Source of the DNA: Nostoc sp. FACHB-973
GTDB lineage: Bacteria; Cyanobacteriota; Cyanobacteriia; Cyanobacteriales; Nostocaceae
Reading direction: 5' to 3'
Assembly (NCBI RefSeq): GCF_014698115.1
Contig: NZ_JACJSJ010000002.1
Location: forward strand, 124,001 to 188,000
DNA: 64,000 nucleotides
The notes beneath the pieces are model-generated. The model saw nothing but the letters and a program-made list of their open reading frames with translations. It did not search any database and was not told the origin of the DNA. Below are positions 1-64,000 of the stretch, one piece after another. Position 1 is the first letter of the stretch, and each line of letters begins with the position of its first letter. A program made the position numbers and the translations under genes.

Positions 1-222
1 AGCTAGAGAAGCTTTGCCAAGGCGTCATATAGCGGTTCCCATTCAGATGGGGTACAGTATGATATCGCCAGGTGTAGGGGCACGGCATTGCCGTGCCCCT
101 ACAGGTGTACCTTTTCAGGTCAGGAAACGCTATAATTAAACGCTTTTATTCTTTCATTAATAAGACTCTCAAATATTGCTGAATTCTGAATTCTGAATTC
201 TGACTTCTGAGTTCTGTTCATC
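1..222. repeat. Spacer with palindromic repeat and STRR
   Basis: No gene is visible between the window edge and the protease stop. It holds a GC-rich inverted repeat at 74-102 (13-bp arms, 3-nt loop) of the kind seen again at 17130 and 40474. At about 180-215 there is a short tandem run of the ATTCTGA type, the heptamer repeats common in Nostoc spacers. The inverted repeat could act as a terminator, but there is no clear T-run. Confidence 0.6.
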
Positions 223-1566
223 CTAAAATTTCAAATCGCCAGCGCGGACGCTCATGGGTTGATTAGTTTGATTGATTGGCGGTTGGGCGAAGTTGTTACC
301 TGATAGAATAGCGATCGCTCTGGCATATTGGGGATCGCTCTTAGTTCCGATTAAATCTGGATTAGAAGCCAACTGACGCTCTTGTGCCTCTGTCAAGTCT
401 AGCTTGATATCTGGCGTAATCCCTTTATGGTTGATATCGGTTCCCGCAGGGGTGTAGTAGTGAGCAATGGTGACTGCTAGACCCGAACCATCCGCTAGTT
501 CATGGACTGATTGTACTAAGGCTTTGCCAAAGGTTTGACCGCCAACAACTACCGCTCGCTTATTATCCTTGAGTGCGCCTGTGAGGATTTCGCTAGCACT
601 AGCTGAATTACCATCTACCAATACTGCCAAGGGACGATTTGTTAAGGCAGTGCGATTGGCTTTAGTTTCTTCAGTGCTTCCTACACGGTCTACAGTCTTA
701 ACAATACCGCCGTCATTATACCACATCCGAGCAATTTCAATGCTGGCTTGTAACAAACCGCCGGGATTTCCCCGCAAATCCAACACATAAGAATCAACCT
801 TCTTACTGTTCAAATCGCGGATGGCTCGTTGCATTTGCTCTGCGGCGTGGGCGCTAAATTCCCGCAAACGGATGTAGCCAACGCGGCGATTTCCTTCTTG
901 CCTGAGGGTGTAACGTACTGTTGGTACTTCAATATTTGCTCTCGTTAGCTTCAGTTCAAAGGCATTTTGCCCCGCACGTCTGAGCCGTAGGCTGATGGGA
1001 GTACCGGCTTTGCCGCGAATTAGTTTGGAGGCGTCATCCACTTTCATTTTGAGAGTGGGTTTGCCGTCAATGGCCACAATTTCATCGCCTGCTTTGATTC
1101 CAGCTTTCAGCGCCGGAGAATTCTCGATGGCTTCGACAACAGTCAGGCGCTGAGTTTTTTCGTTGACTTCCATGCGGACGCCAATCCCAGAGACTTCTCC
1201 AGAGGTTTGGCTAGTCAGGGCTTCAAACTGTTTGGGGTCCATGAACCGAGTGTAAGGATCTCCCAAGGTTTGTAAAGCTTCGCGGATAGCAGCATAAGCT
1301 TCTTCACGAGTGGAATAGTCTTTGCTCAACAAGCTTTGCCTAGTTGCTTGCCAGTTTTGTTGATTAAATTTGCCATCAACATATTCGTGATTCACCAGTT
1401 GCCAAACTTGGTCAACTATCGCTTTTGGGCTGTCTTGTAGACTTAGGGCTGCACGTACACCGCGAGTCCAAGCAGAACCGAACACAGACATGGTAGCAGT
1501 CGTAGCGATCGCTCCACCAATCAAGGCTACTTGGAGCGGCGAGTAACTTTTCGCAGATTGGTTCAT
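223..1566 (-). CDS. ctp: Carboxyl-terminal processing protease (S41)
   Basis: This is a periplasmic or thylakoid-lumen serine protease of the S41 family, which trims C-termini such as that of the photosystem II D1 precursor. An N-terminal hydrophobic segment lies at residues 13-30. A PDZ domain follows at about 120-205, and then the catalytic core, with Ser323 in GNSASASEI and Lys348 in TFGKALVQ, 25 residues apart as in D1 processing protease. The length of 447 aa is normal. Cyanobacteria usually carry several paralogues (CtpA, CtpB, CtpC), and I cannot tell which this is. The ATG start has no strong Shine-Dalgarno sequence. It is monocistronic. Confidence 0.93.
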   Translation of the reverse strand: MNQSAKSYSPLQVALIGGAIATTATMSVFGSAWTRGVRAALSLQDSPKAIVDQVWQLVNHEYVDGKFNQQNWQATRQSLLSKDYSTREEAYAAIREALQTLGDPYTRFMDPKQFEALTSQTSGEVSGIGVRMEVNEKTQRLTVVEAIENSPALKAGIKAGDEIVAIDGKPTLKMKVDDASKLIRGKAGTPISLRLRRAGQNAFELKLTRANIEVPTVRYTLRQEGNRRVGYIRLREFSAHAAEQMQRAIRDLNSKKVDSYVLDLRGNPGGLLQASIEIARMWYNDGGIVKTVDRVGSTEETKANRTALTNRPLAVLVDGNSASASEILTGALKDNKRAVVVGGQTFGKALVQSVHELADGSGLAVTIAHYYTPAGTDINHKGITPDIKLDLTEAQERQLASNPDLIGTKSDPQYARAIAILSGNNFAQPPINQTNQPMSVRAGDLKF

Positions 1567-1877
1567 GTATATTAGCTGGAATAATTGTGTTGTTGACAGT
1601 TTAGCAATCAGGCTTTCTAAAAATTTTTAAGTTTTTATACCCCAAACTCAGCTATGCTTTCTCGATCCTTTGGCATTGTGATAATGCCGAAAATACTGCA
1701 TTAGTTATTAATAACCATTTCTGAGTTTGTTTGCCTTCTCCGGAAGGCTATACTGACGATGTGACACTTCGATCGCCGTCATCTTTGTACCTTAGATTAC
1801 TTTTATAAGATAGCACTTCGATCGCTTAATTGCAGTGATCTTGGACAGTCATCAAATCGGCTTTTTTGATATCAGTC
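1567..1877. other. Spacer between divergent ctp and ydcF-like genes
   Basis: This 311-bp divergent spacer is AT-rich. It contains two short copies of CACTTCGATCGC (around 1764 and 1814) and one GTA-N8-TAC match at 1787-1800. No small gene is visible. Promoters for both flanking genes must lie here, but none is clear enough to call. Confidence 0.5.
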
Positions 1878-2648
1878 ATGAAACATAAATTTATTATCAA
1901 ATCATTAATTTCCATTAAAAAAAGTTTGGTTAATCGGTGGCAATTGTTACAAAAACTAACTCTGGGATTGTGCTTTGTTTTGGGTGCTTGGTTGATTTTT
2001 ACCACTATAACCTTAGTTTTTGCTTCTTCGCAGCCAGTGGATGCCTTCTTTGTGCTTGGTGGGAGTATTCGTCGAGAAACATATATTGTCCAGCAAGCAA
2101 AACAATACCCGCAAATCCCAATTTTAATTTCTCATGGCTCCCCAGATCCTTGTATATGGTTAATTTTTCAGCGGGAATCCGTAAGCTTAGAAAACGTTTG
2201 GTTAGAAAAGTGTGCAAATTCTACCTTTGAAAATTTTTATTATAGTATTCCTTTGCTGCGTAAATGGGGTGTACATAAGGTAAAACTGATTACGTCTCCG
2301 ACTCATTTACCAAGGGCTAAATGGATGGCGCAGATTCTTTTGGGCGCTCATGGTATTTGGGTAGAGCCAGAAATCGTGCAAGAGTTAGGTGTTCCTGGTA
2401 ATCATGAATCTTGGCTCAAAACGGGACTAGATTTAACCCGCAGCTTATTTTGGGCGATTTTAAGTCAAATTATTGAACCACAATGCTCAAATATCATCAA
2501 ACTTAGTCAAGTAGATATGCCAGATTGGCAGAATCGAGGTTTTAAGTGCGAACATCAAGGGGGAGTGGGGATAGATGGGCAGGGGGTGCAGGGGAGGCAG
2601 GGGAGGCAGGGGAGGCAGGGGGGGCAGGGGGTGCAGGGGGAGAAATAA
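1878..2648 (+). CDS. YdcF-like (DUF218) membrane-anchored protein
   Basis: This is a DUF218/YdcF-like protein of unknown function; relatives such as SanA and ElyC act in envelope maintenance. A transmembrane anchor at about residues 28-50 is followed by the domain, starting at VDAFFVLGGS and including the TSPTHLPRA segment. I chose ATG 1878 over TTG 1866. The last roughly 28 residues are Gly/Gln-rich (GRQGRQGRQGG) and come from a G-rich minisatellite that has replaced or extended the natural end. The domain therefore probably stops near residue 225. A second DUF218 protein lies at 49119-49808. Confidence 0.75.
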   Translation: MKHKFIIKSLISIKKSLVNRWQLLQKLTLGLCFVLGAWLIFTTITLVFASSQPVDAFFVLGGSIRRETYIVQQAKQYPQIPILISHGSPDPCIWLIFQRESVSLENVWLEKCANSTFENFYYSIPLLRKWGVHKVKLITSPTHLPRAKWMAQILLGAHGIWVEPEIVQELGVPGNHESWLKTGLDLTRSLFWAILSQIIEPQCSNIIKLSQVDMPDWQNRGFKCEHQGGVGIDGQGVQGRQGRQGRQGGQGVQGEK

Positions 2649-2650
2649 GC
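2556..2650. repeat. G-rich minisatellite at the 3' end of the YdcF-like gene
   Basis: A 9-bp-type tandem repeat (GGGGAGGCA variants) runs in frame into the end of the YdcF-like gene and supplies its last residues and the stop region. Similar arrays lie at 4630-4700, 26070-26160 and 35515-35720. Confidence 0.8.
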
Positions 2651-2692
2651 GATGACAAAGGACTTTTGGTTTTTGGAGCGATGCCTTCTGGA

Positions 2693-2713
2693 GCGAGACG
2701 CACTCGCGTTCGG
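2693..2713. repeat. Small dispersed repeat, copy 1 (21 bp)
   Basis: A 21-bp GC-rich word beginning GCGAGACGCACTCGCG is repeated exactly, in reverse complement, at 58424-58444. It lies in the spacer between the convergent YdcF-like and TpsB genes. Confidence 0.75.
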
Positions 2714-2768
2714 CGGGTTTTACCTACGCTGTCTCCTTCATCCCCCTCATTTCACTCCCCACTTTCCA

Positions 2769-4592
2769 TTAGGGTTGATACCGTAGGCTAAAATAAAAGC
2801 CATCATCTTGAGCGTTATTACCGCGATCGCTCAAATCGATAAATGGAAATCCATAATCAAGTCGTAAATTTAAATTATCAATACCAAAGGCTTCATTCCA
2901 CAATAATCCTAAGCCTGCACCGATGAGAAAAGTTTGATCGGGTAGGGAATTCGGATTATTAGACTTATTCCACACAGATCCCATGTCAACAAATGGTGCT
3001 ACTTGAATCGTCGATAATCCAGACTCATTACGCTGCATTGTGATTCTATCTTCGATCGCTACACGAAATCCATTGTCACCTGAGCGGACATTCTGGCGAT
3101 ATCCTCTGACTGATTGTCCGCCGCCAATGACGAATTGCTGGGAAGGTAAGAGGCTATCTGGTGTGAGCTGCAACTCTGCTTGGACGATCAATAATTGATC
3201 GTTGCTGAGTCGCTGTACGCGCTGTATTTGACCTAGCCAACTGAAAAAGCGACCGTCGGGTATGGGGTCATTGTTGATCGTGGCGTCTAAGATGTCAATG
3301 CCAAAACTAAATTGCGATCGCAAGAACCAAGCACCTTGGGGTTCGCGTCTGATATAATCTTGACCAAACTTAATTACACTGGTACGGCTAACTCCATTGG
3401 CATCGGGACCGACACCAAAGGGGGTTGCAAGGTTATCGAAGAGAAAAGTTTGACCATCTTGATAGGTAAATCCTAAAGATAAGGCAAATTCTTCTCTTGG
3501 CGATCGCATCAATGGTTGGCGGTAATTGATTTCATAAAGATCCTGGTTTGCCCGAATGCCAAAGGCGTCGAAGGGTGCTTCAGTGATTCTGTTACGATTA
3601 AATGCAGCTCTAATTTGCACCTTGCCATCCATCGCATTTACTGGAACCTGATAGCTAAAATCAAAGATATCGGAACCACCAGTGAACGAGTGAAAATAAG
3701 ACCCTGCTAACTCATCTCCCATCCCAGTTAAATTGCGATGGCGCAGTTCAACACCCAATCTTTCTGCACCAATACTGGGAGGCGAATAATTATCTACACC
3801 CAAGCTACCAGTTAAAGGATTTGCCTCTTCAACTCTCACAACCAGAACGCTTTGACCAACTTTACCCGTGGGACGCAGACGCGCTTCCACATTTGTAAAC
3901 AGGGGATCGAGTCGCAATAGCTTTAGTTGGTCTTCCAACTTACCAATATTCAGAGGAATACCAGCACCTAATTCGATACGACTGCGAATATAAGATGGGT
4001 TTAATCGCCGCGTTCCTTGGATGTCTATCTCTGCTAAACGCCCTTCAATTACCCGAATCACCACAACACCATCAGTGGTACTAGGTTGCTGAGTTTCTGG
4101 AATCGCTCTGGAATTGAGATACCCTTTATTTAGGTAAAGCTGGGTAACGGCGTCTGCTGCTTGTCTGATTTCTTCTAAAGTCAAGTCTCGTTCTTCAAAC
4201 GGCTTGACAACTGCATTCAAGTCATTTTCACTAAAAACTGTGCTATCCGTCACCTGGATTTTGCGGACTCGAATGCGTTCTGGTGGCGATGATTCGGGGT
4301 TTGGTTGTTGTTGATTAGGTTCAGTTACCGGCGAAGGTTCTGTTTCCTGTACGATTTGTAACTCTGGGTAACTACTATTTGATGTCGAAATATCGGCTGT
4401 AGCTCTAAGTCCGTTGGCAGTTAGAATCCAGAGGGCGGGCAGAATTAACAAGCCACACTTGAAACTGAAACTGTGCTGATTCCATTTAGTATTTGCCAGA
4501 CTTTGCCAAGCGTCTAACTGATGAGAGAGATAGACAATTCTTGGCTGAGTCACTGCTTTCGGCTTAACACGAGTTTCTGTTCCTTTTGTCAT
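2769..4592 (-). CDS. TpsB outer-membrane transporter (ShlB/FhaC/HecB family)
   Basis: This is the outer-membrane partner of a two-partner (type Vb) secretion system. It recognises the TPS domain of its exoprotein and exports it through a 16-strand barrel. A hydrophobic signal segment (about residues 45-64) follows a basic leader. A Pro-rich linker comes next, then POTRA domains (about 100-250, including RVIEGRLAEIDIQG) and the Omp85-type barrel carrying the family VRGY motif (VRGYRQNVRSGDNGF) near residue 497. The length of 607 aa is typical. It diverges from the TPS exoprotein gene at 4929, which is the obvious substrate. Confidence 0.92.
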   Translation of the reverse strand: MTKGTETRVKPKAVTQPRIVYLSHQLDAWQSLANTKWNQHSFSFKCGLLILPALWILTANGLRATADISTSNSSYPELQIVQETEPSPVTEPNQQQPNPESSPPERIRVRKIQVTDSTVFSENDLNAVVKPFEERDLTLEEIRQAADAVTQLYLNKGYLNSRAIPETQQPSTTDGVVVIRVIEGRLAEIDIQGTRRLNPSYIRSRIELGAGIPLNIGKLEDQLKLLRLDPLFTNVEARLRPTGKVGQSVLVVRVEEANPLTGSLGVDNYSPPSIGAERLGVELRHRNLTGMGDELAGSYFHSFTGGSDIFDFSYQVPVNAMDGKVQIRAAFNRNRITEAPFDAFGIRANQDLYEINYRQPLMRSPREEFALSLGFTYQDGQTFLFDNLATPFGVGPDANGVSRTSVIKFGQDYIRREPQGAWFLRSQFSFGIDILDATINNDPIPDGRFFSWLGQIQRVQRLSNDQLLIVQAELQLTPDSLLPSQQFVIGGGQSVRGYRQNVRSGDNGFRVAIEDRITMQRNESGLSTIQVAPFVDMGSVWNKSNNPNSLPDQTFLIGAGLGLLWNEAFGIDNLNLRLDYGFPFIDLSDRGNNAQDDGFYFSLRYQP

Positions 4593-4928
4593 TTCTTTTC
4601 GTTAGAGTGCCCGGTGACTGGGGAGTGGGGAGATGGGGGAGATGGGGGAGATGGGGGAGATGGGGGAGATGAGGGAGATGGGGGAGATGAGGGAGATGGG
4701 TGAGAACTTGCAACAAGTCTTTCCCCTTGTCCCCATTCCCCATTCCCTATTCCCCACTCCCCACTCCCCACTCCCTTTTTATGAATGCATGAATATTTGA
4801 ATATCATATTTTTGACATTCCAATTTAAGAAAATTTGTAACTAAAAAATAATAAACAGCAATGATTACCTAAGTGAAAGCCCTTAACACTATATTCTGGT
4901 AACAGGTAGAAAACTTGGGATTACTTCG
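4593..4928. repeat. Divergent spacer with GATGGGGGA minisatellite
   Basis: This 336-bp spacer between tpsB and the exoprotein gene holds about eight copies of the 9-mer GATGGGGGA at 4630-4700, followed by CCCCATTCC/CCCCACTCC runs to 4770. The AT-rich 4790-4928 part probably carries the exoprotein promoter. Apparent short reading frames here are artefacts of the repeats. Confidence 0.8.
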
Positions 4929-7900
4929 ATGTCACCACTGATTTCCATTGTCATCGTTAATTACAACCGGGAGGCTTACCTTCAAGAAGCGATCGCTAGT
5001 GTCTTAGCGCAGACATGGCCAGATTTGGAGCTAGTAATTTGGGATGATGGATCTTGTGATGAATCAGTGGCGATCGCCAAAAGATATGCTCAACAAGATG
5101 GACGAGTGCGGGTAATCCAAGGACACCATCAAGGAGTTGCTAAGGCTTGCAAAGCTGCAATTAACGAAACTAGTGGCAGTTACATCGGTATAGTTGACAG
5201 TGATGATATCCTCGCCCCTACGGCCTTAGCCGAAACCGCCGCAGTTCTGAATCGCCACCCAGAAACGGGATTTGTTTACACTGACTATTTAAATATCGAT
5301 GCAGATGGCAAAGTTCTTGGTTATGGCGATCGCTGTGATATCCCCTACTCAAAAGAAGGTCTGTTGGTAAACTTCATGACTTTCCACTTCCGCCTCATGC
5401 GTCGTTGTATTTACGACCAAGTGGGGGGTGTCAATGCGTCCTTTACTGGTACTTCCTATGATTACGATTTGTGTTTAAGACTTTCCGAAATTGCCCAGGT
5501 ACGCAGAGTTAAACAGCCTCTATACTTCTACCGAATTCATTCCGAAAGCATCTCTGTTACTAAAAGAACAGAACAAATACTCTGGTCAAAAAAGGCGATC
5601 GCCCAAGCACTTTGGCGACGCGGATTAGCAAATAAGTTACAAATCGATGTAGAATTGCCCGCAGGTAGCTTCATCTTGCGGCGCAAAAAATCTTTACTCT
5701 CCAGTATCGCCACTTCAGTAATAGTTATTGCTCCGCTGCTCGGTGGCATCAGTCCCACCCAAGCACAGCAAATTGTTCCTGCTGCCGATGGTACAAACAC
5801 AATTGTAACTCCCAACGGCAACCGACTTGATATCACCGGCGGTACAACTTCTGGTGATGGTGCCAACCTCTTTCACAGCTTTCAACAGTTTGGGATTTCA
5901 CCAGAACAAATCGCCAACTTTCAAGCCAGCCCAGCGTTGCAAAATATCCTTGGTCGAATTACAGGCGGTAATCCTTCCATCATCAATGGCTTAATTCAGG
6001 TGAGTGGTGGTAGCCCTAACTTGTTCTTGATGAATCCAGCCGGATTTATTTTTGGAGCAAACGCCAGCTTAAATGTACCTGGTGCTTTCACGGTGACAAC
6101 AGCCAACGGCATTGGTTTTGGTAGCAGTTGGTTTAATGGTATTGGTGTTAATGATTACATTAATTTAGTGGGAAACCCCAATGGATTTGCCTTTAGTACT
6201 AGCCAGCCAGGGGCGATCGTGAATGCTGGAAATTTGGCAGTCGGTACGGGGCAGAATTTGAATTTATTGGGTGGTACGGTGGTAAACACCGGGCAAGTTT
6301 CAGCACCAGGAGGACAAATAACTGTCACATCCGTACCCGGTCAAAATTGGGTGCGTCTCAGTCAGCCAGGAAATGTGCTGAGTCTGGAAATTCAGCCCCT
6401 CGCCTCTAGTAGTAACCAACCCAATAACTGGACAATTCCCATTGCATCTTTACCAGAATTGCTCACAGTCGGTAACACTAACACCGGGTTAACTGCCAAT
6501 GCTGATGGTACTGTACAACTAACAGGCTCTAACGTCAAAATTCCTGCAACTCCAGGTACAACCATTGTTTCTGGCACAGTGGATGTATCAAGTCAAACAG
6601 GCGGGACAGTGACTGCTTTGGGTAAAAGAGTGGCGGTGATTGATGGCAATATTAACGCCTCTGGAACAAATGGTGGCGGTACGGTACTAATTGGTGGCGA
6701 TTACCAAGGTAACGGAACTTTACCCAACGCAGAGCAGACTTATGTTAACTCCAACTCCACGATTAATGCCGATAGCAATTTGCATGGAAATGGCGGACGG
6801 GTGATTGTTTGGGGGAACGACACAACCCAATTTTTTGGTAACATTTCAGCTCGTGGAGGAGCAAATGCTGGCAATGGTGGTTTTGTCGAAGTATCGGGCA
6901 AAAATTTCTTGACCTTCAACGGTGTGGTTGATACTTCAGCCGCCAATGGCAGCTTTGGTACATTATTGCTAGACCCCAGCACATTGACTATTATCGATGG
7001 TGGAGCAGGTACTTTTGATGCCACAGCTGGTAACATTGCTTTTGGCGATGCAGATATTGGGGGTAATACAGTTTCATGGGGTGCGATCGCCACTTCAGGT
7101 GCAAATATCAACTTACAAGCCACAGGCAATATTACCATCAATGACATCACCGGAGCGACACCTGGAGTCACTACCGCCGCTGGTGTTGCGACATTAAACT
7201 TGGGTAGTGGCGGTAGCTTTAGCCTCTCCTCACAAACTGGTTCTGTAAACTTTGTCGATCCTACCAACACAATTGTCACAACTGGAGGAGCAATAAATAT
7301 TTCTGGAGCCAGCCTATCACTAGGAAATCTAGACACAACTGCTGATTTCAGTAGAAGCGGGGATATAACCTTGTCTGGGAGTGGCAACATTAGTGCAGGC
7401 AACATCATTGCCAGTGGACAGGGCTACTCAGCAGGTAATGTTCAAGTCATAAGCAGCAATGGTGGAATTACCCTGAATCAGATCAACACCAGCGATAGTG
7501 GAGGGGTTGGCAATGCCACAGCTGGGACAGTGACTTTGACTGCGGCAGGCAATATCTTCACTAATGCGATCGATTCTTTTTCCAATGATGCTGGTGGCTT
7601 AGGTACTGGTGGCGATGTACAAGTAACAACCACCGTAGGTAGTATCACCACCGGGGCAATAAACTCGTCTCTAGTCAAGGAAGGAGGTGGCCAATTTACT
7701 GGCACGGCTGGTGCGGTCACCTTAACTGCCACAGATAATATCACTGTGAATGGCGGTATTAATACCTCAGCCAGCACCACGGGAGTAGATGGTGATACAA
7801 GTGCTACAGGCGGTGCAGTCAGCTTAAGCGCTACAAATAATATTACGGTGAATGACGCTATCAATGCTTCAGCGATCGCCACTGGATTTGATACAGAAAC

Positions 7901-10082
7901 TGCCACAGCTGGCGACGTTACCCTACAGACTAACAGTACCGCTGGCAGCACAATTCGTTTTACGACCATCAACACACAGGCAACAACCCAGGCTGCTGGG
8001 CCAGCCACTGGTGGCGATGTGCAAGTGCTGACAAATGGACTGGTTCAAGGAACAGGGACAATTTTTGAGGGAGAGAACGATACCGGTATCACCATCGCTA
8101 CCGGCGGAATTTTGGATTTTGGAGAAGGAAGTTCTAGCATTGCCGGAGGTACTGTCACAATTAGACATGATGGTGGCCCAGACAATGTTGCATTTACTGT
8201 ACCTGATGGGCCGGGTATCAATGGCACACGTGGAACAATTAACACTGGAAATGGTCAAAGCATCGGTGGTTTTGTGAGCTTTCCAGTCTTGCCAACTGGC
8301 GGAGATGCCACTGGCACGCCAGCCAGCATCACCATTACATCCGTAAATACCCCGCCTACACTGACAACAAACTCGCCCCTTTCATCCAATGCCCAAGTCA
8401 ATCAAACCTTGAGCTTCACATTTACAGCCAGCACTAGCGATGTCAATCTAGATAATACTACCGTTGTCATTGATGCCATCCAGGCAGGAACCTTGAGACG
8501 GGGCGATACGGTTTTAGCTGCGGGAGACACATTAACTATAGGTGAAACATTAAATTACACACCACCAACTGATAGTACAGGGCTAATCAATGCATTCACA
8601 CTTAGAGCGAGCGATGTTGTTTCATCCTCAGAACCTGTACAAGTAGCAATTAACGTGAATGTGCCTAATGTTCCTGATGTTCCTGATGTTCCTGATGTTC
8701 CTGATGTTCCTAATGAGCCTGATATTCCTGATGTTCCTCCCTGCTCATTCCAGTGCAATCCAGGTAACCCAGGTAACCCTAACCCTGGCAATCCGAAGAT
8801 TGATAACCCTGTAATTAATACCGATCCTACTCCCGAAGATAAATTCACAGATGATTTTGGGGATTATTTAGGCATACCCATTCCTAAAATTAAAACACTA
8901 GATGATGCCAAAGAAATTGCTAACAAAATTGAGAAAGCTACTGGTGTAAAACCTGCATTTATCTACCTTAGTTTTGTCCCCGTGGAGATTATACCAGAGA
9001 GAACTAAACAGTTGAATACCCTAGCAGAACAGGATAGCGATCAACTGGAAGTAGTGGTAGTCACTGGCAAAGGTGACCCCATTCGTAAGCGTATCCCAGA
9101 AACCACCAGAGCCAAAGTTTTACAAGTAGCTCAAGAATTTCGTGACCAAATTGTAAGTCCACAAAACCGTCGCCGCACTGGTTATTTGCGTCCATCTCAA
9201 CAACTTTATCGCTGGATAATTGCACCACTGGAGGCAGATTTACAAACGAGAGAAATTAACAATTTAGTCTTTTTACCAGACATTGGTTTACGTTCAACTC
9301 CAATGGCAGCGCTTCACGATGGTAAGCAGTTTCTGGTAGAAAAATACAGCATTGGCTTGATGCCAAGTCTCAGCTTGACCAACACCCTCTACACAGACAT
9401 TAGAAAATCTCAAATTTTAGCCCTGGGGGTTTCTCAGAGTACTCAAGGGCAAGATCCTTTACCAGCAGTTCCCGTGGAGATTTCAACATTGGTATCCAAA
9501 CTCTGGCAAGGTAAATTGTTGTTAGACAAACAAGCCACCTTAGAAAATCTCAAAAGTGTTCGCCGTCAACAACCTTTTGGCATTATTCACATGGCAACCC
9601 ATGCCGATTTTGCGACCGGCGGCTTGAGTAATTCTTATATTCAACTGTGGGAAGACAAGTTACGCTTGAACCAGTTACGGCAGTTGCGGTTGAACGAACC
9701 CCAAGTAGAAATGATGGTGTTGAGTGCTTGTAGGACAGCCTTGGGGGATGAAGAATCAGAACTTGGGTTTGCGGGTTTAGCAGTGCTGGCAGGTGTGAAA
9801 ACTAGTGTTGCTAGTCTTTGGTCGGTTAATGATTCTGGTACAGCAGCATTAATGACCAAATTTTATGAGAATTTAAAGACAGCTCCGATTAAGGCAGAGG
9901 CTTTGAGACAAGCTCAAATAGCTATGGCCAAAGGGCAAATTTACGTCAAGGATGGTCAAATCCAAGGTTTGGGAGCAGTCGGGAACTTGCCTTTGCCTGC
10001 TGAAAGTATTGATGAAGCTGATGAATCACTGATGCATCCTTATTATTGGGCTGGATTCACAATGGTTGGCAATCCTTGGTGA
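4929..10082 (+). CDS. GT2 - TPS exoprotein (haemagglutinin-like) - CHAT protease fusion
   Basis: A continuous 1717-residue frame with four parts. Residues 1-210 are a complete family 2 glycosyltransferase (ISIVIVNYNR, VDSDD at 89-93). Residues 251-281 look like a signal peptide: basic RRKKS, a hydrophobic core, then TQAQ. About 281-420 is the TPS secretion domain with NPAGFIFG (369-376), followed by haemagglutinin-type beta-helix repeats, a cadherin-like module and a PDV-repeat hinge at about 1247-1265. The end, about 1340-1717, is a CHAT (caspase-like) protease with His1558 (HMATHADF) and Cys1601 (LSACRTALG). TPS-CHAT proteins are known in cyanobacteria; a cytosolic GT2 ahead of the signal peptide is odd. 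TTG at 5676, preceded by AGGT, could start a conventional exoprotein from inside the frame. Partner TpsB is divergent. Confidence 0.9.
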   Translation: MSPLISIVIVNYNREAYLQEAIASVLAQTWPDLELVIWDDGSCDESVAIAKRYAQQDGRVRVIQGHHQGVAKACKAAINETSGSYIGIVDSDDILAPTALAETAAVLNRHPETGFVYTDYLNIDADGKVLGYGDRCDIPYSKEGLLVNFMTFHFRLMRRCIYDQVGGVNASFTGTSYDYDLCLRLSEIAQVRRVKQPLYFYRIHSESISVTKRTEQILWSKKAIAQALWRRGLANKLQIDVELPAGSFILRRKKSLLSSIATSVIVIAPLLGGISPTQAQQIVPAADGTNTIVTPNGNRLDITGGTTSGDGANLFHSFQQFGISPEQIANFQASPALQNILGRITGGNPSIINGLIQVSGGSPNLFLMNPAGFIFGANASLNVPGAFTVTTANGIGFGSSWFNGIGVNDYINLVGNPNGFAFSTSQPGAIVNAGNLAVGTGQNLNLLGGTVVNTGQVSAPGGQITVTSVPGQNWVRLSQPGNVLSLEIQPLASSSNQPNNWTIPIASLPELLTVGNTNTGLTANADGTVQLTGSNVKIPATPGTTIVSGTVDVSSQTGGTVTALGKRVAVIDGNINASGTNGGGTVLIGGDYQGNGTLPNAEQTYVNSNSTINADSNLHGNGGRVIVWGNDTTQFFGNISARGGANAGNGGFVEVSGKNFLTFNGVVDTSAANGSFGTLLLDPSTLTIIDGGAGTFDATAGNIAFGDADIGGNTVSWGAIATSGANINLQATGNITINDITGATPGVTTAAGVATLNLGSGGSFSLSSQTGSVNFVDPTNTIVTTGGAINISGASLSLGNLDTTADFSRSGDITLSGSGNISAGNIIASGQGYSAGNVQVISSNGGITLNQINTSDSGGVGNATAGTVTLTAAGNIFTNAIDSFSNDAGGLGTGGDVQVTTTVGSITTGAINSSLVKEGGGQFTGTAGAVTLTATDNITVNGGINTSASTTGVDGDTSATGGAVSLSATNNITVNDAINASAIATGFDTETATAGDVTLQTNSTAGSTIRFTTINTQATTQAAGPATGGDVQVLTNGLVQGTGTIFEGENDTGITIATGGILDFGEGSSSIAGGTVTIRHDGGPDNVAFTVPDGPGINGTRGTINTGNGQSIGGFVSFPVLPTGGDATGTPASITITSVNTPPTLTTNSPLSSNAQVNQTLSFTFTASTSDVNLDNTTVVIDAIQAGTLRRGDTVLAAGDTLTIGETLNYTPPTDSTGLINAFTLRASDVVSSSEPVQVAINVNVPNVPDVPDVPDVPDVPNEPDIPDVPPCSFQCNPGNPGNPNPGNPKIDNPVINTDPTPEDKFTDDFGDYLGIPIPKIKTLDDAKEIANKIEKATGVKPAFIYLSFVPVEIIPERTKQLNTLAEQDSDQLEVVVVTGKGDPIRKRIPETTRAKVLQVAQEFRDQIVSPQNRRRTGYLRPSQQLYRWIIAPLEADLQTREINNLVFLPDIGLRSTPMAALHDGKQFLVEKYSIGLMPSLSLTNTLYTDIRKSQILALGVSQSTQGQDPLPAVPVEISTLVSKLWQGKLLLDKQATLENLKSVRRQQPFGIIHMATHADFATGGLSNSYIQLWEDKLRLNQLRQLRLNEPQVEMMVLSACRTALGDEESELGFAGLAVLAGVKTSVASLWSVNDSGTAALMTKFYENLKTAPIKAEALRQAQIAMAKGQIYVKDGQIQGLGAVGNLPLPAESIDEADESLMHPYYWAGFTMVGNPW
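5663..5678 (+). promoter_or_regulatory. Possible internal ribosome binding site and TTG start
   Basis: AGGT at 5663-5666 sits 9 nt before TTG 5676. That codon directly precedes RRKKSLLSS, the basic n-region of the internal signal peptide. Initiation here would give a secreted TPS-CHAT protein without the glycosyltransferase. It is suggestive only, since AGGT and TTG are common. Confidence 0.35.
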
Positions 10083-10116
10083 AGCAGGAACTATAGATAA
10101 ACGTATTTTTATCACA

Positions 10117-10770
10117 ATGGCACGAGTGCAACTTGTTTATCCTAAAATCCCAGACAGCAAAAATTGTCGTTGGGAGCGGTGTATAGCTTTCGATAAATAT
10201 GATGGTACAAATCTCCACTGGGTTTGGGATTTGGAGCTTGGGTGGTATGCCTTTGGTACACGTCGGGATCGTTTTGATTTGGATGATATGGGGATTGGAC
10301 AATTTAACGAAGCACATCCCGGTTTAGAAGAAGCTCCTGAGATTTTTAACAGAGACTTTGCTAACTCTTTAAAAACAGTATTTCAAGAAAATTTAAATTA
10401 TCAATACCCAGAAATTACTGTGTTTACAGAGTTTTTTGGGAATAACTCCTTTGCAGGAATGCATCGAAAAGATGACCCAAAACAACTAATTCTCTTTGAT
10501 GTACAAACTGATAAATGTATTATTAGTCCCGAACAATTTATTCGAGATTTTAGTCACTTAAACATTGCACGGGTTGTTTATTGTGGTAAATTAACAGGTC
10601 AATTTATTGATGATGTTCGAGAAGGTAAATATGCTGTAGCTGAAGGTGTTATTTGTAAAGGAGGCGGCAGTAAGAGTAATAAGCTATGGATGGTGAAAAT
10701 AAAAACGTATTCTTATATGAAGAAATTACAGCAAGCTTTCAAGGATGATTGGAAGACATATTGGGAATAA
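10117..10770 (+). CDS. RNA ligase family nucleotidyltransferase
   Basis: This is a 217-aa protein with the covalent nucleotidyltransferase motifs in order. Motif I is KYDGTN with the AMP-accepting Lys27, motif III-like VFTEFFG is at 102-108, motif IV EGVICKG at 176-182, and motif V WMVKIKT at 191-197. No OB fold or DNA-ligase C-domain is present, so it resembles short RNA ligases that seal or repair RNA. ATG 10117 is preferred because an upstream ATG at 10066 would overlap the exoprotein gene by 17 bp and add an uncharacteristic leader. It follows the CHAT exoprotein by 34 bp on the same strand and may be cotranscribed. Confidence 0.8.
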   Translation: MARVQLVYPKIPDSKNCRWERCIAFDKYDGTNLHWVWDLELGWYAFGTRRDRFDLDDMGIGQFNEAHPGLEEAPEIFNRDFANSLKTVFQENLNYQYPEITVFTEFFGNNSFAGMHRKDDPKQLILFDVQTDKCIISPEQFIRDFSHLNIARVVYCGKLTGQFIDDVREGKYAVAEGVICKGGGSKSNKLWMVKIKTYSYMKKLQQAFKDDWKTYWE

Positions 10771-10878
10771 GGTAACAATCCTTGAGAGGATGTTTGAAAA
10801 GTCTCTTAAGAAGTTTAAAAAGCCCTCAACGTATAAGCTGTAAATATATAGATACAGCACGATTGAGAGCTATAGTTA

Positions 10879-12591
10879 TTATGCAGCTATCTCGTGTATT
10901 TGCAGAGAATTCTGCTTGACTATCTCGGTGATTCTGTCGGCGGGAGCAGGGATACCAAAGTAGAATCCCTGGCCTTCTTGACACCCACGTTTTTTTAAAT
11001 AGTCAAGCTGTTCTTGAGTTTCCACCCCTTCTGCTGTAATTTTCAACTCTAGGCTTTTAGCTAACGCAATGATGGCATCGGTGACGGCGGCGCTATCAGA
11101 ATTTGATGTCACGTCTTGCACAAATGAGCGGTCAATTTTGAGCATGTTCACAGGAAAGCGCTTCAAATAGTTCAGAGAAGAATAACCAGTGCCGAAATCA
11201 TCCAAAGCTAGCCATACTCCTAGTTCTCGTAATTGTTTGAGGGTTTTAACGGAGTGCTGAATATCACTTATCAAAGAGCTTTCAGTGACTTCCAGTTCTA
11301 GGTAAGATGTTTGCAATCCTGTCTCTTCTAGGATTTGTTTGACAACGCCGACTAAATTTACTTGTTCAAATTGTCGAGCCGAAAGGTTAACTGACATCCG
11401 AATTGGCGGTAGTCCAGCAAGTTGCCAATTTCGATTTTGGGCGCAGGCGGTTCGCAACACCCATTCACCAATAGGTACGATTAAACCGTTATGTTCGGCA
11501 ATGGGAATAAATTTTGCTGGAGAAACCAAACCTCTGGTAGGGTGCTGCCAGCGCAATAGTGCTTCTACTGCTGTGACTTGTTTGGTGTGCAAATCAATCA
11601 GCGGTTGGTAATAAACTACCATTTCGCCGCGCTCCAGCGCTCCATGTAATTCGTTTTCCAATGCTAATCGCTCTTGCAATTGAGCGTTAATTTCTGGTGA
11701 ATAAAACTGGTATTGGCTAGACCCTTGTTGTTTTGCTTGATACAGTGCTATGTGAGCCTGTTGCAATAGTTGATCCACACTATTACGATCGCCTAAGTCA
11801 CTAATTGTAATACCGATGCTCGCTGTGATGTGAATCTGCTGAGCATTTATAAAGAAGGGTTTGGATAGTGTATTCTGTAGGATTTTTGTGAAATTAATCA
11901 CTTTTTCAAAGGATAAGATATCCATCTGAGCGATCGCAAACTCATCTTGACTCCAATGGGCGAGGATATCTGTTTTAGCCATACAGTTTGTCAAACGTTG
12001 GGCAACTGCTCTTAATAGGTGATTGGATGTTTCATGCTCCAACCCATGACTTATACCAGTGAAATCATCAATGCCCAGAGCAAGAACAGCAACCAATTGC
12101 TGGGGATTCTGAGATTGTGACACGTTTTGGTAAAGGCGATCGCCGAATAAATCTCGATTCGGTAACCCAGTCAAATTATCATAATTAGTAATCTGGTGAA
12201 TCAACTCATCTAATTTGTGCAGAGTTTGTGAAGTATCTGCCATGAGTGTGCCTGCTTCATCACCAAATTCTGTGGGCAGTTGTGGTAATTTTTTGGTTTG
12301 CAAGTAGTCTTGCAATGCCGCAGATGTCAAAATCACGGGAGCAAGTAGGTAGTGTAATGCACAAAGAGTAGCTGCTGTTCCTGCTAGTGTAGCTAAAAGA
12401 GCATTCAGCAGCACTCGGATGGCTATTTCCCAAGAATAGGAGTTGGAAGTTACGAAATTGAAGATTAAAGTCAAAAGTGGTACGTGAGTTCCCAAAAACG
12501 CCACTACCATGATTTTGGCAGTATAACTTTTTTTGAGTAATCGGAATTGAGCCAGAGAAGAGTATAGAAAAAGTTTCTGATTCAGCTGCAT
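10879..12591 (-). CDS. GGDEF/EAL membrane protein, probable c-di-GMP phosphodiesterase
   Basis: Numbering below is from TTG 12621; ATG 12591 (residue 11) is the better start and gives 570 aa. Two membrane segments (about 36-55 and 67-92) are followed by a HAMP-like linker. A GGDEF domain has a degenerate signature SQDEF (224-228), so it is probably not a cyclase. The EAL domain keeps EALLR (353-357), [16 protein letters not shown] and KIDRSFV, which fits c-di-GMP hydrolysis, and ends near AEGVET. The degenerate GGDEF may bind GTP as a regulatory site. There is no operon partner. Confidence 0.92.
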
Positions 12592-12658
12592 AAATGTTAG
12601 TTCAGAGTTGAGAGTTAGCAAAGGGTTTACTACTAAATTTTTGGCAATTTAACGATTA

Positions 12659-12775
12659 GGGACTTCCAAATAAAAAAAACATCCAATTTTTTTGTGAGGT
12701 GGATGTGTTGCCTGCCTGTAGCCAAGGCGAGACGCCCACCCCAAAAGTAGTAGTAATTTATTTGTTAGTAATCCC
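12659..12775. mobile_element. MITE-like element, GGGACTTCC family, degenerate copy
   Basis: The left end is GGGACTTCCAAATAAAA. The right end decays to TTATTTGTTAGTAATCCC, and both sides are flanked by TTA (12656-12658 and 12776-12778). The ends match the element at 40432-40528. It has no coding capacity. The interior carries another GC-rich repeat word (GGCGAGACGCC). Confidence 0.5.
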
Positions 12776-13202
12776 TTACACGGCGGTCTGTGTATAGTCC
12801 TCGTAAATTACTCGCGCTTAGAATTGCAATCTTAAACTCGGTTCCTATGCCTTGCTGAGAATTCATTGACAATGTACTATGTATGTCAGATTCCTCTGCT
12901 TCATAATCTTATTTTCATATATTGACACTATTTTTCAACTAATTAAAATAGTTTGTTTCCATCTTCATAGAAAAACTAATTAGCCATAAAACTGGTTATA
13001 AGTACTTGTTTTGTAAGTTTATTACTACTAGTAATCAAACTTACTTTGATAAAGATTTGAAAAACTCTAATCAAGCAAATAAATTTACTTACGTAGTTAA
13101 ATAGTGCCTGGATTTGGTATAAAAAATAGTTAATCTATTTGTAACATCATCCCAATTATTGTATGCCTATACAATTAATCCACCCTTGCTGTGTGGTAAA
13201 AC

Positions 13203-13323
13203 TATAGGACTCATATTTGATTTTTAGGAAGCTAGGTACACCTTTATTCCTTCTTCCCAGTCCCCAGTCCCCAGTCCCCAGTCCCTTACCTCTACGAGTG
13301 ATTCTCCAAATCAAATCAGATTG
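13203..13323. mobile_element. 121-bp dispersed element, copy 1 (MITE-like)
   Basis: This is nearly identical (one mismatch by eye) to the reverse complement of 50579-50699, with equal length. The two ends form an imperfect inverted repeat: TATAGGACTCATATTTGATT against the complement of the other end, TATAGCAATCTGATTTGATT. The centre is a CCCCAGT tandem run. It has no coding capacity and lies in a gene-free spacer. Confidence 0.7.
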
Positions 13324-13501
13324 GATAGTTGCCAATGCTGTCAGCAAAGGTCAAGGACATAGAAAGCGATCGCCTGCTTGGGATCTCTAGGTGGTATAAT
13401 CGCAGCAAGAGTGAAGATATAAATCAGCAAAATAATACCATTTCTGCAAGCATTCCAGGTTTGGATGATTAACTTTTAGGCTTTGAACAATCAATATTTT
13501 T

Positions 13502-13729
13502 ATGAGTAGTTTAGTATTATTATTAATTGGTTTAGGAATTTTCTTTTTAGCTTGGAAATCTCAAGACGAAATTCATCGGATTGCGACTATGATAACAGGG
13601 ACAATTTCTCTGATTTGGGGATTTTGTCTAGCTCCCTTATCATTTCAATTGCCATTTGAGATTATCTCAGTTTTCGCGGCTTTTTTTGTTTGTATGCGTT
13701 GTTTGGGTTGTGGTTTAAACCGAGATTAA
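13502..13729 (+). CDS. Small membrane protein, unknown
   Basis: This is a 75-aa frame with two hydrophobic stretches (about residues 3-19 and 28-66) separated by KSQDEIHR, ending with a Cys-containing CMRCLGCGLNRD tail. I do not recognise a family. The Shine-Dalgarno sequence is weak, so the call rests on hydrophobic organisation and position in an otherwise empty spacer. It could be a chance frame. Confidence 0.45.
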   Translation: MSSLVLLLIGLGIFFLAWKSQDEIHRIATMITGTISLIWGFCLAPLSFQLPFEIISVFAAFFVCMRCLGCGLNRD

Positions 13730-13851
13730 ATTTTCACTCGTTCAACTTTTAATTTTGCACAAAACCATAAACTACTTGCCACCAGATAATTAAAAAACAT
13801 AGCAGTTGATTGTCATTTGTTATTTGTGAATAACCAATGCCCAATACCGAA

Positions 13852-14154
13852 CTATTTAGCCCGCTTAACTTCAAATCCTCGCAGCCCTTCTGGTTCTTCG
13901 TACTCAACTGCAACCTCTTTGACTACAGCAGCAGGTGGGCCGGAGTGACACCAGCGAACCATCTCATCTACAATCTCTCGCGCCCCTTCAAAAACTGCTT
14001 CTACTCGATTATCGGGGAGATTCCGCACCCAACCAGTTAATCCTAACTGGCTAGCTGTATCCACAGTGGCGTAGCGGTAGCCCACTCCTTGGACTCGGCC
14101 AGAAATGAATACATGGGCGCGGATGATCTTTGGCAGTGCTGTGGAATTCTGCAT
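13852..14154 (-). CDS. acyP: Acylphosphatase
   Basis: This enzyme hydrolyses acyl phosphates such as carbamoyl phosphate or 1,3-bisphosphoglycerate. The 100-aa protein shows the full family pattern: VFISGRVQGVGYR with the phosphate-binding loop and catalytic Arg, GLTGWVRNLPDNRVEAVFEG with the catalytic Asn, and the closing GFEVKRAK strand. ATG 14154 gives the normal length. It is a small cytosolic single-gene unit, followed upstream by an acidic small protein on the same strand. Confidence 0.95.
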   Translation of the reverse strand: MQNSTALPKIIRAHVFISGRVQGVGYRYATVDTASQLGLTGWVRNLPDNRVEAVFEGAREIVDEMVRWCHSGPPAAVVKEVAVEYEEPEGLRGFEVKRAK

Positions 14155-14231
14155 AGACTGGTTTATTCTTTACGATTTCCAGTCTACCTAGTTTTGTATA
14201 CACAACCTGTTTTTAACTCGAACTTGCGAAA

Positions 14232-14477
14232 TTAATCGCGGTCTTCCTCTTCGTCTTCGTCACGATATGTGTAATCAGTGTTTTCGTCGTCATTGCGGCG
14301 ATATCTGTACCCGTAGTCTTCGTCCTCGTCATCTTCGCTGCGATATCTGTAGTCGCGGTGTTCATCGTCGTCTTCGGGGCGATAACTGTATAGGATGCGA
14401 TCGCGATTATCCCACTCTTCATCACGTCGTTTCTGGATGCCACCGACTATATTTCTAAACAAATCGCCTATTCCCAT
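14232..14477 (-). CDS. Acidic, Tyr/Arg-rich small protein, unknown
   Basis: This is an 81-aa protein. A short amphipathic start, MGIGDLFRNIVGGIQKRRDE, is followed by a low-complexity tail of Asp/Glu/Arg/Tyr (DYRYRSEDDEDEDYGYRYRR), probably disordered. A strong AGGAGG Shine-Dalgarno lies about 7 nt before ATG 14477, the best ribosome binding site in this part of the window. That supports real translation despite the biased composition. No family was recognised. Confidence 0.7.
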   Translation of the reverse strand: MGIGDLFRNIVGGIQKRRDEEWDNRDRILYSYRPEDDDEHRDYRYRSEDDEDEDYGYRYRRNDDENTDYTYRDEDEEEDRD

Positions 14478-14668
14478 AATTTTCCTCCTGAGGAAAGCGA
14501 ATCCCCTGATCTAGGATCTCTTTAGTAGTTTGTCTAATGCTTGTAGTAGATAAATCTTCCAGCAGGTGTAGATAAAAATAAAATTGCCCCTGTCTTTAGA
14601 AGTGTAATAGGCTAATCATAAAGGTTTTCTTAAATTCTAATTTCTGGATTCTGAATTCTTACTTACTT

Positions 14669-15046
14669 ATGTCTAATCTGCCACCACTCAATACAGACAC
14701 AATTTGGGCAATTCTCAACGAAGAACTAGATGATGCCACAGTTAATCAGTTGCTATGGCATTATTTAGGCTATCGCTATGATTCATCAACTGGACAATGG
14801 GATACTAGCCAAGTTGCACCAGAATGGCAGGATGAGTACCCAGAACCACCAGATTTTATTGATTCTCGCCCCGCAACAGTCAAGTTAACTCGTTCTATTC
14901 CTACTGAAAATAAACAATCACTCAAACAAAAACTCGGCTTCAAAGGTTACAAAATTGGTGAATTTGGGCCTCGACAAACTCGCAGGGCTACAGCTGCGAA
15001 TTGGTTGTTAAGTTATCTCCAACAAAATAGCGGCAAAATTGATTAA
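14669..15046 (+). CDS. DUF1823 family protein
   Basis: This 125-aa soluble protein resembles the cyanobacterial DUF1823 family, with its opening LPPLNTDTIWAILNEELDD, the LLWHYLGYRYD segment and the PEWQDEYPEPPDFI motif. The function is unknown. The family is largely cyanobacterial and usually single-copy. It begins at ATG 14669 directly after a short GAATTCT repeat and forms a single-gene unit. Confidence 0.7.
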   Translation: MSNLPPLNTDTIWAILNEELDDATVNQLLWHYLGYRYDSSTGQWDTSQVAPEWQDEYPEPPDFIDSRPATVKLTRSIPTENKQSLKQKLGFKGYKIGEFGPRQTRRATAANWLLSYLQQNSGKID

Positions 15047-15369
15047 AATAAAATTCATAATTCTCAGTTCAGCAATGCTTGAAGTGGATAATTTAGAATC
15101 GCTACTGATTGATTCAGAATCCTGAATTCTGAATCATTTTTTGCCTTGTTGAAAGGAATTTTATGTTTCCTATCTCCATGATGTTTTAATTACTAGATAC
15201 TATAAAAAGTCAAAATTCAATAAAAACAGCTAAATTTCCGAAAAAATATTTATCAATTATTCCTGAAGATAGAAGCACTACTTATTCAATTCATTCTCAA
15301 GAGTGATTTGCAAATTTAATTAACCATCAGAGAATACTTCTATCAACCCTTGATATTACAAACACTTCT
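15047..15369. other. AT-rich spacer upstream of the GH13 gene
   Basis: The 323 bp between the DUF1823 and GH13 genes are AT-rich. They contain a short ATTCTGAAT repeat at about 15110-15136 and no reading frame of note. The GH13 promoter probably lies in 15200-15360. Confidence 0.5.
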
Positions 15370-17028
15370 ATGGCAAAGCCAATTGAATTTAATTTATTTG
15401 CACCCTACAACAAAGGAGCCGCACTAATTGGTTCTTTTTCTGATTGGCAAGAAATTCCAATGGAAAAAGGTGATGATGGCTATTTCCGCACAAGTGTTGA
15501 ATTAGAAGATGGCGCTTATCAATATAAATTCCGCGTCCAAACAAATTCATGGTTTTTTGAACCAGAACAATGGGTTGATGTCACAGATCCCTATGCAACT
15601 GATATAGATGAAGTGGGTGGAGAAGATAATGGTATTATCCGCGTCAAAGATGGGGAAAGAATTGTTGATACCTATGTTTGGCGACATGATGATAAACCTT
15701 TACCTGCTGACCATGAATTAGTAATTTATGAACTGCATGTTGGTGATTTTTCTGGTGGTGAAGATGACCCTTATGCACGAGGCAAATACAAACATGTCGT
15801 TGAAAAGTTAGATTATTTGTGTGAATTAGGAATCAATGCTATTGAGTTGATGCCAATAAAAGAATATCCTGGCGATCATAGCTGGGGTTATAATCCCCGC
15901 CACTTCTTTGCAACAGAATCTAGTTATGGTACTACTGCTGAGTTGAAAAACTTGATTGATGAGTGTCATGCTAGAGGCATTCGTGTAATTAATGATGGAA
16001 TTTATAACCACTCAGAAGCATCCAGTCCATTAACACAAATTGACCATGATTATTGGTATCATCACTCTCCCCGTGACCCTGATAATAACTGGGGTCCTGA
16101 GTTTAATTATGAACATTACGACGAAAATTTAGATACTTTTCCAGCGCGAAAATTTATTGGTGAAACAATCCGTTATTGGATTACGGAATTTCATCTTGAT
16201 GGTATTCGCTATGATGCAGCGCGGCAAATTGCTAACTATGATTTCATGCACTGGATTGTGCAAGAAGCTAAAAATACTGCTGGTGCAAAACCTTTTTATA
16301 ACGTCGCCGAACACATTCCTGAAACTACCAGCATAACCAATGTCGATGGGCCGATGGATGGTTGCTGGCATGATAGTTTTTATCACTGCATTTTAGAGCA
16401 TATCTGCGGCGATACATTTGATTTAGAGCGTCTGAAAGATGTTATTGACTGCAAACGTCAAGGTTTCTTGGGTGCTACTAATGTAGTAAATTATCTCACC
16501 AACCATGACCATCATCATCTCATGGTAGAACTGGGGAACCGTGAGATTTTTGATGAAGAAGCTTTTAGGCGGATTAAATTAGGAGTAGCTATCCTGATGA
16601 CTGCTATTGGTGTACCTTTGATTTGGATGGGAGAGGAATTTGGCGAGTACAAACCTAAGCAACCTGAGTCAGCTAAAATCGATTGGACGCTGTTGGGTAA
16701 TGATTTAAATCGTGGTTTATTTGAATATTACAAAGGTTTAACTAACCTGCGTAAAAGTAATCATGCTCTCTACACAGAAAATATTGATTTTATTCACGAA
16801 AATGCAGAGGCAAAAGTGTTAGCTTATAGCCGTTGGAATGAACAAGGTTCTCGCGTAGTCGTGGTAGCGAATTTCTCAGAAAATTTCCTAGCTGGCTATC
16901 ATGTTCCTAACTTTCCTAGCGGTGGTACATGGCACGAATGGACTGCGAATTATGATGTGGAAGGTGGTGACGATGGCATCATCACTGATTTGGGACCATA
17001 CGAAGCTAAAGTGTTTGTTTGGCAGTAA
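15370..17028 (+). CDS. GH13 alpha-amylase family enzyme with N-terminal CBM48
   Basis: This is a glycoside hydrolase family 13 enzyme acting on alpha-glucans. An N-terminal CBM48/isoamylase-type domain (about residues 1-95, FNLFAPYNKGAALIGSFSDW) precedes the TIM barrel. The catalytic triad is visible: nucleophile Asp282 (GIRYDAAR), acid/base Glu314 (NVAEHIP) and Asp380 (TNHDHHHL). A C-terminal beta domain ends the protein. Its layout resembles branching enzyme and trehalohydrolase relatives, but at 552 aa it is shorter than a branching enzyme, so the exact substrate is uncertain. It is a single-gene unit. Confidence 0.88.
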   Translation: MAKPIEFNLFAPYNKGAALIGSFSDWQEIPMEKGDDGYFRTSVELEDGAYQYKFRVQTNSWFFEPEQWVDVTDPYATDIDEVGGEDNGIIRVKDGERIVDTYVWRHDDKPLPADHELVIYELHVGDFSGGEDDPYARGKYKHVVEKLDYLCELGINAIELMPIKEYPGDHSWGYNPRHFFATESSYGTTAELKNLIDECHARGIRVINDGIYNHSEASSPLTQIDHDYWYHHSPRDPDNNWGPEFNYEHYDENLDTFPARKFIGETIRYWITEFHLDGIRYDAARQIANYDFMHWIVQEAKNTAGAKPFYNVAEHIPETTSITNVDGPMDGCWHDSFYHCILEHICGDTFDLERLKDVIDCKRQGFLGATNVVNYLTNHDHHHLMVELGNREIFDEEAFRRIKLGVAILMTAIGVPLIWMGEEFGEYKPKQPESAKIDWTLLGNDLNRGLFEYYKGLTNLRKSNHALYTENIDFIHENAEAKVLAYSRWNEQGSRVVVVANFSENFLAGYHVPNFPSGGTWHEWTANYDVEGGDDGIITDLGPYEAKVFVWQ

Positions 17029-17129
17029 TTAAAGATACTAGTTTTCAGTCAGGATTTGAATAATGGAGAACAGGGGGGAAATATCGCCCCCTTTACAGCA
17101 ATTTTCATGTATTTGAACCACAATCCTTT

Positions 17130-17157
17130 GTAGGGTAGCACCGCTGTGCTACCCTAC
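17130..17157. repeat. Palindromic repeat, terminator-like
   Basis: Twelve-bp arms (GTAGGGTAGCAC) around a CGCT loop, about 100 bp after the GH13 stop. It has the form of a terminator stem but no T-run follows. Similar GC-rich palindromes at 74 and 40474 suggest a dispersed repeat. Confidence 0.65.
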
Positions 17158-17280
17158 TCTATGGTTTAATTACCTGAAAATCGCCGTAATTAAAAAAATT
17201 CTCCGCGTAAGAGCGTCTCCCTATCCCCGCGTCAGTCTAAACGATAAGTATTCACCAGGATATGATGTGGTGGGCGATCG

Positions 17281-19173
17281 CTAATGATATGCTTCTCTTA
17301 AAAAGCTGGCATAATTTGCCCGAACCGTCATAGTTGTAGGATGACTGACACCTAAAGTCCGTTCACAAATTTTCAAAGCTTGCTCAAACAAGGGTTTGGC
17401 TTTCCTGTAGCGTCTTGTATGACGGTAGAGTGCTGCTAAATTGTTCAAACTAATGGCGACATCGGGATGGTTGTTTCCCAACAGGCGTTTAGTCAGTTCT
17501 AAAGCTTGCTGATACAAGGGTTCGGCTTGGTTATAGCGTCCTGTAGATTCGTAGAGTTGTCCTAAATTGTTCAGGCTAGTGGCGACATCGATATGTTGTT
17601 CTCCCAGCAGGCGTCTTCTCAGTTTTAAAGCCTGTTTCAGCAAGGGTTCGGCTTCGCTGTAGCGTCTTGTATAACAGTATAATGCTGCTAAATTGTTCAG
17701 GCTAGTGGCGACATGGGGATGTTCTTCTCCCACTAGACGTTTCCACAGTTCTAAAGCTTGCTGATACAAAGATTCGGCTTCGCTATAGCGTCCTGTAGAT
17801 TCGTAGACTAATGCTAAATAGCTCAAGTTAGTGGCGACATCGGTATGTTCTTCTCCCAGCAGGCGTTTTCTCAGTTCTAAAGCTTGCTCAAGCAACGGTT
17901 CGGCTTCGCTATAGCGTCCTGTAGATTCGTAGAGTAATGCTAAATTGTTCAAACTAGTGGCGACATCAAGATGGTTGTCTCCCAACAGGCGTTTTCTCAG
18001 TTCTAAAGCTTGCTGATATAAAGCTTCAGCTTCACTGTCCCGTCCTGTAGATTCGTAGAGTTTTGCTAAATTGTTGAGGCTAGCAGCGACATAGGAATGT
18101 TCTAAACCAGAATGATTTTGAGTCAGTTCTACACACCGTTGCAACCAAGATTCTGCTTGCTGATAAATTTCTTGACCTTGATAAAACCAGGCCAATTTAG
18201 TAAACAGAGTAATTAGATTTTCATCACTGAGATACTGGGATAGATGGGTTGCAACTTCTTTAATGTGCGGGATATGTGGAGTGAAATTGAGAATATCTTC
18301 AGGGTTAGGCTGTTCCGGAATTAGCTTTGCTACCTCTAACATCATCACTGCAAATTTAGTTTTTGCTTCATCCGCCTCACTTGAATGATTCAACTTCATT
18401 TGGAGAAGTTGCTGAATTAGGGGGTTTAGTCGATAAATTTCTTGACTTTTCTGTTGTAACAAATGCAATTCTAGTAAATCGGCGATCGCTTTTTCATTGA
18501 GTTGTTGTTTTTTGTCATCTTCTATCGTCTCCACAGATAAGGGAATGTCAGCTAACGCACACAAACTGAGCAAACAGCCAAAACTTTTTGCATTCTCATC
18601 CAATTGTTCCCAACTCAATTCAAAAGCTTCAGCTACACCGTATTCATAATGCATCAATGAGTCAGCATCGATTACTGCTTTATGTTCCTCTCGGTTTTTC
18701 TCTAGCCGCTTCAGCAGTGTTTCCAGAGACAAATTTGGCATTTGATCGAGATATCGCCCCACTAACTCTAACGCTAAAGCTGAATATCCCAAAAATTGAC
18801 AAATTCTTCTCGCAACCCAAGCTTCTTGTTGCAGTCGTTCCCGAACCACCAGCGATTTTAATAATTTCATCGCCGCCAATGGTTTGAGGACATCCAATTC
18901 GCTATTATATTTCGCCTTCAGGTAAGCTTGTAACTTTTCTAGTTTGCTCCGACTGTTGGAAATAGCTAACTCAGGATAATTCTGGGCGAACTTGTCATAT
19001 AGCTCACCCATCCACTTTCTGAAAGCACCAATATCAATGTTTAATTCGCTGGCAAGTTGAGTTTCACTTTTACTTAAGTTTTCAGTCTTAAAATAGGTTA
19101 CAAAAGCTGCCGTTTGCTCTAGAGATAAGCCATTAGTAGCAGCTTCTTTGGCTAGAAAATTAGCCCATTGCAT
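17281..19173 (-). CDS. TPR protein, STAND paralogue lacking its NTPase core
   Basis: From ATG 19173 this gives 630 aa. The N-terminal HTH-like domain (MQWANFLAKEA, ending near LEKLQAYLKAKYN) and the region from LKPLAAMKLLKSLV onward match the neighbouring NB-ARC protein at 20482-22998. About 166 residues holding Walker A and B are missing and replaced by SELD (junction near 18888-18903). The C-terminal half has about six kinesin-light-chain-type 42-residue TPRs (SLNNLALLYESTGRYSEAEP). A longer frame to 19434 reads through a 21-bp tandem repeat and is not supported by the paralogue. Without the NTPase it cannot act as a STAND switch alone. Confidence 0.82.
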   Translation of the reverse strand: MQWANFLAKEAATNGLSLEQTAAFVTYFKTENLSKSETQLASELNIDIGAFRKWMGELYDKFAQNYPELAISNSRSKLEKLQAYLKAKYNSELDVLKPLAAMKLLKSLVVRERLQQEAWVARRICQFLGYSALALELVGRYLDQMPNLSLETLLKRLEKNREEHKAVIDADSLMHYEYGVAEAFELSWEQLDENAKSFGCLLSLCALADIPLSVETIEDDKKQQLNEKAIADLLELHLLQQKSQEIYRLNPLIQQLLQMKLNHSSEADEAKTKFAVMMLEVAKLIPEQPNPEDILNFTPHIPHIKEVATHLSQYLSDENLITLFTKLAWFYQGQEIYQQAESWLQRCVELTQNHSGLEHSYVAASLNNLAKLYESTGRDSEAEALYQQALELRKRLLGDNHLDVATSLNNLALLYESTGRYSEAEPLLEQALELRKRLLGEEHTDVATNLSYLALVYESTGRYSEAESLYQQALELWKRLVGEEHPHVATSLNNLAALYCYTRRYSEAEPLLKQALKLRRRLLGEQHIDVATSLNNLGQLYESTGRYNQAEPLYQQALELTKRLLGNNHPDVAISLNNLAALYRHTRRYRKAKPLFEQALKICERTLGVSHPTTMTVRANYASFLREAYH

Positions 19174-19615
19174 AAACAGTTTGTGAAGTTTATTTTTGAT
19201 TCTACTTTGTCTCGATTTGCAAATCTCCTCTTTTTGAGGTAAAGATACATTTGCATAGAAGCATTTTAAAGCAGTGGCTGACTTTAGCGATCGCCATTTG
19301 AGCCTCTGAAGGTGAAAATTGAGCCTCTGAGGGTGAAAGTTGAGCTTCTGAAGGTGAAAGTTGCACCTTTGAGCCTCGAAGTTGCACCTTTGAGCCTCAA
19401 AGTTGCACCTTTGAACTCGAAACGGGTAAGTCATGTTTACGAAGGGATAGGCCTACGCTCTATTTTTTAGATATAAAGGGGCATGAGAAACGAACCGCAA
19501 AGGACGCAAAGGGCGCAAAGGAAGAGAAAAGAGGGAGGGTTAGCAAAGGTTACCGTTCGCATAGCATTTCACAGAGAAGGTATCGCCATTTGAAGGTAGA
19601 ATTAATGGGCGATCG
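19174..19615. promoter_or_regulatory. Leader of the TPR gene, homologous to the NB-ARC gene leader
   Basis: The segment 19199-19270 (CTACTTTGTCTCGATTT through TTTGCATAGAAGCATTT) aligns with 23049-23118 upstream of the NB-ARC gene, so the duplication included the 5' flank and probably the promoter. The rest, 19430-19615, holds an ACGCAAAGG-type repeat at about 19495-19525 and no gene. Confidence 0.6.
19300..19425. repeat. 21-bp tandem array A (about 6 units)
   Basis: Six units of 21 bp: TTGAGCCTCTGAAGGTGAAA types, then TTGCACCTTTGAGCCTCAAA types. They lie just upstream of the NTPase-less TPR gene. Because 21 is a multiple of three, the array stays open in several frames and falsely extends that gene. 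The unit is the same family as the larger array at 23554-23950. Confidence 0.85.
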
Positions 19616-20098
19616 CTATTCCCCTGCTTGTTGTTTGAGCAAGTTGACCAAAGTATCAGATAACCACAAACCAGCGTCACGCAAAGCTTGAATTCCAGGA
19701 GATATGCTTGGGATCAGTCCACGTCTTTTTGCTAATATCAGCAAGCCTCCTGTTCCAATGGTAGTAATACCTAAAGCTTGACCACAACGCCGTGCTGCCC
19801 TATCGTCAACAATAGCGGCACAGTCTGAATTTTTTAGTGCCAAACTCAATACTTGTGATTCTCCCTTTCCCAAATCCCAAGCTGCTACTTCTGGTGCAAT
19901 AGTATTAACTTCTACTATTTCTATCCAAGAAATACTGGGTAGTTGTGTTGATGCGACATCATCTTTGGTTGTGACTTCTTCAAAAACACCTAATGGAACT
20001 AAAATCTCTGTGAATAATTGTGGAATTAATTTTGCTTGTTGACTTTTCAAAAGCACAATCAAAGGTGAAGAGTTAATAATTACACGATTAATCGACAT
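19616..20098 (-). CDS. PIN-domain toxin, DUF3368 family
   Basis: This is a 160-aa PIN-like ribonuclease of the DUF3368 group. It has the N-terminal INSSPLIVLLK strand, a central GKGESQVLSLA acidic motif and the IVDDRAARRCGQALG motif. Family members cleave RNA as toxins and are neutralised by a UPF0175 partner. The upstream antitoxin overlaps this start by 11 bp, the usual translational coupling. The pair sits between the two TPR paralogues on the same strand. Confidence 0.88.
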   Translation of the reverse strand: MSINRVIINSSPLIVLLKSQQAKLIPQLFTEILVPLGVFEEVTTKDDVASTQLPSISWIEIVEVNTIAPEVAAWDLGKGESQVLSLALKNSDCAAIVDDRAARRCGQALGITTIGTGGLLILAKRRGLIPSISPGIQALRDAGLWLSDTLVNLLKQQAGE

Positions 20099-20342
20099 TT
20101 GCGAGTTCCTGGGCTAACTCTTGGGCAGTATATTGCATAAAATCTACTTGGTAGCGTGATAGGGCATTAATAAATTCAGGACGAGTTAGCCCAGCGATTT
20201 CTGCTGCTTTGGCTTGTGAGATATCGCCTAATTCATACCATTTCACTGCTGCTGCAATTCGCATTTCTTGGATAAATTCTTCTGGATTTTTACGAAGTGC
20301 TGAAAATACTGTTTCTGGTAATTGAATTGGTACTGTTCGCAT
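20088..20342 (-). CDS. UPF0175 antitoxin
   Basis: This is an 84-aa protein of the UPF0175 family: VPIQLPETVFSAL, then AAAVKWYELGDISQAKAAEIAGL, a small helix-turn-helix-like region, then the toxin-binding tail. GAGGA lies about 8 nt before ATG 20342. It overlaps and precedes the DUF3368 PIN gene, giving a standard type II pair in which the antitoxin probably also represses the operon. Confidence 0.88.
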   Translation of the reverse strand: MRTVPIQLPETVFSALRKNPEEFIQEMRIAAAVKWYELGDISQAKAAEIAGLTRPEFINALSRYQVDFMQYTAQELAQELANVD

Positions 20343-20481
20343 AAATTTATCCTCAGTTTATTAGATAGCATTCCTCTGCTTAGAGTCAAGAGCGTTAAAA
20401 TTTAGCCATCGCTCCTAAAGTTTGAACTACAAGTGTTGTGTGGCGTCAATTTGGTGTGGTTTTTTTGAAAGGGTGCGATCG

Positions 20482-22998
20482 TTAGCGATATGCTTCTCTC
20501 AAAAAGATTGCATAATTTCCCCGAATTGTGATTGTATTGGGATGGCCTACACCTAAAGTCTGCTCACAAATTGCCAAAGCTTGGTGATACAGGGGTTCGG
20601 CTTCACTGTAGCGTGCTGTAGAACGGTAGAGTTCTGCGAGATTGTTCAGGATAGTGGCAACATGGGGATGATTGTCTCCCAGTAAGCGTTTCCACAGTTC
20701 TAAAGCTTGGTGATACAGGGGTTCGGCTTCACTGTAGCGTGCTGTAGAACGGTAGAGTTCTGCGAGATTGTTCATGCTATAAGCGACATCTGGATGGTTG
20801 TCTCCCAGTAGGCGTTTTCTCATTTCCAAAGCTTGCTTAAACAGAGGTTTGGCTTCACTATAGCGTTCAGTAGCACAGTAGAGTCCTGCGAGATTGTTCA
20901 TACTATAAGCGACATCTGGATGGTTGCCTCCCAGTAGACGTTTTCTTTGTTCCAAAGCTTGCTTAAACAGAGGTTCGGCTTCACTATAGCGTTCTGTAAA
21001 ACGGTACAGTAATGCCAGATTGTTCAGGCTAGTGGCCACATCGAGATGATTGTCTCCCAGCAGGTCTTTTCTCAGTTCCAAAGCTTGCTTAAACAGAGGT
21101 TCGGCTTCACTGTGGCGTCCTGTAGATTCGTAAAGTCCTGCTAAATTGTTCAAGCTATTAGCGACATCGGGATGATTTTCTCCCAGCAGGCGTTTTCTGA
21201 GTTCTAAAGCTTGCTTAAACAAAGGTTCAGCTTTTTTGTAGCGTCCTATAGAACGGTAGAGTTCTGCGAGATTGTTCAGGCTAGAGGCAACATGGGGATG
21301 GTTGTCTCCCAGTAAGCGTTTTCTCAGTTCTAAAGCTTTCTGAAACAACGGTTCAGCTTCGCTGTAGCGTCCTGCAAAACCGTAGAGTAATGCCAGATTG
21401 TTCAGGCTATAAGCAACATCGGAATGTTCTAAACCAAGACGATTTTCAGCTACTTCTTTACATAGTTTGTACCAAGGTTCTGCTTGGTGATAAAGTCCTT
21501 GACCTTGATAAAACCAGCCTAAGCGTGTGAAAAGCACAATTAAATCCTCGTCGCTGAGATATTGGGATAGGTGGGTTGCAACTTCTGCAAGGTGGAGAAT
21601 ATACGGAGTTGGCTTGAAAATATCTTCATGGTTAGGCTGTGGAGGAATTTGCTTTGCCACCTCTAGCATCTGCGTTGCAAAGATTGTTTTCACCTTATCC
21701 GCCTCACTCGACTCATCCAACTTCATTTGGAAAAATTGCCGAATCAGTGGATGTAGACGATAAATTCCTTTACTTTGCCATTGTATTAAATGCAGTTTCC
21801 GCAAATCAGCTATAGCTTTCTCCCAGAGTTCTTGTTCATTGTCATCTTCTATCCCCTCAACAGAAAAAGGAATATCAGCCAAAGCATACAAACTCAGCCA
21901 ACGACCAACAAAGCGTGCATTTTCATCCAACTGTTCCCAACTCAATGCAATAGCTTCAGCAACGCCGTATTCATAACGCATCAATGGGTTAGCCTTGGCA
22001 ACTGCTTCGTGTTCCAGTCGCTTTTTCTCTAGCCGCTTCAGCAGTTTTTCCAGAGACAAATCTGGCATTGTATCCAGATATCGCCCCACTAACTCTAACG
22101 CTAAAGGCAAATATCCCAAGAATTTACAAATTTTTCTCGCAACCCAAGGTTCACCTTTCAGTCGTTCTCTATCAACCAACGATTTTAATAATTTCATCGC
22201 CGCCAATGGTTTGAGAACACCCAAAGGTAATTGCGGCAAAGTTCTATCAAATTCTTCGCGCGTTGTTAGCAATACTTTAAACCGGGGTGATTCTGGGGGT
22301 AGATAAGGCTGAACCTGTTTTCTGTAGTCAGTGACATCATCAAACACCAGCAGCACTTCACCTTTTTCCCAATTCTCCCAGCAGTCTCTCAGCCTATCTG
22401 CTAATTCCCAATCATCCGGTGCAATGAGTTTAAATTTTAATTCAGCAAATCTGAGAATCTGAATTCCGACATCTATTCCCTGTGCAGATAACCAGCAAAC
22501 CCCACCTTGATAATTCTGCAAGTGCTGTTTGGCGTATTGGGTAGCCAGTTCAGTTTTACCGACACCACCCATACCCGCCACAGCTACAATCGCAACTTGC
22601 CGAGATGTTTGTAATTGCTGGTGCAGCTTTTCTAGTTCCGCCTCACGTCCCACAAATTTTTCAAATGCAACAGCAGGGGGAATATTTTGATGAATTTCTT
22701 TAATTGTTGACTGGGCATTTTGCCCGCCATTATATTTCGCCCTCAGGCAAGCCTGTAACTTTTCCAGCTTACCCCGACTCTTAGAAGTGGCTAATTCAGG
22801 ATAACTCTTGGCGAACTTGTCATACACCTCAGCCATCCGCTTTTTAACAGCAGCAATACCGATGTTCAAATCGCTGGCAACTTTTGCCTCACTATTAGTT
22901 GAGTTTTGAGTCTTCAAACGCCTTACAAAAGCTTCCGTTTCCTCTTCCAATAAGCTATATTCAAGAGCTTCATTGGCTAAAAAATCAGCCCATTCCAT
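20482..22998 (-). CDS. STAND NTPase: HTH-like domain, NB-ARC, TPR repeats
   Basis: This is an 838-aa signal-transduction ATPase. Residues 1-90 form an HTH-like N-domain (SDLNIGIAAVKKRMAEVYDKF). The NB-ARC core has Walker A GMGGVGKTE (142-150) and Walker B LLVFDDV (216-222), then LTTRE, and the GLPLAL-like LGYLPLALELVGRYL. The C-terminus carries about seven kinesin-light-chain TPRs of 42 residues with highly similar DNA. Related STAND proteins act as ligand-triggered switches in regulation, cell death or phage defence. No enzymatic effector domain is visible. The paralogue at 17281 lacks residues 91-260. Confidence 0.9.
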   Translation of the reverse strand: MEWADFLANEALEYSLLEEETEAFVRRLKTQNSTNSEAKVASDLNIGIAAVKKRMAEVYDKFAKSYPELATSKSRGKLEKLQACLRAKYNGGQNAQSTIKEIHQNIPPAVAFEKFVGREAELEKLHQQLQTSRQVAIVAVAGMGGVGKTELATQYAKQHLQNYQGGVCWLSAQGIDVGIQILRFAELKFKLIAPDDWELADRLRDCWENWEKGEVLLVFDDVTDYRKQVQPYLPPESPRFKVLLTTREEFDRTLPQLPLGVLKPLAAMKLLKSLVDRERLKGEPWVARKICKFLGYLPLALELVGRYLDTMPDLSLEKLLKRLEKKRLEHEAVAKANPLMRYEYGVAEAIALSWEQLDENARFVGRWLSLYALADIPFSVEGIEDDNEQELWEKAIADLRKLHLIQWQSKGIYRLHPLIRQFFQMKLDESSEADKVKTIFATQMLEVAKQIPPQPNHEDIFKPTPYILHLAEVATHLSQYLSDEDLIVLFTRLGWFYQGQGLYHQAEPWYKLCKEVAENRLGLEHSDVAYSLNNLALLYGFAGRYSEAEPLFQKALELRKRLLGDNHPHVASSLNNLAELYRSIGRYKKAEPLFKQALELRKRLLGENHPDVANSLNNLAGLYESTGRHSEAEPLFKQALELRKDLLGDNHLDVATSLNNLALLYRFTERYSEAEPLFKQALEQRKRLLGGNHPDVAYSMNNLAGLYCATERYSEAKPLFKQALEMRKRLLGDNHPDVAYSMNNLAELYRSTARYSEAEPLYHQALELWKRLLGDNHPHVATILNNLAELYRSTARYSEAEPLYHQALAICEQTLGVGHPNTITIRGNYAIFLREAYR

Positions 22999-23132
22999 AG
23001 ACAGCTTGTGAGATTTCTTCTCAATTCTACTTAATTTCTACTTTCTTTCTACTTTGTCTCCATTTCTAGGGAATCTCCTCTTCTTTGGGCAGAAATACCA
23101 TTTGCATAGAAACATTTAGAAGAGGTTCAGCC

Positions 23133-23381
23133 ATGAAAACTGCCTTAACAACTCCAGTCAACGCTAATCAAACCACCCAAACATCGCAATTAATCCCCGC
23201 CTCGCCAACATTAGTAGAAAATCCATCTACCTGGATGCGAAACGGGGACAGTCCTGGTGAAATTATTCTTGCAGTGGCAATTTTGACTTCAGTATCCATC
23301 GCCGGAATTGCCTCTGTGATTGTCGCAATTACGGGTTTAGTTAAAGCTTTAGTACACCCAACAAGCGAAAAAACTAAGTAG
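23133..23381 (+). CDS. Small single-TM protein, unknown
   Basis: This is an 82-aa protein from ATG 23133, preceded by AGAGG about 8 nt upstream (a frame to 23085 is open but not needed). The N-terminal half is Thr/Asn/Pro-rich; one transmembrane helix lies at about residues 44-68 (EIILAVAILTSVSIAGIAS), followed by a short basic tail. It diverges from the STAND gene, 134 bp apart. The equivalent place beside the other paralogue has no such gene. Confidence 0.55.
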   Translation: MKTALTTPVNANQTTQTSQLIPASPTLVENPSTWMRNGDSPGEIILAVAILTSVSIAGIASVIVAITGLVKALVHPTSEKTK

Positions 23382-24048
23382 AGGCACTGCTAAAGGCAAA
23401 TTCTTCGCTTCGTTGCTATCCCGCCTCGGAATTAATTCCGAGGCTAATAACCTAAGTCCGTTCAAACGGACTAAATTTTAGGAAATTCGAGTCAATTTTA
23501 ACTGAGTTCTGCTGTTAGCCTGCGATTTGAATCCCAGGCAAGCTCAAGGTATCGCCTTTGAACTTCAACGTTGAGCCTCTGAACTCCAACGTTGAGCCTC
23601 TGAACTTCAACGTTGAGCCTCTGAACTCCAACGTTGAGCCTCTGAACTCCAACGTTGAGCCTCTGAACCTCAACGTTGCGCCTTTGAACCTCAACGTTGA
23701 GCCTTTGAACTCCAACGCTGAGCCTTTTATCCTCAACGTTGCGCCTTTTATCCTCAACGTTGCACCTTTTATCCTCGAAGTTGCGCCTTTTATCCTCGAA
23801 GTTGCGCCTTTTATCCTCGAAGTTGCGCTTTTTATCCTCAAAGTTGCACCTTTTATCCTCAAAGTTGCATCTTTTATCCTCAAAGTTGCGCCTTTTATCC
23901 TCAAAGTTGCACCTTTTATCCTGGAAATTGCACCTTTGAATCTCAAGTTTGATGTTCGGAACTCAAAATGGCTAAGCTGTTCTACATTTACAAAATCTAG
24001 ACGCACAATTCCCAATCCAAAATCCAAAATCTAAAATCTAAAATCCTA
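23382..24048. other. Spacer containing array B
   Basis: The 667 bp between the small TM gene and the FHA-FAD gene hold an imperfect hairpin region (23425-23485, GGAATTAATTCCGAGGC) and the 21-bp array. The end is an A-rich AATCCAAAATC repeat at 24008-24042. No supported gene. Confidence 0.6.
23554..23950. repeat. 21-bp tandem array B (about 19 units)
   Basis: About 19 units of 21 bp. Unit type changes along the array: GAACTTCAACGTTGAGCCTCT on the left, then TTTTATCCTCAACGTTGCGCC, then CCTCAAAGTTGCACC on the right. It is open in frames on both strands (repeats of LNSNVEP or RIKGATL), but I see no start or ribosome binding site to call a gene. It is related to array A at 19300 and lies on the distal side of the small TM gene. 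Confidence 0.88.
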
Positions 24049-26007
24049 TTAGGGTGACTGATTTAACGCCCACTTCAACCACTGCCCAAAGGAACTGACA
24101 AAATTCAACCTCTGAACTCCAGGGGCACGGGCGGCGGCGAGTCCATCAACGGCGACTAATGCGGCGTATTGCAAGCCCAAGAAACTATCAACTGCGGCAT
24201 AAGGGCCACCAAGGGTAATCGCCCCTGCTGCATACATTTGTCCTTTGTCGCTACGCATTTCTACTAATTCAAAATTGTTCGCTACAGCCAATCGCCCCAG
24301 ATTATTGAGTGGCAAGTTGTAATGTTTAACAAAATCTTCTAGCAGGGGACTAGCATTTACTTTGGCATCCAGTCCAGTGGCATCAACAATAAAGTCAGCT
24401 ATCAATTTCATTTCGCCAAAGCTTTGTTCTCGGATATGGGTAATAGTCCGGTTTTGGGCGTCTCGTTCTACGTCCTGGACTTCACCGAAGGTAATTTGAT
24501 ACCAACCTTCGCTGATTCCTTGGGCAGTGATGCGCTGCCAATCGTGCCGGTCGGCGGTGGTGGTACCACCCCAGTCTGTTAGTAAACGTTTGCGTTCATC
24601 GGGGCTGGCTTTTTCTAACATTGTGCGGAGTTCGCCGCCCCAACAAGCTTTCGGCCAGTTAAAGGGTTGAAATTCGTAATGATTTTTGACTAGGCGCTGG
24701 GCATATTGAAATTTGTTGCCTTGGGGTTTAGGCGATCGCATTAAATGCAAAACTGAAATATTCCGATTGCGCTTTCTGGCTTCAAAAATCCGCTGCAAAA
24801 TCCGCGAAGCCACAATTCCCCGTCCACGAATCAATACCGTACCACCGCGATCCTCTAATTGCTGATAAACATGATCGTGTGCTTCGTAAGCATTCACAAC
24901 AGTTTTAAAGTCTTGATATTTTTCTCTATAAGCTTGCAAATCTGGGAGAAACTGAATTGCTGGATATCCAGTAGCTAAATGTAAATAACGAGTAACTAAA
25001 AAAGCATAATTTCCAGGGGCGCGAGAATAGGCTACACAATACCTGCCATCATCAGTTTTGCGAATTGCCCGGACTCGTCCATAGCGATAAATTTGGTTCC
25101 AGCCAATGCGCTTAGCCTCTCTGTCTATGGAATTAAAGACGTTACCGGAACGGGGTGTATAAGTTTCGGCAAATGTTGGTTCAGCAAACACCTGCCACAA
25201 ATATTTAAATGCTGAGTTAATTTTTCCCTTGGCGAAGTCAGCCCAAGCTTCGCGCAAGGCATAACTAGGCCAGCCCCAAATATTATCAGGGCAAGAATCG
25301 GAATTAGACCGCAGTCTTTCATATAAGGGAATCTGGGAATTCATACACAGGCGCTTATAACGGGCATAAGGTTCGCCTTCTAATCCCACAGCGACAATTT
25401 TTTCAGCACGCACACCACTAAGTCGCAGCAAATCAACCCAAACAAAGCTACCCAGTCCCGCCCCGATCGCCAGATAATCAGTTTCATCCACTGGCAGCCC
25501 AGTAGCATAAAGGGCTAGCACGGGAACTTTTTGTGCTTGAAAAGCTGCTGGCGGAAAATTAGTGCCTGCGGTGATCCCAGGCTGGGCTACAGGCAAACTG
25601 GGGTCTGGGATATTTGTATTTGGGTTGAAGCGAATCGTCGAAGGAGGGGTGGTATCTGGTGCAGAAGCAATAGCACCAAACTTTACTGTGATGACATAGG
25701 GACCAATCTGCAACGTATCGCCATTAGCCAGAACACTGCGCTTTTGTTGTTTACCGTTGACATAGATACCGTTAACGCTGCCTTGGTCAATCACCACCAG
25801 ATGATTTTGTTCCCATTCAATTAGGGCATGGTAGCGAGAAACTTCATTACTATTTAGTAGCATCCTCGAAACCCGCTGTCCTCCAAGTTCAGCAGGTAAC
25901 CGCCCGAATTCCCGACCAAAGGCGATCGGTATATTCAACATTGGTTCTCGCCGTTCTCCGGTTGTTGGATCTTCCCAACTTAATTGGATTTGTAGGTGAT
26001 TAGTCAT
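24049..26007 (-). CDS. FHA domain fused to an FAD/NAD(P)-binding oxidoreductase-like domain
   Basis: A 652-aa protein. Residues about 24-108 are an FHA phosphothreonine-binding domain (GRE, SRYHALIEW, DQGSVNGIYVNG). After a Pro-rich linker comes a Rossmann dinucleotide-binding domain with GAGLGSF (182-188), and later DFIVDATGLDAK, a typical flavoprotein monooxygenase segment. The closing motif GAITLGGPYAAVDSFLG resembles the flavin-contacting end of such enzymes. No substrate can be named. Coupling FHA recognition to a flavoprotein is unusual; recruitment by a Ser/Thr kinase is an inference. It lies 170 bp downstream of another FHA gene, same strand. Confidence 0.8.
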   Translation of the reverse strand: MTNHLQIQLSWEDPTTGERREPMLNIPIAFGREFGRLPAELGGQRVSRMLLNSNEVSRYHALIEWEQNHLVVIDQGSVNGIYVNGKQQKRSVLANGDTLQIGPYVITVKFGAIASAPDTTPPSTIRFNPNTNIPDPSLPVAQPGITAGTNFPPAAFQAQKVPVLALYATGLPVDETDYLAIGAGLGSFVWVDLLRLSGVRAEKIVAVGLEGEPYARYKRLCMNSQIPLYERLRSNSDSCPDNIWGWPSYALREAWADFAKGKINSAFKYLWQVFAEPTFAETYTPRSGNVFNSIDREAKRIGWNQIYRYGRVRAIRKTDDGRYCVAYSRAPGNYAFLVTRYLHLATGYPAIQFLPDLQAYREKYQDFKTVVNAYEAHDHVYQQLEDRGGTVLIRGRGIVASRILQRIFEARKRNRNISVLHLMRSPKPQGNKFQYAQRLVKNHYEFQPFNWPKACWGGELRTMLEKASPDERKRLLTDWGGTTTADRHDWQRITAQGISEGWYQITFGEVQDVERDAQNRTITHIREQSFGEMKLIADFIVDATGLDAKVNASPLLEDFVKHYNLPLNNLGRLAVANNFELVEMRSDKGQMYAAGAITLGGPYAAVDSFLGLQYAALVAVDGLAAARAPGVQRLNFVSSFGQWLKWALNQSP

Positions 26008-26062
26008 TGGTCATTTGTCATTGGTCATTTGTCATTGGTCATTGGTCATTGGGCATTAGTTT

Positions 26063-26177
26063 TTCTCAGCGTCCCCGCGTCTCCCTCATCTCCCTCATCT
26101 CCCTCATCTCCCTCATCTCCCTCATCTCCCTCATCTCCCTCATCTCCCTCATCTCCCCACTCCCCACTCCCCACTCC
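26063..26177. repeat. CTCCCTCAT minisatellite between the FHA genes
   Basis: About eleven tandem 9-mers (CTCCCTCAT) followed by CCCCACTCC runs fill the gap between the two FHA genes. Just upstream, 26007-26055 is a run of TCATTGGTCATTTG words. Apparent reading frames are artefacts. Confidence 0.85.
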
Positions 26178-26744
26178 CTAACTCCCAGGTGCTACTAACA
26201 CACTGACTGCCGCAGCCAAAGATGTCCCACACCAAGGACAGCCAATTTGCAGATTCTCTGGTGGGGAAACTTTGTAACATTTGGGACATTTTAAACCATA
26301 AACTCCTGGCGGTGGTGCTGGATGGTGGTGATGGTGATGTCCGATATTTGCTGGTGAATGGGGGTTAACCACTGGCGGTTGCGGTGGCATCAAAATTGTT
26401 GCGGGAATGTTGCCTGTGGAAATGCTAGTAACTTTGAGTTGTATTTGTCCCAAAGAGATGTTAGTGCCCTCAGCTAAAGGCATTTCACCTTGGACTAGTT
26501 GCCGTCCATCGACAAGGGGGGGATTTTGCGATCGCAAGTTCCTCAGATAAAAGCGCTGTTGCTGGGGATGAAAAAATATTTCAATATGCAAACCAGATAC
26601 TGTGGGATTACTCAGAACAATATCGCACCGGAGGGGATCGCGACCGATGCGGACAGTGCCAGGATTTTTACTTGGCTGTTGTTCGTAAATGTTCTGAGTT
26701 TTATCTGCACCTGCATCGTGCCACTGTAAAGTTAGTGCGTTCAT
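26178..26744 (-). CDS. FHA domain protein with C-terminal zinc ribbon
   Basis: A 188-aa protein. The FHA domain spans about residues 28-110 (VRIGRDPLRCDIVLSNPTVSG). A Pro-rich linker contains a natural run of six His (136-141, GHHHHHHPAPPP). A zinc ribbon follows with CPKC (152-155 region) and CPWC (169-172). The probable role is binding phosphothreonine on partner proteins. It lies upstream of the FHA-FAD gene and is probably cotranscribed, although a minisatellite separates them. Confidence 0.82.
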   Translation of the reverse strand: MNALTLQWHDAGADKTQNIYEQQPSKNPGTVRIGRDPLRCDIVLSNPTVSGLHIEIFFHPQQQRFYLRNLRSQNPPLVDGRQLVQGEMPLAEGTNISLGQIQLKVTSISTGNIPATILMPPQPPVVNPHSPANIGHHHHHHPAPPPGVYGLKCPKCYKVSPPENLQIGCPWCGTSLAAAVSVLVAPGS

Positions 26745-26851
26745 TGTTCTAACTTCTGAATTCGTATTTAGCTACTTCAACTTCTTTCTGTGCGATTCCT
26801 AACACGATTGAGTAGGCGCAAGCAAGTATTTAGAAAAAACTTCAATAACCT

Positions 26852-27517
26852 TTATCTTGCCGACGCTAATTTATCAGCAATGCGTGTAGTTTCTGGCAGA
26901 CGATATTTGGGTGTGCAGCGCAACACATAGTCAATTGCTGTCGGTAAACTGATTCGATGACCACTGGAGACGTACAGGGGTTTGACTCCTGTGCGCGATC
27001 GCAAAACTGCTCCGATTATTTCACCTTGGTGTATGAGCGATCGCCAGTTACCTCTAGTTTCTGGTAATTCTTCATGCTTACCTATCAACAATGACTTAGC
27101 TACACCAATTGTCGGTATATCCACAATTAACCCCAAATGGCTAGCTATACCAAATCTGCGGGGATGGGCAATTCCCTGGCCATCACACAGAATCAGATTT
27201 GGTGTTGTTTTAATTTTTTCCAAAGCATCCAAGACTGCGGGAATTTCCCGAAATGAAAGGAAACCAGGAATATAAGGAAAGGTCGTAGGACGGTGTGCTA
27301 GGGTTGTCTCAACTACTTGCAAATCAGGAAAACTCAGTACTGCCACCGCTGCACGGCTAATAGTGCCATCGGCTTCAAAACCCATATCCACTCCAGCGAC
27401 ATACTGCACAGGTTCTTCCAGTTGATCTGATGTAATTACCTGATTTCGCAACTGTTCTTGGATAACTATGGCTTCCTCCACAGTTGAAGGCCAAGCATGA
27501 TATTGATAAATCTTCAT
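26852..27517 (-). CDS. nfi: Endonuclease V (deoxyinosine repair)
   Basis: This enzyme nicks DNA near deaminated adenine (inosine). The 221-aa protein shows the family motifs: GVDMGF with the metal-binding Asp, PYIPGFLSFRE with the PYIP wedge, and LCDGQGIAHPRRFG with the second metal Asp. SGHRISLPTAI closes the domain. It is full length from ATG 27517. A single-gene unit. Confidence 0.95.
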   Translation of the reverse strand: MKIYQYHAWPSTVEEAIVIQEQLRNQVITSDQLEEPVQYVAGVDMGFEADGTISRAAVAVLSFPDLQVVETTLAHRPTTFPYIPGFLSFREIPAVLDALEKIKTTPNLILCDGQGIAHPRRFGIASHLGLIVDIPTIGVAKSLLIGKHEELPETRGNWRSLIHQGEIIGAVLRSRTGVKPLYVSSGHRISLPTAIDYVLRCTPKYRLPETTRIADKLASAR

Positions 27518-27832
27518 AATTAAGAGTGGAATTTAATTAATATTAATCGTGGTAATTTGCTTAGCACAGAAAACAATAGTTTTTGAGTCAGAATTCAGGA
27601 GTCAGAATCGCTGCAAAATCAAGAGTGGTAGGGCTGCTTGATTTTCTCCCAATTATAAAATTATGGTCTCCAAGTCTTATAAATTCTGAATTCTGAATTC
27701 TGACTCCTCTTTTATATTAGACATTAAAGCTTTGGCTTGTTGATACCTTGCATCATAATGTTACTTGAGTCTCTCAAGAGGGAATCCTGAGAATATAAGG
27801 TTATTTTCTTTTGATTTTCTCATTTACTGGTT
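27518..27832. other. Spacer with inverted STRR blocks
   Basis: The 315 bp hold two short blocks of the GAATTCTGA repeat in opposite orientation (27588-27608 and 27684-27708), which could pair. The leader just before the next gene shares GGGAATCCTGAGA (27780-27792) with the leader of the gene at 28517. Confidence 0.5.
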
Positions 27833-28345
27833 ATGACGCAGCCAAATATTCTGGAACTTGCAAAACAGGGAGATGTAGAGGCGATCGCATCTCTGATGAA
27901 CCGCCATCTACAACCCAAAGGGATCGCTGCAAAAGTTGCCTTCAAGGAAGCTTGTTTAGAGATAATACTAGAATCTGCTGAAATACCAAACCAGGAAACC
28001 TGGGTTGCATTTATCCGTAGAGGATTAACTAACTTAGGGGCTGCATCTGTTGAGAGAGTGAAGATTTACGGACAGCACATAGGTAAAAATTTTCCAGCTT
28101 GGAGTCAAGAATTTGAGCTAGGCTTCGCAGAAGCTGAAGAAAATGATGAAGAGTCTTCTAGTAATTCTCAGATGCTAACTGTTTCTATTAACTTAAATGG
28201 TGATAGTGTCCGCGAATTAAAAAACCAAGATTTTGAAAATATTGCCAATCAAATTATCAATGATATTTTATCATCTTGTAAGGAAGTTTTTATTCAAAAA
28301 GTAAGCATTAGTAATGATAACTGTGTAATTTCAAAGGAACGTTAG
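27833..28345 (+). CDS. Hypothetical protein with cyanobacterial repeat-type N-domain
   Basis: A 170-aa acidic soluble protein starting MTQPNILELAKQGD. From memory this N-terminal domain (MNRHLQPKGI, VKIYGQ, WSQEFELG) is common to many cyanobacterial proteins of unknown role. A Ser/Glu-rich linker at about 105-115 leads to a second region. Its start and leader resemble those of the gene at 28517 (both start MTQP), suggesting tandem paralogues. Confidence 0.65.
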   Translation: MTQPNILELAKQGDVEAIASLMNRHLQPKGIAAKVAFKEACLEIILESAEIPNQETWVAFIRRGLTNLGAASVERVKIYGQHIGKNFPAWSQEFELGFAEAEENDEESSSNSQMLTVSINLNGDSVRELKNQDFENIANQIINDILSSCKEVFIQKVSISNDNCVISKER

Positions 28346-28516
28346 TATTCAATTTTCCTGACGATCCAGATGCGGATAAAGAGTCTAATTACAAGAAAGA
28401 TAATCAATATATATTTTAAACATATAGTTATAAAATTTGTGAATATGTTGGTTTTGTCTGTAAATAGGGAATCCTAAGATAGACGATATTTTATCAGGTT
28501 TTCGCGTTTATTAGTT

Positions 28517-29154
28517 ATGACACAGCCTAAGCTTATGGAAGCTACTAAGCAAAAACTACAAAAATTCCACTGGCCTTTATGGTTTCCTTATCCTAGTTCT
28601 TGGCTAAAAGCATTGATTTTGGCTTTATTGTTGAGAGTTATTATATTTGTAGTTGATAGTACAGGAAAGGTAGGCTACCGGATCGCATATTTTGTAAACA
28701 GCTTAGAATTATTTGTTATGTTTACAATACTGTTAATTCTCTCTCCAATTATAATAATTACTTTTACCCATCACTGTCTACACTTGCTTCTTAGTCGGTT
28801 TATATCAGAAATTCAAGCACCAGAAATAGGTAAAACCCAAGGATTTTTTCCAGGAATCATGAGCTGGTGGGAAGGATTATACGCTTGGCTTGTGATTGTG
28901 ATTTCTACACTGATACCTTTCGAGAGGCAGTAAATAAAGCAATCAATGCAGCTAACCTGACTCAATCAGCAAAATCTCCAGATGAATGGAAGATAGTTGT
29001 GAATGAATGGCAAGGAGCGATGTCTACGACGGGCTACGCCTACGCACTTATGAAAAATGTGCCATCTTCTAGCCCAAATTATGCAATAGCCCAGCAAAAA
29101 ATCATAGAATATCAAAAAAATCTCAGCTACGCGCAGAAAAATACTGTTAAATAA
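28517..29154 (+). pseudogene. Membrane protein gene broken by a frameshift and carrying an SDR
   Basis: The first frame (28517-28933, 138 aa) has two or three transmembrane helices. It stops soon after a shift into the +2 frame, in which REAVNKAINAANLTQ and SSSPNYAIAQQKIIEYQKN continue to TAA 29154. That second part looks like the C-terminal domain expected on such proteins, so one ancestral gene probably spanned both, with an indel around 28900-28930. The second part also contains MSTTGYAY from the small dispersed repeat at 29017-29045, further evidence of decay. Confidence 0.55.
29017..29045 (+). repeat. Small dispersed repeat in coding sequence, copy 1
   Basis: GCGATGTCTACGACGGGCTA plus CGCCTACGC. 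Translated in this frame it gives AMSTTGYAYA. The same word lies at 43494-43521 and 51165-51191, and shorter variants at 29202-29224 and 29932-29954. Confidence 0.85.
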
Positions 29155-29159
29155 GTAAG

Positions 29160-29224
29160 GCGATCGCCTCTCAAAGCTAAACTAGAAAAAACAGTGCCGC
29201 ACCTACGCCCGTCGTAGACATCGC
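29160..29224. repeat. 65-bp direct repeat, left copy, flanking the ParE-type TA pair
   Basis: It matches 29890-29954 at about 58 of 65 positions, equal length, same orientation. It starts with a HIP1-like GCGATCGC and ends with a variant of the small dispersed repeat. The toxin-antitoxin pair at 29274-29854 lies between the copies. Confidence 0.75.
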
Positions 29225-29273
29225 ACTTCAAAGGTGTAATAGCGACGGTAAGCTACGCTAACGCTGACAAAAA

Positions 29274-29591
29274 TTACTCAGATTCTTCACCTAGATAAGA
29301 TTGACGACTGTGGCGAACATGAAGAATTGCTACAACATCTTTTTCAACCACAAACAAAACTCGATATTTCCTTCGTTTTCCAACCCAGAGTTGCCGAATT
29401 TCACGTCCAATCACTGATGCTTCTGGTGCCAGACTACAACGATTAGGAAATTCTTGAAGCGAAGCGATAGCGTCTTGAAGTTCGTAATACCAGTTGTTGG
29501 CTACTTCAGCACTCAGATTGTCGCACATCCAACGATAAGATGTTTCGATTTCTTGAAAGGCAGTGGGTTGAATGAGAACCTGGTAACTCAT
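29274..29591 (-). CDS. RelE/ParE superfamily toxin
   Basis: A 105-aa protein with the ParE/RelE fold pattern: an N-terminal VLIQPTAFQEIETSYRW helix, LQEFPNRCSLAPE, then a closing GKRRKYRVLFVVEKDVVAILHVRHSRQ. Members either poison gyrase or cleave mRNA at the ribosome; the sequence does not decide which. It overlaps the upstream antitoxin by 4 bp (ATGA type). Confidence 0.88.
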   Translation of the reverse strand: MSYQVLIQPTAFQEIETSYRWMCDNLSAEVANNWYYELQDAIASLQEFPNRCSLAPEASVIGREIRQLWVGKRRKYRVLFVVEKDVVAILHVRHSRQSYLGEESE

Positions 29592-29854
29592 GGGCGAGGT
29601 GGAATGCCAAGTTTGCGTTGTAGGGTTGCCAAGGCTTCCTCGGCAGGAATTCCTTCACCCTTTTCAAACTCGTCTAGTCCTTTACGAATACCTACTACCG
29701 TTTCTAGGTAATCAATGCGTTCTAAGAGTTCTCTATATGTGGCTAGGGGCTGTTTTGGGGCTGTTTTGAGTGATTTCAAAAATTCAAGTAGATCCTCTAG
29801 CAGTTCGTTTGGAGTATTATCAATTTCTTGTAATAGCAATTCTTTGATCGTCAT
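29588..29854 (-). CDS. Antitoxin of the ParE-type pair
   Basis: An 88-aa mostly helical acidic protein (ELLLQEIDNTPNELLEDLLEFLKSL). Its C-terminal helix EEALATLQRKLGIPPRP resembles toxin-binding tails. The role is inferred from its 4-bp overlap with the RelE/ParE gene and its size. No DNA-binding motif is obvious. Confidence 0.78.
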   Translation of the reverse strand: MTIKELLLQEIDNTPNELLEDLLEFLKSLKTAPKQPLATYRELLERIDYLETVVGIRKGLDEFEKGEGIPAEEALATLQRKLGIPPRP

Positions 29855-29889
29855 TACAGTTAATAGATGAGATTTATGTTTCTAGTATA

Positions 29890-29954
29890 GCGATCGCCCC
29901 TCAAATATAAACTAGAAAAAGCAGTGCTGCATCTACGCCCGTCGTAGGCATCGC
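29890..29954. repeat. 65-bp direct repeat, right copy
   Basis: Partner of 29160-29224. Together they bracket the toxin-antitoxin pair at 665 bp spacing. This copy lies 61 bp upstream of an orphan antitoxin gene. Confidence 0.75.
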
Positions 29955-30014
29955 TGCTATTTCTACCTATCCTAATCAAATGCTATATTCTTACACTAAT
30001 GAGGATAAATTATC

Positions 30015-30248
30015 ATGCTTAATGGACTTAGACAAAAGGCCATGGTCAAACCTGGTGGTGTAGTAGAAATCTGCTCTCCAGAACTTCCAGCAGGTGCAAC
30101 TGTCGAGGTAATAGTATTTCTAGAGTCACCTGCAAAGCATTCTGAAAAGCCTCTAACTAGCTTCATTGGATCTGCTAGAGGTAGTTTTGCCACGCCTGAA
30201 AACGTTGATGAGTTTATTCGCCAAGAACGGGATGCATGGGAATTCTAG
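30015..30248 (+). CDS. Orphan antitoxin (VapB-like)
   Basis: A 77-aa protein that opens MLNGLRQKAMVKPGGVVEICSPELPAGATVEVIVFLE, a pattern of cyanobacterial VapB-like antitoxins usually followed by an overlapping PIN toxin. Here no toxin follows. An ATG at 30236 opens MGILEAIHVP but stops after 23 codons, possibly a remnant of the partner. It starts after GAGGATAAATTATC. Confidence 0.7.
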   Translation: MLNGLRQKAMVKPGGVVEICSPELPAGATVEVIVFLESPAKHSEKPLTSFIGSARGSFATPENVDEFIRQERDAWEF

Positions 30249-30326
30249 AGGCTATTCATGTCCCTAAACTAACAGTAATTTTGCTCTCTGAAATTAATTT
30301 TCCGTAGCTAACATCTTTTTCTACCC

Positions 30327-31580
30327 TTACTCATTAGTTGCTGCTTCTAGCCAGACTTCCACATCATCTGCGAGCAACTTTTGTGCAGCTTCTAGCATTG
30401 ATGCTGCGATGTCTTTGAGGTCTTCACGATTATTCAGGTAAGTTTTCAAAGCTTCCATTGGATCAATACTACTACTGGCAGTCAATTCGGGAATTCGCGG
30501 CCGAGCCAATTGACTCACTAATTCTGCTTGGATGGTATAGGTATGAGCAGCATTTAAAGCAGTATGTATAGAGGAACTGTCAATTAAATCCATCTGTTCC
30601 GAGCGGAGTTTATAAATTAGCCGCACTACAGCATCTTCAATATCATACTTGGCGATCGCTTTCATTAATACCGCTTGGGGATCTTCTGCTTTGGAGACAT
30701 CCACCTCAATTGTGCAAAAATCCCGAACTGGTAGCGGACAAAATTCCCACTCTGCCTTACCCCGCTCCAGTTCTATCATGACATAGCCTTTATCTTCTTT
30801 CTCTTCGCTAAAATCTACCCGTTCAATACTCCCTGGATAAATCACTGGCGGATTGTTGGATTTATTCAAATTTTGATGACGATGGACATGTCCTAACGCT
30901 ACATAATCAAAACAAGGTCGCGTCAACAAAGATAACGGCAGAGTAAAGCCTTTACCCACTGCCAAATAGCGTTCTGCACCTAAAGTAGCATTGTCAGCCA
31001 TCAAATGAGCTAAAAGCACAGTTGGCACATTGGGGTCAAGACGGCGAACTTCCCCTTCCAAAACAACTCGCAGGCGTTCCGTTAACAGTTCATTGACTTC
31101 TGCCAAGGACAAACCTTCAGTCTCTTGACGAGTCATCAACGTGGAACGAGTCAGCCAAGGAAGGGTAATTACTTGCACTTTGCCATTGGGGGTTTCGATG
31201 CAGTGTGTAGTTAAGGTATCACCAACAAGAAAACCAGGCACCCCTAAGGTGCGGTAAATACATAGACTCGCGCCTCCTAGTCCTTGGGAATGTTGGTCGT
31301 GATTCCCCACCAACAGCACTGTTGGAATATTCGCATCAACCAAACGGCGAAATTGGGTAGCAAAAGCTTGTTGTACATAGGGTGGTGGTGTCGCATCCGG
31401 AAAAGCATCGCCACCAAATATCACTAAATCTACGGCATCTGCGATCGCTCGGTCAATACATCGAGATAATGTATTGACAAAATCCTCCAATCGTGTATTT
31501 AATCCAGTTAGCGGATTAATTCGTCCGTGGGAAAAGCCGCTTCCCATGTGGATATCGGAAAGGTGGAGGATTTTGATCAT
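30327..31580 (-). CDS. sbcD: Exonuclease SbcCD subunit D (Mre11-like)
   Basis: This is the nuclease subunit of SbcCD, which cleaves hairpins and DNA ends. The 417-aa protein has the calcineurin-like metallophosphoesterase motifs: LSDIHMG, IFGGDAFPD, LVGNHDQHS, LLAHLMADN and ALGHVHRHQ. A C-terminal capping region follows. SbcC is not adjacent in this window; it may be encoded elsewhere. Start ATG 31580. Confidence 0.9.
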   Translation of the reverse strand: MIKILHLSDIHMGSGFSHGRINPLTGLNTRLEDFVNTLSRCIDRAIADAVDLVIFGGDAFPDATPPPYVQQAFATQFRRLVDANIPTVLLVGNHDQHSQGLGGASLCIYRTLGVPGFLVGDTLTTHCIETPNGKVQVITLPWLTRSTLMTRQETEGLSLAEVNELLTERLRVVLEGEVRRLDPNVPTVLLAHLMADNATLGAERYLAVGKGFTLPLSLLTRPCFDYVALGHVHRHQNLNKSNNPPVIYPGSIERVDFSEEKEDKGYVMIELERGKAEWEFCPLPVRDFCTIEVDVSKAEDPQAVLMKAIAKYDIEDAVVRLIYKLRSEQMDLIDSSSIHTALNAAHTYTIQAELVSQLARPRIPELTASSSIDPMEALKTYLNNREDLKDIAASMLEAAQKLLADDVEVWLEAATNE

Positions 31581-31690
31581 ATTTGTCCTTTGTCCTTAGT
31601 CATTTGTCCTTGAGGTTTTGATTTCACAAAGCCCGATATCAGACTTATCTCTTTGTCTAATACTAATGACAAATGACTAATGACCAGTGA

Positions 31691-32416
31691 CTAAATATGA
31701 ATTCCACATTCTGTTTTATTGCTTCCCCGCCACCGTCCGGCGCGTTCGTCTTCGCCTTCGCCTACTTTGGTGGTGATGGGTTTGTCGCCGATGCTGGGAT
31801 AACCTTGGTCGTGTAGGGGATTGTAGATGACTCCGTGTTCAGCTACGTAAAGCCAGCTGTCTTTGCGTGTCCAGGTAGCTATGGGATTTACTTTCAAACG
31901 ACCCTTGCCGTCGAATTCAAATATGGGCATATTAGCACGGGTTACTGCTTGATCGCGGCGGCGTCCAGTAATCCAAGCCACGCTGTTGAGTTCGTCTAAA
32001 CCCCGTAGCAGTGGTTCAATTTTGGTAATTTCGTGGAATTTGAGAATATCTTTGTCCCAGAGTCCATCGCCATACTTGGCTTCAAAGGCTTCGGGGCTAT
32101 CCACGTCTGGAGTTTTGTAAGTTTTCAGATCCAGGTTGTATATTTGTTTGGCTTTAGCAACTAGTTCTAGGGTTTCGTCGAAGTGGTAGAGGGTATCGAG
32201 AAATATCACAGGAACCGGAAACTTGAGTTCGCTGTAAAGAATATGGGTAATTACCATGTCATCCACATTGAAGGCGCTGGTTTGTACCAGTCCGGTTGGG
32301 ATGTTTTCTACAGACCATGCCAAGATTTGTTTTGGGGTGGCAGTTTCAAATTCTTGATTTAATTTTTCTAAGTCAAAAGCGATCGTTTCGTTTTTAGATG
32401 CTGTGGAAGCTGTCAT
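31691..32416 (-). CDS. cysH: Phosphoadenylyl-sulfate reductase
   Basis: This enzyme reduces PAPS to sulfite with thioredoxin in assimilatory sulfate reduction. At 241 aa it shows FNVDDMVITH, FLDTLYHFDETL, the GRRRDQAVTRA substrate loop and the catalytic C-terminal KTECGIH. The paired Cys-Cys motifs of iron-sulfur APS reductases are absent, so PAPS is the likely substrate. A single-gene unit. Confidence 0.93.
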   Translation of the reverse strand: MTASTASKNETIAFDLEKLNQEFETATPKQILAWSVENIPTGLVQTSAFNVDDMVITHILYSELKFPVPVIFLDTLYHFDETLELVAKAKQIYNLDLKTYKTPDVDSPEAFEAKYGDGLWDKDILKFHEITKIEPLLRGLDELNSVAWITGRRRDQAVTRANMPIFEFDGKGRLKVNPIATWTRKDSWLYVAEHGVIYNPLHDQGYPSIGDKPITTKVGEGEDERAGRWRGSNKTECGIHI

Positions 32417-32758
32417 GGTAATTTTCTATTCAAATAATTTTTACCTTGATTAAGATTTATTTTACTGCATAAAGGCGCGTATTCCGCTAGGAGATCAGGT
32501 AATTATTTGTGGGTATGGGAGATAGGGAGATGGGGAGCAGGGAGCAGAGGGGAAAGAGGTAATTTTTCATTCTCCCCCTTGCTCCCTACCCCTCTACCTT
32601 TTCCCAATGACCAATGTCAGTAAAAACCATTACGTTAGTAAATACTGTGGTTTTTACTAAGAGATATTACGGTAATTTAAGTTTTACTGTCTTTTTATGG
32701 ATATATATACTGATTTTGATATGGTTAAGGAACAATTAATAAAAGGGATTTTACTTAA
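32417..32758. other. Spacer with minisatellite and an 11-bp inverted repeat
   Basis: G-rich repeat words lie at about 32515-32600. An inverted repeat AGTAAAAACCA (32619-32629) / TGGTTTTTACT (32648-32658) with an 18-nt loop follows, about 100 bp upstream of the 34-codon gene. It could be a regulator site for that gene or the edge of a small repeat. Confidence 0.5.
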
Positions 32759-32863
32759 ATGAAGAATTCAAAAATCCGCAATCCATTAAGTGAATCTATA
32801 GTTATGGGCGCTTTAATCGCGTTGACCAGCGTTAGTATTATCACGATCATGAACGCTTTCTAA
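32759..32863 (+). CDS. 34-residue hydrophobic microprotein
   Basis: The frame ATG 32759 to TAA 32863 encodes MKNSKIRNPLSESIVMGALI followed by ALTSVSIITIMNAF: a short polar start and one membrane helix. AAGGGA lies about 8-10 nt upstream, and a strong terminator hairpin follows at 32903. Promoter-sized space, start signal and terminator make it a self-contained small gene. No family recognised. Confidence 0.6.
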   Translation: MKNSKIRNPLSESIVMGALIALTSVSIITIMNAF

Positions 32864-32902
32864 GATAAAAAATTCTAATTTTAGCAACAAAAGTTTACAT
32901 AG

Positions 32903-32929
32903 CCCTGCTCAAAACTGAGTAGGGTTTTT
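32903..32929 (+). terminator. Rho-independent terminator of the microprotein gene
   Basis: Stem CCCTGCTCA / TGAGTAGGG (9 bp including one G-T pair), loop AAAC, then TTTTT. It lies 40 bp after the 34-codon gene. Confidence 0.8.
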
Positions 32930-33033
32930 GCATTTTGTTTACATATCCACCTTCCAGTACCAGTACGTAAATAGAGCAACCACCTAAAAACCCTAAAAAG
33001 CCATTCCATAATACTTTTGACTTCACGGCGGTG

Positions 33034-34623
33034 CTAGTGACCTATTGGCGCTTTTGCTCCTGCGCCGCCTTTGCCCAGGAATAATAACAAAGGTAATGAA
33101 CAAAGGAAGGCGACACCTACCACTCGAAAGCAATCTGCGTAAGACAAAACAGCAGCTTGGGTATCTACTGTTTGACTTAATAAAGCTAGTGCTTGTTGTT
33201 GAGCTGTTGTGGCATCCATACCTTGGCTTTGGAGTGCGCCGTTGAGTGCATCAAGGCGTTGATTGGTTTCTGGGTCATAAGGACTAAGGTTTGCCAATAG
33301 GATGGCTCGATGAAAAGCTTCTCGTCTATCAAGGAGAGTGGTAAGTAAGGCAATGCCGATGCTACCACCTAGTTGTCGGGTGAGGTTGTAGAACCCAGAA
33401 CCGGCAGAAATATCCTGTTTGGGTAGCCCTCCTAAAGTTGCCAAACTCAAGGGGAGAAACATCAATACAGTAAAAGCCCCACGCCATACCAATGGCCAAA
33501 ATAAATCATCTGTGCCGCTTTGTGGGGTAATTGCCGCTAATTGAAACATGACTCCAGATGTTCCAACAGCACCCATTGCAATTAAGATTCTGGCATCGAT
33601 TTTGGTGGATAATTTACCTAATAAAACCATGACGATCGCAGATGCCAAAGCACCAGGCGCTAACAATAGTCCTGTCTGGGTTGCGGTGAAGTGCAGTACA
33701 CTCTGAGCAAATATCGGTACGGCAAACAGGGCGCCATAAAGCCCCATCCCCACCACTGCTGATAAAAAACTCCCAGCAGCTAAAGAACGGTGACGTAAAA
33801 CTCTCAAATCAACAGCTGGATGGGCTATTTTTAATTCGTACCAAATAAATAGTCCCAATCCAATGGCGCTAGCAACAGCCAACGTGGTAATGAAACCGGA
33901 GGAAAACCAGTCCTCTGTCTCTCCTTGCTCTAACAAAGTTTGCATACAGCCGATCGCAATCACCAAAAACCCAATCCCAAACCAATCCACGGCTTGGCTT
34001 TGTGTCTGACTGTTGTCTTTGTCTTTGGGCAAAAATACTAAGGACATTGCCACTGCAACGATCCCAAAGGGAATATTAACAAAGAAAATCCAGCGCCAGC
34101 CCAAACCATCTACCAAAAATCCTCCTAAAGTTGGGCCGATGGCTGGGCCAGCAATTACACCCACCCCAAAAACTGCCTGTGCTAAACCCTGTTCCGCAGG
34201 TGAAAAAGTCTCGAACAAAATTGCTTGTGCTTTAGCTAGTAACCCGCCACCACATAAACCTTGAAGAATTCGAGAAATCACCAGCATCGGTAAATTGAAT
34301 GCCAACCCGCATAAAACCGAGGCAACAGTAAAGCCAATCAAGGAGAAGATAAAGTAAGTTTTGCGCCCAAAATAATCTCCCAGCCATGCAGATAAAGGAA
34401 TTAAAACAACGTTGGCGATCGCATATCCAGTCACCACCCAACCCACTTCGCTGACAGTTGCACCAAGAGTGGCTTGGATATCAGTTAAAGCAACGTTGAC
34501 AATACTGGTGTCAATCACTTCTAAGATGGCACCAAGGGCAGCCGTAAAAGCGATCGCCCACTTCAAAGGCCCCTGCACATAACCAAATTCGTCAATAGTG
34601 GAACGTTTAATATTGGTAGCCAT
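33034..34623 (-). CDS. DHA2 family drug efflux transporter (EmrB-like)
   Basis: A 14-helix major facilitator, proton-driven drug exporter. From ATG 34623 it gives 529 aa. Visible motifs include LEVIDTSIVNVAL in helix 1, GYAIANVVLIPLSAWLGDYFGRK in the motif A region, and the antiporter motif GVGVIAGPAIGPTLGGFL in helix 5. It diverges from a TetR regulator 328 bp away, with a perfect-looking operator between (34767-34790). Drug specificity cannot be told. Confidence 0.9.
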   Translation of the reverse strand: MATNIKRSTIDEFGYVQGPLKWAIAFTAALGAILEVIDTSIVNVALTDIQATLGATVSEVGWVVTGYAIANVVLIPLSAWLGDYFGRKTYFIFSLIGFTVASVLCGLAFNLPMLVISRILQGLCGGGLLAKAQAILFETFSPAEQGLAQAVFGVGVIAGPAIGPTLGGFLVDGLGWRWIFFVNIPFGIVAVAMSLVFLPKDKDNSQTQSQAVDWFGIGFLVIAIGCMQTLLEQGETEDWFSSGFITTLAVASAIGLGLFIWYELKIAHPAVDLRVLRHRSLAAGSFLSAVVGMGLYGALFAVPIFAQSVLHFTATQTGLLLAPGALASAIVMVLLGKLSTKIDARILIAMGAVGTSGVMFQLAAITPQSGTDDLFWPLVWRGAFTVLMFLPLSLATLGGLPKQDISAGSGFYNLTRQLGGSIGIALLTTLLDRREAFHRAILLANLSPYDPETNQRLDALNGALQSQGMDATTAQQQALALLSQTVDTQAAVLSYADCFRVVGVAFLCSLPLLLFLGKGGAGAKAPIGH

Positions 34624-34951
34624 TGTCAGCACGAGTAGTATTTGGAAGATGTCATACTAATTCGTAATTCGTAATTCGTAATTCGTAATTCGTAATTAAG
34701 ATTCGTCAAATGTTATCTGGCTTTCCTTCTTAGTTATTGACAAAGCTCAAATTAGATACAACATCTATACGATACGGTAGCGTATCATATAGTAAAGGTC
34801 AAGGAAAGAGACGCGATTTATCGCGTCTTTGCAATCTAAAATTTTCATCAAAAACCCTTAACCCAACCGTATTGTTTCAACTCACTGTAAAGGTTTAGCA
34901 CTTACCCCTACTCCCCACTCCCTACTCCCTACTCCCTACTCCCTATTTCCC
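34624..34951. other. Divergent efflux/TetR spacer
   Basis: Contains an ATTCGTA heptamer run at 34660-34697, the operator-like repeat at 34767, a GACGCGATTTATCGCGTC hairpin at 34809-34828 with a shared tail to 34874, and CCCTACT repeats up to the TetR start (34905-34945). Confidence 0.7.
34767..34790. promoter_or_regulatory. Probable TetR-family operator
   Basis: Inverted repeat ATACGATACG-GTAG-CGTATCATAT, 9 of 10 arm positions matching. It lies between the divergent efflux gene and the TetR gene, 144 bp from the transporter start. Position and symmetry fit a TetR-dimer site. Confidence 0.65.
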
Positions 34952-35536
34952 ATGTCAACTTCTTCTGGACGCCCACGCAGCATCCACGCCGACCAAGCTA
35001 TTTTGCAAGCGACCTTAGACTTGCTTGCAGAGGTAGGATATGAAAGCATGAGTATAGAAGCGATCGCTTCTCGTGCTGGGGTTGGAAAAACCACCATCTA
35101 TCGGCGTTACACTTCCAAAGAAGAACTAGTTGCAGACGCCATAGAAAGTCTGAGAGATGATTTAGCGATCCCCGATACCGGCAGCTTCTGGGGAGACATG
35201 GATATCGTCATCAAAAATGCAGCTAAAAAAATAGATAGTCCCCTTGGTCGCCAGACACTTGCCTTGATTATCAGGACAGCATCTAGCAATCCTCAGTTTG
35301 CGGAAGTTTACTGGACAAAATATACAAAACTCCGACGTGAAGCCTTTGCTAAAGTACTTGAGCGTGCCAAGTCTAGAGGAGAAATTCACAATGACGCCGA
35401 CGTAGACCTAATTATCGACCTTGTGAGTGGGTCACTGTATTATGCACTGATTTTCAAACCCACAACCGAGCCGGTAGAAGCGTATATGCGTCGCACAATA
35501 GAGATTCTGATGAAGGGAGTAGGGAGTAGGGAGTAG
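34952..35536 (+). CDS. TetR family transcriptional regulator
   Basis: A 194-aa repressor. The N-terminal HTH spans about residues 12-58 (AILQATLDLLAEVGYESMSIEAIASRAGVGKTTIYRRYTSKEEL). The C-terminal ligand domain resembles TetR_C of the multidrug type. It diverges from the DHA2 pump, the likely target. The final residues (KGVGSRE) and stop come from a GTAGGGA tandem repeat, so the natural C-terminus has been slightly remodelled. Confidence 0.92.
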   Translation: MSTSSGRPRSIHADQAILQATLDLLAEVGYESMSIEAIASRAGVGKTTIYRRYTSKEELVADAIESLRDDLAIPDTGSFWGDMDIVIKNAAKKIDSPLGRQTLALIIRTASSNPQFAEVYWTKYTKLRREAFAKVLERAKSRGEIHNDADVDLIIDLVSGSLYYALIFKPTTEPVEAYMRRTIEILMKGVGSRE

Positions 35537-35715
35537 GGAGTAGGGAGTAGAGATTGGGGATTTGGGATTGGGTACTGAGAAAATATTCCTAAATTTTATT
35601 TCCTAGTCCCCATTCCCCATTCCCCATTCCCCATTCCCCATTCCCCAGTCCCCAGTCCCCAGTCCCCAGTCCCCAGTCCCCATTCCCCACTCCCCACTCC
35701 CCACTCCCAACTTGT
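35514..35715. repeat. Minisatellites after tetR
   Basis: GTAGGGA units start inside the last codons of the TetR gene. They are followed by CCCCATT, CCCCAGT and CCCCACT heptamer runs to 35708. No gene is supported. Confidence 0.85.
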
Positions 35716-35786
35716 TGCCAAAATAACTTTTCACCAATCCTCGTAAATGAGATGATGTATTAATTAGAGAAAAAGGTGAACAATTG

Positions 35787-36140
35787 TTATTTTTCTCCCT
35801 CCGCTTCTGGTTGCAAAATGGCGTTACAGTATTGGATGAGGGTTGTCAAGCGATCGCTAATCGTTTGCAGTCTCGTTTGTGCAGTAGATGCCTGCCGCGC
35901 TCCTTGGAAAAACATCACATCTATTTCCAACAAGCGCAGTTGCTTACTCATCTCGGTTTGATAAGACTGCACTCGCCAGTTTTCATCAGCCAAAGGCACA
36001 ATTTCTTCCCCAAACAGTTGCTGCAACGAGGCTACACGCCGCCGCAGTTCGGGTGCAACAATTTGGTTAGTTGTGGCGTCGGAGCGTAAATGCTCTAGCA
36101 AGGTTACGAATGCCTGATATTTCTCACAGTTTGAAGACAT
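35787..36140 (-). CDS. PatD-like heterocyst frequency protein (tentative)
   Basis: A 117-aa helical protein: LRRRVASLQQLFGEEIVPL, then SYQTEMSKQLRLLEIDVMFFQGARQ, then RLQTISDRLTTLIQYC. From memory this resembles PatD, a small NtcA-regulated protein of Anabaena that restrains heterocyst frequency. I cannot check it by alignment. If wrong, it is a conserved hypothetical cyanobacterial protein. It diverges from relA. Confidence 0.5.
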   Translation of the reverse strand: MSSNCEKYQAFVTLLEHLRSDATTNQIVAPELRRRVASLQQLFGEEIVPLADENWRVQSYQTEMSKQLRLLEIDVMFFQGARQASTAQTRLQTISDRLTTLIQYCNAILQPEAEGEK

Positions 36141-36462
36141 CGAGTGCTAGTTAAGATAGTATTAATGTCAAGTAATTTTTCTTCTACAATAAACTTTCTT
36201 AACCGCTTATCACTACTAAAAGCCTCAAATCGTGATTTGAGGCTTTGTTTGCAATCAATCGATTTTCAAGTTTATGATCCTTGAAATTCCCACTGGATGA
36301 CTACCAGACGCTCCTGCGTCGCTAACGCTGCGCTATTGCCAATTGGAGAACCATCCTCACATTGTTTTTCCAGCCTTCTAGCGGCTACAGCATTTTCTGA
36401 CGGTGATGCTGGCAGTTTTTCTATCTCTTACTTATCTACCGATCCCCTTAAGAGCCAATTGT
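36141..36462. other. Divergent patD-like/relA spacer
   Basis: Besides the hairpin at 36219, it holds a small-dispersed-repeat-like word (CGTCGCTAACGCTGCGC) at about 36317. The region 36340-36462 reads open in the relA frame, but the start is placed at 36463. Confidence 0.5.
36219..36246. terminator. Strong hairpin in the patD-like/relA divergent spacer
   Basis: AAAGCCTCAAATC-GT-GATTTGAGGCTTT, a 13-bp perfect stem with TTTGTTTGC following on the plus strand and CTTTTAG on the minus. It lies 79 bp upstream of the minus-strand gene and 217 bp upstream of relA. It could end an unseen small transcript or sit in the relA leader. Confidence 0.55.
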
Positions 36463-38736
36463 ATGAGCAGTATAGCTATTAATTCACCAGTTGATCTTGC
36501 CATTCCGGAATGGTTAAAAAAATGTTTGAAGGAGTCATCGACAAGTAGCAGCGAAGCTGAAGATGAGCGAAGGCATAGTGATGCAGTTTTGATTGGTCGA
36601 GCATTTGAATTTGCTTACCAACTGCATCAAGGTCAATACCGCAAATCGGGAGAACCATACATCGCTCATCCCATTGCTGTAGCTGGATTGCTGCGGGACT
36701 TGGGAGGTAGTCCTGCTATGATAGCAGCTGGGTTTCTTCATGATGTAGTTGAAGATACAGAAGTCACTATTGAAGAAATCGAAGAACGCTTCGGGCCAGA
36801 AGTGCGCCAATTGGTGGAAGGTGTCACCAAGCTTTCTAAAATCAATTTCACTAGCAAAAAAGAAAGCCAAGCGGAAAATTTCCGACGGATGTTTTTGGCG
36901 ATGGCGCAAGATATTCGAGTGATTGTGGTGAAGTTGGCAGACCGTTTGCATAATATGCGAACCTTACAATACATGTCTGAAGCCAGCCGCCGCCGCAGTG
37001 CCCAGGAAACGCGAGATATCTTTGCACCCTTAGCCAATCGCTTGGGAATCTGGCGAATTAAATGGGAATTGGAGGATTTGGCTTTTAAATATTTGGAGCC
37101 AGAAGCTTTCCGAGAAATTCAGCAGCATGTTTCCGAAAAACGGACGGCGCGAGAAGAGAAGCTGGCCAAAGCTACAGAAATTTTGCGGGAGCGTTTGCAG
37201 CAAGCTGGAATTCACTGTCAAGATATCAGCGGCCGCCCCAAGCATCTTTATAGCATTTACCAAAAAATGCATCGGCAGCAAAAGGAATTTCACGAAATTT
37301 ACGATTTGGCAGCCCTGCGGATTATTGTCCAAACCAATGAAGAATGCTATCGGGCGTTGGCAGTGGTTCATGATGCTTTTCGCCCAATTCCTGGGAGATT
37401 TAAAGACTATATTGGACTGCCAAAACCTAATCGTTACCAGTCGTTGCATACTGGAGTGATTGGGTTGACTGGTCGTCCTTTGGAAGTCCAGATTCGGACG
37501 ATAGAAATGCATCATATCGCCGAATATGGGATTGCCGCTCATTGGAAGTATAAAGAAACAGGTGGTTCTAGCATTAGCCATTTGACAGGGGCAGATGAAA
37601 AGTTTACTTGGCTGCGGCAACTGCTGGAATGGCAGACGGATCTCAAGGACGCCCAAGAATATCTTGATAGTGTCAAAGATAATCTATTTGAAGATGATGT
37701 CTATGTCTTCACCCCTAAGGGGGATGTTGTACCTTTAAGCCCTGGATCTACAAGTATAGATTTTGCTTATCGCATTCATACAGAAGTGGGGAACCACTGT
37801 TCAGGGGCGCGGGTGAATGGACGAATGGTACCTCTGTCAACAAGGCTGCAAAATGGCGATATTGTAGAGATTCTCACCCAAAAGAACTGTCATCCGAGTT
37901 TGGATTGGTTGAATTTTGTCAGGACTTCAGCAGCGAAATATCGGATTAAACAATGGTACAAGCGATCGCGCCGGGAAGAAAATGTTGCCCGTGGAAGAGA
38001 ATTGTTAGAAAAGGAACTTGGGAAAACAGGTTTTGATAGTCTGCTAAAGTCCGATGCAATGCAGATTGTCGGCGAAAAGTGTAATTACCACAGCGTGGAA
38101 GATTTACTTGCTGGTTTGGGTTACGGTGAAGTGACATTGAATTTAGTCCTAAATCGTTGGCGAGAAGTGGCGAAGGGACAACAACCAGTTACAACCCCGC
38201 CGCCATTTCTTCCCAAAGAATCGACATCTACAGCAAAAGCTTTACGAGATGCAACTCCAACTACCTCCCGCTCCACAGATTCGCCGATTGTTGGCGTAGA
38301 AGGTTTGGTGTATCATTTAGCTGGGTGTTGTACTCCAATTCCTGGCGAACCAATTATTGGCGTAGTGACGCGGGGTAGGGGGATTTCAATTCATCGCCAA
38401 GGCTGCCATAATCTGGAAAGTGTCGAGTATGAGCGCCTAGTACCTGTTAGGTGGAACCCAGCAACCGAAAATAGTGGTCGTCCACACACGTACCCAGTGG
38501 ATATTCAAATCGAAGCACTTGACCGCGTAGGAGTGTTAAAGGATATTTTATCAAGGTTGAGTGACCAGGGAATAAATGTGCGCCATGCCCAGGTGAAAAC
38601 TGCTATTGGTCAACCTGCATTGATGGATTTAGGAATAGATATACGCGATCGCTCTCAACTAGAGCAAGTATTTATCCAAATTAAGAAGATGAGCGACATT
38701 TTGAATATCCGCCGCGTTGGTCAAATTGACGAGTAG
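36463..38736 (+). CDS. relA: Bifunctional (p)ppGpp synthetase/hydrolase RelA/SpoT
   Basis: This enzyme makes and degrades the stringent-response alarmone. From ATG 36463 (757 aa; an upstream frame start at 36403 adds 20 non-conserved residues) the domains run in order. The hydrolase HD domain comes first (HPIAVAGLL, GFLHDVVEDTEV, VKLADRLHNMRT), then the synthetase (RPKHLYSIYQKM, YDLAALRIIV, GRFKDYIGLPKPNRYQSLHT). The TGS domain follows (VYVFTPKGDVVPL), and a C-terminal ACT domain closes the protein. Both catalytic halves look intact. It is a single-gene unit with a hairpin repeat after the stop. Confidence 0.95.
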   Translation: MSSIAINSPVDLAIPEWLKKCLKESSTSSSEAEDERRHSDAVLIGRAFEFAYQLHQGQYRKSGEPYIAHPIAVAGLLRDLGGSPAMIAAGFLHDVVEDTEVTIEEIEERFGPEVRQLVEGVTKLSKINFTSKKESQAENFRRMFLAMAQDIRVIVVKLADRLHNMRTLQYMSEASRRRSAQETRDIFAPLANRLGIWRIKWELEDLAFKYLEPEAFREIQQHVSEKRTAREEKLAKATEILRERLQQAGIHCQDISGRPKHLYSIYQKMHRQQKEFHEIYDLAALRIIVQTNEECYRALAVVHDAFRPIPGRFKDYIGLPKPNRYQSLHTGVIGLTGRPLEVQIRTIEMHHIAEYGIAAHWKYKETGGSSISHLTGADEKFTWLRQLLEWQTDLKDAQEYLDSVKDNLFEDDVYVFTPKGDVVPLSPGSTSIDFAYRIHTEVGNHCSGARVNGRMVPLSTRLQNGDIVEILTQKNCHPSLDWLNFVRTSAAKYRIKQWYKRSRREENVARGRELLEKELGKTGFDSLLKSDAMQIVGEKCNYHSVEDLLAGLGYGEVTLNLVLNRWREVAKGQQPVTTPPPFLPKESTSTAKALRDATPTTSRSTDSPIVGVEGLVYHLAGCCTPIPGEPIIGVVTRGRGISIHRQGCHNLESVEYERLVPVRWNPATENSGRPHTYPVDIQIEALDRVGVLKDILSRLSDQGINVRHAQVKTAIGQPALMDLGIDIRDRSQLEQVFIQIKKMSDILNIRRVGQIDE

Positions 38737-38747
38737 GTAATTGGTAG

Positions 38748-38773
38748 GGTGCGTTAACACGGTGTAACGCACC
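38748..38773. terminator. Hairpin after relA
   Basis: GGTGCGTTA / TAACGCACC, 9-bp stem, 8-nt loop, 12 bp after the stop. It resembles a dispersed GTGCGTTA repeat and has no T-run, so termination is uncertain. Confidence 0.5.
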
Positions 38774-38791
38774 TATTGCTGAAAAATTCAT

Positions 38792-38882
38792 AGGACTTAC
38801 GCAAAAACTCTCTAAAACTCTTATTTCTCGGTGCCCTCTGCGTCCTCTGTGGTTCGTTTATTCATGATTTTGCGTAAGTCCT
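38792..38882. mobile_element. AGGACTTACG inverted-repeat element, copy 1
   Basis: A 91-bp element with AGGACTTACGCAAAA at one end and its near-complement TTTTGCGTAAGTCCT at the other. The centre is GTGCCCTCTGCGTCCTCTG. It has no coding capacity. A second copy at 54758-54849 lies in the 3' end of a glycosyltransferase gene. Confidence 0.8.
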
Positions 38883-39145
38883 GTTAGATTTTGGATGCCC
38901 GGATTGGAAATTGATAAAAGGTTCAGATTCCCTACTTTTTTAATAAGTCGGGAATTTTATGATTCACAAATTATTAAGTAATAATATAGTAACAAAACGG
39001 CAATAAATAATATTATTTGCCTTGAGAAGAACTATTATATAAACGCATTATGTTTAGAAGTAGTGCTGAGTGAAACCTCCTAACTAAAGTTAGGGGATTG
39101 AACAAGGAACTTGTTTATTTAGCAAAAGTACCCCATAAGGGTACT
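38883..39145. other. AT-rich spacer upstream of the M4 locus
   Basis: Contains a short hairpin CCTAAC-TAAA-GTTAGG (39080-39095) and AT-rich sequence. No supported gene apart from the possible N-terminal extension of the next frame from TTG 39098. Confidence 0.45.
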
Positions 39146-39328
39146 ATGCATACTCCACAGACTTATCTGAAAATACAGAGTAGAAAATTTGCTTGCAAAA
39201 AGACACCAGGGGCACAGGATTGGATTGGTTTTTCTGCTTCTTTCAAAAGTGGAGTTAAAGCCACTGTTTACCATCACTTAGTTTCAAAAGGAGAATATCT
39301 TGGATGGCTCGAAATAAAAAGAAATTAG
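39146..39328 (+). CDS. Small protein upstream of the M4 protease, unknown
   Basis: From ATG 39146 (AAGGG 5-6 nt upstream) 60 aa; TTG 39098 would give 76 aa. The sequence YLKIQSRKFACKKTPGAQDW to YHHLVSKGEYLGWLEIKRN has no recognised family. It overlaps the protease start by 25 bp, and the protease ribosome binding site lies inside it, so translation may be coupled. It could be a chance frame. Confidence 0.4.
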   Translation: MHTPQTYLKIQSRKFACKKTPGAQDWIGFSASFKSGVKATVYHHLVSKGEYLGWLEIKRN

Positions 39329-40383
39329 CCGGTTTTAAGCATGAGCATCCACTTTACTCTAGATGCCCAATTTGTTGTATTGTCCCGCCTCACATGCTGG
39401 AAAATGTTGTAGTGAATGGGAATCCCCAGCAACGGAATTGGGCTTTTCGTACATTAAATCTTTCGGCACAGCTTCGCGGACGGAGAGACATCATAGGTAG
39501 TATCTCCTTTGCGCCTTCTCCCGGTGAGAAGCGGCGCACCATTTACGATGCCAAAGGTGGGCAGCAACTTCCTGGTACACTGGTGCGTGGTGAAGGCGAT
39601 CCTCCCAGCAGTGATGCAGCAGTGAATGAAGCCTACGATGCTGCTGGCGCTACTTATGACTTGTTTTATGAGATATTCGATCGCAATTCCATTGATGACA
39701 AAGGTCTGCGTTTAGACTCCACCGTGCATTATGGCGTTAACTACGATAACGCCTTTTGGAACGGCGACCAAATGGTTTATGGTGATGGTGACGGAGAACT
39801 GTTTCAACGCTTCACTAAGTCAATTGATGTGATTGGACATGAGTTGGCTCATGGTGTAACTCAGTACGAAGCGGGTTTACAGTATTATGGCGAACCAGGG
39901 GCACTGAATGAATCATTTTCTGATGTCTTTGGTTCCCTAGTGAAACAAAAGGCCAAAAATCAAACTGCACAAGAAGCAGATTGGATTATTGGCGAAGGTC
40001 TTTTGACACCCACTGTCAAAGGTATTGGTATCCGTTCCATGAAAGCACCAGGAACAGCATACGATGACCCAGTACTGGGTAAAGATCCCCAACCAGGGCA
40101 TATGAAAGATAAATATACCGATGGTGATGATAACGGTGGGGTGCATATCAACTCAGGAATTCCTAACCATGCCTTTTATCTGGCGGCTGTTGAGATTGAT
40201 GGCTATGCCTGGGAAACAGTTGGTAAAATCTGGTACATAGCTTTACGCGATCGCCTGCGTGCCAAAGCAGATTTTAAAAAAGCTGCCAACGTCACCATTC
40301 AAATTGCTGGCGAACTCTACGGTAATGACAGTAATGAGCAGAAAGTCGTGCAAAATGCTTGGCAAAAGGTAGGAATTATCTAG
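39304..40383 (+). CDS. Protealysin-type M4 metalloprotease
   Basis: This is a thermolysin-family zinc protease of 359 aa without a signal peptide. A short propeptide carries the protealysin-like CCIVPPHMLENV motif. The catalytic domain has HELAHGVTQY (zinc ligands and catalytic Glu) and ALNESFSD (third ligand Glu), and later GGVHINSGIPNHAFY (catalytic His region). AGGAG lies about 10 nt before ATG 39304. The downstream emfourin gene at 40679 encodes the matching inhibitor type. Activity is probably intracellular or non-classical. Confidence 0.93.
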   Translation: MARNKKKLAGFKHEHPLYSRCPICCIVPPHMLENVVVNGNPQQRNWAFRTLNLSAQLRGRRDIIGSISFAPSPGEKRRTIYDAKGGQQLPGTLVRGEGDPPSSDAAVNEAYDAAGATYDLFYEIFDRNSIDDKGLRLDSTVHYGVNYDNAFWNGDQMVYGDGDGELFQRFTKSIDVIGHELAHGVTQYEAGLQYYGEPGALNESFSDVFGSLVKQKAKNQTAQEADWIIGEGLLTPTVKGIGIRSMKAPGTAYDDPVLGKDPQPGHMKDKYTDGDDNGGVHINSGIPNHAFYLAAVEIDGYAWETVGKIWYIALRDRLRAKADFKKAANVTIQIAGELYGNDSNEQKVVQNAWQKVGII

Positions 40384-40431
40384 GAGTGCTGAGTGAGGAG
40401 TTAGGAGTGAGGAGTTAGGAGTAAATATTAC

Positions 40432-40528
40432 GGACTTCCAAAAAATAAATTGTTACAAATTATTTGTACATTTGTAGGGGCGCACAGCTGTGCGCCCCTA
40501 CGATGGGACGTTTTTTTATTGGAAGTCC
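40432..40528. mobile_element. MITE-like element, GGGACTTCC family
   Basis: A 97-bp element with terminal inverted repeats GGACTTCCAAAAAATAAA / TTTTTTTATTGGAAGTCC and a 28-bp perfect palindrome inside (40474-40501). TTA lies next to each end, suggesting a short target duplication. It separates the M4 protease from its inhibitor gene. Related copies are at 12659 and 61220. Confidence 0.75.
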
Positions 40529-40678
40529 CTTATTGCTTCGACTTCAAATAGTGAAACTTTGAAGCTCAAAACTCAGCACTCTTGACTCATTCTGTTGTTG
40601 CTAAACTGGGAGGTGAGAATTCTCATCTTCCAGTCTTTGCATTTCTCCCAACTAAATAGCACAACGGAGAGCAAAAAA

Positions 40679-40978
40679 ATGCGGATATCGTTTGAACGCA
40701 CGGGCGGCTTTGCTGGAATCAGTAAGAAAACAACCGTTGATACAGCCGAACTCCCAGCAAACGAAGCCAACACCCTTAAGAGACTAGTGGAAGCTGCTGA
40801 TTTATTTGGGCTACCGGAACAAATTACCTCGCCTAATCCCCAGAGCGATCGCTTTCAATATAAATTAACAGTGGAAGATAACGGTAGGCAGCATACAGTG
40901 ACTGTTAGCGAAGCAGCATTACCAGGGACTTTAAGACCCCTGATTGAATGGCTACAAAACACACCACAAAAAAGGTAA
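40679..40978 (+). CDS. Emfourin-like protealysin inhibitor
   Basis: A 99-aa protein opening MRISFERTGGFAGISKKTTVDT and containing the LFGLPEQITSPNPQSDRFQY and VTVSEAALPGTLRPLIEWL segments of emfourin, the proteinaceous inhibitor of protealysin-like M4 peptidases. GGAG lies 9 nt before ATG 40679; a longer frame from 40595 is not needed. Gene order protease then inhibitor on one strand is the usual arrangement; here a MITE-like element widens the gap to 295 bp. Confidence 0.85.
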   Translation: MRISFERTGGFAGISKKTTVDTAELPANEANTLKRLVEAADLFGLPEQITSPNPQSDRFQYKLTVEDNGRQHTVTVSEAALPGTLRPLIEWLQNTPQKR

Positions 40979-41078
40979 TTTACTGAATTAGCAACTGAAT
41001 TTTTAGACAAAAATCCAGTCAACGCAATATAAAAATGATTGCCCAAGGAGAATCATATAAACAGGAGAATGTAAAGTC

Positions 41079-41990
41079 GTGGGCGAAGAGAATATAAATT
41101 TTAACTCCGCACAAGAAAACCAAATTGATGATTTTTTGCATGTAGCATCTGTAAAAGAAGATTGGGGCGGAGATGGAGCAGGGCGGATGAATTTATCAGG
41201 AAGGCGTACAGCAATCTCCCCAGAGTATGTACCTCGCAAGTACCAATTTTTTGATACAAATGCCGTACCAGAAAAACACGATTGGCGAGTGAGTGGAATG
41301 CCAGATGATGTAGTATTTGGAAGTAGGCGATCGCTAACCTGGCATGACTGTGGTGCATCCACTTCAAAAGTAGTTTTACCACCTCACTTTGAGGCACCTT
41401 CTGGCTTCTTTACTGCTGATTTAGAAATTTTTGTATTGAGGGGTGCAATTCAATTAGGTGAGTGGCAATTAAACAAGCATGGCTACTCTTTTATTCCCGC
41501 AGGTGTGAAAATCGGCCCTTGGAAAGTGCTAGGCAATGAAGAAGTTGAAATTCTCTGGATGGAGAACGGCTCAGTTATATTAGAGTATAAAAATGCATTA
41601 AATAATCATCCCCTTGCTAGACTAAGGGATTTTATTCCGGCATTGGATAGCAAATTGCTACCGTGGAGTAAGACGGATACAGTTCAATTTGAGGTGTCTA
41701 AAAAAAAGTACCTCAGAAAAGATAGTAACGGCGGTGGAGTATGGTTGCTTGCTATCTTGCCACATTATGATGGCAGATATCCAATGATTCAATCTTATAA
41801 TGAAGAAGCATATTGCTTGGCTGGATACTGCGATATAGGAGATTTTCGATTTGTAAAGCATTGGTTTGGCTATGTTCCTACCTTTACAACTGCTCCTTGG
41901 CACAGAACAGATGACGGTTGCTTATTCTTTATCCGAGTTGATAGGGATTTGTCAAAGCTTGGAACAGTATTATCATATCCACACCAATAA
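41079..41990 (+). CDS. Cupin-type protein
   Basis: A 303-aa protein from GTG 41079 with CAGGAG 11 nt upstream. It appears bicupin: a first beta-barrel at about 85-165 (HFEAPSGFFTADLEIFVLRG, then YSFIPAGVKIGP) and a second at about 215-295 (YPMIQSYNEEAYCLAGYCDIGD, then APWHRTDDGCLFFIRV). Glu and His residues suit a metal-binding cupin, but the reaction is unknown. It is convergent with the hydantoinase-like gene. Confidence 0.7.
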   Translation: MGEENINFNSAQENQIDDFLHVASVKEDWGGDGAGRMNLSGRRTAISPEYVPRKYQFFDTNAVPEKHDWRVSGMPDDVVFGSRRSLTWHDCGASTSKVVLPPHFEAPSGFFTADLEIFVLRGAIQLGEWQLNKHGYSFIPAGVKIGPWKVLGNEEVEILWMENGSVILEYKNALNNHPLARLRDFIPALDSKLLPWSKTDTVQFEVSKKKYLRKDSNGGGVWLLAILPHYDGRYPMIQSYNEEAYCLAGYCDIGDFRFVKHWFGYVPTFTTAPWHRTDDGCLFFIRVDRDLSKLGTVLSYPHQ

Positions 41991-42078
41991 AAATCAATTC
42001 AACCCGTTTTTAATTCCTCTTTTTTCTTTCTTTGCGTACTTTGCGTACTTTGCGGTTCGTTCCTTAAAACCCTCAAAA

Positions 42079-43599
42079 TTAACGCGATGAACCACTAGAA
42101 TATCTTTTTAAATACCGTCCAATGGGTGAACCTAGAACCTCTCCATTGTTGTAAATCAAATTTCCCCGCAAAAAGGTACTTTTTACCCTTCCAGTTAACT
42201 CCATCCCTTCAAAAGGTGTATAACCTTGTTGTGATTCCGACTCCGTTGCATGTACCACAAAACTTTCATTCGGGTCTATCAACACCAAATCAGCATCATA
42301 GCCAATAGCAATGTCACCTTTTTCCAACAAACCAAAACGCCGCGATGGGTTCCAAGATAGTAATTTAGCCATGTGGTTGTAAGACATTCCCCGCTTACTA
42401 CCTTCACTAAATACACCAGAAAATAAATATTCTGTACCGCCAAAACCAGATTTTGCTAACCAAATATTATTCGGATCTTTAGCACTTCTTTTTTGTTCCG
42501 CAGAACAACAAGCATGGTCGCTAACTATCCAATCTACTTGATTATTAAGTACTGCTTGCCACAAGTATTCTACATCGGCACGGGGACGAATAGGGGGGTT
42601 TACTTTTGCCCAAATTGTATTAGGAGTATCGACATCTAATAGCAAATGTCCCACAGTAACTTCTCGGCGAAAATTGATATGAGGAAAAGCAGTTTGCATA
42701 GTCAAAGCTGCTTCCATTGCCTTACGCGAACTCAGATGCAATAAATTAATATTTACACAGTTTGTTTCATGTGCTAAATAAGAAGCAATGCAAATTGCTA
42801 AACCTTCGGAATGAGGAGGACGCGCTGCACTGTAAGCGTGGAGTCCACTCAGACTAAAATCATTTTCAACTATTTTGGTATAAGCGTTAAGAATTTCTGC
42901 AACTTCGCAATGTAAACTTAAGCTGATAGTATCTCGCGCTTGGGGATGTTTTTCTATCAAGCGAGTTAGACCGCGCATAATAAATTCAAAATGGGCGAAA
43001 TCGTATCTTTCCTCTTTATTAATCATCAAAAAAAGGTTTTGCTGGTCTGACAAACCATGCAATCCATAGCCGCCATAAAACATGAAGATTTTAAACGAAG
43101 ATACACCGTGTTCCTCAAACAATAAAGGTATTTCGTCAATGTGTTGGCTGGCTATTGGTGCGATGTGATAGCTGTAATCGACAAAAAAATTACCTGCGGA
43201 TAACGCTAACACTTCTGGAAAAAAATCTTGATAGGAACCGCCTTTATTGAGATAATACTGTCCTGTACGGATGTAATTTAGGCTGGTAGTCACGCCTCCC
43301 ATTGCCGCTGCTTTGCTTTCAGTTAGAGCATCTTTGTCGAGGGGCTGATAAATACCGATGTGCATGTGGGCATCCACAACCCCAGGAAAGCCTAGTAGGT
43401 TTTTGCCATCAAATACCTCTTTAGCTGTGTCTGGGCTAATATGAGAAGCAATCTGAGCAAATTTTCCATCCTTGATTCCTAAATCGAGTAGTTCGTAGGC
43501 GTAGCCCGTCGTAGACATCGCATGATCATGGGGACGAACTACCCGCACATTTTTGATAACTCGATCTAATAGGGAAGCTTCAGACACAGTAGACCTCAC
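42079..43599 (-). CDS. Amidohydrolase, hydantoinase/dihydroorotase-like
   Basis: A 506-aa cyclic-amidase-type metal-dependent hydrolase. Metal ligands appear in DAHMHIG; a probable carboxylated Lys in SSFKIFMFYGGYG; SLHCEVAE and LHLSS; and DHACC late in the barrel. The C-terminal urease-like region is DADLVLIDP. Members open dihydropyrimidines, hydantoins or dihydroorotate; the substrate is unclear. Near the N-terminus the repeat at 43494-43521 inserts MSTTGYAY (residues about 28-35) in frame within the first beta domain. Confidence 0.85.
   Translation of the reverse strand: MRSTVSEASLLDRVIKNVRVVRPHDHAMSTTGYAYELLDLGIKDGKFAQIASHISPDTAKEVFDGKNLLGFPGVVDAHMHIGIYQPLDKDALTESKAAAMGGVTTSLNYIRTGQYYLNKGGSYQDFFPEVLALSAGNFFVDYSYHIAPIASQHIDEIPLLFEEHGVSSFKIFMFYGGYGLHGLSDQQNLFLMINKEERYDFAHFEFIMRGLTRLIEKHPQARDTISLSLHCEVAEILNAYTKIVENDFSLSGLHAYSAARPPHSEGLAICIASYLAHETNCVNINLLHLSSRKAMEAALTMQTAFPHINFRREVTVGHLLLDVDTPNTIWAKVNPPIRPRADVEYLWQAVLNNQVDWIVSDHACCSAEQKRSAKDPNNIWLAKSGFGGTEYLFSGVFSEGSKRGMSYNHMAKLLSWNPSRRFGLLEKGDIAIGYDADLVLIDPNESFVVHATESESQQGYTPFEGMELTGRVKSTFLRGNLIYNNGEVLGSPIGRYLKRYSSGSSR
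43494..43521 (-). repeat. Small dispersed repeat in coding sequence, copy 2
   Basis: Same word as 29017-29045, reverse orientation, in frame with the hydantoinase-like gene so that it reads AMSTTGYAY. It lies between VRPHD and ELLDLGIKDGKF, a point where relatives would be expected to be continuous. Confidence 0.85.
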
Positions 43600-43704
43600 A
43601 CTAAAATGAGTTTAGTTAGGAATTTCCACATCCTACCGGGACGCAGACCAAATACCATGACCACGTAACAGTTTTTTATGAAATCATTTTCAGGAGAAAA
43701 GACA

Positions 43705-44499
43705 ATGGAAAGTTTTAATGAATATCATCTAGACTCAGAGCAATTTCCTTTTCTCAAAAGTTTCCAAGATAACTGGCAAGTAATTAGAGATGAGTTTACA
43801 CACTTTATTAAAAATGCATCTCAGGAAGAGTTAACATTTACTTACGATGTTCTCGGTCCTAAAAATAAAACAATTAAAACAAAGGGAAATTCCAAATACA
43901 GTGCTTTTGGAATTTTATTTCAAGGTCTTTTTATTGAAAAATATATCCAAGTGCATCAAATACAATATCCTGATTTTGCGTCAGATGATGCATCACAAAA
44001 AGCACTCGCATTAAGAGAAAAATATTTCACAAATTTAGCTAAGGTAATAGAAAAAGTCAACTTTAATCATGATGAAATCATCAGAAATGCGTATTTTGGT
44101 ACATTTCATCCAGGCCTAGATATCAAGCTACATGTGAACTATAATCCTCACATGAATCGTGGCTATTTAGGATTAATTGTGCCAGAGGGGGATGTGGCTA
44201 TGAAAATATGTCATGAACAGCTTTATTGGCATGAAGGAGAAATCATGGTTTTAGATCACAGCTATCCCCACTGTCCGCATAATTACACTGATTATGATAG
44301 AACCGTATTGGTTATAGACTTTTTTAAACCAGATCGGTCTAGAGAGGAGGTGATGCAATTTGAAAAAGAGCAAGTTACACAACGTATGCAAGACAATCCT
44401 TACAGCTTAGGTGTTTTTGGTAAAAGCGATAAAGCTGAAATAGAAGATTTTATTAAGTATGGTTTAGCTCATCAATTAGAGTGGGATAAAGCTTTATGA
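43705..44499 (+). CDS. Aspartyl/asparaginyl beta-hydroxylase-like protein
   Basis: A 264-aa 2-oxoglutarate/iron oxygenase-like protein from ATG 43705 (AGGAG 8-10 nt upstream; ATG 43678 lacks one). It has the family pattern KLHVNYNPHMNRGYLGLIVPEG with the first His, and LDHSYPHCPHNYTDYDRTVLVIDFF with the second His and a downstream Arg. The target protein or metabolite is unknown. It is divergent from the hydantoinase-like gene. Confidence 0.82.
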   Translation: MESFNEYHLDSEQFPFLKSFQDNWQVIRDEFTHFIKNASQEELTFTYDVLGPKNKTIKTKGNSKYSAFGILFQGLFIEKYIQVHQIQYPDFASDDASQKALALREKYFTNLAKVIEKVNFNHDEIIRNAYFGTFHPGLDIKLHVNYNPHMNRGYLGLIVPEGDVAMKICHEQLYWHEGEIMVLDHSYPHCPHNYTDYDRTVLVIDFFKPDRSREEVMQFEKEQVTQRMQDNPYSLGVFGKSDKAEIEDFIKYGLAHQLEWDKAL

Positions 44500-44670
44500 T
44501 ACCAATGAGCGTTGCTATTGCATAAATATTTTTTTGCCTCACGCAGAGGCGCAGATAAAAGAACGCAAAGAAAGACGTTTGCATGAGGTCTAATATCTCT
44601 GTGTTCTGTGTCTCTGTGGTTCGTTAAAAAAAAATATTTTTCACAACTCAGATATGATTGCTATATGTTC
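44500..44670. repeat. Spacer with ACGCAGAGGCGC-type repeats
   Basis: 44535-44600 and 44600-44630 carry imperfect, oppositely oriented words of the CGCAAAGA/TCTCTGTGGTTCGTT family seen at 19495, 38820, 42030, 52050 and 54800. No gene. Confidence 0.5.
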
Positions 44671-45216
44671 CTACTTAATAAACGCTTTGTAGTCTTCTAT
44701 TTTGCTAGCCAAGCGTGATGCAAGAAACGGACTTGCATCTTTCAAAGCTTCATAAATCTGAATACCTTCTTCTCGATATCGAATAATTTTGTCTTGATTC
44801 CAATAATGTGGTGGTGCTTGGAGGTTAGTAATTCTATCGGCTAGCTTTACCATCCATATTTCTGGTGGTTGTTTTTTTATTCTTCGTAAACTATCTGTCA
44901 TTTGCAGATTTTTGTCTAAAGAATTATCTTTAGTCAATGCAAGTACACCGTTAGCGATCGCTTCCCCAAATTCAGTTTTTATTTCCTCGAAGGTTGTCAC
45001 AGTATCTTCAATTATGTCATGCAAAATAGCACATTGAATTGCTAGGTTTTCGTCACGTTTTTTTTCGACATTTAAGGCAGCAATTACTTCCATGCAGACA
45101 CAACTCAAATGAATAATGTAAGGTTTTTCTGAACCTGGCATTTTCTGACCTTGATGTGCGTGTGCTGCTTTATTTAAGGCTTTGATATAAGTTTCTTGTG
45201 ACCAGTTTTGTTGCAT
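44671..45216 (-). CDS. Small HD-domain alarmone hydrolase-like protein
   Basis: A 181-aa single HD-domain protein from ATG 45216, with GTGAGAG about 9 nt upstream. The motifs match RelA/SpoT-type hydrolases: AAHAHQGQKM, YIIHLSCV, AILHDIIEDTVTTFEEI, FGEAIANGVLALTKD and MVKLADRITNL. Stand-alone proteins of this kind hydrolyse (p)ppGpp or related nucleotides. The synthetase domain is absent. It follows a small zinc-ribbon gene whose stop is a few bases upstream, an apparent two-gene operon. Confidence 0.82.
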   Translation of the reverse strand: MQQNWSQETYIKALNKAAHAHQGQKMPGSEKPYIIHLSCVCMEVIAALNVEKKRDENLAIQCAILHDIIEDTVTTFEEIKTEFGEAIANGVLALTKDNSLDKNLQMTDSLRRIKKQPPEIWMVKLADRITNLQAPPHYWNQDKIIRYREEGIQIYEALKDASPFLASRLASKIEDYKAFIK

Positions 45217-45231
45217 ATCTAATACTCTCAC

Positions 45232-45435
45232 TTAATCATCTGGAAATTGCCAAGATGAAATACTTTCTACATTTTTGCTACTGCATTTAATACAAGTAAC
45301 ATCAAAAGTTGAATCTATCCATTCATAACCGCAATTACGACAGTGACAGAAAATATTATTGCGGTTTGCTTGTTTTATACCCTGATGCCATTGCTGTAGT
45401 TCGTTAGGATTGGGAAACGGAAAATTATCAGACAT
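45232..45435 (-). CDS. Zinc-ribbon small protein
   Basis: A 67-aa protein from ATG 45435 with two Cys pairs, CHCRNCGYEW and CIKC, forming a probable zinc ribbon, ending SISSWQFPDD. Function unknown. Its stop lies 16 bp before the ATG of the HD-domain gene, so the two are likely translated from one mRNA. Confidence 0.68.
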   Translation of the reverse strand: MSDNFPFPNPNELQQWHQGIKQANRNNIFCHCRNCGYEWIDSTFDVTCIKCSSKNVESISSWQFPDD

Positions 45436-45498
45436 TCTCACAAGCCTTTTCGATTGCTAAACCACTAATAGTATTCCCATTATAAGTTCAGCTATAAC

Positions 45499-46035
45499 TT
45501 ACAATTCAAGAATAAAACTGTCTCGCAAATGAAAATCAGCTTCTGCACCTCGATGAGTTAATGCCCAGTAAGTAACGCCACCATGTCTATTTTTAATAAC
45601 AGTGGTAATGGCAACTTCAATTATTTGTTCTGGCGAAATCATTTTATCCAAATCAATGTTCAAAGTAAGTACTAATTTATCGGTTTGATTTTCAACATTA
45701 AACGGAAGTATTGTCAAGGCTGTTTCTTCCCGCATTCCTTGACGGTATCCATCAAAACGATAAACATTCCAGTCTCCGGCGGGTGACAGGTTGAATTCCC
45801 AATATTGTTGAGAGTTTTTGATGCCAAGGAAAAACTCAAAGCAAGTATTTTCCCACAGTTGATGCTTGCGTGATGGTGTAGCTGGCTTTGCTAACGCTAT
45901 TTCTTTCAAATCGCCTGTAAGGGTATAACAGATGCTAAGTTGATTAATATTTCGGCTGATATTACCTGCGATTTGGAAATTCGCTGGGGATTCGCTAGAA
46001 GCAAATGGTTGCAAGGAAAATGTCTGGTTATTCAT
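45499..46035 (-). CDS. DOMON-like domain protein
   Basis: A 178-aa beta-rich protein resembling the DOMON-like (carbohydrate-binding-like) family: QLWENTCFEFFLGIKNSQQYWEFNLSPAGDWNVYRFDGYR. The stop and start overlap with the upstream kinase-like gene by 4 bp, suggesting coupled translation and possibly a shared role in sugar handling. Confidence 0.72.
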   Translation of the reverse strand: MNNQTFSLQPFASSESPANFQIAGNISRNINQLSICYTLTGDLKEIALAKPATPSRKHQLWENTCFEFFLGIKNSQQYWEFNLSPAGDWNVYRFDGYRQGMREETALTILPFNVENQTDKLVLTLNIDLDKMISPEQIIEVAITTVIKNRHGGVTYWALTHRGAEADFHLRDSFILEL

Positions 46036-47150
46036 TTAATATCTTTGATGATTTTGCGAATCTGCGTTTCCTGGGATTCGATACTTTCGGTGAGTTTAAA
46101 TTGGACGATCGCTCTTGCTAAATTATGTTCTGGGTGCTTCACTTTGAAATAGACGTTTCCTGCTAAATAATCAGCAAAAAATCTCAATCCTAGTTCAAAG
46201 GTGATGAGACGAATTGCATCGTAGATATAGGCATAGTCATTTTCTGTCAGAAAAGCCTTGGCCACACCAAGATAACCTGCTAAAATTTCCTGGCACAAAT
46301 CGGTATCAAAATAAACATCTTCCCAATTCTGCGTTTCTTCTCCAGCCGGATTGCAACCCGATCGCAAACAATCGCCAATATCGTAATGTACCAGACCGGG
46401 TTTCACGGTGTCTAGGTCTATGACACTGACGGCTTGCTGGGTTGCAGTATCGAACATGACGTTATTGATTTTTGGATCGCCGTGCATCAGACGCAGCGGT
46501 AGAATGCCTTGTGTTTTGGCATTTTCGAGGATATGTGCAAAGGTTTGGCGATCGCTAACAAATTCCAAGCAATAATTAACATCAGGAGTTTTACGGACTT
46601 TGGTAGTCGCTAAAACTTCATTGTAATGCTGGAGGTAAAGCGGTGTAATATGGAATCCTTCGAGGGTATCAGCGAGTTTTTCTGGTGGTAAATCGCTGAT
46701 CAGATTGTGGAACATTCCCAACGCATAACCGATTTCTTGTGCATGTGAGCGATCGTGCATGGTATCAAAGGATTGTGAATCTTCAATAAAGCTAATCGCC
46801 CGCCAAAAGGAACCGTCAGCATCTCGCCAGTGGTCTTGTTCGTTTTTGGTCAGTAGTACTTGGGGTACTTCCCAGCGACGATTTAGAGGAGTAGATTGTA
46901 ATTTTTTGCGAACATGCTCAGTGAAGATACACATATTCTGCATAATCAGTTTTGGCTGATGAAATACCTGTGTATTAATGCGTTGTAGAACAAAATGCTG
47001 TTGTTTTGGGCAATCTAGAGTTACTAAAAATGTGTCATTGATATTACCACTACCGAATGCTTTGGTACTTATAACCTTTCCCAGTCGGGCGAATTGATTG
47101 GCGATCGCAACTAGATTTTCTGCACCCTGTGTATTGAATTCTTCTATCAT
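46032..47150 (-). CDS. APH-type phosphotransferase, possible sugar kinase
   Basis: A 372-aa aminoglycoside-phosphotransferase-fold kinase. The catalytic loop LMHGDPKINNVMFD and metal-binding VIDLDTV are intact; the N-terminal lobe contains GSGNINDTFLV. The pattern LVHYDIGDCLRSGCNPAGE is like that of N-acetylhexosamine kinases, so a sugar substrate is likelier than an antibiotic. It overlaps the DOMON-like gene by 4 bp. Confidence 0.8.
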   Translation of the reverse strand: MIEEFNTQGAENLVAIANQFARLGKVISTKAFGSGNINDTFLVTLDCPKQQHFVLQRINTQVFHQPKLIMQNMCIFTEHVRKKLQSTPLNRRWEVPQVLLTKNEQDHWRDADGSFWRAISFIEDSQSFDTMHDRSHAQEIGYALGMFHNLISDLPPEKLADTLEGFHITPLYLQHYNEVLATTKVRKTPDVNYCLEFVSDRQTFAHILENAKTQGILPLRLMHGDPKINNVMFDTATQQAVSVIDLDTVKPGLVHYDIGDCLRSGCNPAGEETQNWEDVYFDTDLCQEILAGYLGVAKAFLTENDYAYIYDAIRLITFELGLRFFADYLAGNVYFKVKHPEHNLARAIVQFKLTESIESQETQIRKIIKDIK

Positions 47151-47448
47151 GTTCGTGTTTAACCTGACTACTCCTCACATTGCACAAAGGCAATAGGGGA
47201 TATCGTAGCGCAAGTATCAAGATAATTTGTAATTCGTAATTAAAAAGGGTTTTTCTGGCAATGCTACAAAAAGTAACAGACGCGATAAATCGCGTCTCTA
47301 CGAAAGATTGATGATTGTAGAGACGGCGATTTATCGCGTCTCTCTCTCGACGAAAGAATTGTGATTTGGAGAATTATTTTTAAATAATGAATTTTGAAAA
47401 ATGCTGTATGTTAATACGGGGCGATGGCGCCCCGTATTCATTCAATAT
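47151..47448. repeat. Spacer with GACGCGAT hairpins and a terminator-like stem
   Basis: AGACGCGATAAATCGCGTCT at 47278-47297 and its partner at 47320-47342 can pair with each other and with themselves. At 47413-47438 an 11-bp stem (AATACGGGGCG) with a 4-nt loop sits 10 bp after the stop of the Tudor-knot gene (minus strand). Confidence 0.7.
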
Positions 47449-48753
47449 TTAGCGAATTTCATCGCTATCAACCCACTCATCATAAGATGAGTCATAACCT
47501 GCGTAGCGAAGAAAGTATTGCTGACCTTGGATTTGCTGAATGGTAGCAGAATACCAAGCTTCTTGGTCATCATCCCAACATTTTACCTTTTGACCAACTG
47601 CATATCCATTGCCATCAGCAGAGGAAAGATCGCGAGTACGAATATCATCTCCACCTACCCATTCATCATAAGATGAACCGTAACCAAGGTAATGAATAAA
47701 AAATTGGTCATCTTGGATTTTTTCAATTGTTCCTTGATACCAATCTTCATCATCACCATCCCAAACTTCTACTGTTTTGCTGACTCCATATTGACTATTA
47801 TCTGACTTCACAGCAGATGAAACATCTTGAATAGGCTTTTGCGCCTGTTGTTTAATTTCCTCTTTTACTAAAGGATATGCTTCCAAAATCACGCTGCGAG
47901 CAACAGTTTGAATTCCTGTATGTTCGTAGTAGTTTGTAGTTTGGTCTATAAATGCTGCTACAAAATCTAAATTATCATCAGCAATCTGAATAAAATTACC
48001 CAAATGACTAGAAATTGATTGCGGAGTAATACCTGTTTTGGATACTAAGTTATTCATCCACCCTTGCACAGCGTTAAAACCCTGATTAATAAAACCAAGT
48101 TTGTCAGATGGGTTATTACCTGGTAGAGAATTATTAATAGCTAAGAAAACAGGATTTTGAGCTACTACGCTAGTATCAGCGCCACTAATAATTGAGTGGA
48201 TTTTGCTTAGGAAATCTGGACCTAAGGGCAAAATTCCATCTAGACAAACTAAAGCAACCATCCGCATGAGAGATGCATTTTGATAGTTGTTAGTCAGGGA
48301 GTTGGCAAACTCTTGGGGGTTAGGTTGAGGAATACCATTTAGTTTGCAGAAAGCGATGATTTCAACGGCGATTTTTAGTACTAAATCAATCGATTGAGTT
48401 ACATCAGCTTTGGGGGTAACTTTGCTTAAAAAAGAAAGAAAGCCAATTTTTTCACCAACTTTATTAGCTAAAGCCGCCGTCGCCATAGCTGTATCTGCTT
48501 TATCAATTGTTTGATAAAGTTTGATTGCAGTCTGGTAGCCTTTTTGAGGATCTTGATATAAAGCAACAGCGCGATCGCGGATTTTCTGAATTACCTGAGG
48601 ATCGCTTTCTCCAGTGATGGCGCGGATGTTATTGTCAAACCCCACCAAATTGTTCCATTCACCTGGCGCTACGTAATCAAGAGCCTTTAAAACTTTGATA
48701 GTGATATTGTCAGTTGGTAATTCGTCAACCAACTGAATAATTGATTTATCCAT
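47449..48753 (-). CDS. Tandem Tudor-knot (chromo-barrel-like) protein
   Basis: A 434-aa protein. Residues 1-310 are helical and unrecognised. The C-terminus holds two 51-residue modules, about 322-372 and 384-434, each with VxxWDxDxxxWYxxTI and YxxYDEW, the Tudor-knot/agenet-like signature of eukaryotic chromatin and RNA-binding proteins. In bacteria such modules may bind nucleic acid or modified peptides. No catalytic motif is seen. A monocistronic gene. Confidence 0.75.
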   Translation of the reverse strand: MDKSIIQLVDELPTDNITIKVLKALDYVAPGEWNNLVGFDNNIRAITGESDPQVIQKIRDRAVALYQDPQKGYQTAIKLYQTIDKADTAMATAALANKVGEKIGFLSFLSKVTPKADVTQSIDLVLKIAVEIIAFCKLNGIPQPNPQEFANSLTNNYQNASLMRMVALVCLDGILPLGPDFLSKIHSIISGADTSVVAQNPVFLAINNSLPGNNPSDKLGFINQGFNAVQGWMNNLVSKTGITPQSISSHLGNFIQIADDNLDFVAAFIDQTTNYYEHTGIQTVARSVILEAYPLVKEEIKQQAQKPIQDVSSAVKSDNSQYGVSKTVEVWDGDDEDWYQGTIEKIQDDQFFIHYLGYGSSYDEWVGGDDIRTRDLSSADGNGYAVGQKVKCWDDDQEAWYSATIQQIQGQQYFLRYAGYDSSYDEWVDSDEIR

Positions 48754-49118
48754 CAGCCGATCCTCAAAACTCTAAACTATTCTTACAACACGGATCAGAT
48801 TGGCATAGGTAATCAGTGTCAATTGTTACCTATAAATTCAGCTTTCGTGGTTAACTCTGCGCGAATTACTGAACCGTATTCATAGAGTTCCCAGAACCGG
48901 CTAAAAAATAACTTTCAAGAAGGCGATCGCCAAGAGACGTTGCATTGCCACATCTCTACATCTGTTGGAATAACGAAAAATCGTAGGGTATGACCCCTGA
49001 TTCGCCAACAGTATCCTTGAAGAGGTCGGGGATCTGATCTGAATTCTGACTCCTGAATTCCGAATTCTGACTCCTGAATTCTGAATTCTGACTCCTGAAT
49101 TCTGAATTCCGACAACTT
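48754..49118. repeat. Spacer with GAATTCTGACTCCT repeats
   Basis: The 365 bp contain four to five copies of GAATTCTGACTCCTGAATTC at 49040-49112. Upstream 48780-48990 has nothing I can call. Confidence 0.7.
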
Positions 49119-49808
49119 TTAGTTTTTCCAACTCAAAAACCGGGCATAAGTATAAGCAATTATTTCATCAAGAACTGTCCGCACACCTTCGCTGGAACCC
49201 CACCATTTTTTTGGATCGTAATCTTTGGTTTTGGCAGCAATCACACCAACTTGAATGCCAGGATTCAGTAGTTTTTTGAAAATTAACCAACTCCTACGGG
49301 TATGAGCATCCAAAGAAAAAAGATTAATCGATCGCACTTTTAAATTGGAATTGGATAGCCAGCGATAAAATTCAGCAGCAGAGGCATAACTCCGATCCTT
49401 GACTACGAAAGGTGTGGGAACAGCTACCACTTTATCTGCTTGTAAACCGAGTTTCTTCAAAGTGGCGGCTGTCACTTCTGCAAAATTATTGTATTCAGTC
49501 AGATAATTTCCTCTTCCTAATGAACCCCCGGTAGTAATTATTTGACGATAAGAACCGTTTTGAAATTCAATCAAAGCTTGTTCTATAGCAGAATCTGGTA
49601 GCCATCCTTCAACAACTAATATTTCTGCTGATTTGATAGGAGAACTTACGGCAAGATATGAATGTACATGAGTAATACTGAAAAACATTAAATAGGCAAT
49701 CACAGCGATCGCAATCGCCCATCCCGGAGCCGTAAGTGTCCATATTTCTTGGCGTTTTACGAGTTTGATTTTGGTAAATTTTAGACGCCTAAGTTTTTTT
49801 ACCTGCAT
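49119..49808 (-). CDS. YdcF-like (DUF218) protein
   Basis: A 229-aa DUF218 protein. One N-terminal membrane anchor (about 28-48) precedes the domain: AEILVVEGWLPDSAI, IITTGGSLGRG and VKDRSYASAAEF. It overlaps the DUF2301 membrane protein gene by one base (TAATG). The function of the family is in envelope biology; the partner is unknown. Confidence 0.82.
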   Translation of the reverse strand: MQVKKLRRLKFTKIKLVKRQEIWTLTAPGWAIAIAVIAYLMFFSITHVHSYLAVSSPIKSAEILVVEGWLPDSAIEQALIEFQNGSYRQIITTGGSLGRGNYLTEYNNFAEVTAATLKKLGLQADKVVAVPTPFVVKDRSYASAAEFYRWLSNSNLKVRSINLFSLDAHTRRSWLIFKKLLNPGIQVGVIAAKTKDYDPKKWWGSSEGVRTVLDEIIAYTYARFLSWKN

Positions 49809-50464
49809 TAAACCTTAGCTAAACGCTGTTCTTTCAAGTAAGTAAATACAGACTTATCGCCAATATCAGCAGGAATTGCTTGCACTGTCTTTCGCAGAGC
49901 AAATACCAAAAATAACGCTGCCCAAATTCCTAATAAAATACTTTCCCACTGAATTGGTAAAACTCCTACCAAATGTCCTAACAATAGTAGTGGTACTATT
50001 GGGGTTAATACTTTGGTTTCCAGGCGATTGAAGCAAAAAGCTTCTTTAAAATAAATACCTGTCAGAGCGACAAAGATAAAACCAACTCCAAATAAAGTAA
50101 GAGGCTGATTGTAAACAGTAACAGCCAAAGGTTCACTACTAGATAGTGCCAATATCAGCGATGCGATAGTACCGATCGCCCAAAAAACTTGCAACATTCG
50201 GTGTAGTGATGCCATGTAAATATGAATGGTAAATAAACTTACACCAAGAGCCAGAATAAAACAAGTATATAGAGGTGTCAGCGCACTTAAAACAGTTGGG
50301 TTATTGTTGAGCAAAACCAAAGCGCTACCGATGGCAAAACTGAGTGCAGCTATCATTAAGCCAGCGCGGTAGATAATTACTCCGGTGCGATCGCTCTGGG
50401 TAATTGTAAATTCCCCAAACTGACCTTGATAAACTTCTGGTGCAGGTAGTATTTGCGTAGTCAT
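49808..50464 (-). CDS. DUF2301 integral membrane protein
   Basis: A 218-aa protein with about six transmembrane helices, resembling DUF2301 proteins of cyanobacteria and plastids: YRAGLMIAALSFAIGSALVLL, IHIYMASLHRMLQ, GIYFKEAFCFNRLET. The role is unknown. It is translationally coupled to the downstream YdcF-like gene. Confidence 0.8.
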   Translation of the reverse strand: MTTQILPAPEVYQGQFGEFTITQSDRTGVIIYRAGLMIAALSFAIGSALVLLNNNPTVLSALTPLYTCFILALGVSLFTIHIYMASLHRMLQVFWAIGTIASLILALSSSEPLAVTVYNQPLTLFGVGFIFVALTGIYFKEAFCFNRLETKVLTPIVPLLLLGHLVGVLPIQWESILLGIWAALFLVFALRKTVQAIPADIGDKSVFTYLKEQRLAKV

Positions 50465-50578
50465 AGTGAAGAATATAGTTATGATTCGTTAATCGAGTGG
50501 TACGGTTACCTTTATTATTATGGGCAATAAGACGAATTTAATGTGGGTATCTGCAAAACTATGCTCTAGGATATATAG

Positions 50579-50699
50579 CAATCTGATTTGATTTGGAGAA
50601 TCACTCGTAGAGGTAAGGGACTGGGGACTGGGGACTGGGGACTGGGAAGAAGGAATAAAGGTGTACCTAGCTTCCCAAAAATCAAATATGAGTCCTATA
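50579..50699. mobile_element. 121-bp dispersed element, copy 2
   Basis: Reverse complement of 13203-13323 with a single difference seen by eye. It ends 3 bp before the stop codon of the SAM hydrolase gene. This copy keeps TATAG at both outer ends. Confidence 0.75.
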
Positions 50700-50702
50700 A
50701 AT

Positions 50703-51530
50703 CTAGTTAAAAAACAAAACTTGTAGGGCATCTTGTAAATTAAGCTGTAACTGTGAGTGAGCATTACCGCTATTGATGGCAATTTCTACCCAGCCGTGAC
50801 TGCCAACTAAAGCTATAGCCTCTCCGACTTTGACATTACTATAAGTTTCACACCCTGGTAGATTCAACCCAGCAGCTTGGACACACCAGCTTTTACCCTG
50901 GACGAAACTTCCAGGAATGTTGCTCACTAAGTTGCCAAAGCCATCGATATATTGAATGCAACCCACTACACCAGTTGTTGTCTGCTTGCACTCGCCGATA
51001 TCCAGCTTCACCAAACTTGCTGGATCGATTTTTTGTCCCAGCTGTTCGAGGGGGACACCACTGGCAAGATTAGCTGCCACTGGTGCAAAAATATCCCTAC
51101 CGTGAAAAGTCTTGCTTGGTTCGGGAGTTCGCCAATAGTTAAGATTTGTAAGTTCCACCGCTGTGTAGGCGTAGCCCGTCGTAGACATCGCCGGACTTTG
51201 ACTTAATACTCCACTGAAAATGCCATTATCAGGTCCCACAAGAAACCCTTGAGCAAATTCTACTGCGATCGCCCGTCGCTTGCTGCCCACACCTGGATCT
51301 ACCACTGCTACATGCACTGTCCCAACTGGAAAATAGGGGTAAGCATTCATCAAACAAAACCGGGCTGCGGCTATGTCTTGCGGCGGAATTTGGTGTGTCA
51401 GGTCTACCACCATGATTTGAGAGTTGATTTGGGCTATTACTCCTTTCATCACCCCTACATAGACATCGCGATCGCCGAAATCGCTCAGCAAAGTCACCAC
51501 TGGTTGTTGACCGATACGGTTCTCAGACAT
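50703..51530 (-). CDS. SAM hydroxide adenosyltransferase (DUF62)
   Basis: A 275-aa protein hydrolysing S-adenosylmethionine to adenosine and methionine. N-terminal motifs LLSDFGDRDVYVGVMKG, HQIPPQDI, and VDPGVGSKRRAI with the catalytic Asp; C-terminal GNLVSNIPG and SAF-like end. The repeat at 51165-51191 adds MSTTGYAY in frame between VLSQSPA and TAVELTNL. The dispersed 121-bp element touches its 3' end. It is divergent from pirA. Confidence 0.88.
   Translation of the reverse strand: MSENRIGQQPVVTLLSDFGDRDVYVGVMKGVIAQINSQIMVVDLTHQIPPQDIAAARFCLMNAYPYFPVGTVHVAVVDPGVGSKRRAIAVEFAQGFLVGPDNGIFSGVLSQSPAMSTTGYAYTAVELTNLNYWRTPEPSKTFHGRDIFAPVAANLASGVPLEQLGQKIDPASLVKLDIGECKQTTTGVVGCIQYIDGFGNLVSNIPGSFVQGKSWCVQAAGLNLPGCETYSNVKVGEAIALVGSHGWVEIAINSGNAHSQLQLNLQDALQVLFFN
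51165..51191 (-). repeat. Small dispersed repeat in coding sequence, copy 3
   Basis: Same word as 29017-29045, in frame with the SAM hydrolase gene, reading AMSTTGYAY. Confidence 0.85.
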
Positions 51531-51566
51531 GATTTGATTAAAATTTGGATAAAATTCAAAATTTCT

Positions 51567-51580
51567 GTAGCAACAGCTAC
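51567..51580. promoter_or_regulatory. NtcA-type box upstream of the pirA-like gene
   Basis: GTA-GCAACAGC-TAC matches the NtcA consensus GTA-N8-TAC exactly. It lies 61 bp upstream of the pirA-like start and 37 bp from the divergent SAM hydrolase start. By chance alone roughly fifteen matches are expected in 64 kb, so the nitrogen-linked neighbour is what makes it credible. Confidence 0.55.
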
Positions 51581-51640
51581 AAAACCTATGCTATGTTAAG
51601 AATACAAGACATAAAGTCAAAAATTAAAGAGGTAATTCAT

Positions 51641-51796
51641 ATGAATCAAGGTAGACTACAGGCTGCCAGGAAAGCACGAGAAGCTCACAGAGAGAATATT
51701 CAAAAAAGCCTAGAACATCGCTTGCAAGTAGCCAGAGCGAAAGGTGACGAACAACTGATTCGTCAACTAGAAGCTGAGATGAGGTATTCCCACTAA
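51641..51796 (+). CDS. pirA: PirA-like PII-interacting regulator of arginine synthesis
   Basis: A 51-aa charged helical peptide from ATG 51641 with AGAGGT 8 nt upstream; the longer frame from 51545 is not needed. MNQGRLQAARKAREAHRENI and the closing KGDEQLIRQLEAEM resemble PirA, which binds the PII signalling protein and tunes arginine and cyanophycin synthesis in Synechocystis. A GTA-N8-TAC box and a strong terminator bracket it, as expected for a nitrogen-regulated small gene. Confidence 0.65.
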   Translation: MNQGRLQAARKAREAHRENIQKSLEHRLQVARAKGDEQLIRQLEAEMRYSH

Positions 51797-52123
51797 ATCA
51801 AGTTTTCATCGTTCATAGTTTTGTTGTGTATCCCGCTACGGCGGGTTTTTTTTGTTTTGTAGGGGCTTACAGCTATACAGACCTACTTTTTTACCAAACT
51901 TTACTCATATTCAAAATAAAACCAGGCAATATGCGATCGCCACTATTGTTCGTCTGTGATTTGCATTGATGACGGAATTTGCAAAACCAAAGGGGATGAA
52001 AACATGGGGATCTCCTCCAGGTTCCGATTTCTAGCCCAGTGACTTTATTCTCACGCAAAGACGCAAAGACGCCAAGATATAGGTTGGCGGCTTTGCGTCT
52101 AATGCAGGAAATCATTTTTAGAT
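51797..52123. other. Spacer between pirA-like and peroxiredoxin genes
   Basis: Besides the terminator it holds an ACGCAAAGACGC repeat at 52052-52100. No gene. Confidence 0.55.
51832..51853 (+). terminator. Terminator of the pirA-like gene
   Basis: CCCGC-TACG-GCGGG stem-loop with a run of eight T following, about 36 bp after the stop. Confidence 0.88.
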
Positions 52124-52762
52124 TTACTTGTTAGGCTGAGGAGTTAACCGCAGATAAGGTTTAACTTCCTGATAGCCTTTGGGGAACTTCTCTTTGAGAA
52201 CTTCTGGATCTTTGAGTGAGGGGACAATTACGACATCCTCTCCATCTTTCCAGTCGGCTGGTGTGGCCACGCTGTAGTTATCAGTCAATTGCAGAGAATC
52301 AATCACCCGCAAAAGTTCATCAAAGTTGCGTCCTGTGCTGGGGGGATATGTGAAAGTCAGACGGAGTTTTTTGTTGGGGTCGATTACGAAAACCGATCGC
52401 ACCGTTACAGCTGCGTTGGCATTGGGGTGGATCATATCATAAAGGTCAGAAACCTGGCGATCGGCATCTGCCAAAATTGGGTAGTTAAGAGTGGTGCTTT
52501 GAGTTTCTTCGATATCTCCCACCCAGCCATTGTGTGATTCAACATTATCAACGCTAAGTGCGATCGCTTTGACATTGCGCTTGTCAAATTCTGGTTTCAG
52601 CTTGGCAACTGTGCCGAGTTCTGTTGTGCAAACAGGTGTAAAATCAGCAGGGTGAGAGAACAGCACAACCCAGCTGTCACCTGCCCATTCGTAAAAATCG
52701 ATGTCGCCGTGTGTTGAGGCTTGTTTAAAGTTGGGTACTGTATCACCTAAACGGAGAGCCAT
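52124..52762 (-). CDS. 1-Cys peroxiredoxin (Prx6 type)
   Basis: A 212-aa thiol peroxidase that reduces hydrogen and alkyl peroxides. The peroxidatic Cys lies in HPADFTPVCTTELG, and the C-terminal arm (DWKDGEDVVIVPSLKDPE) is typical of 1-Cys/Prx6 enzymes. No clear resolving Cys is seen. ATG 52762 has AGGGAA upstream; a frame to 52819 adds a non-conserved leader. Confidence 0.92.
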   Translation of the reverse strand: MALRLGDTVPNFKQASTHGDIDFYEWAGDSWVVLFSHPADFTPVCTTELGTVAKLKPEFDKRNVKAIALSVDNVESHNGWVGDIEETQSTTLNYPILADADRQVSDLYDMIHPNANAAVTVRSVFVIDPNKKLRLTFTYPPSTGRNFDELLRVIDSLQLTDNYSVATPADWKDGEDVVIVPSLKDPEVLKEKFPKGYQEVKPYLRLTPQPNK

Positions 52763-52906
52763 GTGAGATTCCCTGTAGTTAGAAAAGCATATGTGTTCTA
52801 CTTTGTCATCATGACACAAAACCCCTATTCCCCAATCGGGCTTTAGCGGTTTGAAACAAAATTTTAGGTTGTCAGCACTCTTAGATACAGAATGAGGGGG
52901 CTGAGT

Positions 52907-54589
52907 TCAATTTAAATTAGTCGCTACAAGCTGAGATGGTCTTTCAATCTGAGGATTGAGAGAGCAAATAGCATCTGTGGTTGTTTCAAAACAATTTGAT
53001 AATCCGATTGTTTTCAACAATCCTGAACGTTCTAGTATTTGTCGAACTTGGGGTTGTAAACCTGTGAGAATTAAGCGGCAATTATGCCGTTCCAAATCGT
53101 GGTAAATATCCTCTAAGGCCACTAAGCCAGTTGTGTCCATATTTGGTACATACCGTAACCGCAGAATTAAATACTTCACTTCTGGCTGCTCCCGCAAGAA
53201 GGTAACGAACCTTTCCGCAGCACCAAAAAATACAGGGCCATCTACCCGATAAACAGCAATTTCTTTGCCTAATTCTAGAGGAATACCAGGGGGAAACACT
53301 TCGGTTTCAGGTATTTTGGCAAGGGTCAAATCACTCATACGTTTGATAAACAAGGCTCCGGCTGCAATTAATCCGACTTCCACAGCGAGAACTAAGTCAA
53401 ACAAAATTGTTACCAGCCAGGTGAGAATCATCACAGCAAAATCGGAGTAGGTAGCACGCATTAATAAGCCAATGGCTTCCCACTCAATCATCCGCAAGCT
53501 AACTACCATCAAAATGCCAGCAAGTGCGGCTAGGGGAATCTGCGCCGCTAAGGGTGCCAAAGTTAAGACAATAATGGCTAAAGCAACGCCGTGAATGACT
53601 CCAGACAGTCGGGTTTTACCGCCAGAACGGACATTCACAGCAGTCCGAGCGATCGCCCCTGTTGCTGGGATGCCACCAAAAAATGGGACAATGATATTTG
53701 CCAATCCTTGACCAATTAATTCGCGATCGCTATTGTGTTTCTCACTCACCGTCATTCCATCAGCCACCACCGCCGACAGCAACGATTCAATACTTCCCAG
53801 TGCCGCCAAAGCCAAAGCCGGATTAATTAGTTCTCGAATCACGCTAAAATCATTCCAGTGGGGAATACCTTGGGGCATGGGTAAAGATTGAGGAATGACT
53901 CCAATTGTTGGCACATCCAGATGAAAATAAGCAGCGATCGCTGTTGCCAACACCAACCCCACTAAAGAACCCGGTATAGTAGTATTAATCTTGGGCCATA
54001 AAACGTTGGTTGCAATCACCACCACTGCCAGCCCGACTGCTACCCAGTTTAAAGCTTCTACATGAGTTATACTTTGCCAAAGTCCTGGCAGAAAATGTTC
54101 GCTACGTGGTACTTGTAAGCCAAAGAAATTATTTAATTGACCACAAAAAATAATCACGGCGATACCGTTAGTAAAACCTGCCGTCACTGGATAAGGAATA
54201 AACTTCACTAGTTGTCCCAGTTTGGCAACTCCCAAGGCAATCTGGATAATTCCAGCCATCACCCCAGCAATCCAAACTTTTTCAATGCCATACTTAGCAA
54301 CAATTCCCACCAAAATGACAGCCATTGCGCCTGTAGGGCCTGTAATCTGTACCGGCGAACCTCCAAAGATTGCCGCTACAATTCCCGCCACAATAGCGGT
54401 GTAGAGTCCTGCCTTTGGTTCTACTCCACTTGCCACCGCAAAAGCTAAAGCCAAGGGTAGTGCTACGACAGCTGCTGTCAGTCCTCCCGTCAAATCGCCA
54501 CGCAGTCCACTAAACAAGCCACCGAAACTGAAAAGTTTTGGTTGTTCAACGGTATCAGATATTGGCATCTTCTCATTTTCAACTTTCAT
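52907..54589 (-). CDS. SulP family anion transporter (BicA/sulfate type)
   Basis: A 560-aa inner-membrane transporter with about 12-14 helices: GGLTAAVVALPLALAFAVASG near the start, the GSPVQITGPTGAMAV substrate region, and a C-terminal STAS domain (YRVDGPVFFGAAERF, MDTTGLVALEDI). Cyanobacterial members include the bicarbonate transporter BicA and sulfate carriers; the substrate cannot be fixed from sequence. Confidence 0.9.
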   Translation of the reverse strand: MKVENEKMPISDTVEQPKLFSFGGLFSGLRGDLTGGLTAAVVALPLALAFAVASGVEPKAGLYTAIVAGIVAAIFGGSPVQITGPTGAMAVILVGIVAKYGIEKVWIAGVMAGIIQIALGVAKLGQLVKFIPYPVTAGFTNGIAVIIFCGQLNNFFGLQVPRSEHFLPGLWQSITHVEALNWVAVGLAVVVIATNVLWPKINTTIPGSLVGLVLATAIAAYFHLDVPTIGVIPQSLPMPQGIPHWNDFSVIRELINPALALAALGSIESLLSAVVADGMTVSEKHNSDRELIGQGLANIIVPFFGGIPATGAIARTAVNVRSGGKTRLSGVIHGVALAIIVLTLAPLAAQIPLAALAGILMVVSLRMIEWEAIGLLMRATYSDFAVMILTWLVTILFDLVLAVEVGLIAAGALFIKRMSDLTLAKIPETEVFPPGIPLELGKEIAVYRVDGPVFFGAAERFVTFLREQPEVKYLILRLRYVPNMDTTGLVALEDIYHDLERHNCRLILTGLQPQVRQILERSGLLKTIGLSNCFETTTDAICSLNPQIERPSQLVATNLN

Positions 54590-54757
54590 ACAGAATTTGT
54601 GTATATATAGTGTTTTGGTCTACAAGCCAGATAAAAAGCCTTCTTGACTTTTGACCCCTACTGTATATTTCACTAGCTTGCAATCTGCTGTACTTGTCAA
54701 AGTAGTTTTAACACCTATTTGGCAAAACTGCTGTTGTCTGCCTTGGGTTAAATTGAT

Positions 54758-54849
54758 AGGACTTACGCAATAACCCTCCAAAACTCTTATTTCTGGGTGC
54801 CCTCTGCGTCCTCTGCGGTTCGATTTTCCGTTACTTGTACGTAAGTCCT
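54758..54849. mobile_element. AGGACTTACG inverted-repeat element, copy 2, inside a gene
   Basis: A 92-bp relative of 38792-38882 with AGGACTTACG ends. It covers the last 20 codons and the stop of the glycosyltransferase on the minus strand, so that protein ends in element-encoded residues RTYVQVTENRTAEDAEGTQK. Confidence 0.85.
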
Positions 54850-56037
54850 GATTGATTTGTTTGCCAGAATTTTCTGATAGGCTTGGATTGTTTGCTTTGC
54901 GATCGCATCCCAGCTAAAATTTACATCAGCATATTTGTGGGCGTTTAATCCCCGTCGTTGGCGTTCTGCGGGATTTTCCAAAGCTGCTTGCAGTAAATCT
55001 ACTAGTGCTTCCACATCTGTTGTACCCACCCAACCCGACTCACTATCACGTATTTGTTGACAAATATGCACTTGGTCAGAAATGACTACGGGTATTCCTG
55101 CTAGCATCGCTTCAGCTACAGCAATGCCAAAATTTTCATAGTAGGAAGGTAAGACGAATAAATCAGCAGCTTGTAGTAAACTAGCTTTTAATTCACCAGT
55201 CACAAAGCCAGTGATTGTAGTGTGCGATCGCAGTGGTGAATTTTGAATTTGGGATTTTATTTTTTCCTCGTAATCTGGTTCTTGGGGATTTGTTCCAGCT
55301 AAAACAAAATGAAATTTATAACCAACCCCTAACAATTTTTCTAGCGCTGGAATCAACAAATTCAACCCTTTTTTTGGGTCAATTCGTGACATAAATAGCA
55401 CCAACGGGATATCCTCTGGTATTTTAAACGGACTAGATACAAAATTTCTCCCTTTTTCAACAGGGGATTGAGGCGGTATCACACCCAAAGGAATTACCAA
55501 ATCTGGCGTCGATACTCCAAATCTTTCTGATATTTTAGCTTCTTGTTCGCTAGTAAAATGAATTGCCGCCGCACCAGCTAAATTTTGACGTTCTATAATT
55601 GCAGCATAAATCTGTTTTAATTGCTTTTTTTTGCGTAAATCAGCCGGATCGAGAGTACCCAAAGGACGCAAAATATAAGGTAGTTTTTGCTGACGACAGA
55701 CAATAGCAGCAGCACTACTTATGGGTGAGAATAAAGCATGAATATGTGCAATGTCAAACTCGTGGGCATGAAGTTTTAGCCACTTGAGTAAATCTAGAGA
55801 AAATTTGTAGCGACGAAATGGCGCACAACGAAAGTAAATGATTTCATAACCATCTTGTTTAATCGGGCTATTTAAGGGAACATCCAGAGGTATTTGACCA
55901 TTATCACCATTACTATCAGTTGTGAGAATTGTAACTTCTACTCCCTCTTTTACCAAAGCTGGAGCTAATCCCAGTACCATTTGACTAGGGCCGCCGTAAA
56001 TCAGAGAAATTGAGGGAACAATTTGTAATATTTTCAT
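54787..56037 (-). CDS. Family 4 glycosyltransferase with element-encoded C-terminus
   Basis: A 416-aa GT-B sugar transferase. It opens MKILQIVPSISLIYGGPSQM. The donor-binding C-domain shows FMSRIDPKKGLNLL and ESGWV, and the conserved EX7E region is PSYYENFGIAVAEAM. The natural protein appears to end near YQKILANKSI; the last 20 residues are encoded by the inverted-repeat element. It is the last gene of the exopolysaccharide cluster. Confidence 0.9.
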   Translation of the reverse strand: MKILQIVPSISLIYGGPSQMVLGLAPALVKEGVEVTILTTDSNGDNGQIPLDVPLNSPIKQDGYEIIYFRCAPFRRYKFSLDLLKWLKLHAHEFDIAHIHALFSPISSAAAIVCRQQKLPYILRPLGTLDPADLRKKKQLKQIYAAIIERQNLAGAAAIHFTSEQEAKISERFGVSTPDLVIPLGVIPPQSPVEKGRNFVSSPFKIPEDIPLVLFMSRIDPKKGLNLLIPALEKLLGVGYKFHFVLAGTNPQEPDYEEKIKSQIQNSPLRSHTTITGFVTGELKASLLQAADLFVLPSYYENFGIAVAEAMLAGIPVVISDQVHICQQIRDSESGWVGTTDVEALVDLLQAALENPAERQRRGLNAHKYADVNFSWDAIAKQTIQAYQKILANKSIRTYVQVTENRTAEDAEGTQK

Positions 56038-56093
56038 TTTTTTGTCATTTGTCGTTTGTTATTTGTCCTGTGTTATTCACTAATGACCAATCA

Positions 56094-57269
56094 CTAATGA
56101 CTAATGACCAACTCTTGATAAAACTCTAATTGCTGCTTAGCTAAAGCTTTATTTGTGTATTTAATCATTGCTTTTTGATAACCCATTTCACCAAGAGTGT
56201 GAGCAAAATATGGTTTATCCATTAATTCAAGTAAGCAATTAGCAAGGGCTTCGGCATCACCTTCAGGAAAAATTAAACCAGCATCACCAATTACATGGGG
56301 AATTTCACCGGAATCAGAACCAATCACAGGCACTTGACAAGCCATTGCTTCAATTAGCACGTGACCAAATTGTTCTTTCCAACCAGCAGAGGTTAAGGTT
56401 TTAAATTTGTAAGTTGTTTCTGAAGGCAGTACCAAAGTACTCATTAAATTGATATAGTTTGCTACTTCATTATGGGGAACGCTTTCTACTAAAATTAATC
56501 GGTCTTCAATATTGTTCTCTGTTGCTATTTTAATTAATTCACCTTGTAATTCTCCCCGTCCCAAGAGGAGTAATTTCCAAGGTTTATTTTTTAAATTTAC
56601 TAAGGCTTTTAAAAGCGTTAATAAACCCTTTTCTTGAACAAAACGCCCAACAAAACCCACCACAAAATCTTCTTTTTCAATACCTAAACTAGCTGCTAAC
56701 TCTGGTTGTGGTTTGGGAGTAAATAAACTTTCATCTACTCCCAATTGCGGCATGACTTTAATCGGCCCTTCATATCCCCGTTGTCGCAAAACTTCTGCCC
56801 CATCCTGATTACCAGAAATAATGCCGTGGCTGTGATTGAGGTTATGTTTTTCTAATAAGGCAACTGGTAATTTTAATTGATATGGTAGGTTCCACCAGGT
56901 AAAAAATACATTTTTTGCCTTGAGTCCTAATAGTTTGTTTAAGGCAATCATTTGAGTATAAGCCAATCCTCTAGACCCTTGCTCTACCTGGATGATTTGG
57001 GGGCGAAATTGTTTGAATAAAGATATCAAATCAGCCCCAAAGGTAAGGAGTCCCTGATGATTTTGACTGAAGTTAGAAACCGGAATTATTTTAAATGAGC
57101 CTTCATCGCGGTATTCAGTTTCAATAATTTTGTTTTGTACACCACCAGGATTCCAGCGTTTTGGAACTACAACTGTCACTTCAATGTCAGGTTCTAGCTG
57201 AGATAAAGCGCGTAATTTTTCACAGTTGAGGTCTACAATATAAGTGTGACTAGCAACTAAGATTTTCAT
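56094..57269 (-). CDS. Family 4 glycosyltransferase
   Basis: A 391-aa GT-B glycosyltransferase. N-terminal acceptor domain starts MKILVASHTYIVDLN; the donor domain contains VGFVGRFVQEKGLLTLL and the EX7E motif near EQFGHVLIEAMACQVPVIGSD. Co-oriented with neighbours, 57 bp upstream of the next transferase. Role: adds one sugar to an exopolysaccharide or lipid-linked repeat unit. Confidence 0.92.
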   Translation of the reverse strand: MKILVASHTYIVDLNCEKLRALSQLEPDIEVTVVVPKRWNPGGVQNKIIETEYRDEGSFKIIPVSNFSQNHQGLLTFGADLISLFKQFRPQIIQVEQGSRGLAYTQMIALNKLLGLKAKNVFFTWWNLPYQLKLPVALLEKHNLNHSHGIISGNQDGAEVLRQRGYEGPIKVMPQLGVDESLFTPKPQPELAASLGIEKEDFVVGFVGRFVQEKGLLTLLKALVNLKNKPWKLLLLGRGELQGELIKIATENNIEDRLILVESVPHNEVANYINLMSTLVLPSETTYKFKTLTSAGWKEQFGHVLIEAMACQVPVIGSDSGEIPHVIGDAGLIFPEGDAEALANCLLELMDKPYFAHTLGEMGYQKAMIKYTNKALAKQQLEFYQELVISH

Positions 57270-57356
57270 TGTTATTTGTAATTTGTGATTTTTTATTCAG
57301 TAATTCCTAACTCCTAACTCTTGTACAGACGCGATTAATCGCGTCTCTAGCACTAA

Positions 57357-58337
57357 CTAAATTTTTTGATCTAAACGAGTGTAAATTTGGCCATCATTCC
57401 ATACTGATTGGATGACAGTACCCAAGGCTTTGAAAAAACCCAAAGTGTAAAAAATACCGCGAGTGAGAATTTTGATGGGGGAACCGCTTTTATGGCAAGG
57501 TGGGCGTCCCAAGACGTGACAATCAAATAAACGCGCGTATAGGCGTAAAGCTTGGGTAACAGTGAGGTTTTTTAGCCCCAATAGGAAATGATTGTGGTAA
57601 AAGGTGAGTTGATATTTAAGCGATCGCATACTAATATCATGACAACCCCCAGTCTCTTCACCTAAATGCACCAAATGGGCTTCTGGGTCGTACCAAATCT
57701 TATATCCCGTCTGTCGCACCCGCAAACAAAAATCTGATTCTTCCCGCACTGCACTACCGCCAAATCTCTCATCAAAACTTAGTCCATACTTAGTAAAAAT
57801 TTCCCGGCGAAAGGACATATTACACCCCCTTGCTGTCAATACTTGCTGGGGTTTTATCGTATGTACTAAATCAATATGATACCAAGCAATACCAGGGTCC
57901 ATAGCTTCGGGAGGCAGATATTCAATCTCTAAATCTCCTCCAGAATCACCCAATTTCATTCTGTCAAATACCCGTCCAGCAACAGCCCCCACCTCTGGGT
58001 TTTGCAAATAATTTTTCGCATGGGCTGATAACAATCCAGGCGTTAGCTGCACATCATCATCAATAAATAATATGATTTCACCAGATGACCGCCGCACAGC
58101 GTAATTCCGCGCCCCTGGCAAACTCGCCCAATCTAACCGCAACCATTTAATTTTACCTGCCTCCGCCATTTCTTCTAGGTAGGCTTGAATTTCTGGTTGG
58201 TGTTTTGCGGTTTGGTCTATTACTAAAACTTCAAAATTCGGATAGTCCTGTTTCAGGACATCTACAATGCTATCCCGTAGCGGTTCCTCTCGACCATATG
58301 TCGGGATAACCACAGTAATTAAAGGCCAATTATTCAT
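57357..58337 (-). CDS. Family 2 glycosyltransferase
   Basis: A 326-aa GT-A glycosyltransferase. It has ITVVIPTYGREEPLRDSI, the DDD metal-binding motif in LFIDDDVQL, GCNMSFRREIF and the general-base region VREESDFCLR. The C-terminal hydrophobic stretch may sit at the membrane. Part of the exopolysaccharide cluster. Confidence 0.92.
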   Translation of the reverse strand: MNNWPLITVVIPTYGREEPLRDSIVDVLKQDYPNFEVLVIDQTAKHQPEIQAYLEEMAEAGKIKWLRLDWASLPGARNYAVRRSSGEIILFIDDDVQLTPGLLSAHAKNYLQNPEVGAVAGRVFDRMKLGDSGGDLEIEYLPPEAMDPGIAWYHIDLVHTIKPQQVLTARGCNMSFRREIFTKYGLSFDERFGGSAVREESDFCLRVRQTGYKIWYDPEAHLVHLGEETGGCHDISMRSLKYQLTFYHNHFLLGLKNLTVTQALRLYARLFDCHVLGRPPCHKSGSPIKILTRGIFYTLGFFKALGTVIQSVWNDGQIYTRLDQKI

Positions 58338-58423
58338 AATTTTTATTAAATAATTTTACTATTTTAATAGTCATTGGAAGTGTTGACTGCTGAGGTTTTT
58401 TTGAATTTTGACTTTTGACTTCC

Positions 58424-58444
58424 CCGAACGCGAGTGCGTCTCGC
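58424..58444. repeat. Small dispersed repeat, copy 2 (21 bp)
   Basis: Reverse complement of 2693-2713, exact over 21 bp. It lies in the short spacer between the polymerase and the GT2 gene. Confidence 0.75.
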
Positions 58445-58492
58445 AGAGAAGGGGCTGACCTCTGATAATAACTTTTAGCATTTTGTTTGCAT

Positions 58493-60148
58493 TTAAATTG
58501 TTTTGAGACGTTTTTTCTTGTTTTTTTGGTTCGGGTCGGCATCTTCTTTTTCTTGTTTTTCCAGTTCTGGCAATTTAAAAAGAACTCCCGCAAAAAACCA
58601 ATAATAGACAGCAACTGGATCTACATCCAAGGGATAGTAGTAAGTGTTATAGCTAATAAACAATATAAACACCCATAAAGCTGCTCCGTAACTGCGGAAA
58701 TTACGGTTTTTTATCGAGCGATAGGTTTTGAAGGCAATAATTGTTAAACTTGTGACTAAACCCAAAAACGCTAATACCCCAAGAATTCCAATTTCATAGA
58801 GTACTTTCGGGTAATAAGTTTCTACCAGCTTAGTTTCACCCATTGCACGGGCGGAGTTAGTTGCTCGACCTAAGCCACTACCTAAAGGGCCGTCTACGTC
58901 TTTCCAGTTTTCTTCAAATTGCTGGATGATAAAATCTTGAGGTGGTGAAGCTTCCCAACGACTAGTAAAACTTGCGGTTCTCTCTTGGACGACAGCAGGG
59001 TTAGTTATCATCGCTATTCCCAAAATCAAAGCTAGTCCGATTCCTATGGGAATAAACCGTTTGAGGTTGCCAATTTGACCTGTGAGCAATAGCAAAATTC
59101 CAAAGCAGGTTGGTACTAAAGCTAAGGCGATTCTCTGTCCAGAAATAACAGCATTAATAAATACTGAACCTAAAGCACCTAAGCTGATTAACCGCCATAT
59201 TATCGAGGGGTCGGTGAAGCCGGTGGCAAAGGTAAAAAAGGTGCTGGAAATTAAAAACCATGCCCACTGCCAAGGGGCTACAAATGTTCCTGGTAAGCGA
59301 ATAACTCCTTCTTCAGGACTATATAAGAGCGCTCCACCAAAATAACACCGAGCTTCTAGTGATGTGACAAATAGTGCATTTCCTTCAAGACCTCTAGTGC
59401 CTTTACATATACCAGTTAGTAGTAACAAATATTGAATAAATCCCAGCACACAGCAAGTCAGTATGAGGCCTATTTGCAGGCGCGATAAAAATAGAAAATC
59501 TCGCTTATCTCGAATTAAATAGTAAGCACAACCAATCAAAGGCACATAGCCTAAAAGTACTTTCAGTCCCAGAATTCCCATACCTAAGGGTATTTCTTTG
59601 GGTGCCTTTTCTAAAAGTCCGACACTAGGGGGGTTAAACTGCTGTCCACCATTGACAAACAACAGTGTTAGCACACTACAAGCCAAAACAATATAAAGTG
59701 GAGTTTTAATTCCTGGGGGAATAATTATCGGTATCCCTTGTTTACGGCAAGTTTGCCAAAGTCCAATCAGGGCTGGAACGTAAAAAGCATCTTTAGCTAA
59801 TTGGAGTATGGGACTATTGCCCAAATAGTAAGTAATAGTACCACCAGCAGGTACGTAAATAATGAAGGCATATAGGGCTTGGCGGGGATATTTGTAAGAA
59901 AGGGACATGACAATTATCCCCAAGACACCAGGGACTGCTGCTTTAATTCCAGCTACGAAAAAAAGCACAATGCCTAAGAAGACACCGCCAAAGGTGGCGG
60001 TGGTGAGTAAGCTGGTGAGTTCTTTACGTGCTTGGGCTGCTTTGCGCTTCTGGGCTAACTGTTCTTTGAGGCTAAGGGTAGGAGTTTCGTTTTTAGCCTG
60101 CTTTTTCGAGTTTTTAGACGATCGCGATTTTGAATTGCTTTTTCGCAT
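58493..60148 (-). CDS. O-antigen ligase/polymerase-like membrane protein
   Basis: A 551-aa membrane protein from ATG 60148 (a TTG at 60196 would overlap the upstream gene stop). A basic N-terminus (KSNSKSRSSKNSKKQ) leads to about ten or more helices and the large periplasmic loop with PLGSGLGRATNSARAMGETK, as in Wzy/WaaL-type proteins. A Lys/Glu-rich tail ends it. Probable role: polymerising or ligating exopolysaccharide repeat units in the cluster. Confidence 0.82.
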   Translation of the reverse strand: MRKSNSKSRSSKNSKKQAKNETPTLSLKEQLAQKRKAAQARKELTSLLTTATFGGVFLGIVLFFVAGIKAAVPGVLGIIVMSLSYKYPRQALYAFIIYVPAGGTITYYLGNSPILQLAKDAFYVPALIGLWQTCRKQGIPIIIPPGIKTPLYIVLACSVLTLLFVNGGQQFNPPSVGLLEKAPKEIPLGMGILGLKVLLGYVPLIGCAYYLIRDKRDFLFLSRLQIGLILTCCVLGFIQYLLLLTGICKGTRGLEGNALFVTSLEARCYFGGALLYSPEEGVIRLPGTFVAPWQWAWFLISSTFFTFATGFTDPSIIWRLISLGALGSVFINAVISGQRIALALVPTCFGILLLLTGQIGNLKRFIPIGIGLALILGIAMITNPAVVQERTASFTSRWEASPPQDFIIQQFEENWKDVDGPLGSGLGRATNSARAMGETKLVETYYPKVLYEIGILGVLAFLGLVTSLTIIAFKTYRSIKNRNFRSYGAALWVFILFISYNTYYYPLDVDPVAVYYWFFAGVLFKLPELEKQEKEDADPNQKNKKKRLKTI

Positions 60149-60183
60149 AGTAATGCTGTAGCCTATCAGCCTCAAGGAATCTA

Positions 60184-60951
60184 TTATAGTTGACAAATTT
60201 CTTTGGATTGCTGTAAGTCGTACAATCCAAATTCATCTCTAATTGATTGATTTAATAATTTCCGATTAAAAATGCTAAATTTCAGTCTTTTTGAATTATC
60301 AAAAAGATTTTCTCCTGTTTCCAAAATATAAACCGCACCTAGAAATGGTAATGATTTAATAGCTTTTCCTTTGTTTTTTAAAATATCTCTAACTTTGGCA
60401 TGGTCTATATAATATCTATAGTATCCATAGCCACGATTATATTCTCCGTTGTCCGGCAAATCATTCAAATCATATCGGATAATGTTACAACTGCCGCACA
60501 TTTTATAAAAATTGTTTCTTTTCAGATATATGTAGTTACTTCCTTCCTGATATTTATAACCTTTATTGATAAACCATCCATTAGAATCTGGATGTTGTTG
60601 AATAAATTTTGCTAAATTTTGACTTACACAATCGTCAGCATCAACTGTCATAGTGTGAGTGGGAGAAAATTGACGAGCATAAATCAATCCTTTTAGGATT
60701 TTCCGCCCTTTATCTGTGTCTCCTTTAGCTATAGGGTTAATTTCGTTTGGAGGATCAAAATTAACTGTAATGTATGTAATTTGGGAATGAGTGAATTCTA
60801 TTTTGGGCTTTTCGTGACAAACAACAATAACGTGAAAATTGGGTGAGGTCTGATTACAAACTGATTTAATGCATCTTTCAAACAATTGTGTAACACGCTC
60901 CCAGGAATTGGAAACTTGTGCGCTTTTGAGTGGAATAACAAAAACAAGCAC
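60184..60951 (-). CDS. Glycosyltransferase family A protein
   Basis: A 255-aa GT-A type transferase, GTG start at 60951. It opens LVFVIPLKSAQVSNSW, and a DxD-like VDADD follows MT. No membrane segment. First gene of the minus-strand exopolysaccharide cluster, ending just before the polymerase start. Confidence 0.78.
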   Translation of the reverse strand: MLVFVIPLKSAQVSNSWERVTQLFERCIKSVCNQTSPNFHVIVVCHEKPKIEFTHSQITYITVNFDPPNEINPIAKGDTDKGRKILKGLIYARQFSPTHTMTVDADDCVSQNLAKFIQQHPDSNGWFINKGYKYQEGSNYIYLKRNNFYKMCGSCNIIRYDLNDLPDNGEYNRGYGYYRYYIDHAKVRDILKNKGKAIKSLPFLGAVYILETGENLFDNSKRLKFSIFNRKLLNQSIRDEFGLYDLQQSKEICQL

Positions 60952-61277
60952 TATTTTATATCACAATAAATAGCTAAGAATCTCGAAGGAAATAATAACA
61001 CATTCAGAGACGCGATAAATCGGCGTCTTTACAATCATCAATCTTTCGTCTTGAGGGCGATTTACCCTTGTCTTTGCGATTTAGAATTTTCATCAAAAAA
61101 AACCTTAACCGAACCGTATTGATTGTGATGCAGTGAGTTTTTGTGGCAATTAATTAAGCAGAAACTATCTCACAATTTCACAGTTCCTACAAATTCACCA
61201 GCCTTGGTTATTTATATATTTGTAGGGGCGCACAGCTGTGCGCCCCGGAGATGGAATGTTTTTTTATTGGAAGTCCC
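60952..61277. repeat. Spacer with GACGCGAT element and GGGACTTCC element
   Basis: 61008-61028 holds an AGACGCGATAAATCGGCGTCT hairpin, and 61072-61122 a tail shared with 34827-34874 (AATTTTCATCAAAAA to CCGTATTG). 61220-61277 is the right part of a GGGACTTCC element. No gene. Confidence 0.65.
61220..61277. mobile_element. GGGACTTCC element, truncated copy abutting glmM stop
   Basis: Contains the GTAGGGGCGCACAGCTGTGC palindrome and right end TTTTTTATTGGAAGTCCC. The left end is missing. The next triplet, TTA, is the glmM stop codon on the other strand and corresponds to the TTA found beside the other copies. Confidence 0.65.
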
Positions 61278-62750
61278 TTAGTCCATCAGATGTTGCTGGA
61301 CTTTTGAGACTAATTCATTTGTCCAGTGGTTGGCAAGTTCGGCACTGGCGGCTTCCACCATAACTCTGATTACTGGTTCGGTACCAGAGGCGCGAACTAA
61401 GATTCTACCAGAATCACCCATTGCAGCTTCGGCAAGATCGATCGCTTTTTGCACAGGTTGGCAATCTTTCCATCCTAAACGGCGATCGCGGTCTATAACT
61501 CGCACGTTCCGCAATAATTGAGGATAGGTCTGGAAGCTTTGATTTATTAATTCTGCTAGGGAAACACCACTTTGTTTGACTAAAGCTGCTAAATGCAAGG
61601 CTGTTAATAAGCCATCCCCTGTTACGGCATAATGACGGCAAAGTATATGACCTGATTGTTCGCCGCCTAGCATTCCCCCTGTCCGCAGCATTTCGGCTTG
61701 CACGTATTGGTCCCCGACTGCGGTGCGAATCAAGTTCCCACCTATTTCATTCCAAGCTTTCTCGAAGCCTAAGTTAGCCATGACTGTGGATACAATCAAG
61801 TTATCTGGTAGTAGTTGTTTTTGTTGTAGGTGGCGTCCCCAGAGGTAGAGAATGTAATCGCCGTTAACTTGCCTGCCAGTATTATCTACTGCTAAGACGC
61901 GATCGGCGTCGCCATCAAAGGCAAAGCCTAAGTCGGCGTTGTGTTCTTGTACGGTTGCTGCCAAAATATCTAGGTGGGTGGAACCACAGTTGACGTTAAT
62001 GCGATCGCCATCTGCTTCGTTATGCAAGCAAATTACTTCTGCACCCATCTGTGTAAATACTGTTGGTGCTAATCCTACTGCTGCTCCCCACGCTAAATCT
62101 AAAACAATCTTCATTCCTTCAAGATTCAAGCCACCGTCCAAGGGTTTTCTCAACGCCTCGCCATAATGGCTGATTAACTCGAAACGTGAGTAATGTCTGC
62201 CGCAATTACTCTCAGTACCAGCAGTTGAAATCTTGCCACGCAGTCCGGCTTCAATTTCTGCTTGCAATAATTGGGGTAACTTCCCACCATCGGCACCAAA
62301 AACTTTAATGCCGTTGTCCTCTGGGGGGTTATGACTGGCAGAAATCATCACTCCACCGATGGCATCACTGATGCTGGTGAGATAGGCAACGCAAGGAGTA
62401 GGACATAATCCCAAATACCAAACCTCTAACCCTGCTGCTGTTAACCCGGCACTCAAAGCCATTGCCAGCATATCGCTAGAGTTTCGAGAATCTTGTCCCA
62501 GAATCACTGGTCCCACACCAGTAGCATGGTTACGTAAAACAATACCCGCCCAAAATCCAATTTGCAATGCTAGGGGCGCACTCAGTAATTCTCCCACTCG
62601 TCCGCGAATACCATCTGTGCCAAATAACGCATTTGCTGGTAGTGGTAGTAAATTCAGCCCAAAACTGCTCTCAATCCCTTTGCCTAATCCATTAGCTTCG
62701 GAAGCAGAATTCCCAACAATGCCAGATGTCCGAGTTACAGATGAAACCAT
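61278..62750 (-). CDS. glmM: Phosphoglucosamine mutase
   Basis: This enzyme interconverts glucosamine-6- and glucosamine-1-phosphate for peptidoglycan and LPS precursors. From ATG 62750 (490 aa; GTGGAG upstream) it shows [12 protein letters not shown], the active-site serine loop [15 protein letters not shown], the metal loop [20 protein letters not shown] and [13 protein letters not shown]. Intact. The stop abuts a repeat element. Confidence 0.94.
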
Positions 62751-63314
62751 ATGCTTAAACACTCCACACAACAAACTGAAAAATAGCACTTGAGACTTGA
62801 TTCAGCAATTTCGACATTCTTTATTCTCTTTAAAAATTCGCTCTAGATCAACTTAATTGTACGTAAAAATACTTAAGGATTACTTCTGTAATTGTAAATA
62901 TTTCATGAAGTCAGTGTTGGTTTTTACGTTATCAGTAAAGTTTACCCATTTTAGCTAATTCTTATTTTTATGCTCTCTATCTTAATCTTGACTCTTATGT
63001 GTATTCGTTAATACTTAAAGTCTTTTTAAAATTAAAAGTAATATATATTACTTTTAGTAATTAGATCGCTTTGCCAACAAACTTGAGAATGCAAGTAAAA
63101 TCTAACTGATAAAAACAAAAAAGCAAAATTCCAGCAATATAAAGTTCTATTCATTTCGTGAGTTTGCTGTGTAAAAAGCTACAAAAAATCAAAGCTTAAA
63201 AAATTTTAATATAAATTCTCATCAAATAGTTTTAAGGTAACGTTTTAATGGCCTTTTTAGCCGTTGGTCGGTTAAAACTCCGGCAGTTGACTTTTTAAAG
63301 TTGAGAAATTTAGC
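62751..63314. other. AT-rich spacer with 24-bp palindrome upstream of ho1
   Basis: The 564 bp between divergent glmM and heme oxygenase contain a perfect palindrome TAAAAGTAATATATATTACTTTTA (two 12-nt halves) at 63033-63056. No small gene is clear. Promoters of both genes should lie here. Confidence 0.65.
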
Positions 63315-64000
63315 ATGAGCAGCAATTTAGCAACCAAATTACGTGTAGGCACTAAAAAAGCCCACACAATGGCAGAAAATGTCGGTTTTGTCAAGTGCTT
63401 TTTAAAAGGAGTAGTCGAGAAAAACTCTTACCGGAAACTAGTTGCTAACTTCTACTTCATCTACTCAGCGATGGAAGAGGAGATAGAAAAGCACCGCCAG
63501 CATCCAATTGTTTCTAAAATTTATTTTCCCCAGTTAAACCGCAAGCATACCCTAGAACAAGACCTAAATTATTACTTTGGTGCGAATTGGAAAGAGCAAA
63601 TTCGACTATCTTCTGCGGGTGAAGCTTATGTCAAGCGGATTCGGGAAATATCTGCAACAGAACCAGAACTGTTAATCGCCCATTCATACACTCGTTACCT
63701 GGGTGATTTATCTGGGGGACAAATTCTCAAAAATATTGCTGTCACGGCAATGAATTTGTCTGATGGGCAAGGTACTGCCTTTTATGAATTTGCAGATATT
63801 ACTGACGAAAAGGCATTCAAAGCCAAATATCGCCAGAATTTGGATGAATTACCCTTGGATGATGCTACAGGCGATCGCATTGTTGATGAAGCTAACGCCG
63901 CCTTTGGTGTGAACATGAAGATGTTCCAAGAATTGGAAGGCAATTTGATCAAAGCGATCGGTATCATGCTGTACAACAGCCTCACACGGCGGCGTACACG
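63315..64000 (+). CDS. ho1: Heme oxygenase (partial, cut by window edge)
   Basis: This enzyme opens heme to biliverdin IX-alpha, the first step of phycobilin synthesis, using ferredoxin. The 228 codons present show SNLATKLRVGTKKAHTMAEN with the heme-ligand His, YFIYSAMEEE, HSYTRYLGDLSGGQIL with the distal helix, and FGVNMKMFQEL. ATG 63315. The window ends before the stop, but the family's usual length (about 240 aa) means only a short piece is missing. Confidence 0.95.
   Translation, partial: MSSNLATKLRVGTKKAHTMAENVGFVKCFLKGVVEKNSYRKLVANFYFIYSAMEEEIEKHRQHPIVSKIYFPQLNRKHTLEQDLNYYFGANWKEQIRLSSAGEAYVKRIREISATEPELLIAHSYTRYLGDLSGGQILKNIAVTAMNLSDGQGTAFYEFADITDEKAFKAKYRQNLDELPLDDATGDRIVDEANAAFGVNMKMFQELEGNLIKAIGIMLYNSLTRRRT

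Follow-up and report, generated by a model that had tools for sequence, protein, structure and literature searches.

Cleavable Sec signals are taught as N-terminal elements. Here an enzyme-sized domain precedes a putative cleavable Sec signal, in many cyanobacteria, and the question is how such a protein is made, divided, and exported. We address it for a gene in a 64,000-nucleotide stretch of DNA from Nostoc sp. FACHB-973 (the window), for which a preliminary description had rightly posed the topology puzzle of a glycosyltransferase (GT2) lying ahead of a signal peptide, and had offered three solutions: that the GT2 is made separately, that it is cleaved off, or that it modifies the exoprotein before export.

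Architecture of the fusion gene

The gene occupies positions 4929 to 10082 of the forward strand as a single open reading frame of 1717 amino acids, with an ATG start and without an internal stop. Pfam assigns residues 6 to 164 of the product to Glycos_transf_2 (7.3e-31), residues 286 to 484 (positions 5784 to 6380) to the two-partner secretion (TPS) domain (1.7e-40), and residues 1421 to 1715 (positions 9189 to 10073) to CHAT (9.6e-75), confirming that GT2, a putative internal signal peptide, TPS, and CHAT follow one another in one frame, as they do in the relatives described below. The TPS domain includes NPAGFIFG, and NCBIfam places adhes_NPXG (TIGR01901) at residues 315 to 392. The product resembles TpsA proteins in having a TPS domain with an NPxG-type motif (PF05860, TIGR01901) and a cognate TpsB (POTRA plus ShlB/FhaC barrel) encoded alongside, and it departs from them in that its signal peptide is not N-terminal, about 250 residues of GT2 preceding it. 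The partner is the divergent gene at 2769 to 4592 on the reverse strand, an outer-membrane transporter with POTRA_2 and ShlB matches, in agreement with its earlier assignment as TpsB. Of 19 places in the window genome that encode a TPS domain, only this one has a GT2 of this subfamily (threshold, 1e-45).

Between the TPS and CHAT domains lies a repetitive passenger (6381 to 9188) that is presumably beta-helical. The haemagglutinin repeats once attributed to it were not borne out: at E≤5, the Pfam matches beyond the signal peptide are limited to TPS, CHAT, and DUF6727, the last of these sub-threshold, and no recognizable haemagglutinin repeat family was found in the passenger above the Pfam cut-off. 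Repeats of other kinds occur at the DNA level, with tandem copies of GGGGAGATG (8.8 copies) and TTCCCCA (7.7 copies) in the divergent intergenic region at 4627 to 4775 and 9-base tandem repeats at 8659 to 8779, in the linker ahead of CHAT.

Distribution of the fusion in cyanobacteria

Of 217 family genomes searched with residues 1 to 500, at least 69 have GT2 and TPS in one frame. The corresponding count among the matches listed for 388 genomes of the class is at least 29, one of them (G422) recognized as fused only from its fetched locus; the two genome sets overlap. Among the best 120 of 2361 matching proteins, 118 have the GT2, TPS, and CHAT Pfam domains and 2 have GT2 and TPS, and the names in these 120 include Nostoc, Anabaena, Calothrix, Tolypothrix, Scytonema, Leptolyngbyaceae, Phormidesmis, and Pleurocapsa. 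Laboratory strains with the fusion include Nostoc sp. PCC 7524 and NIES-3756. The fusion architecture is real and is conserved across families and orders, so that the search for it in other cyanobacteria, proposed at the outset, had a positive outcome. An assembly error or missed frameshift is ruled out by the one-frame relatives in many genomes. The preliminary description had named a frameshift near 5660 as the case that would overturn it, and adjacent GT2-to-TPS pairs in the fetched loci are in the same frame in 111 cases and not in 2, a count in which some loci entered twice and many were chosen for their one-frame match.

Broken copies also occur. The two out-of-frame pairs are those of L169, which reads from GT2 into the signal peptide and breaks inside TPS, and L168, which has a frame break between GT2 and signal peptide plus a frameshift in CHAT; L129, L141, and L172 read through from GT2 to TPS and are broken further on; and L093 (Chrysosporum bergii) is a broken remnant. 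TPS-CHAT proteins with no GT2 in frame (L096 to L099, L102, L107, and L165 to L167, from other cyanobacteria) have their TPS domain starting 31 to 69 residues into the open frame. Of 81 locus rows, which include some loci twice, 53 have a divergent TpsB upstream; in the flanking DNA examined, tpsB was not found at L158 to L163, L164, L071, and nearly all class-level loci.

We built quick phylogenetic trees after dropping near-copies, which kept 79 of 89 rows for TPS-CHAT and 87 of 102 for GT2. The fused label changes 5 times on the TPS-CHAT tree and 7 times on the GT2 tree, where four rows that carry the label solo (L128, L168, L169, and L196) represent truncated or broken fusions or reach the edge of a contig. 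At least 3 changes in each tree are forced by starred branches, and one or several fusion origins are both compatible with these counts.

The architecture itself varies. L158 to L163 form a second GT2-TPS-CHAT subfamily in the family (a clade of 6 with 100% SH-aLRT), and L158 has an additional TPS-CHAT frame downstream. L147 (4067 to 10297, reverse strand, in G004) encodes GT2-TPS-TPS-CHAT, with two TPS domains in one frame of 2077 aa, and L183 (4572 to 11027, reverse strand, in G231) has more than 200 residues from GT2 to TPS, its first signal-like core lying near the GT2. The protein P0004 of Anabaena sp. PCC 7938 is a GT2-TPS protein of 1622 aa with no CHAT domain listed, which suggests exchange of the C-terminal module.

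Probable translation from the GT2 start codon

We looked for ATG, GTG, or TTG in 63 codons ending 12 codons ahead of the TPS match. Eight of 67 distinct loci have none there (L021, L023, L037, L091, L147, L148, L157, and L161), among them two close relatives of the window gene (L021 and L023) and two whose linker is longer than the stretch scanned (L091 and L148). The remaining 59 do carry such a codon somewhere in the stretch. The nearest internal-start candidate to the signal core in the window is a TTG at 5676 to 5678 (the L250 codon), preceded by AGGT, and a second TTG lies seven codons upstream of it. The stretches from the GT2 or its remnant to the signal core range from a few up to 199 codons, with inserted repeats, and 1788 linker codons from the 35 loci with at least 12 such codons contain 0 stops in frame versus 56 and 67 in the other frames, a count biased by the choice of these loci for GT2 and TPS in one frame.

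The openness of loci in which the GT2 has decayed is less exposed to that selection bias. Four sister loci lack the GT2 core (L086, Komarekiella delphini-convector; L088, Nostoc sp. B(2019); L089, K. atlantica; L090, Nostoc sp. MG11) and retain its first 54 to 75 residues, followed by remnants and inserts, and in each no stop interrupts the frame between the GT2 ATG and the signal peptide, which was the case for only 53, 11, 17, and 464, respectively, of 5000 Markov-1 copies of these stretches. Their residual N termini have too few changes for selection to be judged, with dN exceeding dS in one of six pairs. L164 (in G068) has an in-frame deletion of the GT2 that leaves the ATG and 25 residues directly ahead of the signal core; this remnant is identical to the window GT2 N terminus at 13 of 25 residues, a score that none of 5000 shuffles equalled, and agrees with it at 53 of 75 bases. 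The 11 intervening codons of L164 are too few for openness to be judged (2117 of 5000 copies open), and the locus lies inside the fused clade (SH-aLRT of 90 for its pair with G004 and 100 for a clade of 36). Since the GT2 was lost while its start codon was kept, we read the exoprotein as translated from the GT2 start, and these natural losses indicate that the export part depends on the enzyme's start codon. On this comparison of sequences, one precursor beginning at the GT2 start codon is very probable.

A putative internal signal peptide

The junction between GT2 and TPS reads ..GSFILRRKKSLLSSIATSVIVIAPLLGGISPTQA|QQIVPA.., a basic stretch followed by a hydrophobic core and a signal-peptidase-type site. 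The putative signal peptide spans residues 250 to 279 approximately, with RRKK at 251 to 254, the core, and a T-Q-A|Q site (core and T-Q-A279 at 5691 to 5765, recognized by pattern), so that the mature chain would begin at Q280. An [AVGSTIL]-x-A pattern stands ahead of TPS in all 87 distinct relatives, in which the -3 residue is A in 46, T in 16, and V in 13, and the best 11-residue Kyte-Doolittle mean of the hydrophobic core by the site ranges from 1.36 to 2.92. The earlier suggestion that the GT2 is cleaved off gains from this constancy but is tempered by a loose test, as 790 of the 1277 further 17-residue stretches taken from these proteins also contain the pattern. By itself it carries little weight, and cleavage is argued from its position combined with the core and the basic stretch. 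A cut by signal peptidase I after A279 is, from the site, probable.

The basic stretch has a counterpart in unfused enzymes: the GT2 tail, which reads ..GRFILRRKK in many fusion members, resembles the C termini of most of 15 unfused relatives, where the chain stops shortly beyond a basic tail of this kind. The fusion seems to join the basic end of the GT2 to the signal core, such that the LRRKK at residues 250 to 254 (5676 to 5690) may be both the GT2 tail and, now, the n-region of the signal peptide.

The GT2 domain and its possible acceptors

Residues 1 to 244 (4929 to 5660) form a GT2 domain with a GT-A fold, a DXD motif, and the catalytic Asp. The DXD-type motif is D90-S-D-D93 (5196 to 5207). 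All 82 sequences in which this region survives have D90, D92, and D93, and D178, which we take to be the catalytic base of GT2, is found in 83 of 84. In comparisons with two full-length relatives (L050 and L076, those of ten left in the de-duplicated set), dN/dS was 0.24 and 0.18 for GT2, 0.07 and 0.09 for CHAT, and 0.65 and 0.25 for the linker. An AlphaFold model of residues 1 to 290 (mean pLDDT, 84.3; weak from about 268 on) adopts the GT-A fold, and Foldseek ranks two K4 chondroitin polymerase structures, 2z86 and 2z87, at the top. The GT2 domain of the Escherichia coli enzyme (2z86) is also the best PDB match by sequence (1.4e-33), and the likeness extends over nearly the whole domain; K4 chondroitin polymerase itself polymerizes a polysaccharide, has additional domains, and is not joined to an exoprotein. 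With a polysaccharide synthase as its nearest solved relative, the GT2 may use a glycan as acceptor. Two proteins, in L130 (2015 to 4897, reverse strand, 961 aa) and L131 (1753 to 5400, reverse strand, 1216 aa), have three GT2-type stretches in a row, of which the first is close to the window GT2.

An open reading frame of at least 900 aa lies within 4.9 kb of 9 of 15 unfused GT2 loci, versus 2 of 40 other GT2s hand-picked from the top-scoring rows listed for the same genomes, 4 of whose 40 stretches were shortened by contig ends (Fisher P = 3.4e-5); at 700 aa or more, the counts are 12 of 15 and 10 of 40 (P = 3.2e-4). A Pfam scan, which covered the nine long frames beside unfused GT2s, found surface-type domains in 4 of 9: PA14-CARDB in L133, SBBP/DUF4114/Calx-beta in L134, RHS/FG-GAP in L136, and Ig/cadherin/PPC in L194. 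Among the others, L132 has DUF6519, and L139, matching matrixin and an OB-fold weakly, is of unclear type. Pfam gave nothing for L137 and L197. The long frame of L193 encodes a Tn3 transposase, with an RTX/FG-GAP protein on its other side; without this transposase the association is 8 of 15 (P = 1.8e-4). L133, L137, and L139 share homologous neighbors. C39-type ABC exporters lie near L195 and L199, and the unfused GT2 of L135 is in an exosortase/Poly_export cluster. The association with long frames suggests, from gene neighborhood, that this GT2 subfamily serves exported surface proteins, and it lends indirect support to the earlier suggestion, a plausible one, that the GT2 would modify the exoprotein before export.

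Passenger composition offered nothing telling between fused and GT2-less proteins, either in Ser/Thr content, which is 0.201 for TPS-CHAT without GT2 and 0.215 for each of the fused, decayed, and deleted classes, or in N-sequon density per 100 residues (2.29, 2.36, 1.48, and 2.03 in the passengers of fused, decayed, deleted, and GT2-less TPS-CHAT proteins). A separate family of about 245 to 285 aa occurs beside unfused GT2s and very long frames (L133, 6733 to 7479, forward strand; L137, 3823 to 4551, reverse strand; L139, 3586 to 4440, reverse strand); its members are 41 to 56% identical to each other, and the one at L133 has no Pfam match.

Alternative explanations

Two alternatives concern how the exoprotein comes to be a separate molecule. 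The GT2 and the exoprotein might be made separately from one gene, the latter from an internal TTG or GTG just ahead of the signal peptide, and the window sequence itself would permit this with its in-frame TTGs, the one at 5676 yielding MRRKKSLLSS.., a good signal-peptide start with AGGT nearby. L168, where GT2 and TPS are in different frames and an ATG stands just ahead of the signal core, fits this as well, but that locus is also frameshifted in CHAT. The absence of such a codon from the scanned stretch of 8 of 67 relatives, near ones included, the open linkers, and the decay or deletion of the GT2 with start and frame kept contradict separate synthesis as it had been proposed; internal initiation as the general mode is ruled out by the codon-level test and the natural GT2 decay, and we consider a separate start very improbable. 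Starting from one precursor, the signal peptide might instead stay uncut and act as a membrane anchor, so that the whole protein would span the inner membrane, its GT2 on the cytosolic side and TPS-CHAT on the periplasmic side. Bacteria do have type II membrane proteins whose N-terminal domain folds in the cytosol (PknB and RodZ), and the looseness of the cleavage pattern leaves room for it. Against an anchor stand the small residue-x-A motif at the expected place in all 87 relatives and the conserved TPS domain with its adjacent TpsB, which imply release to the outside, and we regard this arrangement as improbable.

The other two concern what the GT2 does. It might be a degenerate leader, no longer an active enzyme, of which only the start is needed. 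This appears true of five species, the four with a decayed GT2 and that of L164, in which no replacement GT2 of this subfamily was found at 1e-45; these keep the exoprotein without the GT2 or a subfamily copy, and the GT2 is dispensable there. As a general account it is scarcely credible, given catalytic aspartates in all sequences that keep the region and a dN/dS of about 0.2 in two comparisons. It is less easy to dismiss, if still somewhat unlikely, that the GT2 is a membrane-tethered enzyme for an exopolysaccharide or lipid-linked glycan with no action in cis, the surface protein being made in equal amounts and working on or in that polysaccharide, such that the fusion only couples expression. 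K4 chondroitin polymerase as the closest solved enzyme and the exosortase/Poly_export setting of L135 are in keeping with this, whereas unfused relatives lie near very long frames, several of surface type, more often than other GT2s do. In a scan of seven window proteins, namely the fusion and six of its neighbors, no exopolysaccharide gene was recognized, and the sole carbohydrate enzyme besides the fusion GT2 is an alpha-amylase/CBM48 protein (15370 to 17028).

Proposed mechanism and relation to known systems

The explanation that we prefer as a whole, at evenly balanced confidence, is one precursor with internal signal cleavage, export through TpsB, and modification by the GT2 in cis. Translation would begin at the start codon of the GT2, whose basic C-terminal tail would act as n-region of the internal signal peptide, so that the GT2 stays cytosolic while the remainder threads through Sec in a presumed N-in/C-out insertion. 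Signal peptidase I would cut after A279, and the TPS-passenger-CHAT portion may then exit via the neighboring TpsB, leaving the GT2 inside, perhaps tethered by the signal-peptide remnant. The sugar acceptor of the GT2 may be its own passenger, or a passenger-binding glycan, with transfer taking place while the two are one chain or just after. The parts that comparison supports are the one frame, the one start, the signal core before TPS, the GT2 catalytic residues, the CHAT dyad, and the divergent tpsB. A self-modifying and self-dividing exoprotein, whose GT2 decorates the joined passenger and is then removed by signal peptidase at the internal signal, is a tentative reading, and under it every molecule sent out would come with an enzyme of its own that is left behind inside the cell.

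The nearest precedent is the HMW1A/HMW1B/HMW1C system of Haemophilus influenzae, which likewise brings together a TPS exoprotein, a TpsB, and a cytoplasmic glycosyltransferase; the consulted portions of the reports describe HMW1C as modifying and stabilizing the TPS adhesin before Sec export (PMC3983070, PMC5422565). HMW1C is a separate GT41 enzyme of GT-B fold, whereas the window enzyme is a GT2 of GT-A fold, encoded with TpsA and TpsB and fused in cis ahead of the signal peptide, and the window exoprotein ends in CHAT, unlike that of HMW1. We infer, at somewhat less than even confidence, an HMW1C-like maturation carried out in cis by an unrelated GT-A enzyme; the GT2 would be dedicated to its fused exoprotein. 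The Hmw1B-type TpsB subgroup includes many cyanobacterial sequences, according to the part of PMC4104836 consulted, and the window TpsB is known as POTRA_2/ShlB only. FhaB-type TpsA proteins with an extended signal peptide (portions of PMC5422565) also have extra residues ahead of the Sec core, but the extension in the window is a complete enzyme domain of about 250 residues. Other cyanobacterial TPS-CHAT proteins have both domains in one frame as here, but no GT2 was found in frame with them.

We found no description of a GT2-TPS-CHAT fusion among the titles and abstract openings listed from the open-licence literature (at most 12 of up to 70 per search), and the portions of four papers that were searched for CHAT or haemagglutinin terms (PMC9895726, PMC11424642, PMC12691664, and PMC4390845) give no account of it. 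In databases, the best 120 of 2361 matching proteins are mostly named "CHAT domain-containing protein" or "filamentous hemagglutinin"; as far as we have seen, the architecture is recorded there and not discussed. We file it as a two-partner secretion variant with a glycosyltransferase partner. If action in cis is true, the fusion would embody the TPS protein-glycosylation logic that HMW1C performs in trans, and it would open a way to learn the function of surface CHAT proteins in cyanobacteria.

The presumably exported CHAT domain

The CHAT domain has the His-Cys dyad of CHAT peptidases, and H1558 (9600 to 9602) and C1601 (9729 to 9731) are invariant in 51 of 51 CHAT sequences, upholding the dyad named in the preliminary description. 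Its further characterization as a caspase-like protease stands for the caspase fold, by family, while the activity is predicted from family assignment. By family and intact dyad, the exported CHAT may be a surface or released caspase-fold peptidase; no PDB relatives were found by sequence at 0.1. A peptide SLSLLGGTVV from Nostoc water extracts was assigned to a CHAT domain-containing protein in the consulted portion of PMC9895726; this single peptide hints weakly that TPS-CHAT proteins are produced. Inspection by eye shows LLGGTVV within the window protein's TPS domain as well.
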